A DNA stretch of 64,000 nt from Beijerinckiaceae bacterium. Lineage in GTDB: Bacteria; Pseudomonadota; Alphaproteobacteria; Rhizobiales; Beijerinckiaceae. Location: positions 1 to 64,000 of the forward strand of contig WSYC01000005.1 of NCBI GenBank assembly GCA_009773635.1, read 5' to 3'. The notes beneath the pieces are model-generated. The model searched no databases. It saw nothing but the letters and a program-made list of their open reading frames with translations, and was not told where the DNA came from. Numbering within the stretch: position 1 is the first letter of the stretch; each line of letters opens with the position of its first letter. This document shows positions 1 through 64,000 of this stretch, piece after piece. A program made the translations under genes and the position numbers.

Positions 1-211
1 TCAGTTCCTGCCGATCCATCCATGCTGACCTCCAACCCAGCCAGAAGCTTGAATCAGAAAATTAGCCCGTTGGGAATCCTGAATGTAAACACCACCTAGC
101 GCATTCGCGGCCGGCCGTTAGGGTTTATGAAGCACTTTGTGCGACGCTGTGTGCCGGATTTCCTTCCGCGATCCTGTCTTCTGAAGCGGAAGCTGACGAC
201 GAGTAGCGTTC

Positions 212-517
212 ATGCGTCCTGTGGTGTCCTGGGCTTTTGCCCTGTCCTGCCTTGCACCGTTCTGTCTCGGTGCGGGTGCGCTTACGGCCCGCGCGGCGGG
301 GTTTGCGATCGATCCTGATCCCAATTCGATGACACTGGGGGAAATCCTCGACCGCGAACGATTGGCAAATGCGCCGCGCCCGGCATTGAGGCCTGCCGCG
401 CTGGCCCCTGCTTCCGCCGAGCCCGTTGTGCCGCAGGGCGTGGTGACCGTGCTGGCACCCCGCACGCGGGGCCCGGTCCGGCAGGTCTACCCCATCCCGC
501 CGCAGCGGCCGGAATAA
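212..517 (+). CDS. small putative secreted protein, Pro/Ala-rich
   Basis: 101-aa ORF with an N-terminal hydrophobic signal-like segment (MRPVVSWAFALSCLAPFCLGAGALTARA); competing antisense ORFs lack protein-like features. Confidence 0.45.
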   Translation: MRPVVSWAFALSCLAPFCLGAGALTARAAGFAIDPDPNSMTLGEILDRERLANAPRPALRPAALAPASAEPVVPQGVVTVLAPRTRGPVRQVYPIPPQRPE

Positions 518-545
518 TCCCGAAGCGCCTTCGGGCGGTGACGCT

Positions 546-1550
546 TCACGGGGCAAGATCGAGCATGATCTTGCCGCGGTGGCTGCTCTTTTCCATCAGC
601 TCATGCGCCTCGCGGGTGCGCGCGAGCGGAAACACCGTGTCGATGCGCGGCCGGATCGCGCCAGCCTCGACCAACGGCCAGATGTCGCGGATCACGGCTT
701 TCGCCACGGCGGCCTTCTGTTGCAGCGTGCGCGGGCGCAAGGTTGAGCCGGTATAGGTCAGGCGCCGGACCATCAGGTGGCGGAAGTCGATTTCAGCCTT
801 GGAACCTTGCAGGAAGGCGATCTGCACAAGCCGCCCGTCCAGCGCGAGGCTGCGCAGATTGCGGGCGATATAATCCCCGCCGACCATGTCGAGGATGAGA
901 TCGAGACCGCGCTTGCCGGTCTCACGCGCGATGACCTCGACGAAATCTTCCGCCGCGTAATCGATCACGATATCCGCACCGAGATCGCGGCAGAACGCGC
1001 CCTTGTCCGCGCCGCGCGCCGAGGTGAAGACGCGCGCACCCCAGGCCTTCGCCATCTGGATCGCGATCGAGCCGATGCCGCTTGAACCGCCATGGACAAG
1101 AAAGTCCTCGCCCTTCGCGAGGCGTCCGCGCGTGATGATGTTGTCGTAGACGGTGAGCACGTTCTCCGGCAGCGCGGCGGCTTCGAGAAGGCTCAGGCCG
1201 TCGGGGACGGGCATCGCCAGCGGCGCATCGACAAGGCAGAATTCAGCGTAGCCGCCACCCGCGACCAGCGCGGTGATGGTTTCGCCAACACCAAGCCCCT
1301 GCACACCGTCACCGAGCGCAACGATCTCGCCGGCAATCTCCAACCCGGGAATGTCGGGCGCGCCCGGCGGCGGCGGATAAGCCCCGGCGCGCTGGGCGCA
1401 ATCCGGACGATTGACGCCGGCGAAGGCGACCTTCGCCAACACTTGCCCCGGGCCGGGGCGCGGAACCGGTGCGCTTTCAAGCGCGATCACCTCGGGGCCA
1501 CCGGGGGCGGTGAAGCGGATCTGCCGCATGACATCGGGAAGGCTTGGCAT
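546..1550 (-). CDS. NAD(P)H quinone oxidoreductase (zinc-type ADH/MDR superfamily, PIG3-like)
   Basis: MRQIRFTAPGGPEVIALESAPVPRPGPGQVLAKVAFAGVNRPDCAQRAGAYPPPPGAPDIPGLEIAG and VHGGSSGIGSIAIQMAKAWGARVF motifs; start placed at MPSLPDVMRQ. Confidence 0.9.
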   Translation of the reverse strand: MPSLPDVMRQIRFTAPGGPEVIALESAPVPRPGPGQVLAKVAFAGVNRPDCAQRAGAYPPPPGAPDIPGLEIAGEIVALGDGVQGLGVGETITALVAGGGYAEFCLVDAPLAMPVPDGLSLLEAAALPENVLTVYDNIITRGRLAKGEDFLVHGGSSGIGSIAIQMAKAWGARVFTSARGADKGAFCRDLGADIVIDYAAEDFVEVIARETGKRGLDLILDMVGGDYIARNLRSLALDGRLVQIAFLQGSKAEIDFRHLMVRRLTYTGSTLRPRTLQQKAAVAKAVIRDIWPLVEAGAIRPRIDTVFPLARTREAHELMEKSSHRGKIMLDLAP

Positions 1551-1725
1551 GAGATGGATCCTTGTCAGGCGTGAAGCCGAGGGGGCGGAGCCCTCGCCGG
1601 AAGGGGCTGGGACCTCTGAGATAGAGTTGGGCGTGGGCAAGGTCAAACGCGTTGCCGAGCGGCTTCCAACGCGATAATCCGAAGTGGACAGGCAGCGTCT
1701 GCTGCCGCATCCGGAGCCCGCAAGA

Positions 1726-3174
1726 ATGACTGCATTGCCACCCGGTTTTCTCGATCAGGCCCGCGTGATTGTCGGCGAGGCTGATGTCCTCACCGATGCG
1801 GATGCGATCGCGCCCTATCTCGTCGAAACGCGCGGGCTGCATCAGGGCCGTGCGGAGGCGGTGTTCCGGCCGCGCTCGACGGCAGAGGTTGCAGCGCTCG
1901 CTCGCCTTGCCCATGGCGCAGGCGTGCCGTTTCTCGCCATCGGCGGCAATACCGGGCTTGTCGGTGGCGGTGTGCCGTTCGGCGGCATCGTGATCTCGCT
2001 CGCCCGCCTCAACCACATCCGCGCGGTCGATCCCGCCAATGCGACCATGACGCTCGAGGCCGGCGTCATTCTCCAGAACGTGCAGGATGCCGCGCGCAAG
2101 GCGGGCTTTCTGTTCCCGCTGTCGCTGGGCTCGGAAGGCTCCTGCACCATCGGCGGCAATATCTCGACCAACGCCGGCGGCACCGGCGTGCTGCGCTACG
2201 GCAACACGCGCGATCTCGTCCTCGGACTGGAGGTCGTTATGCCCGATGGCGCTGTTCTCAATGGGCTCGGGGGTCTTCGGAAGGATAATTCCGGCTACGA
2301 TCTCAAGCATCTTTTCATCGGGTCCGAAGGCACGCTCGGCATCGTCACGGCGGCGGTCGTCAAGCTGTTTCCTTTGCCGAGAAGCCGCGTCACCGCATTC
2401 GCGGGCGCGTCTTCGGTGCACAAGATCGTGGACCTCTTCGAGCGCTTGCGCGCGGTGGCGGGCGAGCGGCTGACGACCTTCGAATTCCTGCCGCGCTTCG
2501 GGCTGGAGCTGGTGCTGCGCCATGCTGCGAAGACACGCGACCCGCTGTCCTCGGCACATCTTACTTACGCGATGGTGGAACTGACTTCGCCGGAGGTCGA
2601 CGCGCCGCTGGAAGATCTTCTGGCTGAGGTGCTGGAGACCGCGCTGGAAGCCGAGGAAATCGAGGACGCGACGATTGCCGCCAGCGAGGCGCAGGCCGGT
2701 GATTTCTGGCGGCTGCGCGAATTGCTCGCCGAATGCCAGAAATTCGAGGGCGGGTCGATCAAGCACGATGTCTCCGTGCCGATCAGCGCTGTCGCGGACT
2801 TCGTTGCCGAGACGAGCCTCGCCTGCGAGGCGGAAATGCCCGGCATTCGTGTCTGCGCCTTCGGGCATATCGGCGATGGCAACATCCACTTCAACCTTTC
2901 CCAGCCCGTCGGCATGGAGAAGCAGGCGTTCCTGGCACAGTGGCATCATTTCAACACGCTGGTGCATGATGCCGTCCATGCGCGTGGTGGCTCGATCGCA
3001 GCAGAGCACGGCGTCGGGCTCAACAAGCGCGACGAGCTGCTCGCCTACAAGGACCCTGTGGCCCTGGCCCTCATGGTGCGGATCAAGCAGGCGCTCGACC
3101 CTCAGAACCTCCTCAACCCCGGCAAGGTCGTCCGCATCGGGAACGACCTGCCGATGTTCACGCCGGGCAACTAG
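1726..3174 (+). CDS. FAD-binding oxidase / D-2-hydroxyacid (hydroxyglutarate-like) dehydrogenase
   Basis: FAD-binding type 4 motifs (PRSTAEVAALARLAHGAGVPFLAIGGNTGLVGGG; GSEGTLGIVTAAVVKLFPLP) and C-terminal HGVGLNKRDELLAYKDPVALALMVRIKQALDPQNLLNPGKV. Confidence 0.9.
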   Translation: MTALPPGFLDQARVIVGEADVLTDADAIAPYLVETRGLHQGRAEAVFRPRSTAEVAALARLAHGAGVPFLAIGGNTGLVGGGVPFGGIVISLARLNHIRAVDPANATMTLEAGVILQNVQDAARKAGFLFPLSLGSEGSCTIGGNISTNAGGTGVLRYGNTRDLVLGLEVVMPDGAVLNGLGGLRKDNSGYDLKHLFIGSEGTLGIVTAAVVKLFPLPRSRVTAFAGASSVHKIVDLFERLRAVAGERLTTFEFLPRFGLELVLRHAAKTRDPLSSAHLTYAMVELTSPEVDAPLEDLLAEVLETALEAEEIEDATIAASEAQAGDFWRLRELLAECQKFEGGSIKHDVSVPISAVADFVAETSLACEAEMPGIRVCAFGHIGDGNIHFNLSQPVGMEKQAFLAQWHHFNTLVHDAVHARGGSIAAEHGVGLNKRDELLAYKDPVALALMVRIKQALDPQNLLNPGKVVRIGNDLPMFTPGN

Positions 3175-3177
3175 CCG

Positions 3178-4554
3178 TTATTCCGATCCATGCGTGCTGG
3201 CTGCAGCCTCGGCAGCCGCCTCGGCGCGGGATTTGACGCCGTTGAAATAGAGGTTCAGCACCACCGCCGAAACGGCGGCGAGCAGGATGCCGGAATGCAG
3301 CAGCGGTGCCATCGCCTTCGGCATGTACTGGAAGAACTTCGGCGCCACGAGCGGGATCATCCCGAAGCCGACCGAGATCGCGACGACGTAGAGATTGTTG
3401 CGGCTTGAGGCAAAATCCACCGCCGAAAGAATGCGGATGCCGGTTGCCGCAACCATACCGAACATCACGAGGCCGGCGCCGCCGAGCACGAAGACCGGCA
3501 CGCTTTCAACCAGCTGCGCCAGTTTTGGCGTCAGCCCCAGCGCCACGAGAATGACACCGCCCATTACGCAGACAAAGCGCGAGCGCACCCCGGTGACGCC
3601 GACGAGCCCGACATTCTGCGAGAACGAGGTATAGGGGAAGGTGTTGAAGACGCCGCCGATCAGCGTGCCGACGCCATCGGCGCGGAGGCCGCGCGTCAGG
3701 TCCTCCTCGGTGACGGCTTTGCCGGTCATCGCGCCGAGCGCGAGGAACATCCCGGTCGATTCGATCATCACCACGATCATGACGAGGCACATCGTGATGA
3801 TGGCCACCGGCTCGAACACCGGCATGCCGAAATGGAACGGAAGCACCACGCCGAACCACGGCGCGGCGGCAACCTTTGCGAAGCTCATCTTGCCGATCAG
3901 GATCGCGACAACCGAGCCCAGCACGATGCCGAGCAGCACCGAGATGTTCGACAGGAATCCCTTGCCGTATTTGGTGATCGCCAGAATGGACAGGAGCACG
4001 AAGGTCGCGACACCAAGATGCACGGGATCACCGTAGCTCGGCAGCGTATCGACCGGCGCGCCTGCTGCCCAGTTGATGCCGATGCGCATCAGCGAAATGC
4101 CGATGACGAGAATGATCGTGCCGGTGACCACGGGGGGAAAAAACCGCAGCATGCGCGAGACAAACGGCGCGATCAGCACACCGAACACACCGGCGGCGAT
4201 CACCGAGCCATAGATGAGGTTGAGCGTCTGCTCCTTGGGCACGCCCGCCGCCTTGCCCGCCCCGATCATCGCCAGCATCGGCGCAACGGAGGCGAAGGTC
4301 ACGCCCATCATCACGGGAAGGCGGATGCCGACACCCGGAAACCCGAACGCCTGAATGAGCGTGACGATCCCGCAGGCAAAAAGATCGGCGTTGATCAGAA
4401 ACGCGATATCCGCCGGGCCAAGATCAAGTGCACGCCCGACGATCAGCGGCACGGCAACGGCGCCGGCATACATCACCAGCACGTGTTGCAGGCCGAGCGC
4501 GCCGAGGCGTGCAGGTGGCAACATCTGGTCCACAGCATGTGGTGAAGTGCTCAT
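3178..4554 (-). CDS. nucleobase:cation symporter-2 family purine permease
   Basis: NCS2 motifs (LGLQHVLVMYAGAVAVPLIVGRAL; FNTFPYTSFSQNVGLVGVTGVRSRFV); adjacent to xdh genes. Confidence 0.88.
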   Translation of the reverse strand: MSTSPHAVDQMLPPARLGALGLQHVLVMYAGAVAVPLIVGRALDLGPADIAFLINADLFACGIVTLIQAFGFPGVGIRLPVMMGVTFASVAPMLAMIGAGKAAGVPKEQTLNLIYGSVIAAGVFGVLIAPFVSRMLRFFPPVVTGTIILVIGISLMRIGINWAAGAPVDTLPSYGDPVHLGVATFVLLSILAITKYGKGFLSNISVLLGIVLGSVVAILIGKMSFAKVAAAPWFGVVLPFHFGMPVFEPVAIITMCLVMIVVMIESTGMFLALGAMTGKAVTEEDLTRGLRADGVGTLIGGVFNTFPYTSFSQNVGLVGVTGVRSRFVCVMGGVILVALGLTPKLAQLVESVPVFVLGGAGLVMFGMVAATGIRILSAVDFASSRNNLYVVAISVGFGMIPLVAPKFFQYMPKAMAPLLHSGILLAAVSAVVLNLYFNGVKSRAEAAAEAAASTHGSE

Positions 4555-4627
4555 CGTTTCCCCCCTGATCTGCCGCTCCGTTGCTCGGAAGCGGACCTTT
4601 ACCGACAGCAAAGACCATGCCAGTGGA

Positions 4628-5629
4628 TTATGCAAGCGCACTGGTTTTCCGGCGAAAGACCCGGTCAGGGAGCGGGCAGGGTGCTGTGTTCAGCGGCAGT
4701 CTGACGCTTTCATGCCGCTGGCGGAGAAGCTGCACCACAACGCCGGCCGCGATGATCGCCGGTTCCTTGCTACCGAGGTCAGGCAGGCCGATCGGGCAGA
4801 TCAGACGGGTGATATCGGCGTCGGTCAGGCCCAGCGCCCGCAGCCGTCCGGCAAAACGCGCCCGCTTGGTCGCACTGCCGATGACGCCGGTGAACGTGAT
4901 CGCCGGGTTCTGAAGCGCCGCCGCGACGAGATCGAAATCGAGCACATGGCTATGCGTGATCGCGAGCATCAAGGTGCCGGGTTCGGCCGAGGTAACGAGA
5001 TCGACCGGATTGTCTGCCAGAATGGCGGTTGTATTCGCGGGCTGATGGCACGGAAAGGCTTCGGCGCGCGGATCAATCCAGCGCACACAAAATGGCAGCG
5101 GCGCGAGCGCCAGCACCAGCGCCCGGCCGATATGCCCGGCACCGAACAGCAGCACCGGCGTTCGCCGCATGCCGAATTCCTCCCGGAGGACGCCGGGCTG
5201 GGGAGGGTGGGAAGGGCCATCCGGCGTGCGGATCACGATTCCCCGCGCATCCGGCATCCCCGTTGTTACAAACATGCCCGTCGCCTCGACGCCGGCAAGC
5301 GGCGCAATCCAACGGTGATCAGCTTCGGCGAAGGCCTCGAAGCGCAGGCTCACGCGTCCGCCGCAGCATTGGCCGAGGTCCGGCCCGAGCACGAGGCTGC
5401 GGGTGATGCCCCGGCCATCGGGATGCGTTGCCAGCAGCCGCGCCGCCTCCGACAGCGCCTGCCATTCGAGCGCGCCGCCGCCGATAGTGCCGGAATAGCC
5501 GCCGCCGGCGGTCGCGAGCATGCGCGCCCCGGCCTCGCGTGGGCTGGAACCTTCCGCCGCCACCACCGTGATCAGGCACGCGCGCTCGCCACGGGTGAGG
5601 CCATCGGCAATGCGCTGCCAGATCGTCAC
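4628..5629 (-). CDS. xdhC: xanthine dehydrogenase accessory protein XdhC
   Basis: XdhC/CoxI features (VVAAEGSSPREAGARMLATAGGGYSGTIGGGALEWQAL; FGAGHIGRALVLALAPLPF); overlaps xdhB. Confidence 0.92.
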   Translation of the reverse strand: MTIWQRIADGLTRGERACLITVVAAEGSSPREAGARMLATAGGGYSGTIGGGALEWQALSEAARLLATHPDGRGITRSLVLGPDLGQCCGGRVSLRFEAFAEADHRWIAPLAGVEATGMFVTTGMPDARGIVIRTPDGPSHPPQPGVLREEFGMRRTPVLLFGAGHIGRALVLALAPLPFCVRWIDPRAEAFPCHQPANTTAILADNPVDLVTSAEPGTLMLAITHSHVLDFDLVAAALQNPAITFTGVIGSATKRARFAGRLRALGLTDADITRLICPIGLPDLGSKEPAIIAAGVVVQLLRQRHESVRLPLNTAPCPLPDRVFRRKTSALA

Positions 5630-7932
5630 GCTGCCGGGCTCCGCTGCCGGTCGAGCGCATCGAGAATGGCTTCGGGCGTTGCGGGCGCACGCAGCGTCAC
5701 CGGCCGGCCCGGTCTGACCGCATGGATCGCGTCCGCGATGGCGGAAAAAACCGAGATCGCCAGCATCACCGGCGGCTCGCCCACCGCCTTCGAGCGATAG
5801 ATCGCGTCCTCATGGTTCGGCTCGTCCCACAGCGTGACGCGGAAATGCGCCGGAATATCCGAGGCGACGGGGATCTTGTAGGTCGAGGGCGCATGCGTCC
5901 GGAGCCGGCCCTCGCCGTCGAACACCAGCTCTTCCGTGGTTAGCCAGCCGAGCCCCTGCACGAAGCCGCCCTCGATCTGGCCGATATCGATGGCCGGGTT
6001 CAGCGAATGCCCGCAATCATGCAGGATATCGACCGTTTCGAGCTTCATTTCGCCGGTCATGGTGTCGATCACCACCTCGGAACAGGCGGCGCCATAGGCG
6101 AAGTAGAAGAATGGCCGGCCGGTCTGCTGCTGGCGATCCCAGGTGATGCCGGGGGTCGCGTAGTAGCCGGTCGAGGAGAGGGCGATGCGGTCGAGATAGC
6201 AGGCCTTCGCCAGCTCGGCGAAAGTCATCGACGCTTCCCCGGCGAGCACGCGGCCATGCGCGAAATGCACGGCCTCCACCGGCATACCGAGCCGCCGCGC
6301 GGCTTCCGCCGCCATGCGATCCCGGATGGTCCGCGCCGCGATCTTCGCCGCCATGCCGTTGAGATCGGAGCCGGAAGATGCGGCGGTTGGCGCGGTATTC
6401 GGCACTTTGGCGGTGCTGGTCGCCGTGATCTTCACGCGCTCGATCGGCACGCCGAACTCATCCGCCACAATCTGCGCGACCTTGGTGTTGAGGCCCTGCC
6501 CCATCTCGGTGCCGCCGTGGTTGAGCATCACCGAGCCATCGGAATAGACATGCACCAGCGCGCCGGCCTGGTTGAGGTGCTTCAGCGTGAAGGAAATCCC
6601 GAATTTCACCGGCGTCAGCGCAATCCCGCGCTTGAGGATCGGGGATGCCGCGTTGAACGCCGCAATCTCCTCCCGTCGTGCCCGGTAGCGTGAGGAGCGC
6701 TCCAGCGCGTCGATGATGGGGGACAGGGTTTCGCAGTCGAACACCTGCATGCCGTAGGGCGTGATGTCGCGCCCGGTCCGGTAGAGGTTATCCTTCCTCA
6801 CATCGAGCGGATCGCGCCCGAGTGTATGGGCGATGGCATCGATGACGCATTCCATGGCCAGCACCCCTTGCGGGCCGCCGAACCCGCGAAACGCGGTGTT
6901 GGAGACGGTATTCGTTTTCAGCCGGCGCGAGGCGATCCGCGCATGCGGGAGGAAATAGGCGTTGTCCGAATGGAACATCGTGCGATCGACGACGCCGAGA
7001 CTGAGATCGGCGGAATAGCCGCAGCGGGCGAGGTGCTCGATGTCATAAGCCGCGATCACGCCGCGATCATCGAACCCCACCGTATAGCGCGAGCGGAAAT
7101 CATGGCGCTTGCCGGTGAGCGCGAAATCATCGTCGCGGTCGAGGCGCAGCTTGCAGGGCTTGCCGGTGACCTGTGCCGCCAGCGCGGCAATGGCAGCCCA
7201 GTGACTTGCCTGGCTTTCCTTGCCGCCGAACCCGCCGCCCATCCGGCGGCACTCGACCGTGACGGCATGATCGGCAAGGCCGAGCACGCGCGCGACGATA
7301 TGCTGCACCTCGCTCGGGTGCTGCGTCGAGGAATGGACGAAGATATCGCCGCCTTCGCCGGGGATCGCGAGGGCGATCTGACCTTCGAGATAGAAGTGCT
7401 CCTGCCCGCCGATCTCGATCTCGCCGGCAAGGCGGTGCGGCGCCCCCTTCAGGGCCGGATCCGGTGTTCCGCGCAGGAACGCATAATCCGGCAGCACGGT
7501 TTCGCCGGTCTCGAGTGCATCCGCAATGTCGACGGCGGGCAGTTCCGGCACGGCCTCGATGCGGGCGCGGCGGGCAGCCTTGCGCGCGATCCTGCGCGTG
7601 GTCGCGACAACCGCGAAGACCGGCTGGGCGTGAAAGCTGATCTCGTCGTCAGCGAACATCGGTTCATCCCCGAGCGCGGGGGAGACGTCGTTCTTGCCGG
7701 GGATATCGGCGGCGGTCAGTACTGCGACGACCCCCGGTTTGGCGCGGATCGCGTCGAGATCGAGCGCGACGAGCCGCCCGCGGGCAATCGGTGCGAGGCC
7801 AAGCGCGATATGCAGCGTGCCCTGCGGCTCCGGGAGATCGTCGATATAGGGCGCGGAGCCCGTGACATGGCGGATCGCGCTGTCATGTGGCAGGGGCTTG
7901 CGCACTGCATTGAGCGTGGTGCGATCAGGCAT
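5626..7932 (-). CDS. xdhB: xanthine dehydrogenase molybdopterin-binding subunit
   Basis: HVTGSAPYIDDLPEPQGTLHIALG; GGGFGGKESQ; FRGFGGPQG; EMGQGLNTKVAQIVADEFG; AVGEPPVMLAISVFSAIADAI. Confidence 0.95.
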   Translation of the reverse strand: MPDRTTLNAVRKPLPHDSAIRHVTGSAPYIDDLPEPQGTLHIALGLAPIARGRLVALDLDAIRAKPGVVAVLTAADIPGKNDVSPALGDEPMFADDEISFHAQPVFAVVATTRRIARKAARRARIEAVPELPAVDIADALETGETVLPDYAFLRGTPDPALKGAPHRLAGEIEIGGQEHFYLEGQIALAIPGEGGDIFVHSSTQHPSEVQHIVARVLGLADHAVTVECRRMGGGFGGKESQASHWAAIAALAAQVTGKPCKLRLDRDDDFALTGKRHDFRSRYTVGFDDRGVIAAYDIEHLARCGYSADLSLGVVDRTMFHSDNAYFLPHARIASRRLKTNTVSNTAFRGFGGPQGVLAMECVIDAIAHTLGRDPLDVRKDNLYRTGRDITPYGMQVFDCETLSPIIDALERSSRYRARREEIAAFNAASPILKRGIALTPVKFGISFTLKHLNQAGALVHVYSDGSVMLNHGGTEMGQGLNTKVAQIVADEFGVPIERVKITATSTAKVPNTAPTAASSGSDLNGMAAKIAARTIRDRMAAEAARRLGMPVEAVHFAHGRVLAGEASMTFAELAKACYLDRIALSSTGYYATPGITWDRQQQTGRPFFYFAYGAACSEVVIDTMTGEMKLETVDILHDCGHSLNPAIDIGQIEGGFVQGLGWLTTEELVFDGEGRLRTHAPSTYKIPVASDIPAHFRVTLWDEPNHEDAIYRSKAVGEPPVMLAISVFSAIADAIHAVRPGRPVTLRAPATPEAILDALDRQRSPAA

Positions 7933-9397
7933 TTTCGGCCTCCGATCCCCGCGCGACAATCCGCGTCCGCGAACGCGTCCCGGCGATCTCGGTCAGGGCC
8001 TTGCCGAGAAGCGCGCGGGCAACGCGGGCACGGTAGGCGGCGGAAGCGCGCATATCGCTGATCGGCTGGAAATCACGGTCGAGCGCCTGCACGGCGGGCA
8101 TCCAGTCGTGCGGGGTATCGATGGCGGCGCCAATCAGCGCTGCCTCGGTTTCCCGCGCGCGTTTCGGCGTACCGGCCATGCCGCCGAACGCGATCCGCGC
8201 TTGCGAGATGATGCTGCCCTCGAGCGTGATCATGAACGCGCCAAGCAGGGAGGAAATATCCTCGTCGAAGCGCTTCGAGATCTTGAAGGCGCGGAAATGT
8301 CGTCCCGGCGTCAGGCGCGGAATGGTCAGCCCTGTCACGATCTCGCCGGGCTCACGGTCCTGCCGACCGTAATCGATGAAGAAATCCTCGAGCGCGAGAT
8401 CGCGCACCAGATCGCGCAATCTCAGGTGAACGCTGGCTCCCAGAGCAATGAGTGCCGGGGCGAGATCGCCGATCGGCGAGCCATTGGCGATATTGCCGCC
8501 GATGGTGCCGGAGGCCCGCACCTGCGCCGAGCCGAAGCGCAGCATCAGGGTTTCAAGGTCGGGATCGAGCCGCGCAAGAAAGGGCAGGGCGCGCGCATGG
8601 GTAACCCCCGCGCCGAGGAACAGCGCCGCTTCACCATCCACGATCTCGGTGAGGGCCGCGACATGGTTCAGGGCGACGACCTTGGGCATGGCAACGAGCT
8701 TCTTCGTGATCCACAGGCCGGCATCGGTCGCCCCGGCGATCACGGTTGCCTCCGGATGGGCGGCGGTGAGCTCGCAGAGCGTATCGAGGCTCGCGGGTGC
8801 GGCAAAAAAGCGCTCCTCGTTGCCAACAAGGATATCGCGGTTGTCCGGGAGCGCCCGCAGGGCCGCGAGCCGTTCGGCGCCCTGCCGCGAGAAGGGATCA
8901 TCCACGGTGCCAGCCAGCGCTTCTCCGGCGGCATCGAGAATCGGGCGATACCCCGTGCAGCGGCAGAGATTGCCGGCGAGACAGGCGGTGATCGCCTCGC
9001 GGGTGACGGGGCGCTCGGCCTCGTGGTAGGCGGCGAACAGGCTCATCACGATGCCCGGCGTGCAGAACCCGCATTGCGAGGCATGATGGCGCACCATCGC
9101 CGCCTGGATCGGGTGCAACTCGCCGTTTGCAGCCAGATCCTCGATTGTCAGGACTTCCGCACCATCGACCTGCCCGAGCAGCAGGATACAGGCGTTGACG
9201 GGCTCGTGGCGGATGCGATCACCCTCGGCGCGCGCGAGAACGACCGTGCAGGCTCCGCAATCGCCCTCGTTGCAGCCTTCCTTCGTGCCGGTGGCGTGCA
9301 TCTCCTCCCGCAGCCATTCCAGCAGCGTTGTCGATGGATCGAAGCTGGAAATCTCACGGGCCTGGCCGCAGAAAATGAAGCGGATCGATCGGCGCAT
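7925..9397 (-). CDS. xdhA: xanthine dehydrogenase small subunit (2Fe-2S/FAD)
   Basis: GTKEGCNEGDCGACTVVLARAEG; QCGFCTPGIVMSLFA; LCRCTGYRPILDAAGEAL; FAD-binding domain GATDAGLWITKK. Confidence 0.95.
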   Translation of the reverse strand: MRRSIRFIFCGQAREISSFDPSTTLLEWLREEMHATGTKEGCNEGDCGACTVVLARAEGDRIRHEPVNACILLLGQVDGAEVLTIEDLAANGELHPIQAAMVRHHASQCGFCTPGIVMSLFAAYHEAERPVTREAITACLAGNLCRCTGYRPILDAAGEALAGTVDDPFSRQGAERLAALRALPDNRDILVGNEERFFAAPASLDTLCELTAAHPEATVIAGATDAGLWITKKLVAMPKVVALNHVAALTEIVDGEAALFLGAGVTHARALPFLARLDPDLETLMLRFGSAQVRASGTIGGNIANGSPIGDLAPALIALGASVHLRLRDLVRDLALEDFFIDYGRQDREPGEIVTGLTIPRLTPGRHFRAFKISKRFDEDISSLLGAFMITLEGSIISQARIAFGGMAGTPKRARETEAALIGAAIDTPHDWMPAVQALDRDFQPISDMRASAAYRARVARALLGKALTEIAGTRSRTRIVARGSEAENA

Positions 9398-9560
9398 GCA
9401 GCCCCTTTCGAGGGTTGTTCCCCGGCCACATCCTGCCGGGGACAAAAGAAGTCCTTGCATGGTTCTCCGGCTTTGCAGAAACTTCAAGTGCCGAGGTGCA
9501 CCGTGATGCGCATCGGCCATAACGAATGCCCGAAAAGGGCACGCTCCTGAGGAGGAAACG

Positions 9561-10559
9561 ATGGGTAATTTTGCACGCTTCGGGCGTGAATTCTGGCGGA
9601 CCGCGATTGTTGCGGGCGCAGCAATGTTTTGTCTCGCGGGGCAAGGTCAGGCCCAGACCTATCCGGCAAAGCCGATTGCGCTGGTCGTGCCGTTTGCGGC
9701 TGGGGGGCCCAGTGATACGATTGCGCGGTTGCTCGCGGTGTCCATGGGGCAGGCGCTTGGCGGGCAGATCATTGTCGAGAATATTGCCGGGGCAGGCTCT
9801 ACCGTGGGCATCGGGCGTGTCGCCAAATCGGACGCCGATGGCCATACGCTGCTGCTCTCGCACATCAGCCATGCGACGACGCCGTCGCTGTTCAAGAAGC
9901 TCGCCTATGATCCCGTCGCGGATTTCTCGCCGATCGGCATGGTAACGGACGGGGCCTTCGTGCTCGTCGGCCGGAAGGAGCTTGCCGCCGCGACGTTTGC
10001 GGAGGTCATGGCCAAGATCAAGGCGGAGAAAACTGCCGTGTCCTATGCCCATGCCGGGGTCGGCTCGGGTTCGCATCTGTGCGGGCTGATGCTGATGCAG
10101 GCTGCGGGTGCAACGATGACGCAGATCCCGTATCGCGGCACCGGCCCTGCGATGAACGACCTCGTTTCGGGCAAGGTCGATCTCCTCTGCGACCAGATCA
10201 CCTCGGCGCTGCCACAGATCAACGGCAAGACCGTCAAGGCCTACGCAGTGACCTCCGCCGAGAAAGTGGCGGGGCTCGATCTGCCGACCGTGGCGGCATC
10301 AGGCATTCCCGGCTTCAAGATCACGATCTGGCACGGGCTCTACGCCCCGAAGGGAACGCCCGCCGATGTTGTCGCGAAACTCAACGCGGCCCTGCGCACT
10401 GCCCTGAAAGACCCGACGATCATCAAGCGGCTCGCTGATCTCTCGACCATCCCCGCAACGGAGGCGCAGGCGCAACCCGCCTTCCTCGGCAAGCAGCTTG
10501 TTGCGGAAATTGCCAGCTGGAAGAAGATCATCGAAGCGGCGGGGGTCACTGTGGAGTAA
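9561..10559 (+). CDS. tripartite tricarboxylate transporter substrate-binding protein (Bug family)
   Basis: Signal peptide followed by YPAKPIALVVPFAAGGPSDTIARLLAVSMGQALGGQIIVENIAGAGSTVG. Confidence 0.9.
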   Translation: MGNFARFGREFWRTAIVAGAAMFCLAGQGQAQTYPAKPIALVVPFAAGGPSDTIARLLAVSMGQALGGQIIVENIAGAGSTVGIGRVAKSDADGHTLLLSHISHATTPSLFKKLAYDPVADFSPIGMVTDGAFVLVGRKELAAATFAEVMAKIKAEKTAVSYAHAGVGSGSHLCGLMLMQAAGATMTQIPYRGTGPAMNDLVSGKVDLLCDQITSALPQINGKTVKAYAVTSAEKVAGLDLPTVAASGIPGFKITIWHGLYAPKGTPADVVAKLNAALRTALKDPTIIKRLADLSTIPATEAQAQPAFLGKQLVAEIASWKKIIEAAGVTVE

Positions 10560-10585
10560 GCAGCGCTCAGGACATGCCGTGATTT

Positions 10586-11209
10586 TCAGGACATGCCGAG
10601 ATAACGCCCCGGCCGGTGGTTGATTGCAAGGATCATGTTGACCACCAAGGCACCCAGGCCGGAAAGCAGCAGGCTCTCCGGCTTGAGCACGAACAACGCG
10701 CCGGCAAGGATCGCGAGATCAAGCCCGAGCTGGACATAGCCGGCGCGGATGCCCCATCGATCCTGCAGGAACATCGCGAGAATATTGATGCCGCCGAGCG
10801 CCGTCCGATGCCGGAACAGCATCAAAAGGCCCGTGCCCATCAAACCGCCACCAATGATCGTTGCGAAGACTGGATCGAGGTGACCAAGCTCGACCCAGGA
10901 CGGCATGAAGCGCGCGAACACCGAGACCAGCGTGACGGCGACAAAGGTCCGTACCGCGAAACGCCAGCCCATGCGGTGGATCGCCAGCGCATAGAACGGC
11001 AGGTTGACCACCGAGAACACCAGCCAGAAGCCAAGCCCGCTGGCATGGTGCGCGAGCAGGGCGAGCCCTGCCGTGCCCCCGGTGACCAGCGCCGCCTTCG
11101 CATAAAGCGCGACGCCAAAAGCGATGAACAGCGTGGCCATGAGGATGGCCATCGCGTCCTCGTAGAGGGCGTGCCGGATTTCCGGCGACGCCATATCGTC
11201 TGCCGCCAT
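10586..11209 (-). CDS. YitT family membrane protein
   Basis: Multi-TM; ALVTGGTAGLALLAHHASGLGFWLVFSVVNLPFYALA; GIGGG-type loop (ATIIGGGLMGTGLLMLFRHRTALGGINILAMFLQDRWGIRAGYVQ). Confidence 0.8.
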   Translation of the reverse strand: MAADDMASPEIRHALYEDAMAILMATLFIAFGVALYAKAALVTGGTAGLALLAHHASGLGFWLVFSVVNLPFYALAIHRMGWRFAVRTFVAVTLVSVFARFMPSWVELGHLDPVFATIIGGGLMGTGLLMLFRHRTALGGINILAMFLQDRWGIRAGYVQLGLDLAILAGALFVLKPESLLLSGLGALVVNMILAINHRPGRYLGMS

Positions 11210-12657
11210 CAGGACAATCCGCCGATGCAGACGTATTTCATATCGAGGTAGTCATCGAGCCCGTAGTGCGAGCCCTCGCGGCCGACGCCGCTCTCCTTGA
11301 CGCCGCCAAAGGGGGCGACCTCGGTCGTGATCAGCCCTTCATTGACACCGACCATGCCGTATTTCAGCGCTTCGGTGACGCGGAAGGTGCGGGCGAGATC
11401 GCGCGAGTAGAAATAGGCCGCAAGGCCGTATTCCGTCGCGTTCGCCATGGCGATGACCTCTTCCTCCGTCTCGAAGCGGAAGAGCGGCGCCAACGGGCCA
11501 AAGGTCTCTTCGGTCGCGACGTTCATCGCCTGTGTGACGCCCTTCATCACCGTCGGCTGGAAGAAGTTGCCGCCGAGCGCGTGGCGCTGGCCGCCGGTGA
11601 TAACCTCCGCCCCTTTCGAGACAGCATCGGCGAGGTGGCTCTCGACCTTGGTCATCGCGCGGGCGTCGATCAACGGGCCGATCTGCACCCCGGCCTCGAA
11701 GCCGTTACCGACCTTCACCTTCGCCACCTCCGCCGCGAGTTTGGCCGCGAATGCATCGTAGACGCCGGCCTGCACGTAGAAGCGGTTGGTGCACACGCAG
11801 GTCTGCCCGGCGTTACGATACTTCGCCATCATCGCCCCCGCCACGGCACGGTCGATGTCCGCGTCATCGAAAACGATGAACGGCGCGTTGCCGCCCAGCT
11901 CCATCGAGATGCGCTTCATTGTCGCTGCGCTCTGGGTTGCCAGCAGCTTCCCAACCGGCGTCGAGCCGGTGAAGGTGATCTTGCGGACGAGCGGGTTCGC
12001 GGTCAGCTCGCCGCCGATTTCCGGGGCATCGCCGGTGAGAATATTGACGACCCCGGCGGGAATGCCGGCCATGTCGCACAGAACGCCCCAGGCAAGGCCC
12101 GAATAGGGCGTGAGATCAGCCGGCTTGATGACAATGGTGCAGCCAGCTGCGAGCGCTGCACCGAGCTTGCGCGCGATCATCGACGACGGGAAATTCCATG
12201 GCGTGATGGCACCGACGACGCCGACCGGCTCTTTCGTGACGAGGATGCGGCGGTCACCCCAGGGCGAGGGGATGACGTCACCATAGGCGCGGCGGGCCTC
12301 TTCCGCGAACCACTGCACATAGGCGGCGGAACCGCCGACCTCGCCGCGCGCTTCGGCGAGCGGCTTGCCCTGCTCCAGCGTCAGCAGATTGGCCAGCGCT
12401 TCGGTATGGGTGCGGATGAGATCGGCGAGCTTGCCGAGCAGCGCCGCGCGTTCGGCGGCGGTCTTCTTGCGCCACGCCGGGAAGGCGGCATGGGCGGCCT
12501 CAATCGCGCGTTTTGTTTCGACCTTGCCGGAATTGGGCACGGTGCCGATGGCCGCGCCCGTCGCGGGGTCGGTCACCGCGATGGTCTTGCCGCTGTCGGC
12601 CTTGGTCCAGACGCCACCGATCAGGTTGGCTTCTTTCTTGAACTCGATGGTGGTCAT
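11209..12657 (-). CDS. NAD(P)-dependent semialdehyde dehydrogenase (GabD family; sulfolactaldehyde dehydrogenase is a context-based possibility)
   Basis: ALDH superfamily: TPWNFPSSMIARKLGAALAAGCTIVIKPADLTPYSGLA; FTGSTPVGKLLATQSAATMKRISMELGGNAPFIVFDDADID; NAGQTCVCTNRFYVQ. Confidence 0.88.
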   Translation of the reverse strand: MTTIEFKKEANLIGGVWTKADSGKTIAVTDPATGAAIGTVPNSGKVETKRAIEAAHAAFPAWRKKTAAERAALLGKLADLIRTHTEALANLLTLEQGKPLAEARGEVGGSAAYVQWFAEEARRAYGDVIPSPWGDRRILVTKEPVGVVGAITPWNFPSSMIARKLGAALAAGCTIVIKPADLTPYSGLAWGVLCDMAGIPAGVVNILTGDAPEIGGELTANPLVRKITFTGSTPVGKLLATQSAATMKRISMELGGNAPFIVFDDADIDRAVAGAMMAKYRNAGQTCVCTNRFYVQAGVYDAFAAKLAAEVAKVKVGNGFEAGVQIGPLIDARAMTKVESHLADAVSKGAEVITGGQRHALGGNFFQPTVMKGVTQAMNVATEETFGPLAPLFRFETEEEVIAMANATEYGLAAYFYSRDLARTFRVTEALKYGMVGVNEGLITTEVAPFGGVKESGVGREGSHYGLDDYLDMKYVCIGGLS

Positions 12658-12729
12658 GCATACGCCTCCGGTTTGCGGCGGGCCAGCCTGTCGCTGGCTG
12701 CGCCGCATCAATCCCCTCGGCGGCGATCC

Positions 12730-13728
12730 TTACAGCGCTTCGATCTCGCTGACGAGACGTGTTGCGACGATGAGCCCCGTTTCCCGCGCTTTTTGGCGCA
12801 GGGCAATCCGCCGAGCACCCGGCAACCGTGCCCCCGCTTGCGCGCGGATCTGATCCGCCAGCCGGCCGAAATGGGCGATGGTCGCCTCGCCCCCCATCAG
12901 CCTGGGGTCGAGTGCGATCAGCAGTTGGCCCGTGGCCGGCGGGGCACCCTTGTCATCGAGGAAGGATGTCGCATCGGCGGCGTATTTCGCGCCGGTCAGA
13001 CCTGCTGCGAGCAGTTCCACCATCAGCGCCAGGGCAGTGCCCTTGGCATCGCCGAGCGGCACCATGGTGCCTGCCAGCGCCGCATCTGCATCGGTTGTGG
13101 GCTTGCCGTTCCTGTCGAGCGCCCAACCTTCGGGGATGGGGCCGCCCTTCTGCTTCGCCGCGAGGATATTGCCGCGCGCGACCTTGGAGAGCGAGAGATC
13201 GACCACGATTGGCGGCTCGTCCGGCAGCGGGCAGGCGAACGCGATCGGATTGGTGCCGAAGACACCAGTCGTTCCGCCCCAGGGTGCCATGGCGGCAGGC
13301 GTATTGGCGAAGAGGAGGCCGACGAGCCCCTTCTCCGCGAGCCGTTCGACATGATGCCCCGCGACGCCGCAATGGTGCGACCGGCGGATCGCGGCGGCGG
13401 CGATCCCCATCATCGGCGCCGCTTCAACGAGGGCGTCAACGGCCATCTCCAGCGCCGGATAGGCAAAGCCGAAGGCGGCATCGATGCGCACAAGCGCGGG
13501 GGTGACATGCTCGATGACAGGCTGCGCGAGGCCATCGACCTTGCCGGCCTTCGCCTGCGCCGCGTAGCTCGGCACGCGGGAAAGCCCGTGCCCCTTGAGG
13601 CCGTCAGCCTCGGCAGCAACCAGCGCGCGCGCGACGCAAGCCGCGTTGGCTGCGCTCGTGCCACAGCGCTGGAGCGCGGCTGCGGCGAGGGTCTCGGCGG
13701 CGGCAAGCGTGAGAATCGTATCGGTCAT
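12730..13728 (-). CDS. comC: Ldh family oxidoreductase, candidate (R)-sulfolactate dehydrogenase (ComC-like)
   Basis: Malate/L-lactate/sulfolactate dehydrogenase family: DGLKGHGLSRVPSYAAQAKAGKVDG; SHHCGVAGHHVERLAEKGLVGLLFANTPAAMAPWGGTTGVFGTNPIAFACP; linked to suyAB. Confidence 0.75.
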   Translation of the reverse strand: MTDTILTLAAAETLAAAALQRCGTSAANAACVARALVAAEADGLKGHGLSRVPSYAAQAKAGKVDGLAQPVIEHVTPALVRIDAAFGFAYPALEMAVDALVEAAPMMGIAAAAIRRSHHCGVAGHHVERLAEKGLVGLLFANTPAAMAPWGGTTGVFGTNPIAFACPLPDEPPIVVDLSLSKVARGNILAAKQKGGPIPEGWALDRNGKPTTDADAALAGTMVPLGDAKGTALALMVELLAAGLTGAKYAADATSFLDDKGAPPATGQLLIALDPRLMGGEATIAHFGRLADQIRAQAGARLPGARRIALRQKARETGLIVATRLVSEIEAL

Positions 13729-13738
13729 GGCGAGCCTT

Positions 13739-14665
13739 TCATTGTGCGAGCACCTCGATCACCTTCGTCGCGATCAGCGTGGAAACCCGCACGTTTGATT
13801 CCTGCGTCACCCCGGCGATATGCGGGGTCAGGATGAGGTTCGGGCAGCCCTTGAAATGGGCGGCGGATTTGGCGCTGAGCGGCTCCTCGACAAAGACGTC
13901 GAGCGCCGCGCCGGCGATCTCGCCTGCCTTGAGAGCCGCGGCGAGGGCGGCTTCATCCACCACCCCGCCGCGAGCGGCGTTGAGCAGCACCGCGTCCTTG
14001 CGCATCCGCTTGAGGCGCAGCGCATCGATGAGATTGCGGGTATCGTCGGTCAGCGGCACATGCAGCGAAATGACATCGGCTTCGCGGATCAAAGGTTCGA
14101 GCCCATGCTGACGCGCGAGGCTCCAAGCGGGATCGCCATCCCCGACAAAGGGATCGTAGGCCATCACATCCATACCGAGCGCCCGGGCCCGGATGGCAAC
14201 CTCGCGGGCGATCGAGCCGAAGCCGATCAACCCCATGATCCGGCCCGAGAGTTCCCGCCCCATCAGCCGATTGCGCGGCCATTCGCCGGCGATGACGGCA
14301 TCGGTTGCGGTATAGGCGCCGCGCAGCAGCATCAGCGCCGTCGTCATCACCCATTCGGCGACGGAAAGATCGTTTGCGCCGGTGGCCGGGATCACCGGCA
14401 GGGCGCGGGCCGTGCAGGCGGCGACATCGATATTGTCGAGCCCGACGCCGAGGCGCCCGACGACTTCCAGTTTCGTGCCCGCTGCCAGAAGATCGCCGCG
14501 CACCTGGGTGCGGTTGCGGACGATGAGCGCGCGCGCCTGCGGCAGCAGCGTCATCAGGCGCGGCATATCATCCACGAGCTTGGGATCGTAAAGCGTGTCA
14601 TGGCGGGCGGCGAGCTGCGCGACCGCATCCTCGTCCATGAATTCAGTGATGATGATATCCGGCAT
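13739..14665 (-). CDS. slcC: D-isomer-specific 2-hydroxyacid dehydrogenase, candidate (S)-sulfolactate dehydrogenase
   Basis: IITEFMDEDAVAQLAARHDTLYDPKLVDD; GFGSIAREVAIRARALGMDVMAYDPF; HVPLTDDTRNLID; linked to suyAB and a ComC-like gene. Confidence 0.75.
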   Translation of the reverse strand: MPDIIITEFMDEDAVAQLAARHDTLYDPKLVDDMPRLMTLLPQARALIVRNRTQVRGDLLAAGTKLEVVGRLGVGLDNIDVAACTARALPVIPATGANDLSVAEWVMTTALMLLRGAYTATDAVIAGEWPRNRLMGRELSGRIMGLIGFGSIAREVAIRARALGMDVMAYDPFVGDGDPAWSLARQHGLEPLIREADVISLHVPLTDDTRNLIDALRLKRMRKDAVLLNAARGGVVDEAALAAALKAGEIAGAALDVFVEEPLSAKSAAHFKGCPNLILTPHIAGVTQESNVRVSTLIATKVIEVLAQ

Positions 14666-14668
14666 AGC

Positions 14669-15727
14669 TCACCTCAACAGAAGGATGCCACCGAGCGCGA
14701 TGGCGAGAAGCACACCAGTCGCCCCAATGAAGACCGCAATATGACGCCAGCCGATGGTGAGCACCGCACCGATCGAGGTGCCGAGCCCGAGTGCGGCAAT
14801 CGAAATCAGCAGCCCCCATTTCGAGGCTTCGGACAGCCATGATTTGACGGGCACGTAGAGGTCCGCCAAGGCCGTTGACGGCAAAATGGAATTGAGGATC
14901 GCGAGGCCCAGAAAGACCACGGCAAAAACCGGGATCGGCACCTTGGCCACGTCGGTAATTCCGGCGGCGGCATCCTTGCGGACGAACCACATGCCGATCA
15001 AGAGGACCGCCGGCAGCAACAGGAAAACACGGAACAGCTTGACGATCACGGCCGTATTGCCGACCGGTTCCGAGACCGCGTAGCCCGCGCCGACGACCTG
15101 CGCCATGTCATGGATCGTCAGGCCCAGCATCACGCCGGTTTCCTGTGGTGACAGACCCAGAGCGGCGCAGAGCGGTGGATAGGCGATCATCACCAGCGTC
15201 GAGATGCCGTTCGCCATCACCACCGTGAAGGCGATATCGGCGCTTTTTGTCTTGTAATCCGGCACCACGGTTGCCGTCGCCAGCGTCGCGGAGGCGCCGC
15301 AGATCGCGGTTGCCGCACCGGCCAGCGCGCCATACCCGGCCTCGCGCCCGAGCACGCGCGCCAGAGCGAAACCGGAGGCGACCGTTGCCACCATCGCGAT
15401 GATGACCAGCACGGCGGTGCCCCAACCGAGCGCCGCCAGATCCGAAAAAGCGATCCGCAGCCCCAGCAGCGCGATGGCATAGCGGAGCAGTTTCTTGACG
15501 GCATAGGTGATGCCCGGCTCGAAGCGCGGCTGGCGTGCTAGGCCATGCAGGCCAATACCGATAATGAGCGCAATGACCATCGCCGGCAGGGCGATCCGGC
15601 CGCTGCCCATCGCCTTCATGGCGGGTTCGAGAAAGAACGCAGCCAGCGCTACGCCGACAGAAAGGAGAAGGCCCGGCGCAAGCAAGCGAACCGGGCCTTC
15701 GGAGGCCGATGAACTCGGCGATGCCAT
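14669..15727 (-). CDS. suyZ: YeiH-type putative sulfate/sulfite exporter (PSE family, SuyZ-like)
   Basis: LIIGIGLHGLARQPRFEPGITYAVKKLLRYAIALLGLRIAFSDLAALG; GAATAICGASATLATATVVPDYKTKSADIAFTVVMANGISTLVMIAYPPL; adjacent to suyB. Confidence 0.78.
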   Translation of the reverse strand: MASPSSSASEGPVRLLAPGLLLSVGVALAAFFLEPAMKAMGSGRIALPAMVIALIIGIGLHGLARQPRFEPGITYAVKKLLRYAIALLGLRIAFSDLAALGWGTAVLVIIAMVATVASGFALARVLGREAGYGALAGAATAICGASATLATATVVPDYKTKSADIAFTVVMANGISTLVMIAYPPLCAALGLSPQETGVMLGLTIHDMAQVVGAGYAVSEPVGNTAVIVKLFRVFLLLPAVLLIGMWFVRKDAAAGITDVAKVPIPVFAVVFLGLAILNSILPSTALADLYVPVKSWLSEASKWGLLISIAALGLGTSIGAVLTIGWRHIAVFIGATGVLLAIALGGILLLR

Positions 15728-15730
15728 CGA

Positions 15731-17023
15731 TCAGGCCGAGCGGTAGAGCTTGGTCATCGAGAATTCGCGATGGCCCAAGGCCTCCGCTGCCGTGAGGCGG
15801 CCATTCGCGGTGCGGATGATGGCGGCAATCAGCGCGTCGCCCGCCTGCGGGATCGTCATCTCCCGGCGCAGGATGCCGGAAACATCGACATCGATATGTT
15901 CGGGCATGGTGCGCATCGTCTTGGGGTTGCCGGTGATCTTGATCACGGGAACGATCGGGTTACCGATGACGTTGCCCTGCCCGGTCGGGAAGGTGTGCAC
16001 GACATAGCCGCCCGCCGCCATCAGCGTCACGCATTCTGCGGCTGCCGAGGAGCTGTCCATGAAGTAGAGACCGGGGCCTTTTGCCGGGGCTTCGGCGGCA
16101 TCGAGAATGTCGATATACTTGCACTCGCGGCCAATCTTTTCGAGATTGCCGAGCGCCTTTTCCTCGATGGTGGTGAGGCCGCCGGCGATGTTGCCCTTGG
16201 TCGGCTGGCTGTCCGAGAGATCGGAGGTCTTGTGCGCCTCGATGACATCGTCCTGATAGGCCTTCCACATCCTGTACCAGCGCTCGCCAACCTCTTTCGT
16301 CGCCGCGCGCGCCTTGCACAGGTGTTCTGCGCCGGTGATCTCGGAGGTCTCGCCGAAGACGCCGTAGATGCCCTGGGGGATGAGCTTGTCGTACATGTTG
16401 CCGACGGTCGGGCAGGAGGAGAGGCCGGTGGTCGTATCGCTCTCACCGCATTTGGTCGAGATCCAGAGGTCCGAGATCGGGCACTTCTCGCGCACCAGTT
16501 CCGACGACCACTGCATGAATTCCTTGGCGACGTAGGAAGCCTTCGCGATCACCGCGATATCGCCATGACCTTCGATGCCGAAGCCGACGACCGGCTTGCC
16601 GGTGGTCGCGATCCCGTCGACGACGATCTTGGTCCAGGCGTCCTCGATGCCGATCACCACGACAGCCGCGACATTCGGGTTCGAGCCGATGCCGATGATG
16701 GTGCGGAAGAAGAGATCGAGATCCGCGCCGAATTGCAGGCGGCCATAGGCATGCGGCAGTGCCAGCACACCCTTGATGTTGTTGGCGACAGCCTCGCACG
16801 CCGCGTTCGAGAGATCGTCGAGCGGCAGCATGACCACGTGGTTGCGGACACCGACGCGACCATTCTCGCGCCGCCAGCCCCAGAAGCTGTCCATCGCGGC
16901 CGCGCCGCGCCGCTTCGGGGCAACCGGTGCCTTGAAGGCAGGCGCTTCAATCCGGCGGCCCTTGATGCCCTTGAGCTTGTTCTTGTTGAGATCGAAATTC
17001 GCGACGATCGGAGCGCTGGCCAT
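15731..17023 (-). CDS. suyB: (2R)-sulfolactate sulfo-lyase subunit beta (UxaA/altronate dehydratase family)
   Basis: [71 protein letters not shown]; partner SAF-domain gene directly upstream. Confidence 0.85.
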
Positions 17024-17112
17024 CGATGTATCCTTTTGAAAGAAGCTGTCGTTCCCGGGGGCAACGGCCCACCGGCCGGAACGCGCGCGGGGTTCTCACC
17101 AGCGCCGGGCTC

Positions 17113-17400
17113 TCACCAACGCTTGGTCTTCACATTGTGGACGTGGACGTGCTCGCCCTTCTTGATGGCGGCCTTGGCGATGCCGATGTCCTGTCCGTAT
17201 TTCCAGATGGTGTCGCCGGCCTTGATATCCGCGAGTGCGACCTTGTGGCCGATCGGAATATCCATCTTGGCGGTGATGTTGAACGCGGAATTGTCGTGCG
17301 TCACGACGGCCAGCATATCGGTGCCGGCCTTGAGGTTCTCGACGACGACGACGCCGACGGAGTCTTTTTGCTCGTGGACGAGCAGGTGGGGGGCGGACAT
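17113..17400 (-). CDS. suyA: (2R)-sulfolactate sulfo-lyase subunit alpha (SAF domain)
   Basis: 95-aa SAF-domain protein (HLLVHEQKDSVGVVVVENLKAGTDMLAVVTHDNSAFNITAKMDIPIGHKVALADIKAGDTIWKYGQDIGIA). Confidence 0.82.
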   Translation of the reverse strand: MSAPHLLVHEQKDSVGVVVVENLKAGTDMLAVVTHDNSAFNITAKMDIPIGHKVALADIKAGDTIWKYGQDIGIAKAAIKKGEHVHVHNVKTKRW

Positions 17401-17517
17401 GGCTGCGAGCCCTTCATCTCAGGGCGCTCATAAAGCGCGGATTGACTGTCTTTTTCGTGCAAAACGACGCCCGAAAGCGCATGTTCTGGCGAATGGCCGT
17501 GCAATTTGCGCGGTCAA

Positions 17518-17546
17518 GTCTTGTATAAGACATAAGACCTGATACA
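17518..17546. promoter_or_regulatory. candidate GntR operator in suyA/gntR divergent promoter
   Basis: GTCTT-gtat-AAGAC-at-AAGAC-ctgATACA: one GTCTT and two AAGAC half-sites. Confidence 0.45.
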
Positions 17547-17555
17547 CTGTCAATC

Positions 17556-18285
17556 ATGAAAGTCGCGATAAAGGACGATCCTCGAATGCAGGGCGGCATC
17601 GGCAGGAAGAGCGAGGCGCCGCCGGGTTTCCGGCCGCTCTATCGGCAGGTCAAGGAATTGCTGATCGGCAGGATCGCGGATCGAACGTGGTCGCCGGGTG
17701 AAGGCATCCCGTCCGAGCAGCAGATCGCGGCTGACCTTGGTGTCAGTCAGGGCACCGTGCGCAAGGCGCTCGACGAGATGACGGTTGAAAACCTGCTGGT
17801 GCGTCGGCAGGGGCGCGGCACCTTCGTCGCGCGGCACGATGAGGCCCGCATTCTGTTCCAGTTCTTCAAGATCGTGCCAGATGGCGAGAGACCCGTCTTT
17901 CCCGAAAGTACGCTGCGGGAGGTCTCGCGCGGTCAGGCGAATGTCACGGAACGCGAGAAACTGAAGCTGGGTCCGGGCGAGCCCGTGATCCGGATCGCGC
18001 GGCTGCGTTCGTTGCGCGGGCGCGTGACGATTTCGGAGTATCTGACCATGCCGGCGCGGCTTTTTCCGGGGCTGGCGGATGAGGGCGAAGTGCCCAACAA
18101 GCGGTGCGGAAATCGTCAAGGCCGTTGCCGCGCCGGCCGAAGATGCCGCGCTGCTCGGGGTGCCGGAAGGCGCGCCGCTGCTGGCGGTGGACCGGGTCGC
18201 GACCGCGCTCGACGGCACTCCGGTGGAATGGCGTTATTCCCTCTGCGATACTGCGGCCTGCGGCTATGTGAGCGATCTCAGGTAA
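17556..18285 (+). pseudogene. GntR/HutC-type transcriptional regulator, frameshifted (or assembly artefact)
   Basis: N-terminal wHTH (PLYRQVKELLIGRIADRTWSPGEGIPSEQQIAADLGVSQGTVRKALDEM) plus UTRA start in one frame; C-terminal UTRA (SGAEIVKAVAAPAEDAALLGVPEGAPLLAVDRVATALDGTPVEWRYSLCD) in another frame from about 18079. Confidence 0.75.
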
Positions 18286-18850
18286 GGCTGATCGCACGGC
18301 CTTCACGCGCCGAGCGTTCTGCAGCAAGACCGATGCGCACGGCCTTGAGACCATCCGCCAGCGTTACCTCGACCGGTCCTCCCTCCAGCATTGCCTTGCG
18401 GAATCCAACATGCTGGAAATAGGTCGAGCCGTGATGGTCACCGGCCTTGAGGACGGTTTCATCCACCTCGACCCGGCGGCGGATCGGTCCCTTGGGCTCG
18501 CGCGGCGAGAAGACGATTTCGGAATGCCGCTCCGCACCTCCCGGCCAGAACCGTGCCGGGCCGGGGATGAGCGCCTCGATCTTGGCCGCATCGCCGGTTG
18601 CGGCGATTGCCTCCTGAAAATGGCTGCCTTCCGCAAACATGCACAGATCGAGCGACGCGCGCACGCCGTTCGAAAAATCGACGATCACGAAGGCGTTGTC
18701 GAGAATATCGGGCATGCGATCATCGTAGCGCTCGTCCTGATGGTTCACGTCAGCATCCCGCACGGCAGTGGAACGCGTCGACGTCACCTCGGGTGGAACC
18801 GCCCGCGCCGCGGCAAAGGGTACCGCGAGCGTGATCGGCTCGTCACTCTC
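18278..18850 (-). pseudogene. Gfo/Idh/MocA oxidoreductase C-terminal fragment lacking the Rossmann domain
   Basis: DADVNHQDERYDDRMPDILDNAFVIVDFSNGVRASLDLCMFAEGSHFQEAIAATGDAAKIEALIPGPARFWPGG matches only the C-terminal half of the family; upstream limit is approximate. Confidence 0.7.
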
Positions 18851-19752
18851 TCCAGATCATGGCCGTGCAGGGCGAGAAAGGCCTCGACCTCCCGGCGGTC
18901 CGGCGTGCCGGCGCTGCCGCCGGGCCGGGTGCATTTGAGGGCAGCGGTTGCGTTTGCCAGAAGGATGGCCTTCGCTTCATCCCTTCCTTCTGCCAGTGCC
19001 AGCGCGAAGGCGCCATGCCAGACATCGCCCGCGCCGAGCGTATCCACCGCCGGAACCGCGAATGCCGGGAAATGGCGGATATCGCCGTCCATCAGCGCAA
19101 ACACGCCGTTGGCCCCATCCGTTACCGCCAGAAAGCTCCTGTGAACGCGGGCAAGCTGCCGCAACCCTTCGGCAAGGTCGGGGGAGCCGGTCATTTCGGC
19201 AAGCCCCTGCGCCGAGAAAGCGACATGCGTCGCCAGATCGATCAGGCCCCGGTCCTCAGGCATCCTGTCGCCATCGAACACGGCGGGGATGCCGCGTGCG
19301 CGGGCCAGCGTGAAAACATGCCGCGTCCCGGCCTCCCAACGCGTATCGCCGAGCACGGCGCGCGTGCCGGCCGGCAGATCGGCGGGAAGCCAGTCCGGGA
19401 TATCCGGCAGGGCGGGGTCGATATAGTTGAAGATCGTCCGGTCGCCGTTGCCCTCGATCACGATCGCGGAGCGGGAGGATGCGCAACCGGGCACAACCTT
19501 GGACAGGCTGGTGTCGATCCCCAGCGCGTCGATGCGGTGTCGGATGGTGTCTCCGGTGGCATCGTCGCCAAGCCGGGCGATCAGGCGCGCCTGGCCGCCG
19601 AGCCGCGCGATGGCGAGTGCCGCGTTGGTCGCATTGCCGCCAACGACCGTGCGGATCGCCCCGGCGCGATGCTTCTCGCCCGGTGTGATGCTGCCCGGAA
19701 TCGCAAAGATTTCGTCGAGGACAGCAATGCCGATTGTGACGACCTCGATCAT
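18784..19752 (-). CDS. PfkB-family sugar kinase resembling YihV (6-deoxy-6-sulfofructose kinase-like)
   Basis: VVGGNATNAALAIARLGGQARLIARLGDDATGD; ASSRSAIVIEGNGDRTIFNYIDPALPD; VDTLGAGDVWHGAFALALAEG; ATAALKCTRPGGSAGTPDRREVEAFLALHG; Arg/Ser-rich C-terminal tail looks aberrant. Confidence 0.75.
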   Translation of the reverse strand: MIEVVTIGIAVLDEIFAIPGSITPGEKHRAGAIRTVVGGNATNAALAIARLGGQARLIARLGDDATGDTIRHRIDALGIDTSLSKVVPGCASSRSAIVIEGNGDRTIFNYIDPALPDIPDWLPADLPAGTRAVLGDTRWEAGTRHVFTLARARGIPAVFDGDRMPEDRGLIDLATHVAFSAQGLAEMTGSPDLAEGLRQLARVHRSFLAVTDGANGVFALMDGDIRHFPAFAVPAVDTLGAGDVWHGAFALALAEGRDEAKAILLANATAALKCTRPGGSAGTPDRREVEAFLALHGHDLERVTSRSRSRYPLPRRGRFHPR

Positions 19753-19834
19753 CCTGAATTACCGGATTGGACCATCCGCCGGGCGGAGCGCCAGGCCAGG
19801 CAACAAAAAATACAACGGGTCGCGATCCTAACGT

Positions 19835-19855
19835 GTCTTCTATCATTTACAAGAC
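19835..19855. promoter_or_regulatory. candidate operator in kinase/SBP divergent promoter
   Basis: GTCTT-ctatcatttac-AAGAC inverted repeat sharing half-sites with 17518-17546. Confidence 0.35.
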
Positions 19856-19989
19856 TGAGGTTACCGTGATGACAGACGGGGGGCGGCGTTGAGTGTGTTG
19901 TTTCCCCGGCAAATCGGGCTACTCTCTTGCCGCGTCGGGGCCTTGGGCTTTTCAGGCAACGCAGGTTTTCACGGAAAAGGGCGGATGGT

Positions 19990-21258
19990 ATGAGAGGGGG
20001 ACGGCGCGTGAGGCTGCAGATCGGCATGGTCATCGGGTGGATGGCTGCCGGACTTGTCGGTGCCGCCGCGCAAACGACCTTGCGGATCTACACCGGCAAC
20101 CAGCCGCGTCCCGAGGTTATGCGTGAGATCGTCGATCTCTACATGCAGCGGAATCCGGCTGTGAAAATCGACATCGATACTGGCGGCACGACGCCCGAGC
20201 AGCAGATCCAGTCACTCAATGCCGCGCTGGCGCTCAAGGAGCCGGTCGTTGATCTCCTGCTGGTCGATGTGGTGCGGGCGGCGCAGCTCGCGCAGGCGCA
20301 ATGGGTCGAGCCACTCGATGGCCATCTCGGTGCGGAGAAGGAGGCTGTGCTGGCGCGCTATCTCCCGGCACTGCGCGCGGCTGGCACCGTCAACGGCAAA
20401 CTCGTTGCCCTGCCCTATGCCGCCGATGCGCAGATTCTCTATTACCGAAAGGATCTCCTTGATAAATACGGCTTCTCGCCACCGCGGACATGGGATGAAC
20501 TGAAGAGTGCCGCCCAGAAGGTGATCGAGGGCGAAAAGAACACGGCGCTGCGCGGTCTCGGCATGGCAGGCGCGCCGGTCGAAAGCACGGTCTGCACCTA
20601 TCTCGTGCCGTTGTGGGGAGCGGGCGAGGAGCTTCTCAAGGACGGCAAGCCGAATCTTGGCGGCCCAGCCGCGCGCAAGCCGTTCGAGCTCTGGGCGGAT
20701 TTCAAGGCGGCGAAGCTGATCGCTGCCAATTCTGCCGACGTGGCAACTGATCGCGTGCGACAGGATTTTCAGGCCGGAAACCTCGTCTTCGCGCTGGGAT
20801 GGAGCTATTTTCAGGGCCGGTTCGATGGTGATGCGGAGTCAGCGGTCAAGGGTAGGGTCGGGCTGGAGGCGGTGCCGGGCTTCTCGCTCGGCACGCAAGG
20901 CGGGTGCCTCGGCGGCTGGCAGGTCGCGGTTTCCGCCGCCTCCCGCAACAAGGGCGAGGCGGTGAAATTCGCGCGCTTTCTCGCCTCGCCGGAGGTTGCG
21001 AAAAAGCAGGCTCTGCAGGCGGGTACTCTGCCGGTTATCGAGGGCATTCTTGCCGATGCCGAGGTGCTGGCGGCGCAGCCGTGGTTCGGCCCGGCGCAGA
21101 ACGCGCTGCGCACGGCGCGGGCACGACCCGTGACCCCGCGTTATCCGGAAGTCTCCGATATTCTCCGCACCAACACGAGCGCGGTGCTGGCGGGCACGAA
21201 GACCATCGATGCCGCGCTGGCGGACATGAACACGCGGCTTGGTGCGATCTTCAAGTGA
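19990..21258 (+). CDS. sugar ABC transporter substrate-binding protein
   Basis: Signal peptide then TTLRIYTGNQPRPEVMREIVDLYMQRNPAVKIDIDTGGTTPEQQIQSLNAALA; SBP family 1 fold motifs (LPYAADAQILYYRKDLLDKYGFSPPRTWDELKSAAQKV). Confidence 0.88.
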   Translation: MRGGRRVRLQIGMVIGWMAAGLVGAAAQTTLRIYTGNQPRPEVMREIVDLYMQRNPAVKIDIDTGGTTPEQQIQSLNAALALKEPVVDLLLVDVVRAAQLAQAQWVEPLDGHLGAEKEAVLARYLPALRAAGTVNGKLVALPYAADAQILYYRKDLLDKYGFSPPRTWDELKSAAQKVIEGEKNTALRGLGMAGAPVESTVCTYLVPLWGAGEELLKDGKPNLGGPAARKPFELWADFKAAKLIAANSADVATDRVRQDFQAGNLVFALGWSYFQGRFDGDAESAVKGRVGLEAVPGFSLGTQGGCLGGWQVAVSAASRNKGEAVKFARFLASPEVAKKQALQAGTLPVIEGILADAEVLAAQPWFGPAQNALRTARARPVTPRYPEVSDILRTNTSAVLAGTKTIDAALADMNTRLGAIFK

Positions 21259-21276
21259 GGATCTGCTGCCTGACAG

Positions 21277-22323
21277 CTATGCGTTCGGCCCGAAGCGATA
21301 CTCCGTCACCTGCCGGTAGAGATCGCCCGGCCTGAGCACGGTCGAGGGCATGTGCGGCAGGTTTGGGCTATCCGGCGCGTGCTGCGGTTCCAGCGCGATG
21401 CCGGCATTGGCGCGATAACTTGTGCCATCAAGCCCCGGAACCGGCAGGTTCAACTTGAAGCCATCATAGACTTGCAGGCAGGGCTCGGTGGTCCAGACCT
21501 CCATCGCGAGGCCGGATTTTTCCGAAGCGAGCGTCGCTGCATGCGCAAGCTCGGGCGCACAGACCCCCGGTTCGCGCCGTTCCCGGCGCAGGACGAAGTT
21601 GTGGTCATACCAGAAGCGGGAGCCGTCTTCCGCCGTAAAGCGAATCGGTCGGGGTCGTCGGAAATCGAACGGCGTGCCGGAAACGGGCATGATCGAGCCA
21701 TCCGGGATCAGGTCTGCATCTACCGGCGTTATGACATTGGCGCGCACCATCAGGTCGTGGTCGAGAATGTCGGCGCCGCCATCGAGGTTGAAATAGCTGT
21801 GATGGCAGAGGTTGAGGATCGTCGGTTGATCCGTAAAGGCGGAAAGCTCGACCCTCAGCGCATTCGCCTCCGTCAGCGTGTAACGGCATGTCGTGGTGAG
21901 CGTGCCGGGATAGCCGGCCTCGCCATCCGGCGAGACCAGCCCGAGCGTTGCCGAGGCATCGTCGTGGTGGAAAAGGGTCCAGAGCTTTTTGCCGAAGCCT
22001 TGCCCGCCGCCATGCAGCGAATGCCGGTTATCCTGATTGAGCGGCAGCTGGTAGGCCTTGCCATCCAGCACGAAGCGACCGCCGCCGATCCGGTTGGCAT
22101 AGCGCCCGGCGATCGCGCCGAAATGCGGGGAATGGTTGAGGTAATCCTCCAGAGTCTCCAGCCCGAGGACGACGCGCTGGTGCCCACCATCTGTGCGTGG
22201 CACGACGAGATCGCGCACGACAGCGCCAAAGGTGAGGATGCGGGCTTCAGCGCCAGCGGCGTTTCGAAGTGTGATCTCGCGAACCGGCGAATCGCCGATC
22301 TCACCGAAAATACGGTTGGTCAT
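21277..22323 (-). CDS. aldose 1-epimerase (GalM family)
   Basis: HFGAIAGRYANRIGGGRFVLDGKAYQLPLNQDNRHSLHGG; NLCHHSYFNLDGG. Confidence 0.9.
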   Translation of the reverse strand: MTNRIFGEIGDSPVREITLRNAAGAEARILTFGAVVRDLVVPRTDGGHQRVVLGLETLEDYLNHSPHFGAIAGRYANRIGGGRFVLDGKAYQLPLNQDNRHSLHGGGQGFGKKLWTLFHHDDASATLGLVSPDGEAGYPGTLTTTCRYTLTEANALRVELSAFTDQPTILNLCHHSYFNLDGGADILDHDLMVRANVITPVDADLIPDGSIMPVSGTPFDFRRPRPIRFTAEDGSRFWYDHNFVLRRERREPGVCAPELAHAATLASEKSGLAMEVWTTEPCLQVYDGFKLNLPVPGLDGTSYRANAGIALEPQHAPDSPNLPHMPSTVLRPGDLYRQVTEYRFGPNA

Positions 22324-22335
22324 GGAAGGTTTGCC

Positions 22336-23109
22336 TTATCTGTTCTTGTAGGGCGCGAACCACGAAAGCCCGGCCTCGGTGCCGGCTTTCGGGCGGTATT
22401 CGCCGCCGATGAAGCCTTGATATCCGAGCCGGTCGAGTTCTGCGAACAGGAAGGCATCGTTCAGCTCCTCGCTCCCCGGCTCGTTGCGGGAGGGGATTGA
22501 GGCCACCTGAATATGGCCAATGATCGGCATCATTGTGCGCAATCTGGTCGTCACGTCGCCATGCAGGATCTGGCAGTGGTAGATGTCGAACTGAAGCTTC
22601 ACATTCGGGAGCGCCAAGTCAGCGATGATCTCCGCCGCCATCCCGAAATCGTCGAGAAGGTATCCCGGCATATCGCGCCGGTTGAGCGGTTCGAGCAGAA
22701 TGTCGATTCCGTCAGGGCCAAAGGTTTCCGCTGTGCGGGTGATCGCATCCTTGTAGCGGGCGAGGTTGGCGGGTGTTTTTTCGACCATGCCCGCCATCAG
22801 ATGCAGGCGCTTGACGCCCGTGATCGCGGCATAGGGTTTTGCGATCGCGAGGCTCTGGCGAAACTCGTCTTCCCGGCCGGGCAGGGCGGCAAGGCCACGC
22901 TCGCCCTTCGCCCAATCGCCGGGCGGCAGGTTGAACAGCGCCTGCGTGAGCCCATGGGCTTTGAGCCGCGCGCCGATCTCTTCCACCGGAAACTCATACG
23001 GGAACAGGAATTCCACGGCCTTGAACCCCGCCTTTGCCGCCGCCCCGAAGCGATCGAGGAAGGCGTGTTCGGTGAACATCATCGAGAGGTTGGCGGCAAA
23101 GCGCGGCAT
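22336..23109 (-). CDS. hydroxypyruvate isomerase family (TIM-barrel) protein
   Basis: MPRFAANLSMMFTEHAFLDRFGAAAKAGFKAVEFLFPYEFP; LLEPLNRRDMPGYLLDDFGMA; KLQFDIYHCQILHGDV. Confidence 0.85.
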   Translation of the reverse strand: MPRFAANLSMMFTEHAFLDRFGAAAKAGFKAVEFLFPYEFPVEEIGARLKAHGLTQALFNLPPGDWAKGERGLAALPGREDEFRQSLAIAKPYAAITGVKRLHLMAGMVEKTPANLARYKDAITRTAETFGPDGIDILLEPLNRRDMPGYLLDDFGMAAEIIADLALPNVKLQFDIYHCQILHGDVTTRLRTMMPIIGHIQVASIPSRNEPGSEELNDAFLFAELDRLGYQGFIGGEYRPKAGTEAGLSWFAPYKNR

Positions 23110-23234
23110 CGGGTTTCCCTTGTATCCAGTATTCAGTGGCGCATCCGTTTTCCCGCGTTCTCCCCGATCACGCAATTGCGAAATGCGCTTGATGCCGGCA
23201 TGGGGCATCAAGCACAGAGAAGAAGGATCAGGGC

Positions 23235-24875
23235 ATGCGATCGGGCGCGGATATCATCGGGCAAAGCCTCGCGCGGCAGGGTTGCCGCGTCGCCTTCGGC
23301 ATGCCCGGCGGCGAGGTTCTCGCGTTGATCGACGGGCTGGCGAAAGCGGGTATCCGCTTTGTGCTGACGAAGCACGAGAACGCCGCCGGCTTCATGGCCG
23401 AGGGCTATTGGCATCGCCAGGCGCTCGAAGATCACGCGCTCGAAGGCAGCGCGCCGATGGCACCCGGCATTCTGGTCGCGACGCTCGGGCCGGGGGCTGC
23501 AAATGCGGTCAATGTCGTCGCAAATGCACATCAGGACCGCGTGCCGCTCATCGTGCTGACGGGCCGCGTCGATCAAGCGGAGGCCGAGAGCTACACGCAT
23601 CAGGTTTTCGATCATCAGGCGCTGTTCCGCCCCATCACCAAGGCGACCTTGACCGCGAGCAAGGGCGCGGTCGCCCGCGTGATCGAGCGGGCGATTGCGA
23701 TCGCGACCGAAGGTCAGCCCGGCCCCGTGCATGTCGATGTGCCGATTTCGGTGGCGGAGGGGGAGGAGCGCGATGAGGACTTCCGGCGCGCATTGCCTGC
23801 CTCTGCTGTGGCTGTCGGCGAGGCGCTTGAGACGGCCCGCGCGGTGTTGGCGGCGGCAAGGCGTCCGCTGGTGATCGCGGGGGTCGATGCCGTGAACAGC
23901 CATGCCGGCGAGGTCTTGCGCGGTTTTATCGAGCGCTGCAACGCGCCTGTTATCACCACCTACAAGGCCAAGGGTCTTGTGCCGGAGGATCACCCGCTCA
24001 GCCTTGGCGGCGCGGGGCTTTCGCCCAAGGCTGATAAACACCTGTTGCCGTTTCTGGCCGAGGCCGATTGCATCGTGCTGGCGGGCTATGATCCCATCGA
24101 GATGCGGATCAACTGGCGCGATCCGTTCCCGGCCGGCGTGCCGGTGATCGAGCTTGCCGCGAGCCTGCCCACCCATCAGATGCACCGCGCCGATCATCTC
24201 CTCGTCGGCGATATCGGGGCCAATCTGGCGGCGATCTCGGACGGTCTGGCCGCCAAACCCGGCATCGATACCGCGAAGGTCATGGCAACCAAATCCGCGC
24301 TTCGCGCTGCCTTCGCGCCGGAGCCAGCCTGGGGACCGGGCGTGGTGTTCGACACCATCCGCCGCCTTGCGCCTGCCGATACACTGGCAACGGCCGATTC
24401 GGGCGCGCACCGCATTCTCCTGAGCCAGATGTGGACGGTGCTGGAGCCGCGCGGCCTGATGCAATCCTCCGCGCTCTGCACCATGGGTTGCGCTGTACCG
24501 CTGGCGATGGGCGCGCAGATGGCTTCACCCGAGCGCTATGTAATCGCCTTTGTCGGCGATGCAGGCCTTGAGATGGGCATCGGCGAACTCGCGACTGCGC
24601 GCGATCTGGGCCTGCCAGTCATCGTCGTCGTCTTGCAGGATGAGCGCCTCGCGTTGATTGATCTCAAGCAGCGCGCCTCGGGCCGTGCCGAGCTCGGCGT
24701 CCGCTTCGGCGCGACCGATTTCGCGGCGGTTGCGAAGGCCTTTGGCGGCGACGGCATTACCGTCTCGGATCGCGCGGGCCTCGAAGCAGCGTTCGCTGGC
24801 GCGCTTGCACGGCGCGACCGCTTCACACTGATCGCGGCGAAAATCGCCCCGGATGCCTATGAGGGTCGCCTATGA
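23235..24875 (+). CDS. thiamine pyrophosphate-dependent enzyme, acetolactate synthase-like
   Basis: MRSGADIIGQSLARQGCRVAFGMPGGEVLALIDGL; HENAAGFMAEG; GPGAANAVNVVANAHQDRVPLIVLTG; GDAGLEMGIGELATARDLGLPVIVVVLQD. Confidence 0.85.
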   Translation: MRSGADIIGQSLARQGCRVAFGMPGGEVLALIDGLAKAGIRFVLTKHENAAGFMAEGYWHRQALEDHALEGSAPMAPGILVATLGPGAANAVNVVANAHQDRVPLIVLTGRVDQAEAESYTHQVFDHQALFRPITKATLTASKGAVARVIERAIAIATEGQPGPVHVDVPISVAEGEERDEDFRRALPASAVAVGEALETARAVLAAARRPLVIAGVDAVNSHAGEVLRGFIERCNAPVITTYKAKGLVPEDHPLSLGGAGLSPKADKHLLPFLAEADCIVLAGYDPIEMRINWRDPFPAGVPVIELAASLPTHQMHRADHLLVGDIGANLAAISDGLAAKPGIDTAKVMATKSALRAAFAPEPAWGPGVVFDTIRRLAPADTLATADSGAHRILLSQMWTVLEPRGLMQSSALCTMGCAVPLAMGAQMASPERYVIAFVGDAGLEMGIGELATARDLGLPVIVVVLQDERLALIDLKQRASGRAELGVRFGATDFAAVAKAFGGDGITVSDRAGLEAAFAGALARRDRFTLIAAKIAPDAYEGRL

Positions 24876-26077
24876 GTGTGCAGACCATGCCCCAGGCCGA
24901 ACTGGCTGCCCCAAAAACAGAGCGGGATGTCCGGCTCGACTTCTTCCGCGGTCTCGCGATGTTCGTCATCTTCGTCGCGCATCTTCCGGGCAATTCATGG
25001 TTCCTGTTCATTCCCGCGCGGTTCGGGTTCTCGTCTGCGGGCGAACTTTTCGTGTTCTGCTCGGGGCTGGCCTCGGCCTTCGCTTTCGGCCGGATGTTCC
25101 AACGCGAGGGCTGGTGGCAGGGCACGCGGCGCATTCTCTACCGGATCTGGCAGGTCTACTGGGCGCATATCGGGCTCGCGCTCGGGCTGATCGGCGTCAG
25201 CGTCGCCGGGCTGGAATTGACCGGCGTCGATTACCCGCGTCTGCTGGGGCTCGAATGGCTGTTCGCTCATGCCGGCGAGGGACTCCTCAAGCTGATGACG
25301 CTGCGCTTTACACCGGCCTTCCTTGATATCCTGCCGATGTATCTGGTTTTGCTCGCGATGATCCCGGCGATGATGCTGCTTGCGAAACTCTCGCGCCTCG
25401 CGCCGCTGCTGGCGATGACGGCCCTGTGGCTTGGCGTTCAGGCCTTCGGCATCAACCTGATGGGCGGGCAGATGCCGGAGATGGTCTGGTTCTTCAATCC
25501 CTTCGCCTGGCAGCTCGTGTTTTTCACCGGCTTTGCCTTCGGCATGCGCTGGCTACCGATGCCGAAGCTTGAACGGGGCATGCTGTTCTGGTTCTGCGTG
25601 GTCATTCTGATTGCGTCGGTGCCGGTCAATTTCTGGGCGTTTACCGAGAATTTTGCCGTGCTTGAACAAGTTCACGACTGGTTCGTGCCGGCGGATGGCA
25701 AGACCAACCTCGTGCTGCCGCTCTACCTTCACTTTCTTGCCAGTGCCTATGTCGCGCTGGTGCTGGTCGAACCGGTGAAGGTGCGGCTGGCGCGCCTCTG
25801 GCCTGTTATTCTCGTCGGGCAGCAGGCACTGGCGACGTTCATGGCCAGCATCCTGCTCGCCTGGGTCGGCGGCATGGTTCTCGATCAGATCGGCCGTAAC
25901 GAAGCTGCGATGGCGCTCGTCAACCTCGCGGGGTTCGCCGGGTTGGTGCTGGTTGCGGCAATCGCGCAGGGCTACAAGGGTGGCAAGGCGAAGCCCGCGC
26001 ATCGGCCTGATCAGCGGGAAGCTGCCCCGGCCGCACCCGACAGCGTGCCGCGAACGGCGCTGGTGCCGGCGGAATAG
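24872..26077 (+). CDS. OpgC domain membrane protein
   Basis: RDVRLDFFRGLAMFVIFVAHLPGNSWFLFIPARFGFSSAGELFVFCSGLASAFAFG; about 10 TM segments; 4-bp overlap with upstream gene. Confidence 0.85.
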   Translation: MSVQTMPQAELAAPKTERDVRLDFFRGLAMFVIFVAHLPGNSWFLFIPARFGFSSAGELFVFCSGLASAFAFGRMFQREGWWQGTRRILYRIWQVYWAHIGLALGLIGVSVAGLELTGVDYPRLLGLEWLFAHAGEGLLKLMTLRFTPAFLDILPMYLVLLAMIPAMMLLAKLSRLAPLLAMTALWLGVQAFGINLMGGQMPEMVWFFNPFAWQLVFFTGFAFGMRWLPMPKLERGMLFWFCVVILIASVPVNFWAFTENFAVLEQVHDWFVPADGKTNLVLPLYLHFLASAYVALVLVEPVKVRLARLWPVILVGQQALATFMASILLAWVGGMVLDQIGRNEAAMALVNLAGFAGLVLVAAIAQGYKGGKAKPAHRPDQREAAPAAPDSVPRTALVPAE

Positions 26078-26145
26078 GCGAATTTTTATGGTGTCGCATC
26101 CGCTCTTTCCGCCAACCGGCCCCCACTTGGGCGGGCAGATGCGCT

Positions 26146-27312
26146 CTAATCGAGCCGGAACAACGGGCGAAGCCTGATCCCGACGGCATTGCCCGCGAAG
26201 GCGAAGATGAGCCACGCCCAACCGTGCAGGCTGCCCGATACCGTGCCGGAGAAGAAGGCGCCAATGTTGCAGCCGGTGCCGAGCCGCGCACCGACACCGA
26301 GCAGCAGCCCCCCGAGAATCGCAGCCAGAAGCGAGCGCAAGGGAATCGCAAGGCTCGGGCGGAATTTCCCGGCGAGGATCGAGGCGAGCATCGCTCCCAG
26401 AATGATCCCGAAATCGGTCACGGAGGTGGGATCGGCAAGAACAGGGTTCGTCAGCGCCGCTTCCTGGCCCTTCCAGTAGGCCCAGGCTTCTGGTGCGAAC
26501 CCGGCGAGCGCCGCGATCTTGCTGCCCCAGAGCGCGAAGGCCGAGGTGATCCCCCACGGCCAGCCATAGACCAGCAGCACGGCGATGTTGACCAGCGCCA
26601 GCGCAACCGCGCCGGCGACCAGCGACCACGGCCCGGTGAGCCAGCGGCTCTTGATCCCGAAAATTGGCTGGATACCGCCATGGCGCGCCTTCTCCGCCTT
26701 GCCGACCGCGAGCAGGAGAAGTGCGAGAATGCCGAGCATGATGCCGAGGCCTGCCGTCGGGCCGAGCCGATCGATCAGCGAGACCGGCGGCAGGCTCGGC
26801 CAGCTGAGCCAGTGATCAGAGTAGGCGGTTGCCAGTGTCGAGCCGGCGATGAAAAACGCCAGCGTCACCACCATGCGCAGCGAGCCGCCGCCCACCGTGA
26901 ACAGCGTGCCCGAACCACAGCCGCCGCCGAGTTGCATCCCGATGCCGAACACGAAAGCGCCAAGGATCAGCGCCCAGCCGATTGGGAACACAAATCCGCC
27001 GACCGGGTGCCCGAAGGCCTGCCCCTTGGCGATGAGTGGAAAGAAGACAAGACTCGCGAGCGCGAGCATCACGAGCTGCGCCCGGATGCCGGCGCTGCGC
27101 CTTTCGAGCATGAACCGCCGCCACGCCGCAGTGAAACCGAAGCTGGCGTGATAGAGCGCAATGCCGGCCCCGAGGCCGATGGCGGCGAGCAGCAGCAGAA
27201 CAATGCCGCCGTGCCGTAGCGCGAGTGCGCTCAGAAGGGCAAAGACCACCAGAACCGGTGCTGCCCGAATCAGGCGACGATCCGTCGAAACGGCAGGTTG
27301 GGCAGGTGTCAT
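26146..27312 (-). CDS. YeeE/YedE family (TsuA-like thiosulfate/sulfur transporter)
   Basis: Internal pseudo-repeat with conserved Cys motifs (GIGMQLGGGCGSGTLFTVGGGSLR; GARLGTGCNIGAFFSGTVSGSLHGWAWLIFAF). Confidence 0.88.
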   Translation of the reverse strand: MTPAQPAVSTDRRLIRAAPVLVVFALLSALALRHGGIVLLLLAAIGLGAGIALYHASFGFTAAWRRFMLERRSAGIRAQLVMLALASLVFFPLIAKGQAFGHPVGGFVFPIGWALILGAFVFGIGMQLGGGCGSGTLFTVGGGSLRMVVTLAFFIAGSTLATAYSDHWLSWPSLPPVSLIDRLGPTAGLGIMLGILALLLLAVGKAEKARHGGIQPIFGIKSRWLTGPWSLVAGAVALALVNIAVLLVYGWPWGITSAFALWGSKIAALAGFAPEAWAYWKGQEAALTNPVLADPTSVTDFGIILGAMLASILAGKFRPSLAIPLRSLLAAILGGLLLGVGARLGTGCNIGAFFSGTVSGSLHGWAWLIFAFAGNAVGIRLRPLFRLD

Positions 27313-27523
27313 GCGGCTCGCGCCTCCTCAACGGTCGTGCGGGGAAAGCCCGCTGGCGGGATAGCATGCCGGATCACCCGCGTAACCCCGGCATGATGCC
27401 TCAGTCTCGGCATCACAAAGCGTTGATCGCGGCGCGAGCGGTTGTGTGGTTCGCAACGCGCCGAAATAGCGCAGGGTTTCCTGGCAATCAAACGCTTCAA
27501 ACGCGCTTTCTCATGAGGGTCCC

Positions 27524-28903
27524 ATGGACGGTTTTGTCATGCCAATGCCCGCGATGATCTCACCGACTTCGACCGAGGACAGGCTGGTCGAGGCTTTTCT
27601 GGCGCATGGCAAGGAAACGCCGGTGCTGCTGCAGGCGCTGATCGATGAAGCGCCGGAGAACCCGCGCGCTCACGCCACCCGCGCGTTGATGCTGACCCTT
27701 CTCGCCCGGAGCGAGCTGCGCGGCCCGGCGCAGGAAGCCGCGGCGAAGGCCGTGATGCTTCTGGGGGGAAATGGCGGATCAAGAGCCGATACCGCCTTTA
27801 TCGAGGCGGCCTCGGCGGCGGCGCATGGCGCCTGGTGGGCTGCGATCGACCAGCTCGAACGGGCGATCACCGACAATCCGGCGGATACGCTGAGCGCCAA
27901 GATGAGCCATGCATTGCGGTTCATGCTCGGCGACAAACCGGGCATGCTGCGCTCCATCGAGCGCGTGTTGCGCCTCCTGCCATCAGGCCATCCGCATCGC
28001 GGGTTCCTGATGGGCTGCCACGCCTTCGCGCTCGAGGAAAACGGTGAATACGGCCGCGCCGAAACCATCGGCCGGGACGCCGTGGCACGTGAGCCGCGCG
28101 ATGCCTGGGGACTGCACGCGGTCAGTCATGTCCACGAAATGACCGGTCGCGCCGGGGATGGCATCCGCTGGATCGAAGGCAGTGAGAGTGGCTTCCGCCA
28201 TTGCAATAATTTCGGCGGCCATCTCTTCTGGCATCTTGCGCTGTTCAAGTTGGAGACGGGCGCCGTCGCCGAGGTCTTCGATCTCTACGATCGTAAGGTC
28301 AGGCATGATGAGACCGACGATTTCCGCGATATCGCCAACGGGGCATCGCTCCTGATGCGGCTCGAACTCGATGGTCATGCCGTCGGCACCCGCTGGGAAG
28401 AACTCGCCGACAAGGCCGAGGCGCGGCTCGATGACCGCAGTCTTGTCTTCGCCGATCTCCATTACATGCTGGCACTGCTCGGGGCCGGACGCATGCATTC
28501 TGCTGCGAGGCTGGCGCGCTCCATGGCCAGTGCGCCGGCGGGACTTTCGAGCCAGACGCTTGTTGCGGAACGGACAGGTCGTGACATCGCCGAGGGGCTC
28601 GTCCGGTTTGCCCGGGGCGATATGGGGCGGGCCACCGAATCGCTGCTGGCTGCGCGCCGGCAGCGATCCATCATGGGTGGCAGCGATGCCCAGCGTGACG
28701 TGTTCGAGCAGGTGCTCATCGAAGCCGCGCTTCGCGCCGGGGAAGAGAATGTCGCCCGCACGCTACTCGGCGAGCGTCTCGCCGGGCGTGGCAGCAACCG
28801 CTTTGCCGAGGAGCGGCTGGCCCGGTTGCTCAAGCCCGGAACCCGGCGCAAGGGCGCGCTTGGGCTCGTGGCGGCGCTGGCTTTTGCCGCGCCGGCGCAT
28901 TGA
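27524..28903 (+). CDS. TTC38-like tetratricopeptide repeat protein
   Basis: HPHRGFLMGCHAFALEENGEYGRAETIGRDAVAREPRDAWGLHAVSHVHEMTGRAGDGIRWIEG; FGGHLFWHLALFKLETG. Confidence 0.82.
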   Translation: MDGFVMPMPAMISPTSTEDRLVEAFLAHGKETPVLLQALIDEAPENPRAHATRALMLTLLARSELRGPAQEAAAKAVMLLGGNGGSRADTAFIEAASAAAHGAWWAAIDQLERAITDNPADTLSAKMSHALRFMLGDKPGMLRSIERVLRLLPSGHPHRGFLMGCHAFALEENGEYGRAETIGRDAVAREPRDAWGLHAVSHVHEMTGRAGDGIRWIEGSESGFRHCNNFGGHLFWHLALFKLETGAVAEVFDLYDRKVRHDETDDFRDIANGASLLMRLELDGHAVGTRWEELADKAEARLDDRSLVFADLHYMLALLGAGRMHSAARLARSMASAPAGLSSQTLVAERTGRDIAEGLVRFARGDMGRATESLLAARRQRSIMGGSDAQRDVFEQVLIEAALRAGEENVARTLLGERLAGRGSNRFAEERLARLLKPGTRRKGALGLVAALAFAAPAH

Positions 28904-28918
28904 ACCTCTCGGGGTTTG

Positions 28919-29179
28919 TCAGGCCTTGACGATGCGGAAGGCGATCTGAGCGCCCTCGCGCATCGTGTCGGCGAGCGTATCGCCGGTTTCGCGCAGCAGG
29001 TTCGGGATATCGATCTCGGCCATCGGATCATTGCACAGCACGATCATCACATCGCCGGACGCGCGCGCTTTCAGCGCCTTGCGCGTCTTCAGCGCCGGAA
29101 GCGGGCATTTGAGGCCAAGAAGGTCCAGCGTCGTTTCGCTCATGGTGGATGGCTCCTGCAAGGGAACCCGATGTGACAT
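28919..29179 (-). CDS. TusA family sulfurtransferase
   Basis: ETTLDLLGLKCPLPALKTRKALKARASGDVMIVLCNDPMAEIDIPNLLRETG: CPxP motif; start likely at MSETTLDL. Confidence 0.92.
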   Translation of the reverse strand: MSHRVPLQEPSTMSETTLDLLGLKCPLPALKTRKALKARASGDVMIVLCNDPMAEIDIPNLLRETGDTLADTMREGAQIAFRIVKA

Positions 29180-29226
29180 CCGCGGGGCTTTTCGGCAAGC
29201 CGGGTTCCAGCCTATGCTGTGGTAGC

Positions 29227-30517
29227 ATGCTCACGGTGCGAGGCCCGATGATCCGTTTTAATGCTCTCCCGCCCGCTCTGGTGGTCTGCTGGCTGGTGAC
29301 GAACGCTGCGACGGGGCACGCCTCGGACCTGCGTGGTCATGGCGGCCCGGTGCGGGCCATCGTGCTCGCGGGAGAAGAAGCGGCAACCGCGAGCTTTGAT
29401 ACCACCATCATCCGCTGGAACCTCGCACGCGGCGCGGCGCGGCAGGTGCTGCGGTTCCACTCCGGTGCGGTGAATGCCCTCGTGACCTTGCCAGGTGGCG
29501 GGCTCGCCAGCGCCGGGGAGGATCGGCGCATCGCGCTCTGGGGCGCAACCGGAACGGAGCCGCTGAAAGTGCTGGAGGGCCACGAAGGCCCCATCGCCGG
29601 GCTGGCACTTTCCCCGGATGGGCGCACGCTCGCCTCCGCCAGCTGGGACGGAACAGCGCGGCTCTGGGATATAGCCAACGGCACCGCCCGCGTCGTCGAA
29701 GGACATCGCGGCCCGGTGAATGCTGTTGTCTTCCTCGCCGATGGCAGTCTTGCGACCGCAGGTTACGACGGCACGCTGCGGCTGCATCCAACAACCGGCG
29801 CTCCGACAGTGCTCGAATTCGGCCTGCCGCTCAACACCATGGTGCGGGCGGGGGATGCGCTGGTGGTTGCCGGCGCGGATGGTGCGCTGCGCTTTGTCGA
29901 TCCCCGAAGCGGAAAATGGGACGAGCTTCCGGTTGCCGAGGTGCCGATCGTCGCACTGGCGGCGAGCGCGGATGGTGCGATGATCGCCGCCGCCGGTTTT
30001 CGCGGTGCGCTGGCGCTGGTGGATCGGAAGAGCCGCAGCATCACGCGCCGGCTCGCTGGCCCGGCCTTCCGCCTTCTCGCCCGATGGCCGGGAGATTCTC
30101 ACCGGCGGCGCGGACAGGTTGGTGCGGCGCTGGAGTGTGGCGACGGGCGAGCCGGTCAATCCGGTGATGATCGAGGCGACGGAGGCCCGCGTGACGGCCA
30201 TGGCCGCGCATCCGGGTGCCGAAATCTTCAAGGCCTGTATCGCCTGCCACACCTTGAGTGTGGACGACGGCAATCGTGCGGGGCCGACGCTGCATGGCAT
30301 CATGGGTCGCAGGGTTGCGAGTGCGCCGGGTTACCAATTCACGCCGGCGCTTCGCGCTCTCGATATCGTCTGGAGTCGCGAGAGCGTGTCCAAACTTTTC
30401 GAGGTCGGGCCGATGACCTACGCGCCGGGCACTAAAATGCCCGAGCAGACCATCAACAGCGCAGCAGACCGGGAAGCGCTGGTTGATTTTCTCGAAAAGG
30501 CAACAAAGCCCGACTAG
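29227..30517 (+). pseudogene. WD40-repeat protein with C-terminal cytochrome c domain, frameshifted near 30055-30070 (or assembly artefact)
   Basis: WD40 repeats (DGRTLASASWDGTARLWDIANG) in frame 1 up to about 30060; FSPDGREILTGGADRLVRRW plus cytochrome c CIACH in frame 2 (30005..30517). Confidence 0.8.
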
Positions 30518-32592
30518 TTCTTTTCGGAATCCTCCGGCCTTTCCCTGAAATAATCCTCGGTGGTGCGCACGCGCGGGCGCTCCGGCCCGGCGTAGGGATC
30601 GAAGCCGCCGAGCGTCGCCGCCTCGATGCGGCAATCGTCGCAGTAGCCGATGAGTTTCAGCCGGTCGGCATTCGGGCCGGAGAACATCCAGTGCTTGCCG
30701 CCGAGCTTGCCCTTGATCGTCTCGATGGTGGATTTCGTGCCGAAGAGCTTGCCGCAGTTGTCGCAGGCATAGGGCTCCTCTTCCTTCAGCGTCACCGGCG
30801 CGGTGTTGATCTGCGTGAAATCGAGACGCGGTTCGAGGCTGATGACCTTCTCCGGGCAGGTCGACTGGCAGAGGCCGCACTGCACGCAGAGGTCTTCCTG
30901 AAACCGCAGTTCCGGGCGTTCCGGGTTCGCCGTGAGTGCAGAAACCGGGCAGGTGGATACGCAGGCGAGGCAGAGCGTGCAGCCCTCGGCCTTGATCGAG
31001 ACGGCCCCGAAGGGCGCACCTTTCGGCAGCGCGATCCGTTCCGGCTTTTGCGGCGCATGCGCCTGCCATTCGCGTAACGCCAGCATCATCACCTGGCGCT
31101 TCGCACCCGCAGGCATGAAGGCGGCCGGCTGGCTGGGTGCCGCGCCGGCCGGCATCGCGCGCAGGACAGTGAGCAGGGCGTCCGGATCATCGGTTTCGAT
31201 CCGGGCCAGCGCTTCGGCGGCATAGCCAAGGCCCGGCAGCAGCGCGGCTGCAAGGTCTGCAAGCCTGTGCAAAGGCAGGGTGTCGTGCTTCGGTTTCGCA
31301 GCTATCAGGAATGCCACGCCCGCCGCGCCATAGGCGAAGCTTGCCGCCACCTGCTCGATGCCAACCTGCGTGACCTCGTTGACTGCAACCGGGATCACCC
31401 GTGCTGGCAGGCCATCGCCGAAGCGGGCGAGGGCGTCAATCAGCGGTTCGCCGTGATCGGTGTCATGGAACAGGAGGATCGCGTTCTTGCCTCCTGCCTG
31501 CGCATAGGTGCGCAGCAGCATTCGCAGCCGCTTCATCAGCATGTCGGCGGCAGGCAGCGCATAGGCAGCAGCCCCCGTGGGGCAGACCGAGGCGCAGCCA
31601 CCGCAGCCGGCGCAGATATTCGGGTCGATCACGACATGATCCCCCGCCGGGGTGATCGCGCCGGTCGGGCAGACGTCGAGGCAGCGTGTGCAGCCGGTGA
31701 TTTTCGAGCGCGAATGCGCGCAGAGATCAGGCTTGAAGTCGATGTATTTCGGCTTGTCGAACGTGCCGGTGAGATCGCGTGCCTTGGCGATCAACCGCTC
31801 GACGGCGAGGGGATCGCGCGGGTCAACGCGCAGATAGCCGTCGCGCAGGGCATCGGCGGCGATCAGGGGCGCATCGCCGGTGAGGTCGATGATGATGTCG
31901 CACAGCGATGTCGCGCCGTTGCGTGGAGGACCAAACGTCAGGCTCGCGCGCGAGGCGGCAGCAGCGAGCGCGAAATCATCGACCGTGAGTTCGAAATTTC
32001 CGAGCCAGCCCTTCGCCGCGCGGATGCGGCCGCTGACGATAGGGAAATCGCGTCGCGCAGGCGGCGTCACCGCCTTCGGAGCCTGCAGCATCACGGTGAC
32101 ATCGAGCGCATCCGCGAGCTTGCGTCCAGCCTCGATTGCGACCTCGTCGCGGCCATAGATCAGCGTGACGCCCTTGCTGTCGAGCGTGATGAAGGGCAGC
32201 GCGGGGGGCGCCATCCGCCCGGCGGCGAGCAGAGCCGCGATTTTCGGGCCTGCCATCGCCGCTTCGGACGACCAGCCGGCGGCATTGCGGATGTCGATGA
32301 AGCTGGTGTTGCCGGTGTAACCGAGATCGTCGAGCGTGTCGCGCAAGCCCGCTTCCTCCTGCCGGCAGGCGATGGTGATGGCACCCGCCGATCCAGCCAG
32401 TGCGGTCAGCTGGTCGCGCTCGGCACCGCAGAGGTTGCTGCACGCGCGCACTTGGCCGGGTTTGTCGCTACCGGATTTTCCACCATCAAGCCCGAGCAAG
32501 GATGCGAGTGCCGGCGCATCCGGGGCGAAACTGCCTTCGCAGGAGCAGACGAACAGCGTCTCGCCGCCTATGGCACGGTTCTTCTCGATCAT
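30514..32592 (-). CDS. 4Fe-4S ferredoxin-type protein of the formate dehydrogenase locus
   Basis: CAHSRSKITGCTRCLDVCPTGAI, CAGCGGCASVCPTGAA, CTLCLACVSTCPVSAL, CVQCGLCQSTCPEKVI plus C-terminal CDNCGK...CDDC. Confidence 0.85.
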   Translation of the reverse strand: MIEKNRAIGGETLFVCSCEGSFAPDAPALASLLGLDGGKSGSDKPGQVRACSNLCGAERDQLTALAGSAGAITIACRQEEAGLRDTLDDLGYTGNTSFIDIRNAAGWSSEAAMAGPKIAALLAAGRMAPPALPFITLDSKGVTLIYGRDEVAIEAGRKLADALDVTVMLQAPKAVTPPARRDFPIVSGRIRAAKGWLGNFELTVDDFALAAAASRASLTFGPPRNGATSLCDIIIDLTGDAPLIAADALRDGYLRVDPRDPLAVERLIAKARDLTGTFDKPKYIDFKPDLCAHSRSKITGCTRCLDVCPTGAITPAGDHVVIDPNICAGCGGCASVCPTGAAAYALPAADMLMKRLRMLLRTYAQAGGKNAILLFHDTDHGEPLIDALARFGDGLPARVIPVAVNEVTQVGIEQVAASFAYGAAGVAFLIAAKPKHDTLPLHRLADLAAALLPGLGYAAEALARIETDDPDALLTVLRAMPAGAAPSQPAAFMPAGAKRQVMMLALREWQAHAPQKPERIALPKGAPFGAVSIKAEGCTLCLACVSTCPVSALTANPERPELRFQEDLCVQCGLCQSTCPEKVISLEPRLDFTQINTAPVTLKEEEPYACDNCGKLFGTKSTIETIKGKLGGKHWMFSGPNADRLKLIGYCDDCRIEAATLGGFDPYAGPERPRVRTTEDYFRERPEDSEKN

Positions 32593-32691
32593 GTCGTGTG
32601 CTTCTTCCCGCTCAATTTTGCCGCGCGGACGCTCTTTGGCGATCACGCTCTTGTCTTTTTTGGAATCCCTTCAAATAACGTTGTTGCGCGA

Positions 32692-32728
32692 GAGGCAAGG
32701 GGCTAGGCGAAATTGCGGCCCCTTCCTC
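32692..32728. promoter_or_regulatory. inverted repeat in the divergent intergenic region upstream of the Fe-S protein and DUF4444 genes
   Basis: GAGGcAAGGGGC-N14-GCCCCTTCCTC, 11-bp arms with one bulge. Confidence 0.4.
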
Positions 32729-32784
32729 TTACGTATGGTTTGGCGGCGTGTTCCGCCGCGTTCAGGAATGGTGGCGTGCGCATG

Positions 32785-33537
32785 GACGATTTTCCGGGGG
32801 ATATCACGCACTTCCCGCCGTTGATCACACCGTTCCGCCTGCGTGAACGCGAGGATGCCTTCGCGACGGCACTCAAGGGCGCGGCAGGTGCGGGCGACGA
32901 TTACAAGGGCGCCGGCAGCCTGTTTTATGTCGGGCGCTTCGAACTCATCGAATTCGCGATCGTGCTCGAACCCGAGGAACCGCTGAGGCTGGCACGAAAA
33001 ATCTTCTACGCCGGCATGAACGCGGTCGCGGATGCGCTGGCGGTGCTCTCCCCGCCTGAGAAGAGTGTCCAGTTCCGCTATCCGGGCGCGCTCTATTTCG
33101 ATGGCGCGCTGGTCGGCGGTGCGCGGCTCGGCGTTCCCGCCGGGGCGGATGAAAACGCGCCGCCGGAATGGCTCGTGTTCGGCGCGATGGTGCGGGCGGG
33201 CGGCACGCGCGATTCTGATGCCGGAATGGGGCCGGAAATCACCACCCTTGATGACGAGGGGTTCGACGCCTGGAACCCTGCGGAATTCACGGCCTCGTTC
33301 GCGCGGAACTTTCTCGTCGGCGTCGATTCCTGGACCGAGCGCGGCATGCGCGAGATCGGGCCCAACTATCTCGCCCGGCTGGAGAAGGGCAAGGGCGAAA
33401 CCCGGCGCGGCATCGATGAGAACGGCGATCTGCTCGTGCATGAGGCCGGGCGCGAGGGCGCGCGGCGCATCTCTCTCGTCGACGGCATCAGCCGCGCGGA
33501 ATGGTTTGATCCGTTGCTCAACGAGCCGCGGGGCTGA
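32785..33537 (+). CDS. biotin/lipoate protein ligase-like protein (DUF4444 type)
   Basis: PPLITPFRLREREDAFATALKGAAGAGDDYKGAGSLFYVGRFELIEFAIVLEPEEPLRLARKIFYAGMNAVADALAVLSPPEKSVQFRYPGALYFDGALVGGARLG; family assigned by recollection. Confidence 0.7.
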   Translation, partial: DDFPGDITHFPPLITPFRLREREDAFATALKGAAGAGDDYKGAGSLFYVGRFELIEFAIVLEPEEPLRLARKIFYAGMNAVADALAVLSPPEKSVQFRYPGALYFDGALVGGARLGVPAGADENAPPEWLVFGAMVRAGGTRDSDAGMGPEITTLDDEGFDAWNPAEFTASFARNFLVGVDSWTERGMREIGPNYLARLEKGKGETRRGIDENGDLLVHEAGREGARRISLVDGISRAEWFDPLLNEPRG

Positions 33538-33539
33538 GA

Positions 33540-34109
33540 ATGGCAGTCCTCAAGCTCCTGCGCACCATCCGGCTCGATCCCTCGGACGGTTTTGTCTTCA
33601 CCCGCGCGGCTGAGCCCGGCGAATGGGCTGTCGCCGGCACCTTCCTGTTCTGGGAACGGCCGGTCGAAACCTTGATCGGCAAGGAGCGCACGGCCTTCCG
33701 TTCGGGCCTCCTTGGTGTCGGCAGTTTCGGCTGGTCGACGCTTGCAACCGTCGTCGAGGCCAGCGCGGACGAGCGGGCGGCGCTGGTCGAGCGGCTGGCA
33801 ACGCAACTGGTTGCGCATTGCGGTGCGCCGGATATGGCGGCGGCGCTGGTGGCGGCGGAAGCCGAGGTCGCCTATGCCCAAGAGCTGGCAGAGCCGCCGG
33901 TCGGCACGCTGGTAGCCGTGCATCGTTCGCTCGATAACGGCGAGATCATCGAGCGGTTCCGCACGCTGCTGCCCGGAACCGACGAGCGCCATTCGCGGGT
34001 TTTCAGCTTCGTGGAAGAGCCGGATGATGCCGATGTGATCGAAGAGGCGGTCGATCTTGTCGGCCTTGCCGCAACCGGAACCAAGACCAAGGGGAGCGCG
34101 ACCACGTGA
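33540..34109 (+). CDS. DUF6505-like protein of FDH locus
   Basis: Intact ORF in tight operon (KLLRTIRLDPSDGFVFTRAAEPGEWAVAGTFLFWERPVETLIGKERTAFRSGLLGVGSFGWSTLATVVEA); domain name recalled from conserved FDH neighbourhood. Confidence 0.6.
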   Translation: MAVLKLLRTIRLDPSDGFVFTRAAEPGEWAVAGTFLFWERPVETLIGKERTAFRSGLLGVGSFGWSTLATVVEASADERAALVERLATQLVAHCGAPDMAAALVAAEAEVAYAQELAEPPVGTLVAVHRSLDNGEIIERFRTLLPGTDERHSRVFSFVEEPDDADVIEEAVDLVGLAATGTKTKGSATT

Positions 34110-35110
34110 GTGATTTCTGGGTTTCGAGCGGGCATCACCTCGTCGATCGCGATGCCGGCGGCGGGCTGGTGGTGACCGATGACTATCTCAAGGTCTACTT
34201 CGCCCGGCCCGAACTGGTGCCGCCGCCGGAAGCCTGCCCGGTCGAGCGCGGGCTGCACGCCGCGCTGCTGGCGACGCCACGCATGGCCGTGCCGCCGGAG
34301 GAGATAGCGCTGATTGCGGATGTCGATGCGCGCGAGAACCTCGGCGTGTTCCTCGCGTTTCGTGATCATCTGCTCGCCCATTCCACACTGGAGGCCGCCT
34401 ATCTCGCGCTGGTGCGCGGCGGCATGGGGACCATCCCGCCGCTATTCATCCAGCAATTGACGCACCTTGTTGCCCGCAACGCCTTCGATGGCATCGAGGA
34501 TGCGCGCACCCTCCGGGCGGCGGAATGCTTCTGGCGCACGCAGCGCGTGACCTTCCATGAAGGGTCCGTCCTGCTTGCCGATCAGGAGGCGATCGAAAGC
34601 CACGAGCATGACCGCGACCACTCGCCGCTGCTCAACATGCTCGGTGGGCCGGCGGTGTCGGAACTCGAAGTGCTCACCGATGACAACACCGCAACCTATG
34701 CCGCGCGCTCCGACGCACATGATATGGTGTTCGATCTCACGCATCCGACCGAAGGGCGCCAGGCGCTCGGGCGTGCGATGGCGGTCTGGCTGACGCATCT
34801 GCTGGGATTTTCGCCCGCGTTCGAGCCGGTCGAAAAGCTCGCCGGCGGGAGTTTCGGTTGGTTTCTGGCTCTCGATGCCGAGGGAACGGCCATCGGCAAC
34901 CGCGTCTGGGAGGGGGAGACGCTGCCGGAGGCGGACGCCCGGCGCATCCTCGCGCTCTTCACCTTCACTTTGCCCGATCACCCGCGTATCCTCGCCGGGA
35001 AACGCGGCAGCCGGGCCTTCGCCGTTCTCGGGTCAACCGCCGACCGGCTGGTTCGGATCAAGCCGCAGAACCTGATCGCCGGGCTGCCGCTGGGTCTGGA
35101 CAACGCCTGA
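34106..35110 (+). CDS. DUF6352-like protein of FDH locus
   Basis: GTG start, 4-bp overlap with upstream gene; MSDFWVSSGHHLVDRDAGGGLVVTDDYLKVYFARPELVPPPEACPVERGLHAAL. Confidence 0.6.
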   Translation: MSDFWVSSGHHLVDRDAGGGLVVTDDYLKVYFARPELVPPPEACPVERGLHAALLATPRMAVPPEEIALIADVDARENLGVFLAFRDHLLAHSTLEAAYLALVRGGMGTIPPLFIQQLTHLVARNAFDGIEDARTLRAAECFWRTQRVTFHEGSVLLADQEAIESHEHDRDHSPLLNMLGGPAVSELEVLTDDNTATYAARSDAHDMVFDLTHPTEGRQALGRAMAVWLTHLLGFSPAFEPVEKLAGGSFGWFLALDAEGTAIGNRVWEGETLPEADARRILALFTFTLPDHPRILAGKRGSRAFAVLGSTADRLVRIKPQNLIAGLPLGLDNA

Positions 35111-35121
35111 GAGGGATCGAA

Positions 35122-35628
35122 ATGGCCGAGGAAGCAATCCCCGTTGGCGTCATCGTCGAGAAGCGCAAATCGGCGAGCCCGTGGATCGACCACACCTGGG
35201 GCGCGGTTGCGGTGATGCCCGGCCTGCCAGAAGCCCCCAGGATGACACTGATCGAGAAGGTTGGCGATACCGAACGCTATTATCTCGGCGCGTCCACCAT
35301 CGTGCTTGCCTCAATTGATACCGCGCAATACCGCGACAACCTGATGAGCGGCGCGCCAAAGATCTGGGTCGTTATGCGTGAGGAGGAGCCGGAAGGCGGG
35401 CTCTCGCTGGTGACCGTGACGGCTGATCCGACCGAGGGCGAGGCCAACACCGAGACCGGGTCTAACCTCGTCGATTTCGTGCCGATGCTGCCGGAGATTG
35501 CGGCTGAAATCGCCGCCTTTGTCGATGAACATCACATCGAGCGTGAATTCTACAAGCGCAAGCGCGACAAGACCGATCGCGAGGCTTTCGGGCGCCGCAA
35601 GGGCGGGCTGGACGGAGAGCGCGGATGA
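35122..35628 (+). CDS. DUF3305 domain protein
   Basis: IPVGVIVEKRKSASPWIDHTWGAVAVMPG...WVVMREEEPEGGLSLVTVTADPTEGEA. Confidence 0.75.
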   Translation: MAEEAIPVGVIVEKRKSASPWIDHTWGAVAVMPGLPEAPRMTLIEKVGDTERYYLGASTIVLASIDTAQYRDNLMSGAPKIWVVMREEEPEGGLSLVTVTADPTEGEANTETGSNLVDFVPMLPEIAAEIAAFVDEHHIEREFYKRKRDKTDREAFGRRKGGLDGERG

Positions 35629-36314
35629 GCCACGAGGACACGAGGCGCGAGGAGGGGTTCCTGTCACGCTGGTCGAAGCGCAAACGCGCCGGTGTTGCCG
35701 AGGAGGCGGCCGCATCGTCGCCAGCCCTTGTCGAGGGCGCGCCGGCTGCGCCACCCGCCGTTGAGCCCGAGCGGGAGTTCGATCTCGCTTCGCTGCCCTC
35801 GCTCGACGAGCTGACGGGGGCCAGCGATATCAGCGTGTTCCTGCAGAAGGGCGTGCCGGAGGCGTTGAAGAACGCGGCCTTGCGCAAAGCCTGGGTTCTT
35901 GATCCCATGATCAAGAATCATATTGAGCCGGTGGAATGCGGCTGGGATTTCAACGATCCCACATCCATGGCCGGGTTCGGCCCGCTCGATGCGGATACCG
36001 ATGCCGCTGCCATGCTGCGCCAGATCATGGGCGAGAAGGAGCCGGTCGCTGCCGGAACGGATGCGGCCGAGCCCGCACACCCGGCCCATGCCGATCCAGC
36101 GGATGTCGAGGCGGGCACGGTCGGCACGCCAGACAAGCGCGTCGCGGGGGATGACGCGGATGCCGATAATCCGCCACATGCGCTGTCCTTGCCCTCCGAG
36201 GCCACTGCGATGCCCTTGTCTGTGTCATCGGATGCGGATGAAGCCGTCCAGACCAGCGCGGCGACGCTCCCGCCAATGCGCAAACGGCGGCACGGCGGCG
36301 CGGTGCCCGGCTAG
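35625..36314 (+). CDS. DUF3306 domain protein
   Basis: EEGFLSRWSKRKRA...FDLASLPSLDELTGASDISVFLQKGVPEALKNAALRKAWVLDPMIKNHIEPVECGWDFNDP. Confidence 0.75.
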   Translation: MSHEDTRREEGFLSRWSKRKRAGVAEEAAASSPALVEGAPAAPPAVEPEREFDLASLPSLDELTGASDISVFLQKGVPEALKNAALRKAWVLDPMIKNHIEPVECGWDFNDPTSMAGFGPLDADTDAAAMLRQIMGEKEPVAAGTDAAEPAHPAHADPADVEAGTVGTPDKRVAGDDADADNPPHALSLPSEATAMPLSVSSDADEAVQTSAATLPPMRKRRHGGAVPG

Positions 36315-36356
36315 GGGCAGATTTCCGTTGAAGCCCTAAATTCCTCTTGCAACCCC

Positions 36357-36371
36357 ATAGGGCTGCCCTAT
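36357..36371. promoter_or_regulatory. perfect 6-3-6 palindrome ATAGGG-CTG-CCCTAT upstream of HTH-TorD gene
   Basis: Read directly from sequence; lies 59 nt upstream of the ATG at 36430. Confidence 0.45.
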
Positions 36372-36429
36372 AGTTTCGAACTGTTGTAATTCAAAAGACA
36401 GCGATAATGCTGCTTTGACGGGAATCGGG

Positions 36430-37260
36430 ATGAGAGACGCAGGGCTGCAACACGCTATCCGGGCTGTTGGTGGTATTTCCGCGCTTTCGCGTGTGCTCGG
36501 CATTGCGCAGCCTTCCGTTTCGATCTGGACCAAGGTTCCTGCGGAGCGGGTTCTGGCGGTCGAATCGGCGACATCTGTCCCGCGCTCGGTGCTCCGGCCC
36601 GATCTCTACCCCGCCGGTGATGAGGCCGGGTTGCCGCTTGATCCGGTCGACGAGGTGCGCGCGCGGCTCTACATCCTGTTGTCGCGTCTTGTTCTCAAGG
36701 TGCCGGACGAGCGTCTGCTGATCGATCTGCGCCGTCTTGCCGGCGATGACAGCGCGCTCGGGCAGGCGATCATCGAGCTTGCTGAAAACGCGGATGTGCC
36801 CGGTGCCGAGAAAATCGCCCGCGAGCATTTCAATCTTTTCATCGGGGTCGGGCGCGGCGAGCTGCTGCCCTATGCTTCCTATTACCTCACGGGCTTCCTC
36901 TACGAGCGGCCGCTGGTGCGGGTGCGTCAGGACATGAAGCGCATCGGGATCGAGCGCGGCGAAGGACTGAGCGAGCCCGAGGATCACATCGGCTTCCTGC
37001 TGGAATCGATGGCGGGGTTGATCACCCGGAAGTTCGCGGCGGAGCCATCAGAGGAAAAGCGGTTTTTCACCCGCCACATCGAGCCTTGGGCGGAGCGGTT
37101 CTTCGAGGATTTGACCAAGGCCGAGGCGGCAGGGTTCTACCGCGCCGTCGGGCAATTGGGGCAGGAATTCATGCGGATCGAGCGCGAGGCTTTCGCGCTT
37201 GAGACCGAGCTGGATGAGGACGCGGAAGCGTCGACGGAAAAAGAGGGAGAAACGGCATGA
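36430..37260 (+). CDS. N-terminal YdaS/Cro-type HTH fused to TorD-family molecular chaperone
   Basis: HTH: LQHAIRAVGGISALSRVLGIAQPSVSIWTKVPAERVLAVESATSVPRSVLRPDLYP; TorD domain: ARLYILLSRLVLKVPDERLLIDL...EHFNLFIGVGRGELLPYASYYLTGFLYERPLVRVRQDMKRIG...PEDHIGFLLESMAGL. Confidence 0.8.
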   Translation: MRDAGLQHAIRAVGGISALSRVLGIAQPSVSIWTKVPAERVLAVESATSVPRSVLRPDLYPAGDEAGLPLDPVDEVRARLYILLSRLVLKVPDERLLIDLRRLAGDDSALGQAIIELAENADVPGAEKIAREHFNLFIGVGRGELLPYASYYLTGFLYERPLVRVRQDMKRIGIERGEGLSEPEDHIGFLLESMAGLITRKFAAEPSEEKRFFTRHIEPWAERFFEDLTKAEAAGFYRAVGQLGQEFMRIEREAFALETELDEDAEASTEKEGETA

Positions 37261-37469
37261 GCACGAAGACAGACGAGCCGCGCACGGGCGTAGACGCCTC
37301 GCGTCGCACCTTCCTCCGGGCCGGCCTCGCCGGGGCTTCGGTAGCCGCAGCGGCGACCGGTGCTGCCGTGACGCCGGTGCAGGCTGCCGAGAGCGACGCC
37401 GACAAGAAAAAGGCGCGCTACAAGGAAACCGACCACGTCAAGAAATACTACGCGACCAACCGTTACTGA
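37257..37469 (+). CDS. formate dehydrogenase region small TAT-signal protein
   Basis: 70 aa with SRRTFLRAGLAGASVAAAATGAAVTPVQA twin-arginine motif, between torD-like and fdhA. Confidence 0.85.
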   Translation: MSTKTDEPRTGVDASRRTFLRAGLAGASVAAAATGAAVTPVQAAESDADKKKARYKETDHVKKYYATNRY

Positions 37470-37479
37470 GGGAAACGCC

Positions 37480-40426
37480 ATGCTGATCAAGCGTAGGGAA
37501 AACAACACCAAGGACGGGCTCGCGGCGCGCGGGTTGCTGGCGCAGAGCCTCGCGTCCACCGGCGCGGAGCGGCTCGACCGCCGCGCGTTTCTGCGGCGCT
37601 CCGGCCTCGCGGCAGGCGGGCTTGCCGCCATCGGCTCGCTCGGGCTGAGTTCGGTGCGCGAGGCGAAAGAAGAACATCTGCACGCATTGCTCCGTCGGCT
37701 GCACGGTGACGGCGGAAGTGCAGGAAGGCGTCTGGGTCGGGCAGGAGCCGTCCTGGGACAGCCCGATCAACCGCGGCACGCATTGCGCCAAGGGCGCGTC
37801 GGTGCGCGAGCTGGTCAAGGGCGAGCGTCGCCTGAAATACCCGATGAAGCTCGTCAACGGTGAGTGGACCCGGATTTCCTGGGATGTCGCCTTCGATGAA
37901 ATCTCGAAGAAGATGCTGGAAATCCGCGCAAAGTCCGGGCCGGAATCGGTGTGGTTCCTCGGTTCGGCGAAATTCTCGAACGAGGGTGCCTATCTTTTCC
38001 GCAAGTTCGCGGCCTATTGGGGCACCAACAACGTCGATCATCAGGCGCGTATCTGCCACTCGACCACGGTCGCGGGCGTCGCGAACACCTGGGGCTATGG
38101 CGCGCAGACGAACTCCTACAACGATATCCGCAATTCCAAGACCATGATCATCATGGGCGGCAACCCCGCGGAAGCGCATCCGGTTTCGCTCCAGCACGTG
38201 CTCTCCGGCAAGGAGATCAACCGCGCGAACCTGATCGTCATCGATCCGCGCATGACCCGTACCGCCGCGCATGCGACCGAATACGTCCGCATGCGGCCAG
38301 GCACGGATATCCCGGTGATCTGGGGCATGCTGCACCACATCTTCAAGAACGGCTGGGAGGACAAGGCCTTCATCCAGCAGCGTGTCTACGGCATGGACAT
38401 GGTGAGAAAAGAGGTCGAGAAGTGGACCCCGGCCGAAGTCGAGCGCGTCACCGGCATCCCGGGCGCGCAGCTTGAGAAGGTCGCCAAGACGTTTGCCACC
38501 GAGAAGCCCTCGACGCTGATCTGGTGCATGGGCGCGACGCAGAAGACCGTCGGCACCGCCAACGTGCGCGCGTTCTGCACGCTGCTGCTGGCCACCGGCA
38601 ACGTCGGCGCGCCGGGCACGGGCGCAAACATCTTCCGCGGCCATTGCAACGTGCAGGGTGCAACGGATCTGGGTGTCGATATCGGTACGCTGCCGCTCTA
38701 TTACGGCCTCGACGATGGTGCCTGGAAGCATTGGGCCCGCGTCTGGGAAACCGATTTTGACTGGTTCAAGAGCCGGTTCGACACCACCAAGGCGCCGGAC
38801 GGCAAGGACATCTCGATGATGGGAGTGCCCGGCATTCCCTCGACGCGCTGGTTCGATGCCGTCACCCTGCCGAAGGATCAGGTCGCCCAGCGCGATAACC
38901 TGAAGGGCGTGTTCGTGATGGGCCATGGCGGCAACTCCATCCCGCGCATGCCGGAAATGACCAAGGGCCTCGAAGCGCTCGAACTGATGGTCGTGTGCGA
39001 TCCGCACCCGACGACCTTCGCGCACATCTCGAACCGCAAGAACGGCACCTACCTCCTGCCGATGTCGACGCAGTTCGAATGCTCGGGCTCGCGCACGGCG
39101 TCGAACCGCTCGCTCCAGTGGGGCGAGAAGGTTGTCGAGCCCATCTTCGAGAGCGCGAACGATTACTGGGTGATGCACACCTTCGCGCAGAAACTCGGTT
39201 TCGCCGACAAGATGTTCAAGAACATCACGATGGTGAAGGGCAAGTTCGGCATGGAGCCGGAGGCGGAATCCGTGCTGCGCGAGATCAATCGCGGCGGCTG
39301 GTCGACGGGCTATTGCGGCCAGTCGCCCGAGCGCCTCAAGGCGCACATGAAGAACCAGGACAAGTTTGATCTGGTGACGCTGCGTGCGCCCAAGGATGCC
39401 CCGGCGGAAGTTGCCGGTGATTACTATGGCCTGCCCTGGCCGTGCTGGGGCACGCCGGAGTATCGCCACCCCGGCACGCACCAGCTTTACAACACCAACC
39501 TGCACGTCAAGGACGGCGGCGGCACCTTCCGCGCCCGCTTCGGCGTGGAATACGACGAGCCGCAGGCCGATGGCACGAAGAAGAAGATCAACCTCCTCGC
39601 CGAAGGTTCCTTCTCCAAGGATTCCGAACTCAAGGACGGCTACCCGCAGTTCACCTACGGCGTGCTCAAGAAGCTTGGCTGGGACAAGGATCTTACCGAG
39701 GCTGAAAAGGGCGTGATCGAGAAGATCGGCGGCAACGCGCCTGATGGCGTGTCGTGGGCGATTGATCTCTCGGGCGGCATCCAGCGCGTTGCGCTCGAAC
39801 ATGGCTGCATCCCGTTCGGCAACGGCAAGGCGCGCGTCAATGCCTGGCAGTTGCCGGACCCGGTGCCTGTCCATCGCGAGCCGATCTACACCCCGCGCAC
39901 CGATCTCGTCGCGCAATACCCGACGCGGCCGGACTACAAGCACTTCCGCCTGCCGAACATCGGCTTCACCGTGCAGAAGGCGGCCGTGGACAAGGGAATC
40001 GCGAAGGAATTCCCGATCATCCTCTCCTCCGGTCGTCTGGTCGAATACGAGGGGGGCGGCGAGGAAACCCGCTCGAACCCCTGGCTTGCCGAACTCCAGC
40101 AGGACATGTTCGTCGAGATCAGCCCGGCGGATGCTGCGGATCGCGGCATCAAGGATGGTGGCTGGGTCTGGGTCACCGGCCCGGAGAACGGCTCGAAGGC
40201 GCGCATGAAGGCGCTCGTCACCGAGCGTGTCGGCAAGGGTGTCGCCTGGATGCCGTTCCACTTCGGTGGCTGGTTCATGGGCGAGGATCAGCGCTCGAAA
40301 TATCCGAAGGGCGCGGATCCGTTCGTGCTCGGTGAAAGCGTCAATACGATCACGACCTATGGCTACGACCCCGTGACCGGGATGCACGAAGGCAAGGTCA
40401 CGCTTTGCCAGATCCGCGCAGCGTAA
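37480..40426 (+). pseudogene. fdhA: formate dehydrogenase alpha subunit, frameshifted near 37663-37672 (or assembly artefact)
   Basis: TAT leader (RRAFLRRSGLAAGGLAAIGSLGLSSVREA) in frame of ORF 37480; KKNICTHCSVGCTVTAEVQEGVWVGQEPSWDSPINRGTHCAKGAS in frame of ORF 37706..40426; remainder intact incl. ARICHSTTVAGVANTWGYGAQTNSYNDI. Confidence 0.88.
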
Positions 40427-40438
40427 GGAGCAACACAC

Positions 40439-41035
40439 ATGGCCCGTATGAAATTCCTGTGCGACGCGGATCGCTGCATCGAGTGCAACGCCTGCGTCAC
40501 CGCCTGCAAGAACGAGCATGAAGTGCCGTGGGGCATCAACCGCCGCCGCGTCGTCACGCTCAACGACGGCAAGCCGGGCGAACGCTCGGTCTCGATGGCC
40601 TGCATGCACTGCACCGATGCGCCCTGCGCCTCGGTGTGCCCGGTGAGTTGCTTCTACACCACGGCGGATGCGGTGGTGTTGCACTCCAAGGACCTGTGCA
40701 TCGGTTGCGGCTACTGCTTCTACGCCTGCCCGTTCGGCGCACCGCAATATCCCAAGACCGGCAACTTCGGCTCGCGCGGCAAGATGGACAAGTGCACCTA
40801 TTGCGCCGGCGGCCCGGAGGACGACAACAGCCAGGCTGAACTCGACAAATACGGCCGTAACCGTCTTGCCGAGGGCAAACTGCCGCTCTGCGCCGAGATG
40901 TGCTCGACCAAGGCGTTGCTTGCCGGTGATGGCGATATCATCGCCTCCATCTACAAGGAACGCGTTGCCAAGCGCGGCTATGGCTCCGGTGCCTGGGGCT
41001 GGAAGGTCGCCTACAAGGAGACGATCGCGATCTGA
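40439..41035 (+). CDS. fdhB: formate dehydrogenase beta (iron-sulfur) subunit
   Basis: CIECNACVTACKNEHEVPWGINRRRVV; CMHCTDAPCASVCPVSCF; CIGCGYCFYACPFGAPQYP. Confidence 0.92.
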   Translation: MARMKFLCDADRCIECNACVTACKNEHEVPWGINRRRVVTLNDGKPGERSVSMACMHCTDAPCASVCPVSCFYTTADAVVLHSKDLCIGCGYCFYACPFGAPQYPKTGNFGSRGKMDKCTYCAGGPEDDNSQAELDKYGRNRLAEGKLPLCAEMCSTKALLAGDGDIIASIYKERVAKRGYGSGAWGWKVAYKETIAI

Positions 41036-41116
41036 TTTTTCAGGTCTTCGCTTCGTCGCGCGGGCGGCCTGTGCTGCCCGCAACCCGCCAACACTGAGAA
41101 GAAAAGGGAGGCCGAC

Positions 41117-42130
41117 ATGACTTCGATGCTCTCCAAAGTGATACGGACAGGACTTCTCTCGCTGGTTTTCGGGCTTTTCGTGGTGGCCATGCCAGCCTCC
41201 GCGCAACAGCCTTCAAGCGTCAATCCCACAGCGCAATCGGTGAAGGAAGCGCAGCTTCTCGACGCGCTCAAGCCGGGCCAGTCGCTGGCCGGACGAGTTT
41301 CCATCCCGAACAAGGATGCGGCGAACCTCATCCAGCCGGGACGTGACTGGCGCGCCTTCAATCAGGAAACACTGCCGCGCATCGGCACGATCGCCATCCT
41401 CGGCGTGCTCGCCCTGCTGGTGCTGTTCTACCTCGTTCGTGGCAAGATCCGGATCGACGCCGGCCCGTCACAGATGCGGATCACGCGCTTCGGCTCGGTA
41501 GATCGCTTCGTCCACTGGCTGACGGCGACGAGCTTCATCGCGCTGGCGATCACCGGCGCGAATGTCACCTTCGGCAAATCCGTGCTGATGCCCATGATGG
41601 GACCTGAAGCTTTTTCGGCCTGGTCTGGCATGGCCAAGCTGATCCACAACTACGTCGGCTTCGCCTTCATGGCCGGTGTGGCGCTCACCTTCCTGATCTG
41701 GGTGAAGGACAATATCCCCGGCGCTACGGACCTTAAGTGGATTCTGGTGGGTGGCGGGCTCCTGTCGAAGGGCACGCATCCGCCAGCCAAACGCTTCAAC
41801 GGCGGCCAGAAGATCGTGTTCTGGAGCGTGGTTCTCGGCGGCGCCTTCCTGTCGCTCTCGGGCTGGCATCTGCTGTTCCCGACGGCTGAGGGCATGGCGG
41901 AAGCCCAGTGGCATGCAACATTGCATGGCACGGTCGCTTTCGTGATGACCGCCCTCATCATTGGCCATATCTATATCGGCTCGGTTGGCATGGAAGGCGC
42001 GTTTGACGCGATGGCTTCCGGCGAGGTCGACCTCAACTGGGCCAAGGAGCATCATTCGCTCTGGGTCAAGGAAGAGATGGAGCGCAAGTCTGGCTCGCGC
42101 ATTTCCGGAGCGGCGCAACCTGCCGAATGA
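41117..42130 (+). CDS. fdhC: formate dehydrogenase gamma (cytochrome b556) subunit
   Basis: Signal peptide; FGSVDRFVHWLTATSFIALAITGANVTFGKSVLMPMMGPEAFSAWSGMAKLIHNYVGF; GGQKIVFWSVVLGGAFLSLSGWHLLFP. Confidence 0.9.
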   Translation: MTSMLSKVIRTGLLSLVFGLFVVAMPASAQQPSSVNPTAQSVKEAQLLDALKPGQSLAGRVSIPNKDAANLIQPGRDWRAFNQETLPRIGTIAILGVLALLVLFYLVRGKIRIDAGPSQMRITRFGSVDRFVHWLTATSFIALAITGANVTFGKSVLMPMMGPEAFSAWSGMAKLIHNYVGFAFMAGVALTFLIWVKDNIPGATDLKWILVGGGLLSKGTHPPAKRFNGGQKIVFWSVVLGGAFLSLSGWHLLFPTAEGMAEAQWHATLHGTVAFVMTALIIGHIYIGSVGMEGAFDAMASGEVDLNWAKEHHSLWVKEEMERKSGSRISGAAQPAE

Positions 42131-42155
42131 CGGTGCCGGAAAGACACTGTAGGAA

Positions 42156-42177
42156 GGGCGCCGCCGGCGCCCTTTTT
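42156..42177 (+). terminator. Rho-independent terminator downstream of fdhC
   Basis: GGGCGCC-GCC-GGCGCCC followed by TTTTT. Confidence 0.8.
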
Positions 42178-42216
42178 GCGTCGCATATCCGGTTGAGTAC
42201 ATAGGGAAGTGACGAC

Positions 42217-42729
42217 ATGCGGATCATCGGCCTTGTCGGGTGGAGTGGCGCGGGCAAGACGACGCTGATCACACGGCTCATCCCGACGCTGATCGCACGC
42301 GGGCTCTCGGTATCAACGCTCAAGCATGCGCACCATCAGTTCGATGTCGATCACCCCGGCAAGGACAGCCATGAGCATCGGCTGGCAGGATCAACCGAAA
42401 CGCTGATCAGTTCCGGCCGGCGGTTCGCGCTCATGCACGAGTTGCGCGGCGCGCCGGAATGGCCGCTTCCGGCGCTGCTGGGCAAGCTCAGCCCGGTCGA
42501 TCTCGTGTTGATTGAGGGTTTTAAGCGCGAAAAGCACCCCAAGATCGAAATTTACCGGGCCGAGAATGCCAAGTCGCCGCTGCACCCGGCTGACCCGATG
42601 ATCCGCGCGATCGCGACCGATCACGTTTTTCCGGGGATCAGTCTGCCGCAGGTAGGGCTTGACGAGATCGACGCGATTGCCAATCTCGCAATCACTCTCG
42701 CCATGCCCGTCGAGACGATCTTTCCCTGA
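42217..42729 (+). CDS. mobB: molybdopterin-guanine dinucleotide biosynthesis protein B
   Basis: MRIIGLVGWSGAGKTTLITRLIPTLIARGLSVSTLKHAHHQFDVDHPGKDSHEHRLAGSTETLISS. Confidence 0.95.
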   Translation: MRIIGLVGWSGAGKTTLITRLIPTLIARGLSVSTLKHAHHQFDVDHPGKDSHEHRLAGSTETLISSGRRFALMHELRGAPEWPLPALLGKLSPVDLVLIEGFKREKHPKIEIYRAENAKSPLHPADPMIRAIATDHVFPGISLPQVGLDEIDAIANLAITLAMPVETIFP

Positions 42730-42753
42730 TCGGGAGCAGCCAGCGGAGGCGCC

Positions 42754-44013
42754 GTGGCGCAACTTTCGGACGATTGCTTCGCTTTCGGCGGTGCGTTGCA
42801 GCGGCTGGATGCAGCGCTCGATGATCTTGCGACACGCCTTGTCCCGGTAGCCGCCGTGGAAACGCTTCCGGTCACGCAGGCGTTCGGCCGCATTCTGGCG
42901 GCTGATGTCGTATCCGTGCGCGCCGTGCCGGCTTTCGACAACTCCGCTGTCGATGGCTATGCAGTCCGACATGCCGATCTCGCGGGCGCGGGGGAGACGC
43001 GGCTTGGCGTCTGTGCGCGCGTGGCGGCGGGGGCACGCGCTGTCGCGCCGCTTATTCCCGGCCAGGCGGTACGGATTTTCACGGGCGCGCCAATGCCCGA
43101 TGGCGCGGATACCGTGTTCATGCAGGAGGATGTAACGGTCGAGGGCTCCGAGGTCTTCCTCCCGCAGGGACTCAAGCCGGGCGCCAACCGCCGTTTCGCC
43201 GGAGAGGATTTTGCTGTCGGCGATGTTGTTGTTGCCGCGGGAACGCGACTCCGGGCGCATCATGTCGCCGCCCTCTCGGCGATTGGCGCGGGTGTCGTTG
43301 CCGTCCGTCGCCCCCTGCGTGTCGCGGTGTTCTCGACCGGCGATGAGGTCGTTGATTCCGCAAGCGAACAATCGCTGCCGCCGGGAACGCAGTTCGACTC
43401 CAATCGGCCGATGCTGATCAGCCTGCTCGCCGCACGCGGAATGGCGGCGGTCGATCTTGGTATCCTGCCAGACAAGGCCGAAGTCATCGCGGCGGCGCTC
43501 GCCCGTGCTGCGCGGGACTGCGACGCGATTGTGACGAGCGGCGGCGTTTCCACCGGCGAGGAAGATCACGTCAAGGGCGCGGTGGAGCGGGCGGGGCGGC
43601 TCGATTTCTGGCGGCTGGCGATCAAGCCGGGACGGCCGATCGCGATGGGGACGATCGACGGCAAGAGTTTTCTCGGTATGCCCGGCAATCCGGCCGCAGT
43701 ATTTGTGACGTTTACCCGCTTTGTCGGTCCGGTGCTGGATATGCTCGCCGGCGCCCATCCCGCACGCCCCGCAGGCTTGCCGGTGATCTCGGGGTTCAAC
43801 TATCGCAAGAAAGAAGGTCGACGCGAATATGTCCGCGTTCGGCTCATGTTCGAGGGTGATCGCCCGATAGCGCAGCGTTTCGAGAAGGACGGTGCGGCGC
43901 TGATTTCGTCGCTGATCGCGTCGGACGGGCTTGTCGAACTTAGCGAGGATGTCGTCGAAGTCGCGCCCGGCGAGACCCTGCCGTTCCTCGCGTTCTCCGA
44001 GTTGATGGCTTAG
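42754..44013 (+). CDS. moeA: molybdopterin molybdotransferase
   Basis: VETLPVTQAFGRILAADVVSVRAVPAFDNSAVDGYAVRHADL; FTGAPMPDGADTVFMQED; FLGMPGNPAAVFVTF; start probably in this ORF at or near 42754. Confidence 0.95.
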   Translation: MAQLSDDCFAFGGALQRLDAALDDLATRLVPVAAVETLPVTQAFGRILAADVVSVRAVPAFDNSAVDGYAVRHADLAGAGETRLGVCARVAAGARAVAPLIPGQAVRIFTGAPMPDGADTVFMQEDVTVEGSEVFLPQGLKPGANRRFAGEDFAVGDVVVAAGTRLRAHHVAALSAIGAGVVAVRRPLRVAVFSTGDEVVDSASEQSLPPGTQFDSNRPMLISLLAARGMAAVDLGILPDKAEVIAAALARAARDCDAIVTSGGVSTGEEDHVKGAVERAGRLDFWRLAIKPGRPIAMGTIDGKSFLGMPGNPAAVFVTFTRFVGPVLDMLAGAHPARPAGLPVISGFNYRKKEGRREYVRVRLMFEGDRPIAQRFEKDGAALISSLIASDGLVELSEDVVEVAPGETLPFLAFSELMA

Positions 44014-44077
44014 AGCATCCGCCCGCCAAGTGGATGCCGGTTGGTGGATAAAGCGGATGCGACAATAAGAAGATCTG

Positions 44078-44114
44078 AAACGCCTGCTGATCGGCTCAGA
44101 TCAGCAGACGTTTT
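44078..44114. terminator. bidirectional hairpin terminator between moeA and a small minus-strand ORF
   Basis: AAACGCCTGCTGATC-ggctca-GATCAGCAGACGTTT T: 15-bp arms with one mismatch, T-rich flank on both strands. Confidence 0.6.
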
Positions 44115-44250
44115 AATGCGCGGTTCCGACGCGGGCGCCGGTGGTCGCGAATGCCTGATCGGCGGTCTTCTGGAAGCCCGAGTTCAGCACGACCGACGCG
44201 CCAACCGAGATGGCGATCAAGACGGCAACAGCCAGAACGAACGACTTCAT
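44113..44250 (-). CDS. 45-aa single-TM small protein (unannotated in ORF track)
   Basis: MKSFVLAVAVLIAISVGASVVLNSGFQKTADQAFATTGARVGTAH; ATG complement at 44250, TAA at 44113; overlaps terminator arm. Confidence 0.55.
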   Translation of the reverse strand: MKSFVLAVAVLIAISVGASVVLNSGFQKTADQAFATTGARVGTAH

Positions 44251-44317
44251 AGCCTAAATCCTTCCCCGAAATCCTGATGATCGGATCAGACGCCCGATTT
44301 CCTCCATGATAGAGGGC

Positions 44318-44932
44318 TCAGCGCCCGAGGACAAGCGGCGCGAGGCGTTCGGCCTCGATCAACTCGTCGGGGGTGTTGACGTTGAAGAACGGATCACAGG
44401 CTCCGATCGGCCATTCTGCGGTGGCGCAACCGAAGCGGGCCGTGAAGCGGTCGATCTTGCGTTCGCCGGCGTCGAGCGCCGCGCGCAATTCTTCCCGGAT
44501 CGAGATCGGCCAAAGCCCGATGACGGGGTGTGTCCAACCGCCGGAACCGGCGCAGGCGAGGGGCAAAGCGGCAGAGCGTCGCGCCGCCTCCAGCTTTTCC
44601 GCAAGATCATGCGGGATGAACGGGCAATCGCCGGGAACCGAAAGCACATCGGCGGCGCTCGTTTCGGTTGCCGCCCAGTCGAGACCGGCCAGAATACCGG
44701 CGAGCGGGCCGGGGAAATCGCCACGCGCATCCGGGATTACCGGCAGGCCGAAACCGGCAAACCGCGCGGGGTCGGCGTTGGCATTGAGAGCAACGGGAAT
44801 GTCGGGTCGTGCGACGCGCTCCAGCACCAGCGACAGGATCGTGCGGCCGGCGATTTCGCGCAAGGGTTTGTCGCCACCGCCCATGCGCGTCGCCTTGCCG
44901 CCGGCGAGAATGACGATCGCAAGCGCGCTCAT
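44318..44932 (-). CDS. mobA: molybdenum cofactor guanylyltransferase
   Basis: ALAIVILAGGKATRMGGGDKPLREIAGRTILSLVLERV; VPGDCPFIPHDLAEKL. Confidence 0.93.
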   Translation of the reverse strand: MSALAIVILAGGKATRMGGGDKPLREIAGRTILSLVLERVARPDIPVALNANADPARFAGFGLPVIPDARGDFPGPLAGILAGLDWAATETSAADVLSVPGDCPFIPHDLAEKLEAARRSAALPLACAGSGGWTHPVIGLWPISIREELRAALDAGERKIDRFTARFGCATAEWPIGACDPFFNVNTPDELIEAERLAPLVLGR

Positions 44933-45819
44933 GCGCCGGCATCCTCATGCTTGCTGCCCTTGCGGCGGTGCTTCGCGCTTTCCTCCGCAACATAGGCAAG
45001 ATCCTGATCGTAGATCAGGCGATCGTCCCCCGCGAGAACGACAAAGCGCTTGCCGCGCGCCCGCCCGATCAGCGTCAGCCCGGCCTTGCGCGCGAGCTCG
45101 ACGCCCCAGGCGGTGAAGCCCGAGCGCGACACCAGCACCGGAATGCCCATCCGCACGGTCTTGATGACCATTTCCGAGGTCAGCCGGCCGGTGGTGTAGA
45201 AGATCTTGTTGGCGGGATCGACGCCGTGCTTCTGCATGTAGCCGGCGATTTTGTCGACAGCGTTATGCCTGCCGACGTCTTCGAGATAGACCAATGGGCG
45301 ATCGGCTTCCGCCAGGATGCAGCCGTGGATCGCGCCCGATTCGAGATAGAGCGAGGGGGTCTGGTTGATCTTGTGGCTGAGCGCGTAGAGCGAGGACGTC
45401 CGCACCGGCGTTGGCGGCAGGCGCGCGTTCTCGATGATGTCCATGAGATCGCCGAAGATCGTGCCCTGCGCGCAGCCGGAGGTCATGATCTTCTTTTTCA
45501 GCTTTTCCTCGAAGTTCGTCTCGGTCGCAGTGCGGACGACGACAACGCCGAGATCATCGTCATACTCGATGCCGGTGACGGGCGTCTGCGGCGTCAGCAT
45601 GTTCTGATTGAGGAGATAGCCGAGCGCGAGATATTCGGGATAGTCGCCGATCGTCATCATCGTGACGATTTCGCGTGCATTGAGGAACAGCGTCAGTGGC
45701 CGCTCGACCGTGACACGGGTTTCGATCGTCTCACCGGCCTCGTTACGCCCGGTGACCGCAACGGAAAGCCGGGGGTCGGTCGGGTCCGGCCTGAGCCAGT
45801 AATCGTCGAGAAAATTCAT
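44929..45819 (-). CDS. fdhD: formate dehydrogenase accessory sulfurtransferase FdhD
   Basis: TSGCAQGTIFGD; EDVGRHNAVDKIAGY; YTTGRLTSEMVIKTVRMGIPVLVSRSGFTAWGVELARKAGLTLIGRARGKRFVV. Confidence 0.95.
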   Translation of the reverse strand: MNFLDDYWLRPDPTDPRLSVAVTGRNEAGETIETRVTVERPLTLFLNAREIVTMMTIGDYPEYLALGYLLNQNMLTPQTPVTGIEYDDDLGVVVVRTATETNFEEKLKKKIMTSGCAQGTIFGDLMDIIENARLPPTPVRTSSLYALSHKINQTPSLYLESGAIHGCILAEADRPLVYLEDVGRHNAVDKIAGYMQKHGVDPANKIFYTTGRLTSEMVIKTVRMGIPVLVSRSGFTAWGVELARKAGLTLIGRARGKRFVVLAGDDRLIYDQDLAYVAEESAKHRRKGSKHEDAGA

Positions 45820-45906
45820 CCGCAGTGGCCTCCGCCCGTTCTCAGACCGGGACCATAGGGCATGGCGGCAGGAAGGTGAAAGCCCGTTGTTTCAGATCAA
45901 ACATAG

Positions 45907-47073
<1,167 letters not shown>

Positions 47074-47091
47074 GGGGTCCAGCGGGACGGT

Positions 47092-47649
47092 TCAGGTCAG
47101 GTCGACGATCCGCGCCGAGACGACCCGGGCCAACACGAGCGTTGGAATCGAGACGATGGCGCCGACGCTTCCCGCCGGGCACCAGACGCGGGCGAAGCGC
47201 AGCAGCGCGTCATCCAGCATCACCGGCACCCGGTTGAGGTGTGCCAGCGGCGGAATGGCCTCGGCGGTATACCCCGTCAGCCGCGCCGCGAAATCGGCGT
47301 CGGCCCGCTGGAGGTTTTCGCCGACCATGGCGCCGATATTTCGGTCATTGAGCTTTGAAGTGGCGGAATGCAGCAGCAGGAAGGGCTTTTTTGTCGCCTT
47401 GCCACGGTAGATCATCGACTGGACGATCAAACGGACATCGCCGTCGCAGCATTCGGCGATCTGCTCGGGTGTTCGGACACCATCGGGCAGCAGCTTGAGC
47501 GAGAACGGCACGCCGGCACGTTCCAGTGCGTCGAGGACGCGGCGTGTTGCGACCGTGGCTTTTGACGGATCATCCCCGGAATGCGAGGGGTCTGCCTGCG
47601 GTGGGGAAAATTTCTGATTTGCTAACACGTCTCGGCCTTTTCCTGGCAA
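47092..47649 (-). CDS. YbaK/EbsC-type aminoacyl-tRNA deacylase-like protein
   Basis: ATRRVLDALERAGVPFSLKLLPDGVRTPEQIAECCDGDVRLIVQSMIYRGKATKKPFLLLHSATSKLNDRNIGAMVGENLQRADADFAARLTGYTAEAIPP; start uncertain. Confidence 0.75.
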   Translation of the reverse strand: MPGKGRDVLANQKFSPPQADPSHSGDDPSKATVATRRVLDALERAGVPFSLKLLPDGVRTPEQIAECCDGDVRLIVQSMIYRGKATKKPFLLLHSATSKLNDRNIGAMVGENLQRADADFAARLTGYTAEAIPPLAHLNRVPVMLDDALLRFARVWCPAGSVGAIVSIPTLVLARVVSARIVDLT

Positions 47650-47698
47650 ATATGCAGAAAATATGCGGCCTTCCGGTTAAAAAAGTCTTCCCGGGGAT

Positions 47699-48589
47699 TT
47701 ATGGCCCGAATGTCAGGGTATCCAGGGTCTGGATGCCGGCCTCGCCGGGCCGGAACCCGCGGCGCGTCAGATCAAATGTCCGGTTTTCCGCATCGATCCG
47801 GATCAGATGGTATTCCGCCTGATGGTGCGGCGTTCCCGGCACGGCGGAGGCCGATGCCACGCCGATAATCGGGACCGGGCCGGTTTTCGAACCCACGAGA
47901 TGGCGCGAAAAGCGGTGATTGTGGCCATGGATGATCAGTTCCGCGCCATGCTCCGCGATCAGCGCCATGAAGGCCTGTGAATCGGTCAGACCGCGCCCGA
48001 AGCGCGATGCAGCCTTCAGCGGCGGATGATGGATCATGACGACGCGAAACAGCCCCTGACGGCGGGTTTCTGCCAGCAGGCTTGCGAGGCGTTTGCGCTG
48101 TTCGTGGCCGACACGGCCCGTCGCCAGGAATGGCAGCGTCGGCACGCCGGAATTGACGCCGATCAGCGCGACATCGCCGCGTCGCCGCAGATAAGGGAAG
48201 CGGACCGCGCCATCGGCCCCGTCATCCAGCATGAAGGACCGGAAGCTCCGCTCCATCGCCGGCAGCGACTCGCGGACATAGGTGTCGTGGTTGCCCGGAA
48301 CGATGCTGACCATTTCAGGCCCGCCAAGTGCGGCGGCTATCGCCAGCGCCTGCGGAAATTCAGGCGCATAGCCGACATTCACGAGGTCGCCGGTCAGCGC
48401 GATGTGATCGGGCCCTTGCGCAACGATATCAGCCATGATCTCGTTGAAAACATCCATATTGTGGATGGTGGCGCGTGCGCTATGCCAGTTCATCGCCCCG
48501 GTCAGGCGCTTGTTCATCAGATGACGGACCGGAATTGCCGGCAATGGCCCGATGTGGGGATCCGAGAGATGCGCGATGAGAAGGGTCAA
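47699..48589 (-). CDS. metallophosphoesterase (calcineurin-like)
   Basis: LIAHLSDPHIG; ALTGDLVNVG; VPGNHDTYV; IHGHNHRFSRH. Confidence 0.92.
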   Translation of the reverse strand: MTLLIAHLSDPHIGPLPAIPVRHLMNKRLTGAMNWHSARATIHNMDVFNEIMADIVAQGPDHIALTGDLVNVGYAPEFPQALAIAAALGGPEMVSIVPGNHDTYVRESLPAMERSFRSFMLDDGADGAVRFPYLRRRGDVALIGVNSGVPTLPFLATGRVGHEQRKRLASLLAETRRQGLFRVVMIHHPPLKAASRFGRGLTDSQAFMALIAEHGAELIIHGHNHRFSRHLVGSKTGPVPIIGVASASAVPGTPHHQAEYHLIRIDAENRTFDLTRRGFRPGEAGIQTLDTLTFGP

Positions 48590-48619
48590 TCCGGCGATCC
48601 TGAGCGGCAGGGGGTAGCG

Positions 48620-49156
48620 GTGGCGACAATCAGGTCCGTGTCGCGCGATGCGGGCGAGGCGTCAAGCGCCGATGCGGCGCGGGAGAACCGGATCACCGGG
48701 CTCAGACGGCTGCTGGGGCGGATTTTGCACATCTGGTTCTTCCTGTCGCGCGGCATGACGATGGGTGTGAGAGCCGTGGTGATTGACGGGGAAGGGCAGG
48801 TTTTCCTCGTCCGGCATTCGTACGTGCCGGGTTGGCACCTGCCGGGTGGCGGTATCGAGCACGGGCAGGACGCGCTGGCGGCGCTGGCCATGGAGCTGCG
48901 CGAAGAGGGCAATATCGAAACCTCCGGTGCGCCGGAGCTTTTCGGCATCTATTTCAATACCCTCGCGTCGCGGCGTGACCATGTCCTCCTCTATGTCGTG
49001 CGCGATTTTCGCCAGACTGGCCCGCGCCTGCCGGATCGGGAGATCGTCGAGTGCGGGTTCTTCCCGCCTCATGCCTTGCCCGCGGGCACGACGCAGGCCA
49101 CGCGCCGACGTCTGCGCGAAGTGCTGGAAGGCGAGAAGCCTGCGCCGCTCTGGTAA
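48620..49156 (+). CDS. NUDIX hydrolase
   Basis: WHLPGGGIEHGQDALAALAMELREEGNI; GTG start at 48620 in frame of ORF 48026..49156. Confidence 0.82.
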   Translation: MATIRSVSRDAGEASSADAARENRITGLRRLLGRILHIWFFLSRGMTMGVRAVVIDGEGQVFLVRHSYVPGWHLPGGGIEHGQDALAALAMELREEGNIETSGAPELFGIYFNTLASRRDHVLLYVVRDFRQTGPRLPDREIVECGFFPPHALPAGTTQATRRRLREVLEGEKPAPLW

Positions 49157-49208
49157 CTTCCGCCAACCCTCTTGACAGGAGCCCCTTCCACCGGGGATCA
49201 CGCCAGAG

Positions 49209-49709
49209 ATGTCCGAACTCGTTTTCACCATCGCCACCATGCGGCCGGAAGACCACGACGCGGTCGAGCGGCTGCACGCGCGCGCCTTCGGGCCGGGCCG
49301 TTTCGCGCGCACGGCGTACCGGGTGCGCGAGCAGGTGGGCGATGCCGAAGGGTTGGCCTATGTTGCACATGTCGGCTCGCTGCTTGTGGCGGCGGTGCAC
49401 CTCACGCCGATCCGGATCGGCGAGCATCCGGCGTTCATGCTGGGGCCGCTGACGGTCGATCCACCGTTTGAAGGCAAGGGCATCGGGCGCGCCTTGCTTG
49501 AACGCAGCGCCCACGCTGTGCGGGCGCTCAGGCGCGATCTCATCGTTCTCGTCGGGGATGAGCCCTATTACGCCCGCTCCGGTTACAAGCGGGTGCCGCC
49601 GGGCCGGATGATTCTGCCGGGGCCGGTCAATCCCATGCGGGTGCTGGCGCTCGAACTCGAGCCCGGCGCGCTGGCCCGTGTTTCCGGCGAAGTGCGCGGC
49701 TCGGCCTGA
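49209..49709 (+). CDS. GNAT family N-acetyltransferase
   Basis: MLGPLTVDPPFEGKGIGRALLERSAHAVRALRRDLIVLVGDEPYYARSGYKRVPPG. Confidence 0.9.
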   Translation: MSELVFTIATMRPEDHDAVERLHARAFGPGRFARTAYRVREQVGDAEGLAYVAHVGSLLVAAVHLTPIRIGEHPAFMLGPLTVDPPFEGKGIGRALLERSAHAVRALRRDLIVLVGDEPYYARSGYKRVPPGRMILPGPVNPMRVLALELEPGALARVSGEVRGSA

Positions 49710-49710
49710 C

Positions 49711-51843
49711 CTAGCCCGATGCCTTCGGTTTCCGCCTGAAGCCTTCGGCCAACCAGGCGCCAATCAGCGGCAGCAGCAGGAGGCCAAGGCCGAGGAAACC
49801 AAGTCCGAGCGGCATCACCGTCACGCCCTTGAGCACCGAAGCTTCCGTCGGGCGCAAGCCGAGGTAATCCGCGCCCGAATATCGCCCGCCGGAGCGGATA
49901 TCGACCAGACGGGGGATGGCAAGCGTGCCGTTGGGCAGGAGCCGCCGCGTGCCGCCGCCGGTGGCTTCCGCGATCGGTGCGAGATCATCGATGGTTGAAA
50001 CAACCTGCCGGAATTCCTTTGGATTGGGTTGGCCCGCGTTGACGAAGGCTACCAACCCGCCGTTTTCCGCGCGATAGAGCCCAGCGCGCCGCATGGCAAT
50101 TTCAGCCCGCCAGACGCCGGGTTCAGCCTCGCTCAGTGTCACCGGCAGGGATTCGCCAGCCGGTTCTGTGAGCCTGGCATCACCCGGTGGTCCGCCGATG
50201 GTGCGGCGTTCGATCACGATCCGTCCGCCGGAGACCGAGAGGCGCAAGGCTTCCTCTTCAAGTTCCGGCTCCTTCATCAGCCAGTGCGAGAGGCGGCGGA
50301 GAAGATCGAGGTAGGGCCCGCCACCGGCATAACCGCGTGCCCAGAGCCAGACGTGATCCGACAGGAACAGGCCGACGCGGCCTTTGCCTTCGCGTTTGAG
50401 TTCCAGCAGCGGCCCGTTGTCGATGCCGTTCATCAGGCTGAGGCCCGAGCGTGGCCGCGCCGCGATCTGGCGGAACCACGGCGACCAGCGCGCACCGGAG
50501 GCTGGATCGGCGGTTTTCGGCGTGCCCGCCCCGTCAAGGTTACGCGTCACCGGATGGCGACGGCCGAGGTCGGTCACCTCGGCGCGGAATGCCCGTTCGA
50601 GGACCGTGCCGGTCGGTTCCGCCGGCATGATCTCGCGCAGCGGCGTCGAGAGCAGGCCGCCACGGGCGACAATCTCCGGCCCGACCGCAAAGAGGATCGC
50701 ACCGCCCTCGCGAACATAGCGCACCATGTTCTCGAAATAGGCCGTGGGCAGGAAGGTCTGGTTCGAATAGCGATCGAAGATGATGAGATCGAATTCGGCG
50801 ATCTTCATGATGAAAAGCTCGCGCGTCGGGAAGGCGATCAGCGAGAGCTCGTTGGTCGGCGTGCTGTCCTGCTTCTCCGGTGGCCGCAGAATCGTGAAAT
50901 GCACGAGTTCGACGTTTGGATCGGCCTTCAGCAGATTACGCCAGGTGCGCTCGCCCGCATGCGGTTCGCCGGAAACCAGCAGCACGCGCAGTTTTTCGCG
51001 CACACCCTCGACCGGGAGTGCGAGACGATTGTTGAGTGCCGTGAGCTCGCCCGGCGCGGTTTCAATCGTGATTTCGAAGAGGTTCATTCCGGCGCGGTCG
51101 ATCTTGAGCGGCACCTTTACCGGTTGGCCGGGCATGGCGTTGCGGCTGCCGATCGCCTCGCCGTTCTGGCGGATGGTCATGCGGACAGGGCCGACCGGCC
51201 CGCCCTGGTTTTCGATCCGAACCGTGGCCGTGACTTCCTTGCCGACGATGCCGAAGCGCGGCGCTTCCACCAGTTCGATCCGTCGATCAAATTCGTTCGG
51301 CCGTCCGGTGATCAGCGCATGGAGCGGCGCTGTGAACGACAGGCGGCTGCGATCCGCCGGGATATCGTGCACCACCCCGTCGGTGATGGCGATGACACCG
51401 GCGAGCCGGTCCTGCGGCACATCGCGCGTTGCGCTGGCGATCGCCTCGAAGAGCCGCGTGCCATCCCCCGTTCCGTCGCGGTCGAAGACATCGACCACAC
51501 GCAGCTCTGTGTTAGGCCGCGCTTTGAGGGCCTCCGAGAGCGCCTTGAGCGCCGCCTCGGTTTCCGCCATGCGGTTGCCGATGGTCTGCGATCCCGAGCG
51601 GTCCACCGCCACCACGACGACATCGCTCAGCCGGTCGCGCTTCTCGCTGATCAGGCGGGGGTCGGCGAGGCCGAGAAACACCAGCGCCAGCGCGCCGAGC
51701 CGCACCCAGGCGCCGCGCTTGCCGCGCCAGATCAGCCAGCCGACCGCCAGGAGCCCGAGCGCGGCCAGTGCCGCCAGCATCGGCCAGGGGAGGAAGGGCA
51801 CGAAATCAAGGGTGATGCGATCAGCGCTCGTCCCGGTGTTCAT
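49711..51843 (-). CDS. membrane protein with glutamine amidotransferase-like/VWA-associated architecture
   Basis: DVVVVAVDRSGSQTIGNRMAETEAALKAL; C-terminal GRYSGADYLGLRPTEASVLKGVTVMPLGLGFLGLGLLLLPLIGAWLAEGFRRKP; overlaps DUF4159 gene. Confidence 0.8.
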   Translation of the reverse strand: MNTGTSADRITLDFVPFLPWPMLAALAALGLLAVGWLIWRGKRGAWVRLGALALVFLGLADPRLISEKRDRLSDVVVVAVDRSGSQTIGNRMAETEAALKALSEALKARPNTELRVVDVFDRDGTGDGTRLFEAIASATRDVPQDRLAGVIAITDGVVHDIPADRSRLSFTAPLHALITGRPNEFDRRIELVEAPRFGIVGKEVTATVRIENQGGPVGPVRMTIRQNGEAIGSRNAMPGQPVKVPLKIDRAGMNLFEITIETAPGELTALNNRLALPVEGVREKLRVLLVSGEPHAGERTWRNLLKADPNVELVHFTILRPPEKQDSTPTNELSLIAFPTRELFIMKIAEFDLIIFDRYSNQTFLPTAYFENMVRYVREGGAILFAVGPEIVARGGLLSTPLREIMPAEPTGTVLERAFRAEVTDLGRRHPVTRNLDGAGTPKTADPASGARWSPWFRQIAARPRSGLSLMNGIDNGPLLELKREGKGRVGLFLSDHVWLWARGYAGGGPYLDLLRRLSHWLMKEPELEEEALRLSVSGGRIVIERRTIGGPPGDARLTEPAGESLPVTLSEAEPGVWRAEIAMRRAGLYRAENGGLVAFVNAGQPNPKEFRQVVSTIDDLAPIAEATGGGTRRLLPNGTLAIPRLVDIRSGGRYSGADYLGLRPTEASVLKGVTVMPLGLGFLGLGLLLLPLIGAWLAEGFRRKPKASG

Positions 51844-54674
51844 TGGCCGAGCCTTTCGAGCAATGCCGGGATATGCACCTGATCGGCCTTGTAGTTGCCG
51901 GTAAACACATACATCACGAGGTTGACGCCGGTGCGGAAGGCCATCTCGCGCTGGCGTGGCTCGCCCGGCACGAGCGGGTAGAGCGGGCTGCCGAGCCGGT
52001 CGACCGCCCAGGCGCTCGCGAGATCGTTCGAGGTGATGACGATGGGTGAGACGCGGTCACCGCCCCGCGCCGGGGTATCTGCGGCGCGCTGGCCGGCAAG
52101 CGCCTCAACCCAGGTATCTCCGGCGGCATAGCGTCCGACGAAGCGCTCGAGGATGTAGAAGGTCTTTGTCAGTACATGATCTGATGGAATGGTTTCGAGC
52201 GCCGGAATATCGAGCGCAGAGAGCATGACCCGGAGCGCGCGCGTTTCCGGTGTCGGCTGCCCGCCGGGGCGCTGGATGAAGGCATCGCGCGTGTCGAAGA
52301 TCACCGTACCGCCCTGCTTCATGAAGGCGTCGATCGCGCGGATCGATCTGTCGGAGGGGCGCGGCTGGTTGGGCAGGATCGGCCAGTAAATGAGCGAGTA
52401 GAACACCAGTTCGTCGCGCGCCGGGTCGAGCCCGATGGGCTCATCAAGGTGCAACGATGTGCGCTGGCTGAGAATCTGGCCGAGGCCAAGAAGTCCGGCG
52501 CGGCTGGTATCATCGACCCTGGAATCGCCGGTGATCACATAGGCAAGCCGCGGGCGCAGGCTCGACCGGATATCCTCTTTCCGGATCGAGCGTAGATCGA
52601 CGACGGGGGGCGGTGCTGCATTCTGAGCTTGCGCCGGTTGAGCCTTTGCGGGCTGCGGCGTGCCGAGCGCTGCCATCGCAAGCGCGACCCCGCCAACCAG
52701 CGCCGCTGCCTGTGCGCGGCCGGGCCGCAGAGTTCTGAGGTGCGCGAGCGCCCCGCCGAGGATCGCCATTGCGATGGCATCCGCGATGACCAGAAGCGCA
52801 GCCAGCAGCATCAGCAGCGGGCGGAAATCGATCGTGCGCGCCTCCGCCAGCGCGGCCACCCGTGCGCCAGCGAAATCGATGGCGGAGAAATTCGAGGCCG
52901 GTGTCAGGGTGTTGACGGCGAGGCTCGCTTCCGCCGGGCCGTAAAACCCCGGGGGGTGATCGGCACTGGCAGCGCCGGCGAAGCGCGCCTCGATCGGCTG
53001 GGCGGATGTGCGGGCGGCTGAAAGCACGCCGAAACCATCCAGCGACAGGCGCGGCGCCAGCTTTTCCCGGATGTCGCCGACATCTCCCCGCCCAGCGCCG
53101 ATCTGGCTCTTGGCAACCAACAGGCAACGCCTGAGCATATCGACGAAGAGAACCGAGAGCGGCAGGTTCGACCAGCTGGTGTCGCCGGTGACGTGGAACA
53201 GCACGATTTGCCCCTTGCCGCGCATGGCGCCGGTGACGAGCGGTGTGCCATCCTCCAGCACAGCCCAACTGGCGCGGCTCAGTTCCGCATCCGGCTCGGC
53301 GAGCACTTGCCGCTCGACGCGGATATCGGTGTTGACCGTCAGGCCCTGAAACGGTGAGGTTTCCGGGAAAGCACCCAGCTTCTGCGGCTTCTCCCACGAG
53401 AGCGCGCCACCGAGAATCCGGCCGCCGCGCCGGAGGCGGACCGGCAGGAGATCATCCGAGGCTGCCGCAAGGCCCGGCCCGGCGAAGCGCACGAGCATGC
53501 CGCCATTCTCGACGTAGCGGGTGAGCGCCACCGCGCTTTCTCCACTGACGGTGCCGATATCGACGAGCACCATGATATCCGGCCGCTCTTCCAATGCGCG
53601 GGCGATCGGGTCCTGTGCGCCGCGCGGCGGCTCCCGGAGGTCCGAATAGGGTTCGAGCGCCCGCGCGACGAAGTAGCGGGCGGAAACCAGCGGCTGGGCG
53701 GTGTCCGTCGTCTCGCCGGAAATCAGCGCCACGCGCCGTCGCCGGTGCGCGGCATCGAGCAGGTGCACCGCGCCAGCCTGCTTCTCATCGGCGAGGTCGA
53801 TCCGCGCGATATCATTCAGGATCTCGATCGGCATCGCGAGGCGGGCCCGTGTCTGCGTTGCGGTAGCGGCAAGCGCGTAGATGGCATCGCCGAGCAGGCG
53901 GCCCTTGTCGTCGAAGGCGCGCAGCAGCCCCTGCGTGGCATCGCCCGGTGCGGCGCGCCGGACCATCACGTCCAGCCCATCCTGAACCTGAACAACACCG
54001 GTGAGGCCTAAAGCGGCGCTGGCCGGTGAGGCGATGATGTCGAGCTTCCCGGCGGCGCGGTTGATAAACCGTTCGATCACTTCTTTCTCGTCATCGACCC
54101 GCACACCATCGCTGATCCAGACGATTGAGGCGTCCGGCGTGCGCTGCAGGAGGTCCTGCACCAGCTCCAGCGCCGGCGTCCGCGGCACCATATGCGGGCG
54201 GGGTGTCAGCGACAGCAGGCGCGAAAGCACCGTCGTTGCCGTCTCCGGGGACACCGAGGGTCGCTCAACGCCGGTTGCGATCAGGATGACAGGCCGGTTG
54301 GCAGCCTGTTCCAGCAAGCTGGAAGCGCGGGCGATGCGGTTCTGCCAGTCGCGCGCCGAGGACCAGCCGTCATCGAACAGAAGGATCAGCGGCCCCGTGG
54401 CCGTTTGAGTGCTGATCGCGGAGACCGGCTGCCAGCGGGGGCCGGCCACCGCGAGAATGATGGCAGCGGCGGCGGCAAGGCGGATCGCCAGCAGCCACCA
54501 CGGCGTGCGCGAGGGTTCGCGTTCCTTGCCGAGGATATCCCGCACCAGCGGCAGCGTGGGCAGGGGGATGCGGCGCGGCGGCGGCGGGGTGATCTTCAGC
54601 AGGAAATAGAGCGCCGGCAGCGCCACGAGCGCGATCAGCGCGAAAGGGGCGAGAAAGGTGAGGCCGGAAATCAT
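51840..54674 (-). CDS. BatA N-terminal/DUF4159 domain membrane protein
   Basis: N-term SGLTFLAPFALIALVALPALYFLLKITPPPPRRIPLPTLPLVRDI; C-term DUF4159 (LRPRLAYVITGDSRVDDTSRAGLLGLGQILSQRTSL...DELVFYSLIYWPIL). Confidence 0.88.
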   Translation of the reverse strand: MISGLTFLAPFALIALVALPALYFLLKITPPPPRRIPLPTLPLVRDILGKEREPSRTPWWLLAIRLAAAAAIILAVAGPRWQPVSAISTQTATGPLILLFDDGWSSARDWQNRIARASSLLEQAANRPVILIATGVERPSVSPETATTVLSRLLSLTPRPHMVPRTPALELVQDLLQRTPDASIVWISDGVRVDDEKEVIERFINRAAGKLDIIASPASAALGLTGVVQVQDGLDVMVRRAAPGDATQGLLRAFDDKGRLLGDAIYALAATATQTRARLAMPIEILNDIARIDLADEKQAGAVHLLDAAHRRRRVALISGETTDTAQPLVSARYFVARALEPYSDLREPPRGAQDPIARALEERPDIMVLVDIGTVSGESAVALTRYVENGGMLVRFAGPGLAAASDDLLPVRLRRGGRILGGALSWEKPQKLGAFPETSPFQGLTVNTDIRVERQVLAEPDAELSRASWAVLEDGTPLVTGAMRGKGQIVLFHVTGDTSWSNLPLSVLFVDMLRRCLLVAKSQIGAGRGDVGDIREKLAPRLSLDGFGVLSAARTSAQPIEARFAGAASADHPPGFYGPAEASLAVNTLTPASNFSAIDFAGARVAALAEARTIDFRPLLMLLAALLVIADAIAMAILGGALAHLRTLRPGRAQAAALVGGVALAMAALGTPQPAKAQPAQAQNAAPPPVVDLRSIRKEDIRSSLRPRLAYVITGDSRVDDTSRAGLLGLGQILSQRTSLHLDEPIGLDPARDELVFYSLIYWPILPNQPRPSDRSIRAIDAFMKQGGTVIFDTRDAFIQRPGGQPTPETRALRVMLSALDIPALETIPSDHVLTKTFYILERFVGRYAAGDTWVEALAGQRAADTPARGGDRVSPIVITSNDLASAWAVDRLGSPLYPLVPGEPRQREMAFRTGVNLVMYVFTGNYKADQVHIPALLERLGQ

Positions 54675-55630
54675 GGCGCACCTCCGAGGGAGGAATGCGC
54701 GGCCGGGCTTTGCCCGCCGATCAGCGCCGCCAATGTCAGCAGGGTTTCGACCGCCGGGCGATGCGTGACGTGTTTGACGAAGGCAAAGCCGTGCCGGAGC
54801 GCGATGCGGCGCAGCTCCTCGTTGATCGCGGCGATGCGATCCCGGTAGCGGGCGGCGACCTCGAGGGCCTCGCCGACGCGCCAGGTTTCGCTGGATTCAA
54901 GCCCTTCGAATTCCATTTCACCGGAGAAGGGGAATTCCTCCTCCGCGGGGTCGCGCACCAGCACGATCGTGCCGCGCACGCCGCGATGCGCAATCCGGGC
55001 GATTTTTTCGGCAAATTCCGCTGTTGGCATGATGAAATCGCCGATCAGGACGAGATGATCCTGACGCCTGACGGGCAGGATATCCGGCAGCGCATCGGCG
55101 TGCATCGGGTCGGGGTGAGCGGGATTTTGCCGTAACATGGCTTCGGCCAGCCGCATGATGATGTTGCGCGAGGCCATCGGCGTGGTTCGGCCGGGAATGC
55201 CGACGCGTTCGCCGGCATGAACGAGAAGATCCGCCAGGGCGAGGCCGATCAGCACCGCGCGGTCCCGTTTCGGGCGCCCCGCCAGCCGCGAGGCAAAATG
55301 CATCGAGGCCGAGAAATCGATCCAGAGCCAATGCACGGCGGCGCTTTCCCATTCGCGTTCGCGCACATAGAGCCGGTCGTCCCGCGCGGAGCGACGCCAG
55401 TCGATCCTGCCCGTTGATTCTCCGGCGACGAAAGGGCGGAATTCCCAGAATTCCTCGCCCGGCCCGGCGCGGCGGCGGCCATGGATGCCAAGCTGCATCT
55501 GCGCGGCGACATTGCGGGCTTCCACGACAAGGTGCGGCAGGACCTCGGCGAGGCGCGCAGCTTCCCCCGTCAGCGCGAGCGGAAGCTTCGTGCCATAGGC
55601 TGGAACTGACCGGGCTTCCTCAGCTGCCAT
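54671..55630 (-). CDS. DUF58 domain protein
   Basis: GIHGRRRAGPGEEFWEFRPFVAGESTGRIDWRRSARDDRLYVREREWESA. Confidence 0.92.
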   Translation of the reverse strand: MAAEEARSVPAYGTKLPLALTGEAARLAEVLPHLVVEARNVAAQMQLGIHGRRRAGPGEEFWEFRPFVAGESTGRIDWRRSARDDRLYVREREWESAAVHWLWIDFSASMHFASRLAGRPKRDRAVLIGLALADLLVHAGERVGIPGRTTPMASRNIIMRLAEAMLRQNPAHPDPMHADALPDILPVRRQDHLVLIGDFIMPTAEFAEKIARIAHRGVRGTIVLVRDPAEEEFPFSGEMEFEGLESSETWRVGEALEVAARYRDRIAAINEELRRIALRHGFAFVKHVTHRPAVETLLTLAALIGGQSPAAHSSLGGAP

Positions 55631-55666
55631 TACGCCCCGCTGCCTCGTTTCCTGCGCATGTCCGTC

Positions 55667-56680
<1,014 letters not shown>

Positions 56681-56695
56681 CTTTGTCATCTCCAT

Positions 56696-56731
56696 GGTCG
56701 AGGGTAGATCAGGTCGAGGGTAGATCAGGTC
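56696..56731. repeat. tandem 16-bp repeat (GGTCGAGGGTAGATCA x2 + GGTC)
   Basis: Exact duplication read directly from sequence, in the leader of the MoxR gene. Confidence 0.9.
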
Positions 56732-57006
56732 TTGAAAGGAGCGGCGGGAGGGCCGACACTCCGGCATCCCTCACGGTCAATCTGGAACGCTCTCGCCCGA
56801 ACGGCAATGGATGAAAGGCATCGCCGCGTCATTTCGCCCACAATTGTTCGTGTTATTGCTGCAAGCACCGCTTTCGAGACTGCAGCTTTTGTCAGGGAAA
56901 ACCGCATTCGAAGGCGCAAACATGGCAAGGCAAAGGCAGGCTTCCCGCAAACGGGCTTTTCCTTTGGCGCGCGAGCCCCTAAATCTTCCGGGGAAGCGAG
57001 GTCCGA

Positions 57007-57591
57007 ATGCCAGAGCCGGTTCTTTCCAGCGATGTTCTTCCCAAACGCTTTCTGGAAGCGGCGGCTGAACACGCCGGCAAGCGCATGCCGCCGGTGGAAC
57101 GCTGGAACCCGGATTATTGCGGCGAGATCGACATGCGGATCGCGCGCGACGGGCGCTGGTTCTATATGGGCACGCCGATCAATCGCCTGCCGCTGGTGAA
57201 GCTCTTCGCCACGATCCTGCGCCGTGACCCCGAGCGCTATGTGCTGGTGACACCCGTCGAACGCGTCGGCATCCTCGTCGAGGACGCGCCGTTTCTCGCG
57301 GTCGAGAAGGAGCGGGTCGTCGGCGAAAACGGTGCAACGCTCGCGTTCCGCACCAATCTCGACGAAATCATCGTCGCGGGGCACGATCACCCCATGCGAT
57401 TCGAGCTTGATGAAACCGGAGGGTTGAAACCCTACGTCCACGTGCGCGGCGACCTCTGGGCACGACTGACGCGTTCTCTCGCGCTCGACCTCATCGAGAT
57501 GATGGTTCCGGATGATCACGGCAGGCTGGGCATTCTGGTGGCAGGCGCATTCTTTGCCGTGCCTGATCTCGCGGAAGTGCCGCGACCATGA
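57007..57591 (+). CDS. DUF1285 domain protein
   Basis: CGEIDMRIARDGRWFYMGTPINRLPLVKLFATILRRDPERYVLVTPVERVGILVEDAPFLAV. Confidence 0.9.
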   Translation: MPEPVLSSDVLPKRFLEAAAEHAGKRMPPVERWNPDYCGEIDMRIARDGRWFYMGTPINRLPLVKLFATILRRDPERYVLVTPVERVGILVEDAPFLAVEKERVVGENGATLAFRTNLDEIIVAGHDHPMRFELDETGGLKPYVHVRGDLWARLTRSLALDLIEMMVPDDHGRLGILVAGAFFAVPDLAEVPRP

Positions 57592-58244
57592 TGCCCCCCG
57601 TTACAGCGCGTCTTGTCACCCCAGCCGACGCTGCAGAGCCCTTCCGGGTGCGCGCCGGGCAGGTGCTGCTCCCTGAACCGCTGGCTCCGGATGAGGATGC
57701 CGCCCGCTTCGGCTGCCATGTCATCGCCGGCATGCCGGCCGAGAAGCATTTTTTCGACACCGCAAAGCCGGCGGCAATCCTCTATCCGGTGGTCGCCCGC
57801 CCGGAAGGGCTCTCGATCCTGCTGACCGAGCGGGCCGGGCATCTCAAGACCCACGCCGGGCAGGTCGCCTTCCCCGGCGGCCGGATCGAGGCCGGCGAAA
57901 GCGCGCTGGAGGCCGCGCTTCGTGAGGCGGAGGAGGAGATCGGCCTTGCGCGCCAGCACGTTGCGCCCGTCGGCTTTCTGCCGCCCTATTATTCGGGCAC
58001 CGGTTTTCGCGTCCAGCCGTTGGTGGCGCTGATCGACCCCGCAGTGATGCTGACGCCTGACCCGTCCGAGGTGGCGCGGATTTTCGAGGTTCCCCTCGAT
58101 CACGCGATGAATCTCGCGCATTATCGCCAGTCGACGATCTACTTCCGCGGCCGCGAGCGGATTTTCTATATCCTCGACCACGAAGCGGCGTATATCTGGG
58201 GCGTTACGGCCGGGATCATGCGATCCTTTGCCGAGCGATTTTGA
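57588..58244 (+). CDS. CoA pyrophosphatase (NUDIX)
   Basis: LTERAGHLKTHAGQVAFPGGRIEAGESALEAALREAEEEIGL. Confidence 0.93.
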   Translation: MMPPVTARLVTPADAAEPFRVRAGQVLLPEPLAPDEDAARFGCHVIAGMPAEKHFFDTAKPAAILYPVVARPEGLSILLTERAGHLKTHAGQVAFPGGRIEAGESALEAALREAEEEIGLARQHVAPVGFLPPYYSGTGFRVQPLVALIDPAVMLTPDPSEVARIFEVPLDHAMNLAHYRQSTIYFRGRERIFYILDHEAAYIWGVTAGIMRSFAERF

Positions 58245-58262
58245 AGGGATTTCAGCGCTGCC

Positions 58263-58526
58263 ATGGGACGCGTCATTTTCGAGCTTTCCGGGTTCTTTTT
58301 CCTGCCGTTTCTGGCCTATGCCGCGTTCCTGGTCTGGCAGCAGAAGCATCCGCGCGCAGCCCGGCAGATCCTCACCAAACGGGCCTTGCAGATCCAGGCG
58401 CTGATCGGCCTCATCTGCGTCGTGATGGCCTTGCTGGTGCTGGGCCTGAATGATCCGCACCGCACCGGAGGCTATGCACCAGCTGTCTTCAAGGATGGAA
58501 AGCTGGTGCCGGGGCGGGTCGAGTGA
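58263..58526 (+). CDS. DUF6111-like small membrane protein
   Basis: GRVIFELSGFFFLPFLAYAAFLVWQQKHPRAARQILTKRALQIQALIGLICVVMALLVLGLND; between NUDIX and cca. Confidence 0.75.
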   Translation: MGRVIFELSGFFFLPFLAYAAFLVWQQKHPRAARQILTKRALQIQALIGLICVVMALLVLGLNDPHRTGGYAPAVFKDGKLVPGRVE

Positions 58527-59746
58527 TCGACGCGGATGCGCTGGCGCGCGTCCGGGCGCTGATCGCTGAGCCGGTTCTCGCGGGCGTTCTGGGCGTTCTC
58601 AATCCAGCGGGTGAGGAAACGCGGGTCGTCGGCGGCGCCGTGCGCAACGCGCTGCTCGGCATTGCGGTTCAGGATGTCGATCTCGGCACGACGATGGCGC
58701 CGGAAGAGGTTTCACGCCGCGCGAAGGCCGCCGGCTGGCAGGTGGTGCCAACGGGGATCGAGCACGGCACGCTGACGCTGGTGCAGGCCGGTCGCAGCTT
58801 CGAGGTCACGACTCTGCGGGAGGACATCGAAACCGACGGGCGGCGCGCGGTCGTGCGCTTCGGGCAGGATTTCACCCATGATGCCGCCCGGCGCGATTTC
58901 ACGATCAATGCGCTCTCGATGGGGCCGGACAGCGTGCTCCACGATTATTTCGGCGGGGCTGCTGATCTCGCGGCGCGGCGCGTGCGGTTTATCGGCGATG
59001 CCGACCAGCGCCTCAGCGAGGATTACCTGCGTGGCCTCCGGTTCTTCCGTTTCAGTGCCGCTTACGGCAGCGGACAGCTCGATCCGGCCGGGTTCGCGGC
59101 CGTGCTGCGGCACCGGCAGGGCTTCGCGCAGCTTTCGCGCGAGCGCGTGCGTCAGGAAATGCTCAAGCTGCTGATGGCGGAGCGTGCGCTGCCGGTGATC
59201 GAACAGGCGGAAACCGAGGGAATTCTGAGCGAGATCCTCGGATTTGTGCTCGATGTCCGGGCTTTCACGCAGGCTTTGAGGTTTGCCGGGCCGGTGAATG
59301 TTGATCTTGATGCGATGGCGCGGTTGGCCGCGCTTGCCGGGCCCCACGCGGGGGACGAGGCCGCGCTCTGGCAGGGACGACTCCGGCTGTCCAATGCTGA
59401 AATCAAGGCGCTCAATCGCTATGCGCAAGCGGTTGCCTGTGAGCCCGCTTCCCCGCGGCTGCTCCGTTACCGGTTCAGTGAACAGGCGCTGCCCGCGCTG
59501 GTGCTGCGCGCCGCAATGCGGGTTGATCCGGAGCATGAGCTTCCAGAACGGCTGACGGAGGCGCACAAACCGGCACCGGAATTTCTGATCACGGGGGCGG
59601 ATATCGTCGCGGCCGGTGTTTTACCCGGCCCGAGGGTCGGTAAAATTCTGGCGCGCATCGAAGCGGACTGGATTGCAGCGGGCCTCCCGGCGGACCGGGA
59701 AGCCCAAAGGCGATTTCTGGAAGCGGCGGTCGACCAGCAGCGCTGA
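58523..59746 (+). CDS. cca: CCA tRNA nucleotidyltransferase
   Basis: RVVGGAVRNALLGIAVQDVDLGTTMAPEEV; RRDFTINALSMGPDSVLHDYFGGAADLAARRVRFIGDADQRLSEDYLRGLRFFRFSAAYG. Confidence 0.95.
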   Translation: MIDADALARVRALIAEPVLAGVLGVLNPAGEETRVVGGAVRNALLGIAVQDVDLGTTMAPEEVSRRAKAAGWQVVPTGIEHGTLTLVQAGRSFEVTTLREDIETDGRRAVVRFGQDFTHDAARRDFTINALSMGPDSVLHDYFGGAADLAARRVRFIGDADQRLSEDYLRGLRFFRFSAAYGSGQLDPAGFAAVLRHRQGFAQLSRERVRQEMLKLLMAERALPVIEQAETEGILSEILGFVLDVRAFTQALRFAGPVNVDLDAMARLAALAGPHAGDEAALWQGRLRLSNAEIKALNRYAQAVACEPASPRLLRYRFSEQALPALVLRAAMRVDPEHELPERLTEAHKPAPEFLITGADIVAAGVLPGPRVGKILARIEADWIAAGLPADREAQRRFLEAAVDQQR

Positions 59747-59758
59747 TCGTGCTTTTCC

Positions 59759-60010
59759 TCAATCCTTTTTGTCTTCCTTGTCGTCCTCGTCTTCGTCCTT
59801 GTCGTCCTCATCTTCGTCTTCGTCTTCGGCGTTCTCTTTATCGTCTTCCTCGAACTCAACGGCTTCGAGGCAAATGGCCGGAAGCTTCTCACGGTGGAAA
59901 ACTTCGGCCACCTCCGCAAACCACACGCACTCGACCTGATCGCCATCGCTCAGAACGGTCATCGCAGGGCCGCCCGACTTAACCTGTACCACATCGCCGA
60001 TATTGAACAT
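59759..60010 (-). CDS. DUF2158 (YodC-like) protein with long Asp/Glu/Lys C-terminal tail
   Basis: MFNIGDVVQVKSGGPAMTVLSDGDQVECVWF...EFEEDDKENAEDEDEDEDDKDEDEDDKEDKKD. Confidence 0.8.
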   Translation of the reverse strand: MFNIGDVVQVKSGGPAMTVLSDGDQVECVWFAEVAEVFHREKLPAICLEAVEFEEDDKENAEDEDEDEDDKDEDEDDKEDKKD

Positions 60011-60075
60011 GTGCCTCTCCCTTGTTGGCGACTCAACGCTATCGACGCTGCGTGACAGGTTTAATGCCAGCCGGC

Positions 60076-60969
60076 TTACGGCCAGCGCACGCTCGGCGGC
60101 ATCGAGGAGAGGATCGACTCAATATTGCCGCCGGTTTTCAGCCCGAAGATCGTGCCGCGATCATAAAGCAGATTGAACTCGACATAGCGCCCGCGCCGCA
60201 CCTGCTGCTCGTGCCGATCCGCCTCTGTCCAGCTTTTCCCGATGTTGGCGCGGAGGATCGGCATATAGGCGCCAAGAAACGCCTCGCCGACGGCTTGCGT
60301 GAACGCGAAGTCCGCCTCCCAGTCGCCAGCGAGATAATCGTAGAAAATGCCGCCGATGCCGCGCGGCTCGTCGCGGTGCTTGAGGTGGAAATACTCGTCG
60401 CACCAAGCCTTGTAGCGCGCATAATCCTGCCCGTGGGCGTCGCAGGGCGCCCTCATCGCCGCATGGAAGGCGCGGGCATCGGCGTCTTCCTGCGTCCGTC
60501 GCCGGTCGAGCACGGGGGTCAGGTCCGCGCCGCCGCCGAACCAGGCCTTCGAGGTCACGACGAAGCGCGTGTTCATGTGCACCGTCGGCGCGTTCGGGTT
60601 CCACGGGTGCGCGATCAGCGAGATGCCGGTGGCGGCAAAGCGCGGGTCTTCCGCCGCACCGGGGATCTGCCCCGCGAATTCCGGCGCGAAGGTTCCGTGG
60701 ACATGGCTGACATGAACGCCGGCCTTCTCGAACACCCGGCCGCGCAGCATGCCCATCCGGCCGCCGCCGCCGGGCGTGCCATCATGGTTGGTGCGCTCCC
60801 AGGGCTTGAACTCGGCCTTGCCGGGCGCGCCCGCCTCATCGAAGAACGGCCCCTGGGCTTCCCGTTCGATGGCTTCGAAGGCGTCGATGATTCGCGCCTG
60901 AAGGCTCATGAACCACGCCGAGGCGCGCTCGCGGCGGGATGTCACGGTGCTATCCTCGATCAGTGACAT
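60076..60969 (-). CDS. hemF: oxygen-dependent coproporphyrinogen III oxidase
   Basis: [81 protein letters not shown]. Confidence 0.96.
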
Positions 60970-61018
60970 CGTGTCATCCTTCTTTCGGTTCATCCTGATC
61001 CGGCAATGGGCCCGCCGG

Positions 61019-61537
61019 TCACGAGGCTGGCATTGGCCTGAGGGGCGGGAAGGCGTCAAGCTGCCGCAGTCCTTCCGCCAGGATTATTCCGCCGGCAATG
61101 GCGATGTTGAGTGAGCGCATCCCGGCGCGAAGCGGGATCGTGATCCGGTGGTCGCACGCGGCGTGAACCGCCTCCGGCACGCCCGCACTTTCCCGACCGA
61201 GCATGAGGATATCGCCCGGCAAAAACATGAAATCGAGATAGTTTTCGCTTGATTTCGTCGTCGCGAGCACGAGGCGATGCCCGTTCTCCCGGCGCCAGCG
61301 GTCGAAATCCGGGAAGGAGCGGTGCCGCCGGATTTCGACGCTCGCGAGATAATCCATGCCGGCGCGGCGCAGGTTCCGGTCCGAGACATCAAAGCCCGCG
61401 GGCTCGATGAGATCGACGGGAATGCCGAGGCACGCCCCGAGCCGGAACAGCGTTCCGGCGTTCTGGGGAATGTCCGGCTCATAGAGTGCCAGCCGCAGGA
61501 CGGCGCCTGCAAGCGAATTTTCCGTTTGATTGACCAT
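61019..61537 (-). CDS. trmL: tRNA (cytidine(34)-2'-O)-methyltransferase
   Basis: [64 protein letters not shown]-type loop; [22 protein letters not shown]. Confidence 0.93.
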
Positions 61538-61800
61538 GGTTGGGGGGTCTAACGAGGTGGAAGGGGATGGACAAGCGGCAACGACGATGCCATTGAGCCA
61601 TGAATTCAGGATCGTTCCAAACTCCGGTCTGATGCAAGGCTTCGCCGAGAACAGGCGAGGCACCCTGCGGCGAAGGCCAGCCCGGTGATGCCGGGCTTTT
61701 GCGCAGGGCATCTGGAGTGTGGAGCGTCTGGCTTGTCAAACCCGTCAACCCGGACTTGGGGGGCGCTGGCGGGGCTGAGCGATGAGGAAGGACTGACAAC

Positions 61801-62340
61801 GTGGCTGATCAATCGATGAGCGAACCGAACCGCCGTGATTTCCTGCTGCTCGCGACCGGCGCTGCCGGCGCTGTTGCCGCTGGGGGCGCCGTGTGGCCGC
61901 TGATTTCGCAGATGATGCCGGATGCCTCGACGATCGCGGCAGGTGCCCCGGTCGAGGTCGACCTCGCGCCGATCGGCGAGGGCAAGGCGATCACGCTGAA
62001 ATGGCGCGGCAAGCCGATTTTCGTCCGGCACCGCACGAAGGCCGAGATCGAATCCTCCCGCAAGGAAGATTCCCTGATCACGATCGATCCGGAAGCGGAT
62101 TCGAAGCGTGTGAAATCCTTCGAAGGCAAGGCGCAGGACCAGTGGATTGTCGTTTACGGCAGCTGCACCCACCTCGGCTGCGTTCCGACCAGCTTCGCCG
62201 GCGATTTCGGCGGCTGGTATTGCCCGTGCCACGGCTCGCACTACGACAACGCCGGACGCATCCGCCGTGGCCCGGCCCCGAAGAACCTCTTCATCCCGGA
62301 TTATGCTTTTCTGTCCGGTTCCAAGATCCGCATCGGCTGA
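61801..62340 (+). CDS. petA: ubiquinol-cytochrome c reductase Rieske iron-sulfur subunit
   Basis: TAT-like RRDFLLLATGAAGAVAAGG; CTHLGCVPTSFAGDFGGWYCPCHGSHYDNAGRIRRGPAP; GTG start. Confidence 0.96.
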   Translation: MADQSMSEPNRRDFLLLATGAAGAVAAGGAVWPLISQMMPDASTIAAGAPVEVDLAPIGEGKAITLKWRGKPIFVRHRTKAEIESSRKEDSLITIDPEADSKRVKSFEGKAQDQWIVVYGSCTHLGCVPTSFAGDFGGWYCPCHGSHYDNAGRIRRGPAPKNLFIPDYAFLSGSKIRIG

Positions 62341-62406
62341 CGTTTGGCGTGAACGATTTCCGGACGAACGATGTTCGGATGACAGATTTCAAGGTGAGAC
62401 ACGAGA

Positions 62407-63684
62407 ATGGCTGAGCATCATTCCTCCTATGTGCCCTCGACGGGCATCGAGCGCTGGCTCGACGCGCGCCTGCCGATCATCCGGCTGATGCACGATTCGG
62501 CGGTTTCCTACCCGGTTCCGCGCAACCTCAACTACTTCTGGACCTTCGGCGCGATCCTGATGTTCATGCTGGTCGCCCAGCTTGTGACCGGCATCGTGCT
62601 GGCGATGCACTACACGCCGCATGTCGATTTTGCCTTCAATTCGGTCGAAAGCATCATGCGCGACGTGAATTATGGCTGGTTGCTGCGCTACATGCACGCC
62701 AACGGCGCCTCGATGTTCTTCATCGCGGTTTACGTCCATATCGCGCGCGGCATGTATTACGGCTCCTACAAGGCGCCGCGCGAAGTGCTGTGGATCCTCG
62801 GCGTGGTGATTTTCTTGCTGATGATGGCGACGGCGTTCATGGGCTACGTGCTGCCGTGGGGGCAGATGAGCTTCTGGGGCGCGACCGTGATCACCAACCT
62901 GTTCTCGGCGGTGCCGGTGGTGGGCGAGGCGATCGTGACCTGGCTCTGGGGCGGCTATTCGGTCGATAACCCGACGCTGAACCGCTTCTTCTCGCTGCAT
63001 TACCTGCTGCCGTTCATGATTTTCGGCGTCGTGATCCTCCACGTCTGGGCGCTGCACCACGTCGGGCAGAACAACCCGGCCGGTGTCGAGGTCAAGAATG
63101 TCGCCAAGGACACGATGCCCTTCACGCCGTTCGCGACCGTGAAGGACCTCTTCGCGATGGTTGTCTTCATGATCTTCTTCGCGTGGTTCGTGTTCTATCA
63201 GCCGAACTTCCTCGGCCATGCCGACAACTACATTCCGGCAGACCCGCTGAAGACCCCGGCGCATATCGTGCCGGAATGGTACTTCCTGCCGTTCTACGGC
63301 ATCCTGCGGGCCATCCCCGATAAGCTCGGCGGCGTTATCGCCATGTTTGCCTCGATCGCGGTGCTGGCCTTCCTGCCCTGGCTCGATACCTCGAAGGTCA
63401 AGTCCGGCCGTTACCGCCCGACATTCCGGATCTTCTTCTGGATCTTCGTGGTTGTGACGATCCTCTTGGGCTACACCGGCTCGCAGCCGACGGACAAGGT
63501 CGTGCTCAGCCTTGGCGGGCGGACGATCCTCGACATGGTCGGCTTCGCGCAGATCCTGACGGTGATGTACTTCGCTTATTTCTTCGTCGCGCTGCCACTG
63601 CTTGGCCTGTTTGAAAAGCCGAAAGCTGTTCCGGCGTCGATCGCGGACTCGGTCCTCGGCGATAGCGCTGCGGCCCACAAGTGA
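62407..63684 (+). CDS. petB: cytochrome b of bc1 complex
   Basis: [79 protein letters not shown]. Confidence 0.97.
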
Positions 63685-63712
63685 GATGAGACGGGAAGAA
63701 GGAACTGCCAAG

Positions 63713-64000
63713 ATGACAATCGCTTCTCGCTCCCTGATCGCTGCTCTCGCCATTGCCGGTCTGGCAACGGCCGGCTCCTCCGCTCTTGCGGCGGGCGGAA
63801 ACGAGCACCCGCCGGCCCAGAAATGGACCTTCTCCGGGCCGTTCGGCACCTATGATCGCGCCCAGCTCCAGCGTGGGTTCAAGGTCTACAAGGAAGTCTG
63901 CGCCGCCTGCCACGGCCTCGAAAAAGTATCGTTCCGCAATCTCGCGGAAGCGGGCGGTCCGGGGTTCACGGCAGGGCAGGTCAAGACCCTTGCCGCCGAT
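63713..64000 (+). CDS. petC: cytochrome c1, truncated by window edge
   Basis: Signal peptide, WTFSGPFGTYDRAQLQRGFKVYKEVCAACHGLEKVSFRNLAE. Confidence 0.93.
   Translation, partial: MTIASRSLIAALAIAGLATAGSSALAAGGNEHPPAQKWTFSGPFGTYDRAQLQRGFKVYKEVCAACHGLEKVSFRNLAEAGGPGFTAGQVKTLAAD

Follow-up and report, generated by a model that had tools for sequence, protein, structure and literature searches.

A TorD-type chaperone fused to a YdaS/Cro-type domain: a predicted autoregulator of alphaproteobacterial formate dehydrogenase operons

A gene within a formate dehydrogenase (FDH) operon of a Beijerinckiaceae bacterium encodes a TorD/DmsD-type chaperone fused to a Cro-type repressor domain (HTH-TorD), and a palindrome ahead of the gene appears to be the operator which this protein recognises. 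We place the probability that HTH-TorD binds the predicted operator directly and autoregulates at about 0.85, judged from sequence comparison and structural models; the palindrome is present with almost every fusion of this type and its letter tracks a recognition-helix residue, and for this reason the protein very probably controls its own operon. The DNA examined, here called the window, is the whole stretch of 64,000 nt that was analysed. An earlier sequence-only reading had raised the idea that this chaperone may also be a DNA-binding regulator, and the idea is now strongly supported by the modelled Cro fold, retention of the HTH, an HTH-linked palindrome and base/residue covariation; the operator and the HTH-MobB fusions described below were absent from that reading.

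Results

Domains of HTH-TorD

The HTH-TorD gene (36430–37260, + strand; 276 aa), delimited by its open reading frame, Pfam matches and models, opens with ATG, and the start (MRDxGL) was kept in congeners. The sequence-only reading had assigned the N-terminal ~60 residues to a YdaS/Cro-type HTH and the remainder to a TorD/DmsD-like chaperone domain, and both assignments held. The YdaS profile PF15943 matched residues 6–61 (36445–36612, + strand; E 7e-14) with 51.8 bits, passing its curated cut-off of 30; the P22_Cro profile PF14549 matched with E 1e-5 and 25.7 bits, under its own cut-off of 30.2. Among PDB sequences, the N-terminus matched Xfaso 1 Cro best (3bd1, E 1e-5). An AlphaFold2 model of residues 1–67 (pLDDT 90) showed a confident Cro fold of five helices (residues 4–13, 16–23, 27–31, 38–48 and 52–55), for which the top PDB structural match was again 3bd1 (TM 0.77), followed by other Cro/CI proteins. 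The recognition helix was placed at residues 27–31 (QPSVS; 36508–36522, + strand) from the helix in the model and the covariation of residue 29. The HTH has been retained by clearly more than a hundred distinct relatives; 14 diverse fusions share, without exception, Gly14-Gly15, Leu19, Gln27, Trp33 and most of the LRPDxY motif. The sequence-only reading had named lack of an HTH fold and lack of the HTH in homologues as refuting its idea; both conditions were checked, and neither refuted it.

The chaperone domain of the TorD/DmsD/NarJ type takes up about residues 72–262 (36643–37215, + strand), of which residues 106–226 were covered by PF02613 (Nitrate_red_del; E 4e-30). The full-length model (pLDDT 77, from a shallow alignment) gave matches to YcdY, DmsD and NarJ, in keeping with the all-helical fold of the family, and a separate match to Cro. 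The protein did not reach the NCBIfam equivalog cut-offs for TorD (59.6 bits versus 132) or DmsD (49.6 versus 162), and we therefore regard it as a member of the chaperone family, not as TorD or DmsD proper.

Gene neighbourhood

The gene stands between DUF3306 and the TAT-leader gene with fdhA, as the earlier reading had it. The upstream neighbour, identified by a profile match, is the DUF3306 gene (35625–36314, + strand), separated from HTH-TorD by 115 nt; directly downstream are the gene for the formate dehydrogenase region TAT-leader protein (TIGR02811 profile match; 37257–37469, + strand), the start of which overlaps the torD stop, and fdhA for the catalytic subunit (37480–40426, + strand; profile and frame comparison), so that the chaperone gene adjoins a TAT-exported molybdoenzyme. 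Thereafter follow fdhB for the iron-sulfur subunit (40439–41035, + strand; recognised by 4Fe-4S cysteine motifs, with fdh3B at this place in the parallel Bradyrhizobium operon), fdhC for the cytochrome b subunit (41117–42130, + strand; profile match), mobB (42217–42729, + strand; unfused in the window and joined to an HTH of this kind in some relatives) and moeA, with mobA and fdhD on the opposite strand. The operon encodes a periplasmic formate dehydrogenase. A Bradyrhizobium plasmid has the same gene order, from ferredoxin and lipoate-ligase-like genes through fdhC, and its counterpart of HTH-TorD is annotated merely as "TorD family". Ahead of the FDH genes in the window (32713–35628) are lipoate/biotin-ligase-like, DUF6505, DUF6352 and DUF3305 genes, in the same order as in Bradyrhizobium (locus L117).

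The fdhA gene of the window is frameshifted: compared to close relatives, 38 nt are absent between the TAT leader and the first Fe-S cysteine motif, and this deletion puts the leader frame (37480–37863) out of frame with that of the body (37706–40426). Since fdhA was intact in all 11 congeners read, the frameshift is either a private disruption or an assembly error.

Predicted operator and promoter

The palindrome CATAG-N7-CTATG was first noticed on reading the regions upstream of type A HTH-TorD genes, i.e., those with the HTH type of the window. The predicted operator in the window is a 17-bp palindrome, CATAGGGCTGCCCTATA (CATAG-GGCTGCC-CTATA; 36356–36372, not assigned to a strand), found by palindrome search within the 115-nt gap ahead of the gene and kept in relatives; it was the sole match to CATAG-N7-CTATG with one mismatch or none in the 64 kb. 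A sigma70-like promoter sequence, TTGCAA-16-TATAGT (36347–36374, + strand), encloses the predicted operator, which fills the spacer and −10 of this sequence in the window and in most congeners examined. Overall, 50 of 144 sites were overlapped by a sigma70-like promoter versus 3% in shuffles, and about two thirds of the sites were without overlap by a recognisable one. At some fused loci (L005, L123, L128, L169 and L272) two operator copies were seen upstream, in several cases about 15 or 45–55 nt apart.

Copies of the core ATAG-N7-CTAT numbered three in the 3.24-Mb genome of the window, the other two being inside coding sequence, and 2–11 per genome among the genomes counted, about equal to a reversed control pattern. 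A wide regulon is therefore unlikely, and the near-uniqueness of the core points to autoregulation instead. Where the upstream half of the operon begins (lplA), neither a promoter-like sequence nor the operator was found. The stand-alone YdaS genes that were read carried other HTH variants, and CATAG-N7-CTATG was not found upstream of them.

Presence of the operator with the HTH

We examined if the palindrome accompanies the HTH or the torD operon, using 145 distinct fusions with the HTH type of the window (the type A set) and an upstream search span of 320 nt. A symmetric core, ATAG-N7-CTAT or ATAA-N7-TTAT, was upstream in 140 of the 145: 118 had ATAG-N7-CTAT, 22 had ATAA-N7-TTAT, 4 had one half of each, and 1 had none. 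The sole fusion without a site (L187) has a degenerate HTH that has lost Trp33 and the VPAER motif. In a first pass ATAG-N7-CTAT was present in 78 of 83 distinct type A fusions and in none of 40 unfused torD loci, and 0.4% of composition shuffles of those 83 upstream regions contained a site. The symmetric core was likewise absent from all 64 distinct unfused torD loci, one of which had a mixed core; this unfused set takes in genes that share a genus, or indeed a genome, with fused genes (L154–L156). The intergenic gap ahead of torD did not split cleanly between fused and unfused loci. Strict independent pairs on the TorD tree, comparing HTH and operator, gave two supported pairs, a number too small to reach significance, and none in the wrong direction.

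Covariation of recognition-helix residues and half-site bases

The strongest of all residue-base pairs was residue 29, the third in the recognition helix, with half-site base 5 (z 32.7). Proteins with Ser, Thr or Pro at residue 29 had G at base 5 on both halves in 114 of 116 cases; for those with Ala (n=23), A was on both halves in 19, the site was mixed in 3, and G was present in 1. Residue 17 with base 1 ranked second (Arg with GATA instead of CATA; z 17.1) and residue 32 with base 6 third (z 15.8), and all three residues are in or beside HTH helices 2 and 3. When each cluster at 60% identity was reduced to a single sequence (20 in all), residue 29 and base 5 again ranked first, with G on both halves for 15/15 Ser/Thr proteins and A on at least one half for 5/5 Ala proteins (one of these mixed). 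Exceptions included an Ala29 protein that retains a G site (L231) and a few Ser29 proteins with mixed or A sites (L219, and L273, whose HTH sequence is apparently damaged). For residue 29 the strict test had four supported independent pairs, again too small a number to reach significance, with none in the wrong direction; parsimony counted nine changes at residue 29 and seven at base 5, so that the rule was not set once and inherited. From these data we predict a specificity switch between recognition helix and operator, Ser29 reading G5 and Ala29 reading A5.

A second HTH type and HTH-MobB fusions

Ten TorD fusions carry a second HTH type, longer and with a different recognition helix (QANVWHWL or similar), and shortly ahead of their starts is ACAAA-N4-TTTGT, exact in 8/10 and with one mismatch in 2/10. 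The CATAG site was absent upstream of all ten, and ACAAA-N4-TTTGT was absent upstream of every type A gene. Loci where a different YdaS-type HTH was seen fused separately to TorD, with ACAAA-N4-TTTGT upstream, are L009, L010, L012, L035, L036 and L144–L153.

The type A HTH was also fused to MobB instead of TorD in six genomes from the family of genome G363 (loci L159–L164, in G1019, G1069, G1034, G1108, G1059 and G1138), and Pfam confirmed both domains in the three HTH-MobB proteins tested. A CATAG/TATAG palindrome was immediately upstream of two of these genes (L159 and L163); at the other four loci no operator was found within about 6 kb. Among the matches listed in 398 genomes sampled across the order there was no fused MobB copy, and hence this fusion is rare. 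MobB works in the cofactor pathway required by FDH, so in this second partner the HTH module stays with FDH maturation. Genome G1059 has both fusions, an HTH-TorD with Ala29 and an ATAA site (L186) and an HTH-MobB with Ser29 and an ATAG site (L163), as if the two protein-operator pairs were insulated from one another. At another locus (L111, G016 C86, − strand) a YdaS-type HTH was in a single open frame with an apparent NAD(P)HX epimerase/dehydratase, the latter identified by eye, possibly another HTH-enzyme fusion.

Distribution and history

The nearest named relatives of the window genome are Rhabdaerophilum and related Rhizobiales. The HTH-TorD fusion was present in 15 of 17 genomes of its genus and in 67 of 298 sampled genomes of its family; it was frequent in the family of G363, and occurred also in other families of the order and, beyond this order, in a few more families. 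A phylum-wide sample showed no fusion outside the Alphaproteobacteria, and the majority of alphaproteobacterial fdh-linked torD genes are unfused. On a TorD tree (a quick tree, with moderate support) type A fell inside a single large group together with unfused members, from which we consider several losses of the HTH probable; types B and C were placed elsewhere, which points to separate fusions.

Discussion

The regulatory role of HTH-TorD is well supported; a sensing role is a plausible idea that goes beyond the present evidence. In the mechanism that we propose, the protein would be both the maturation chaperone of the periplasmic formate dehydrogenase and the autoregulator of torD, the TAT-leader gene and fdhABC. 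Two HTH domains, presumably as a dimer, would bind the palindrome at 36356–36372. With the spacer and −10 of the promoter covered by this site, a bound protein should keep RNA polymerase off, and synthesis of chaperone and enzyme would then stop once the chaperone, free or loaded, had reached a given level. That the torD-fdh unit is repressed is likely, since YdaS of prophage CP-933P binds specific operators and represses (PMC8630535). The affinity of the protein for DNA may in addition be changed by its client (the TAT leader or apo-FdhA) or by cofactor status, and such a switch is plausible. If the client-bound form represses, a block in maturation or export would switch the operon off, which makes sense as negative feedback; if the free chaperone represses, the client would induce its own synthesis. 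The wider proposal is that of a maturation-status sensor, its DNA affinity set by FdhA or the TAT leader on the TorD domain (by cofactor supply in the MobB version), with YdaS-type HTHs and their operators recruited several times, on TorD and on MobB; we rate this proposal just short of even odds. If true, formate dehydrogenase transcription would be tuned to the success of enzyme maturation and export.

A serious contender, which we hold to be quite possible at somewhat under even odds, is a plain autorepressor that sets the dosage of chaperone and enzyme, the fusion to TorD being incidental and neither client, leader nor cofactor being sensed. All of the DNA-level evidence fits this equally well, and MobB, whose client differs, has this HTH and operator too; against it, the separate HTH fusions (TorD types A, B and C, and MobB) all involve factors for FDH maturation, a sign that the choice of partner matters. 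That HTH-TorD activates its promoter, as some Cro/CI-type proteins do, is improbable. YdaS/Cro proteins are mostly repressors, and a site filling the spacer and −10, as in the window and most congeners examined, usually blocks polymerase, but beyond the genus of the window it is not clear where the site lies with respect to the promoter.

It is more improbable still that the palindrome belongs to a different regulator kept in the same lineages, with the fused HTH serving dimerisation or client contact. Promoter-proximal palindromes are often bound by unrelated regulators and the strict phylogenetic tests are low in power (2–4 supported pairs), but presence of the site tracks the HTH and not the torD operon, its letters track recognition-helix residues in a manner robust to dereplication, the other HTH type has another palindrome, and two HTH-MobB genes have the same site. 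Finally, it is barely credible that the HTH is what remains of a phage repressor acquired fortuitously, its DNA binding lost: the family is best known from prophages and the fused copy at L187 is degenerate, but the invariant residues of the 14 diverse fusions and the covarying operators argue otherwise, for a vestige would not retain an operator across families.

Direct binding and autoregulation by HTH-TorD would bear on the question of how expression of complex metalloenzymes is matched to the cell's capacity for maturation and export, here for TAT-exported molybdoenzymes, in a system whose chaperone apparently doubles as the transcription factor. Since both an operator and an S29/G5, A29/A5 switch are predicted, the idea is directly testable. 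Among alphaproteobacteria HTH-TorD is widespread (Hyphomicrobiales, Bradyrhizobium among them); in these organisms the oxidation of formate supports methylotrophic and autotrophic growth. The annotation of HTH-TorD only as a TorD family protein leaves the regulatory half invisible. The co-varying HTH-operator pairs also make up a natural data set on the evolution of Cro-type specificity.

Comparison with known systems

HTH-TorD shares fold and sequence family with the YdaS/P22 Cro-type repressors (PF15943, PF14549; Xfaso 1 Cro, 3bd1), and differs from these in being without the short insertion behind the recognition helix. For YdaS of CP-933P, EMSA, footprinting and reporter assays demonstrated repression and binding to specific operators within its promoter region (PMC8630535). 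Unlike such stand-alone prophage regulators, HTH-TorD is a chaperone fusion in a metabolic operon, with its own predicted operator.

FDH-linked TorD/DmsD genes accompanied by DUF3305, DUF3306, the TAT-leader gene and fdhGHI were already described (PMC4464133), and the terms "helix-turn-helix" and "DNA-binding" do not occur in the text of that paper. HTH-TorD resembles these FDH-linked TorD/DmsD/NarJ chaperones (PF02613) in the EPEDH motif of its chaperone domain and in its operon setting (PMC4464133), and its annotated relatives are named simply TorD family. The sequence-only reading was aware of no characterised protein of this architecture, and we likewise found no description of a TorD-HTH or MobB-HTH fusion in the open-access literature; earlier notice elsewhere is possible. 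MobB (PF03205) is a GTP-binding adaptor of Mo-bisMGD synthesis; it bears the same fused HTH in six genomes of one related family, and in the window it is a separate gene.

In PutA, BirA and NadR a single polypeptide is active in a pathway and also represses the pathway's genes, and for this reason its working state can set expression. To our knowledge none of the three is a chaperone for TAT-exported enzymes or molybdoenzymes, and none has a Cro/YdaS domain. By analogy to these enzyme-repressor fusions, HTH-TorD would join a working protein, the chaperone, to a predicted repressor.
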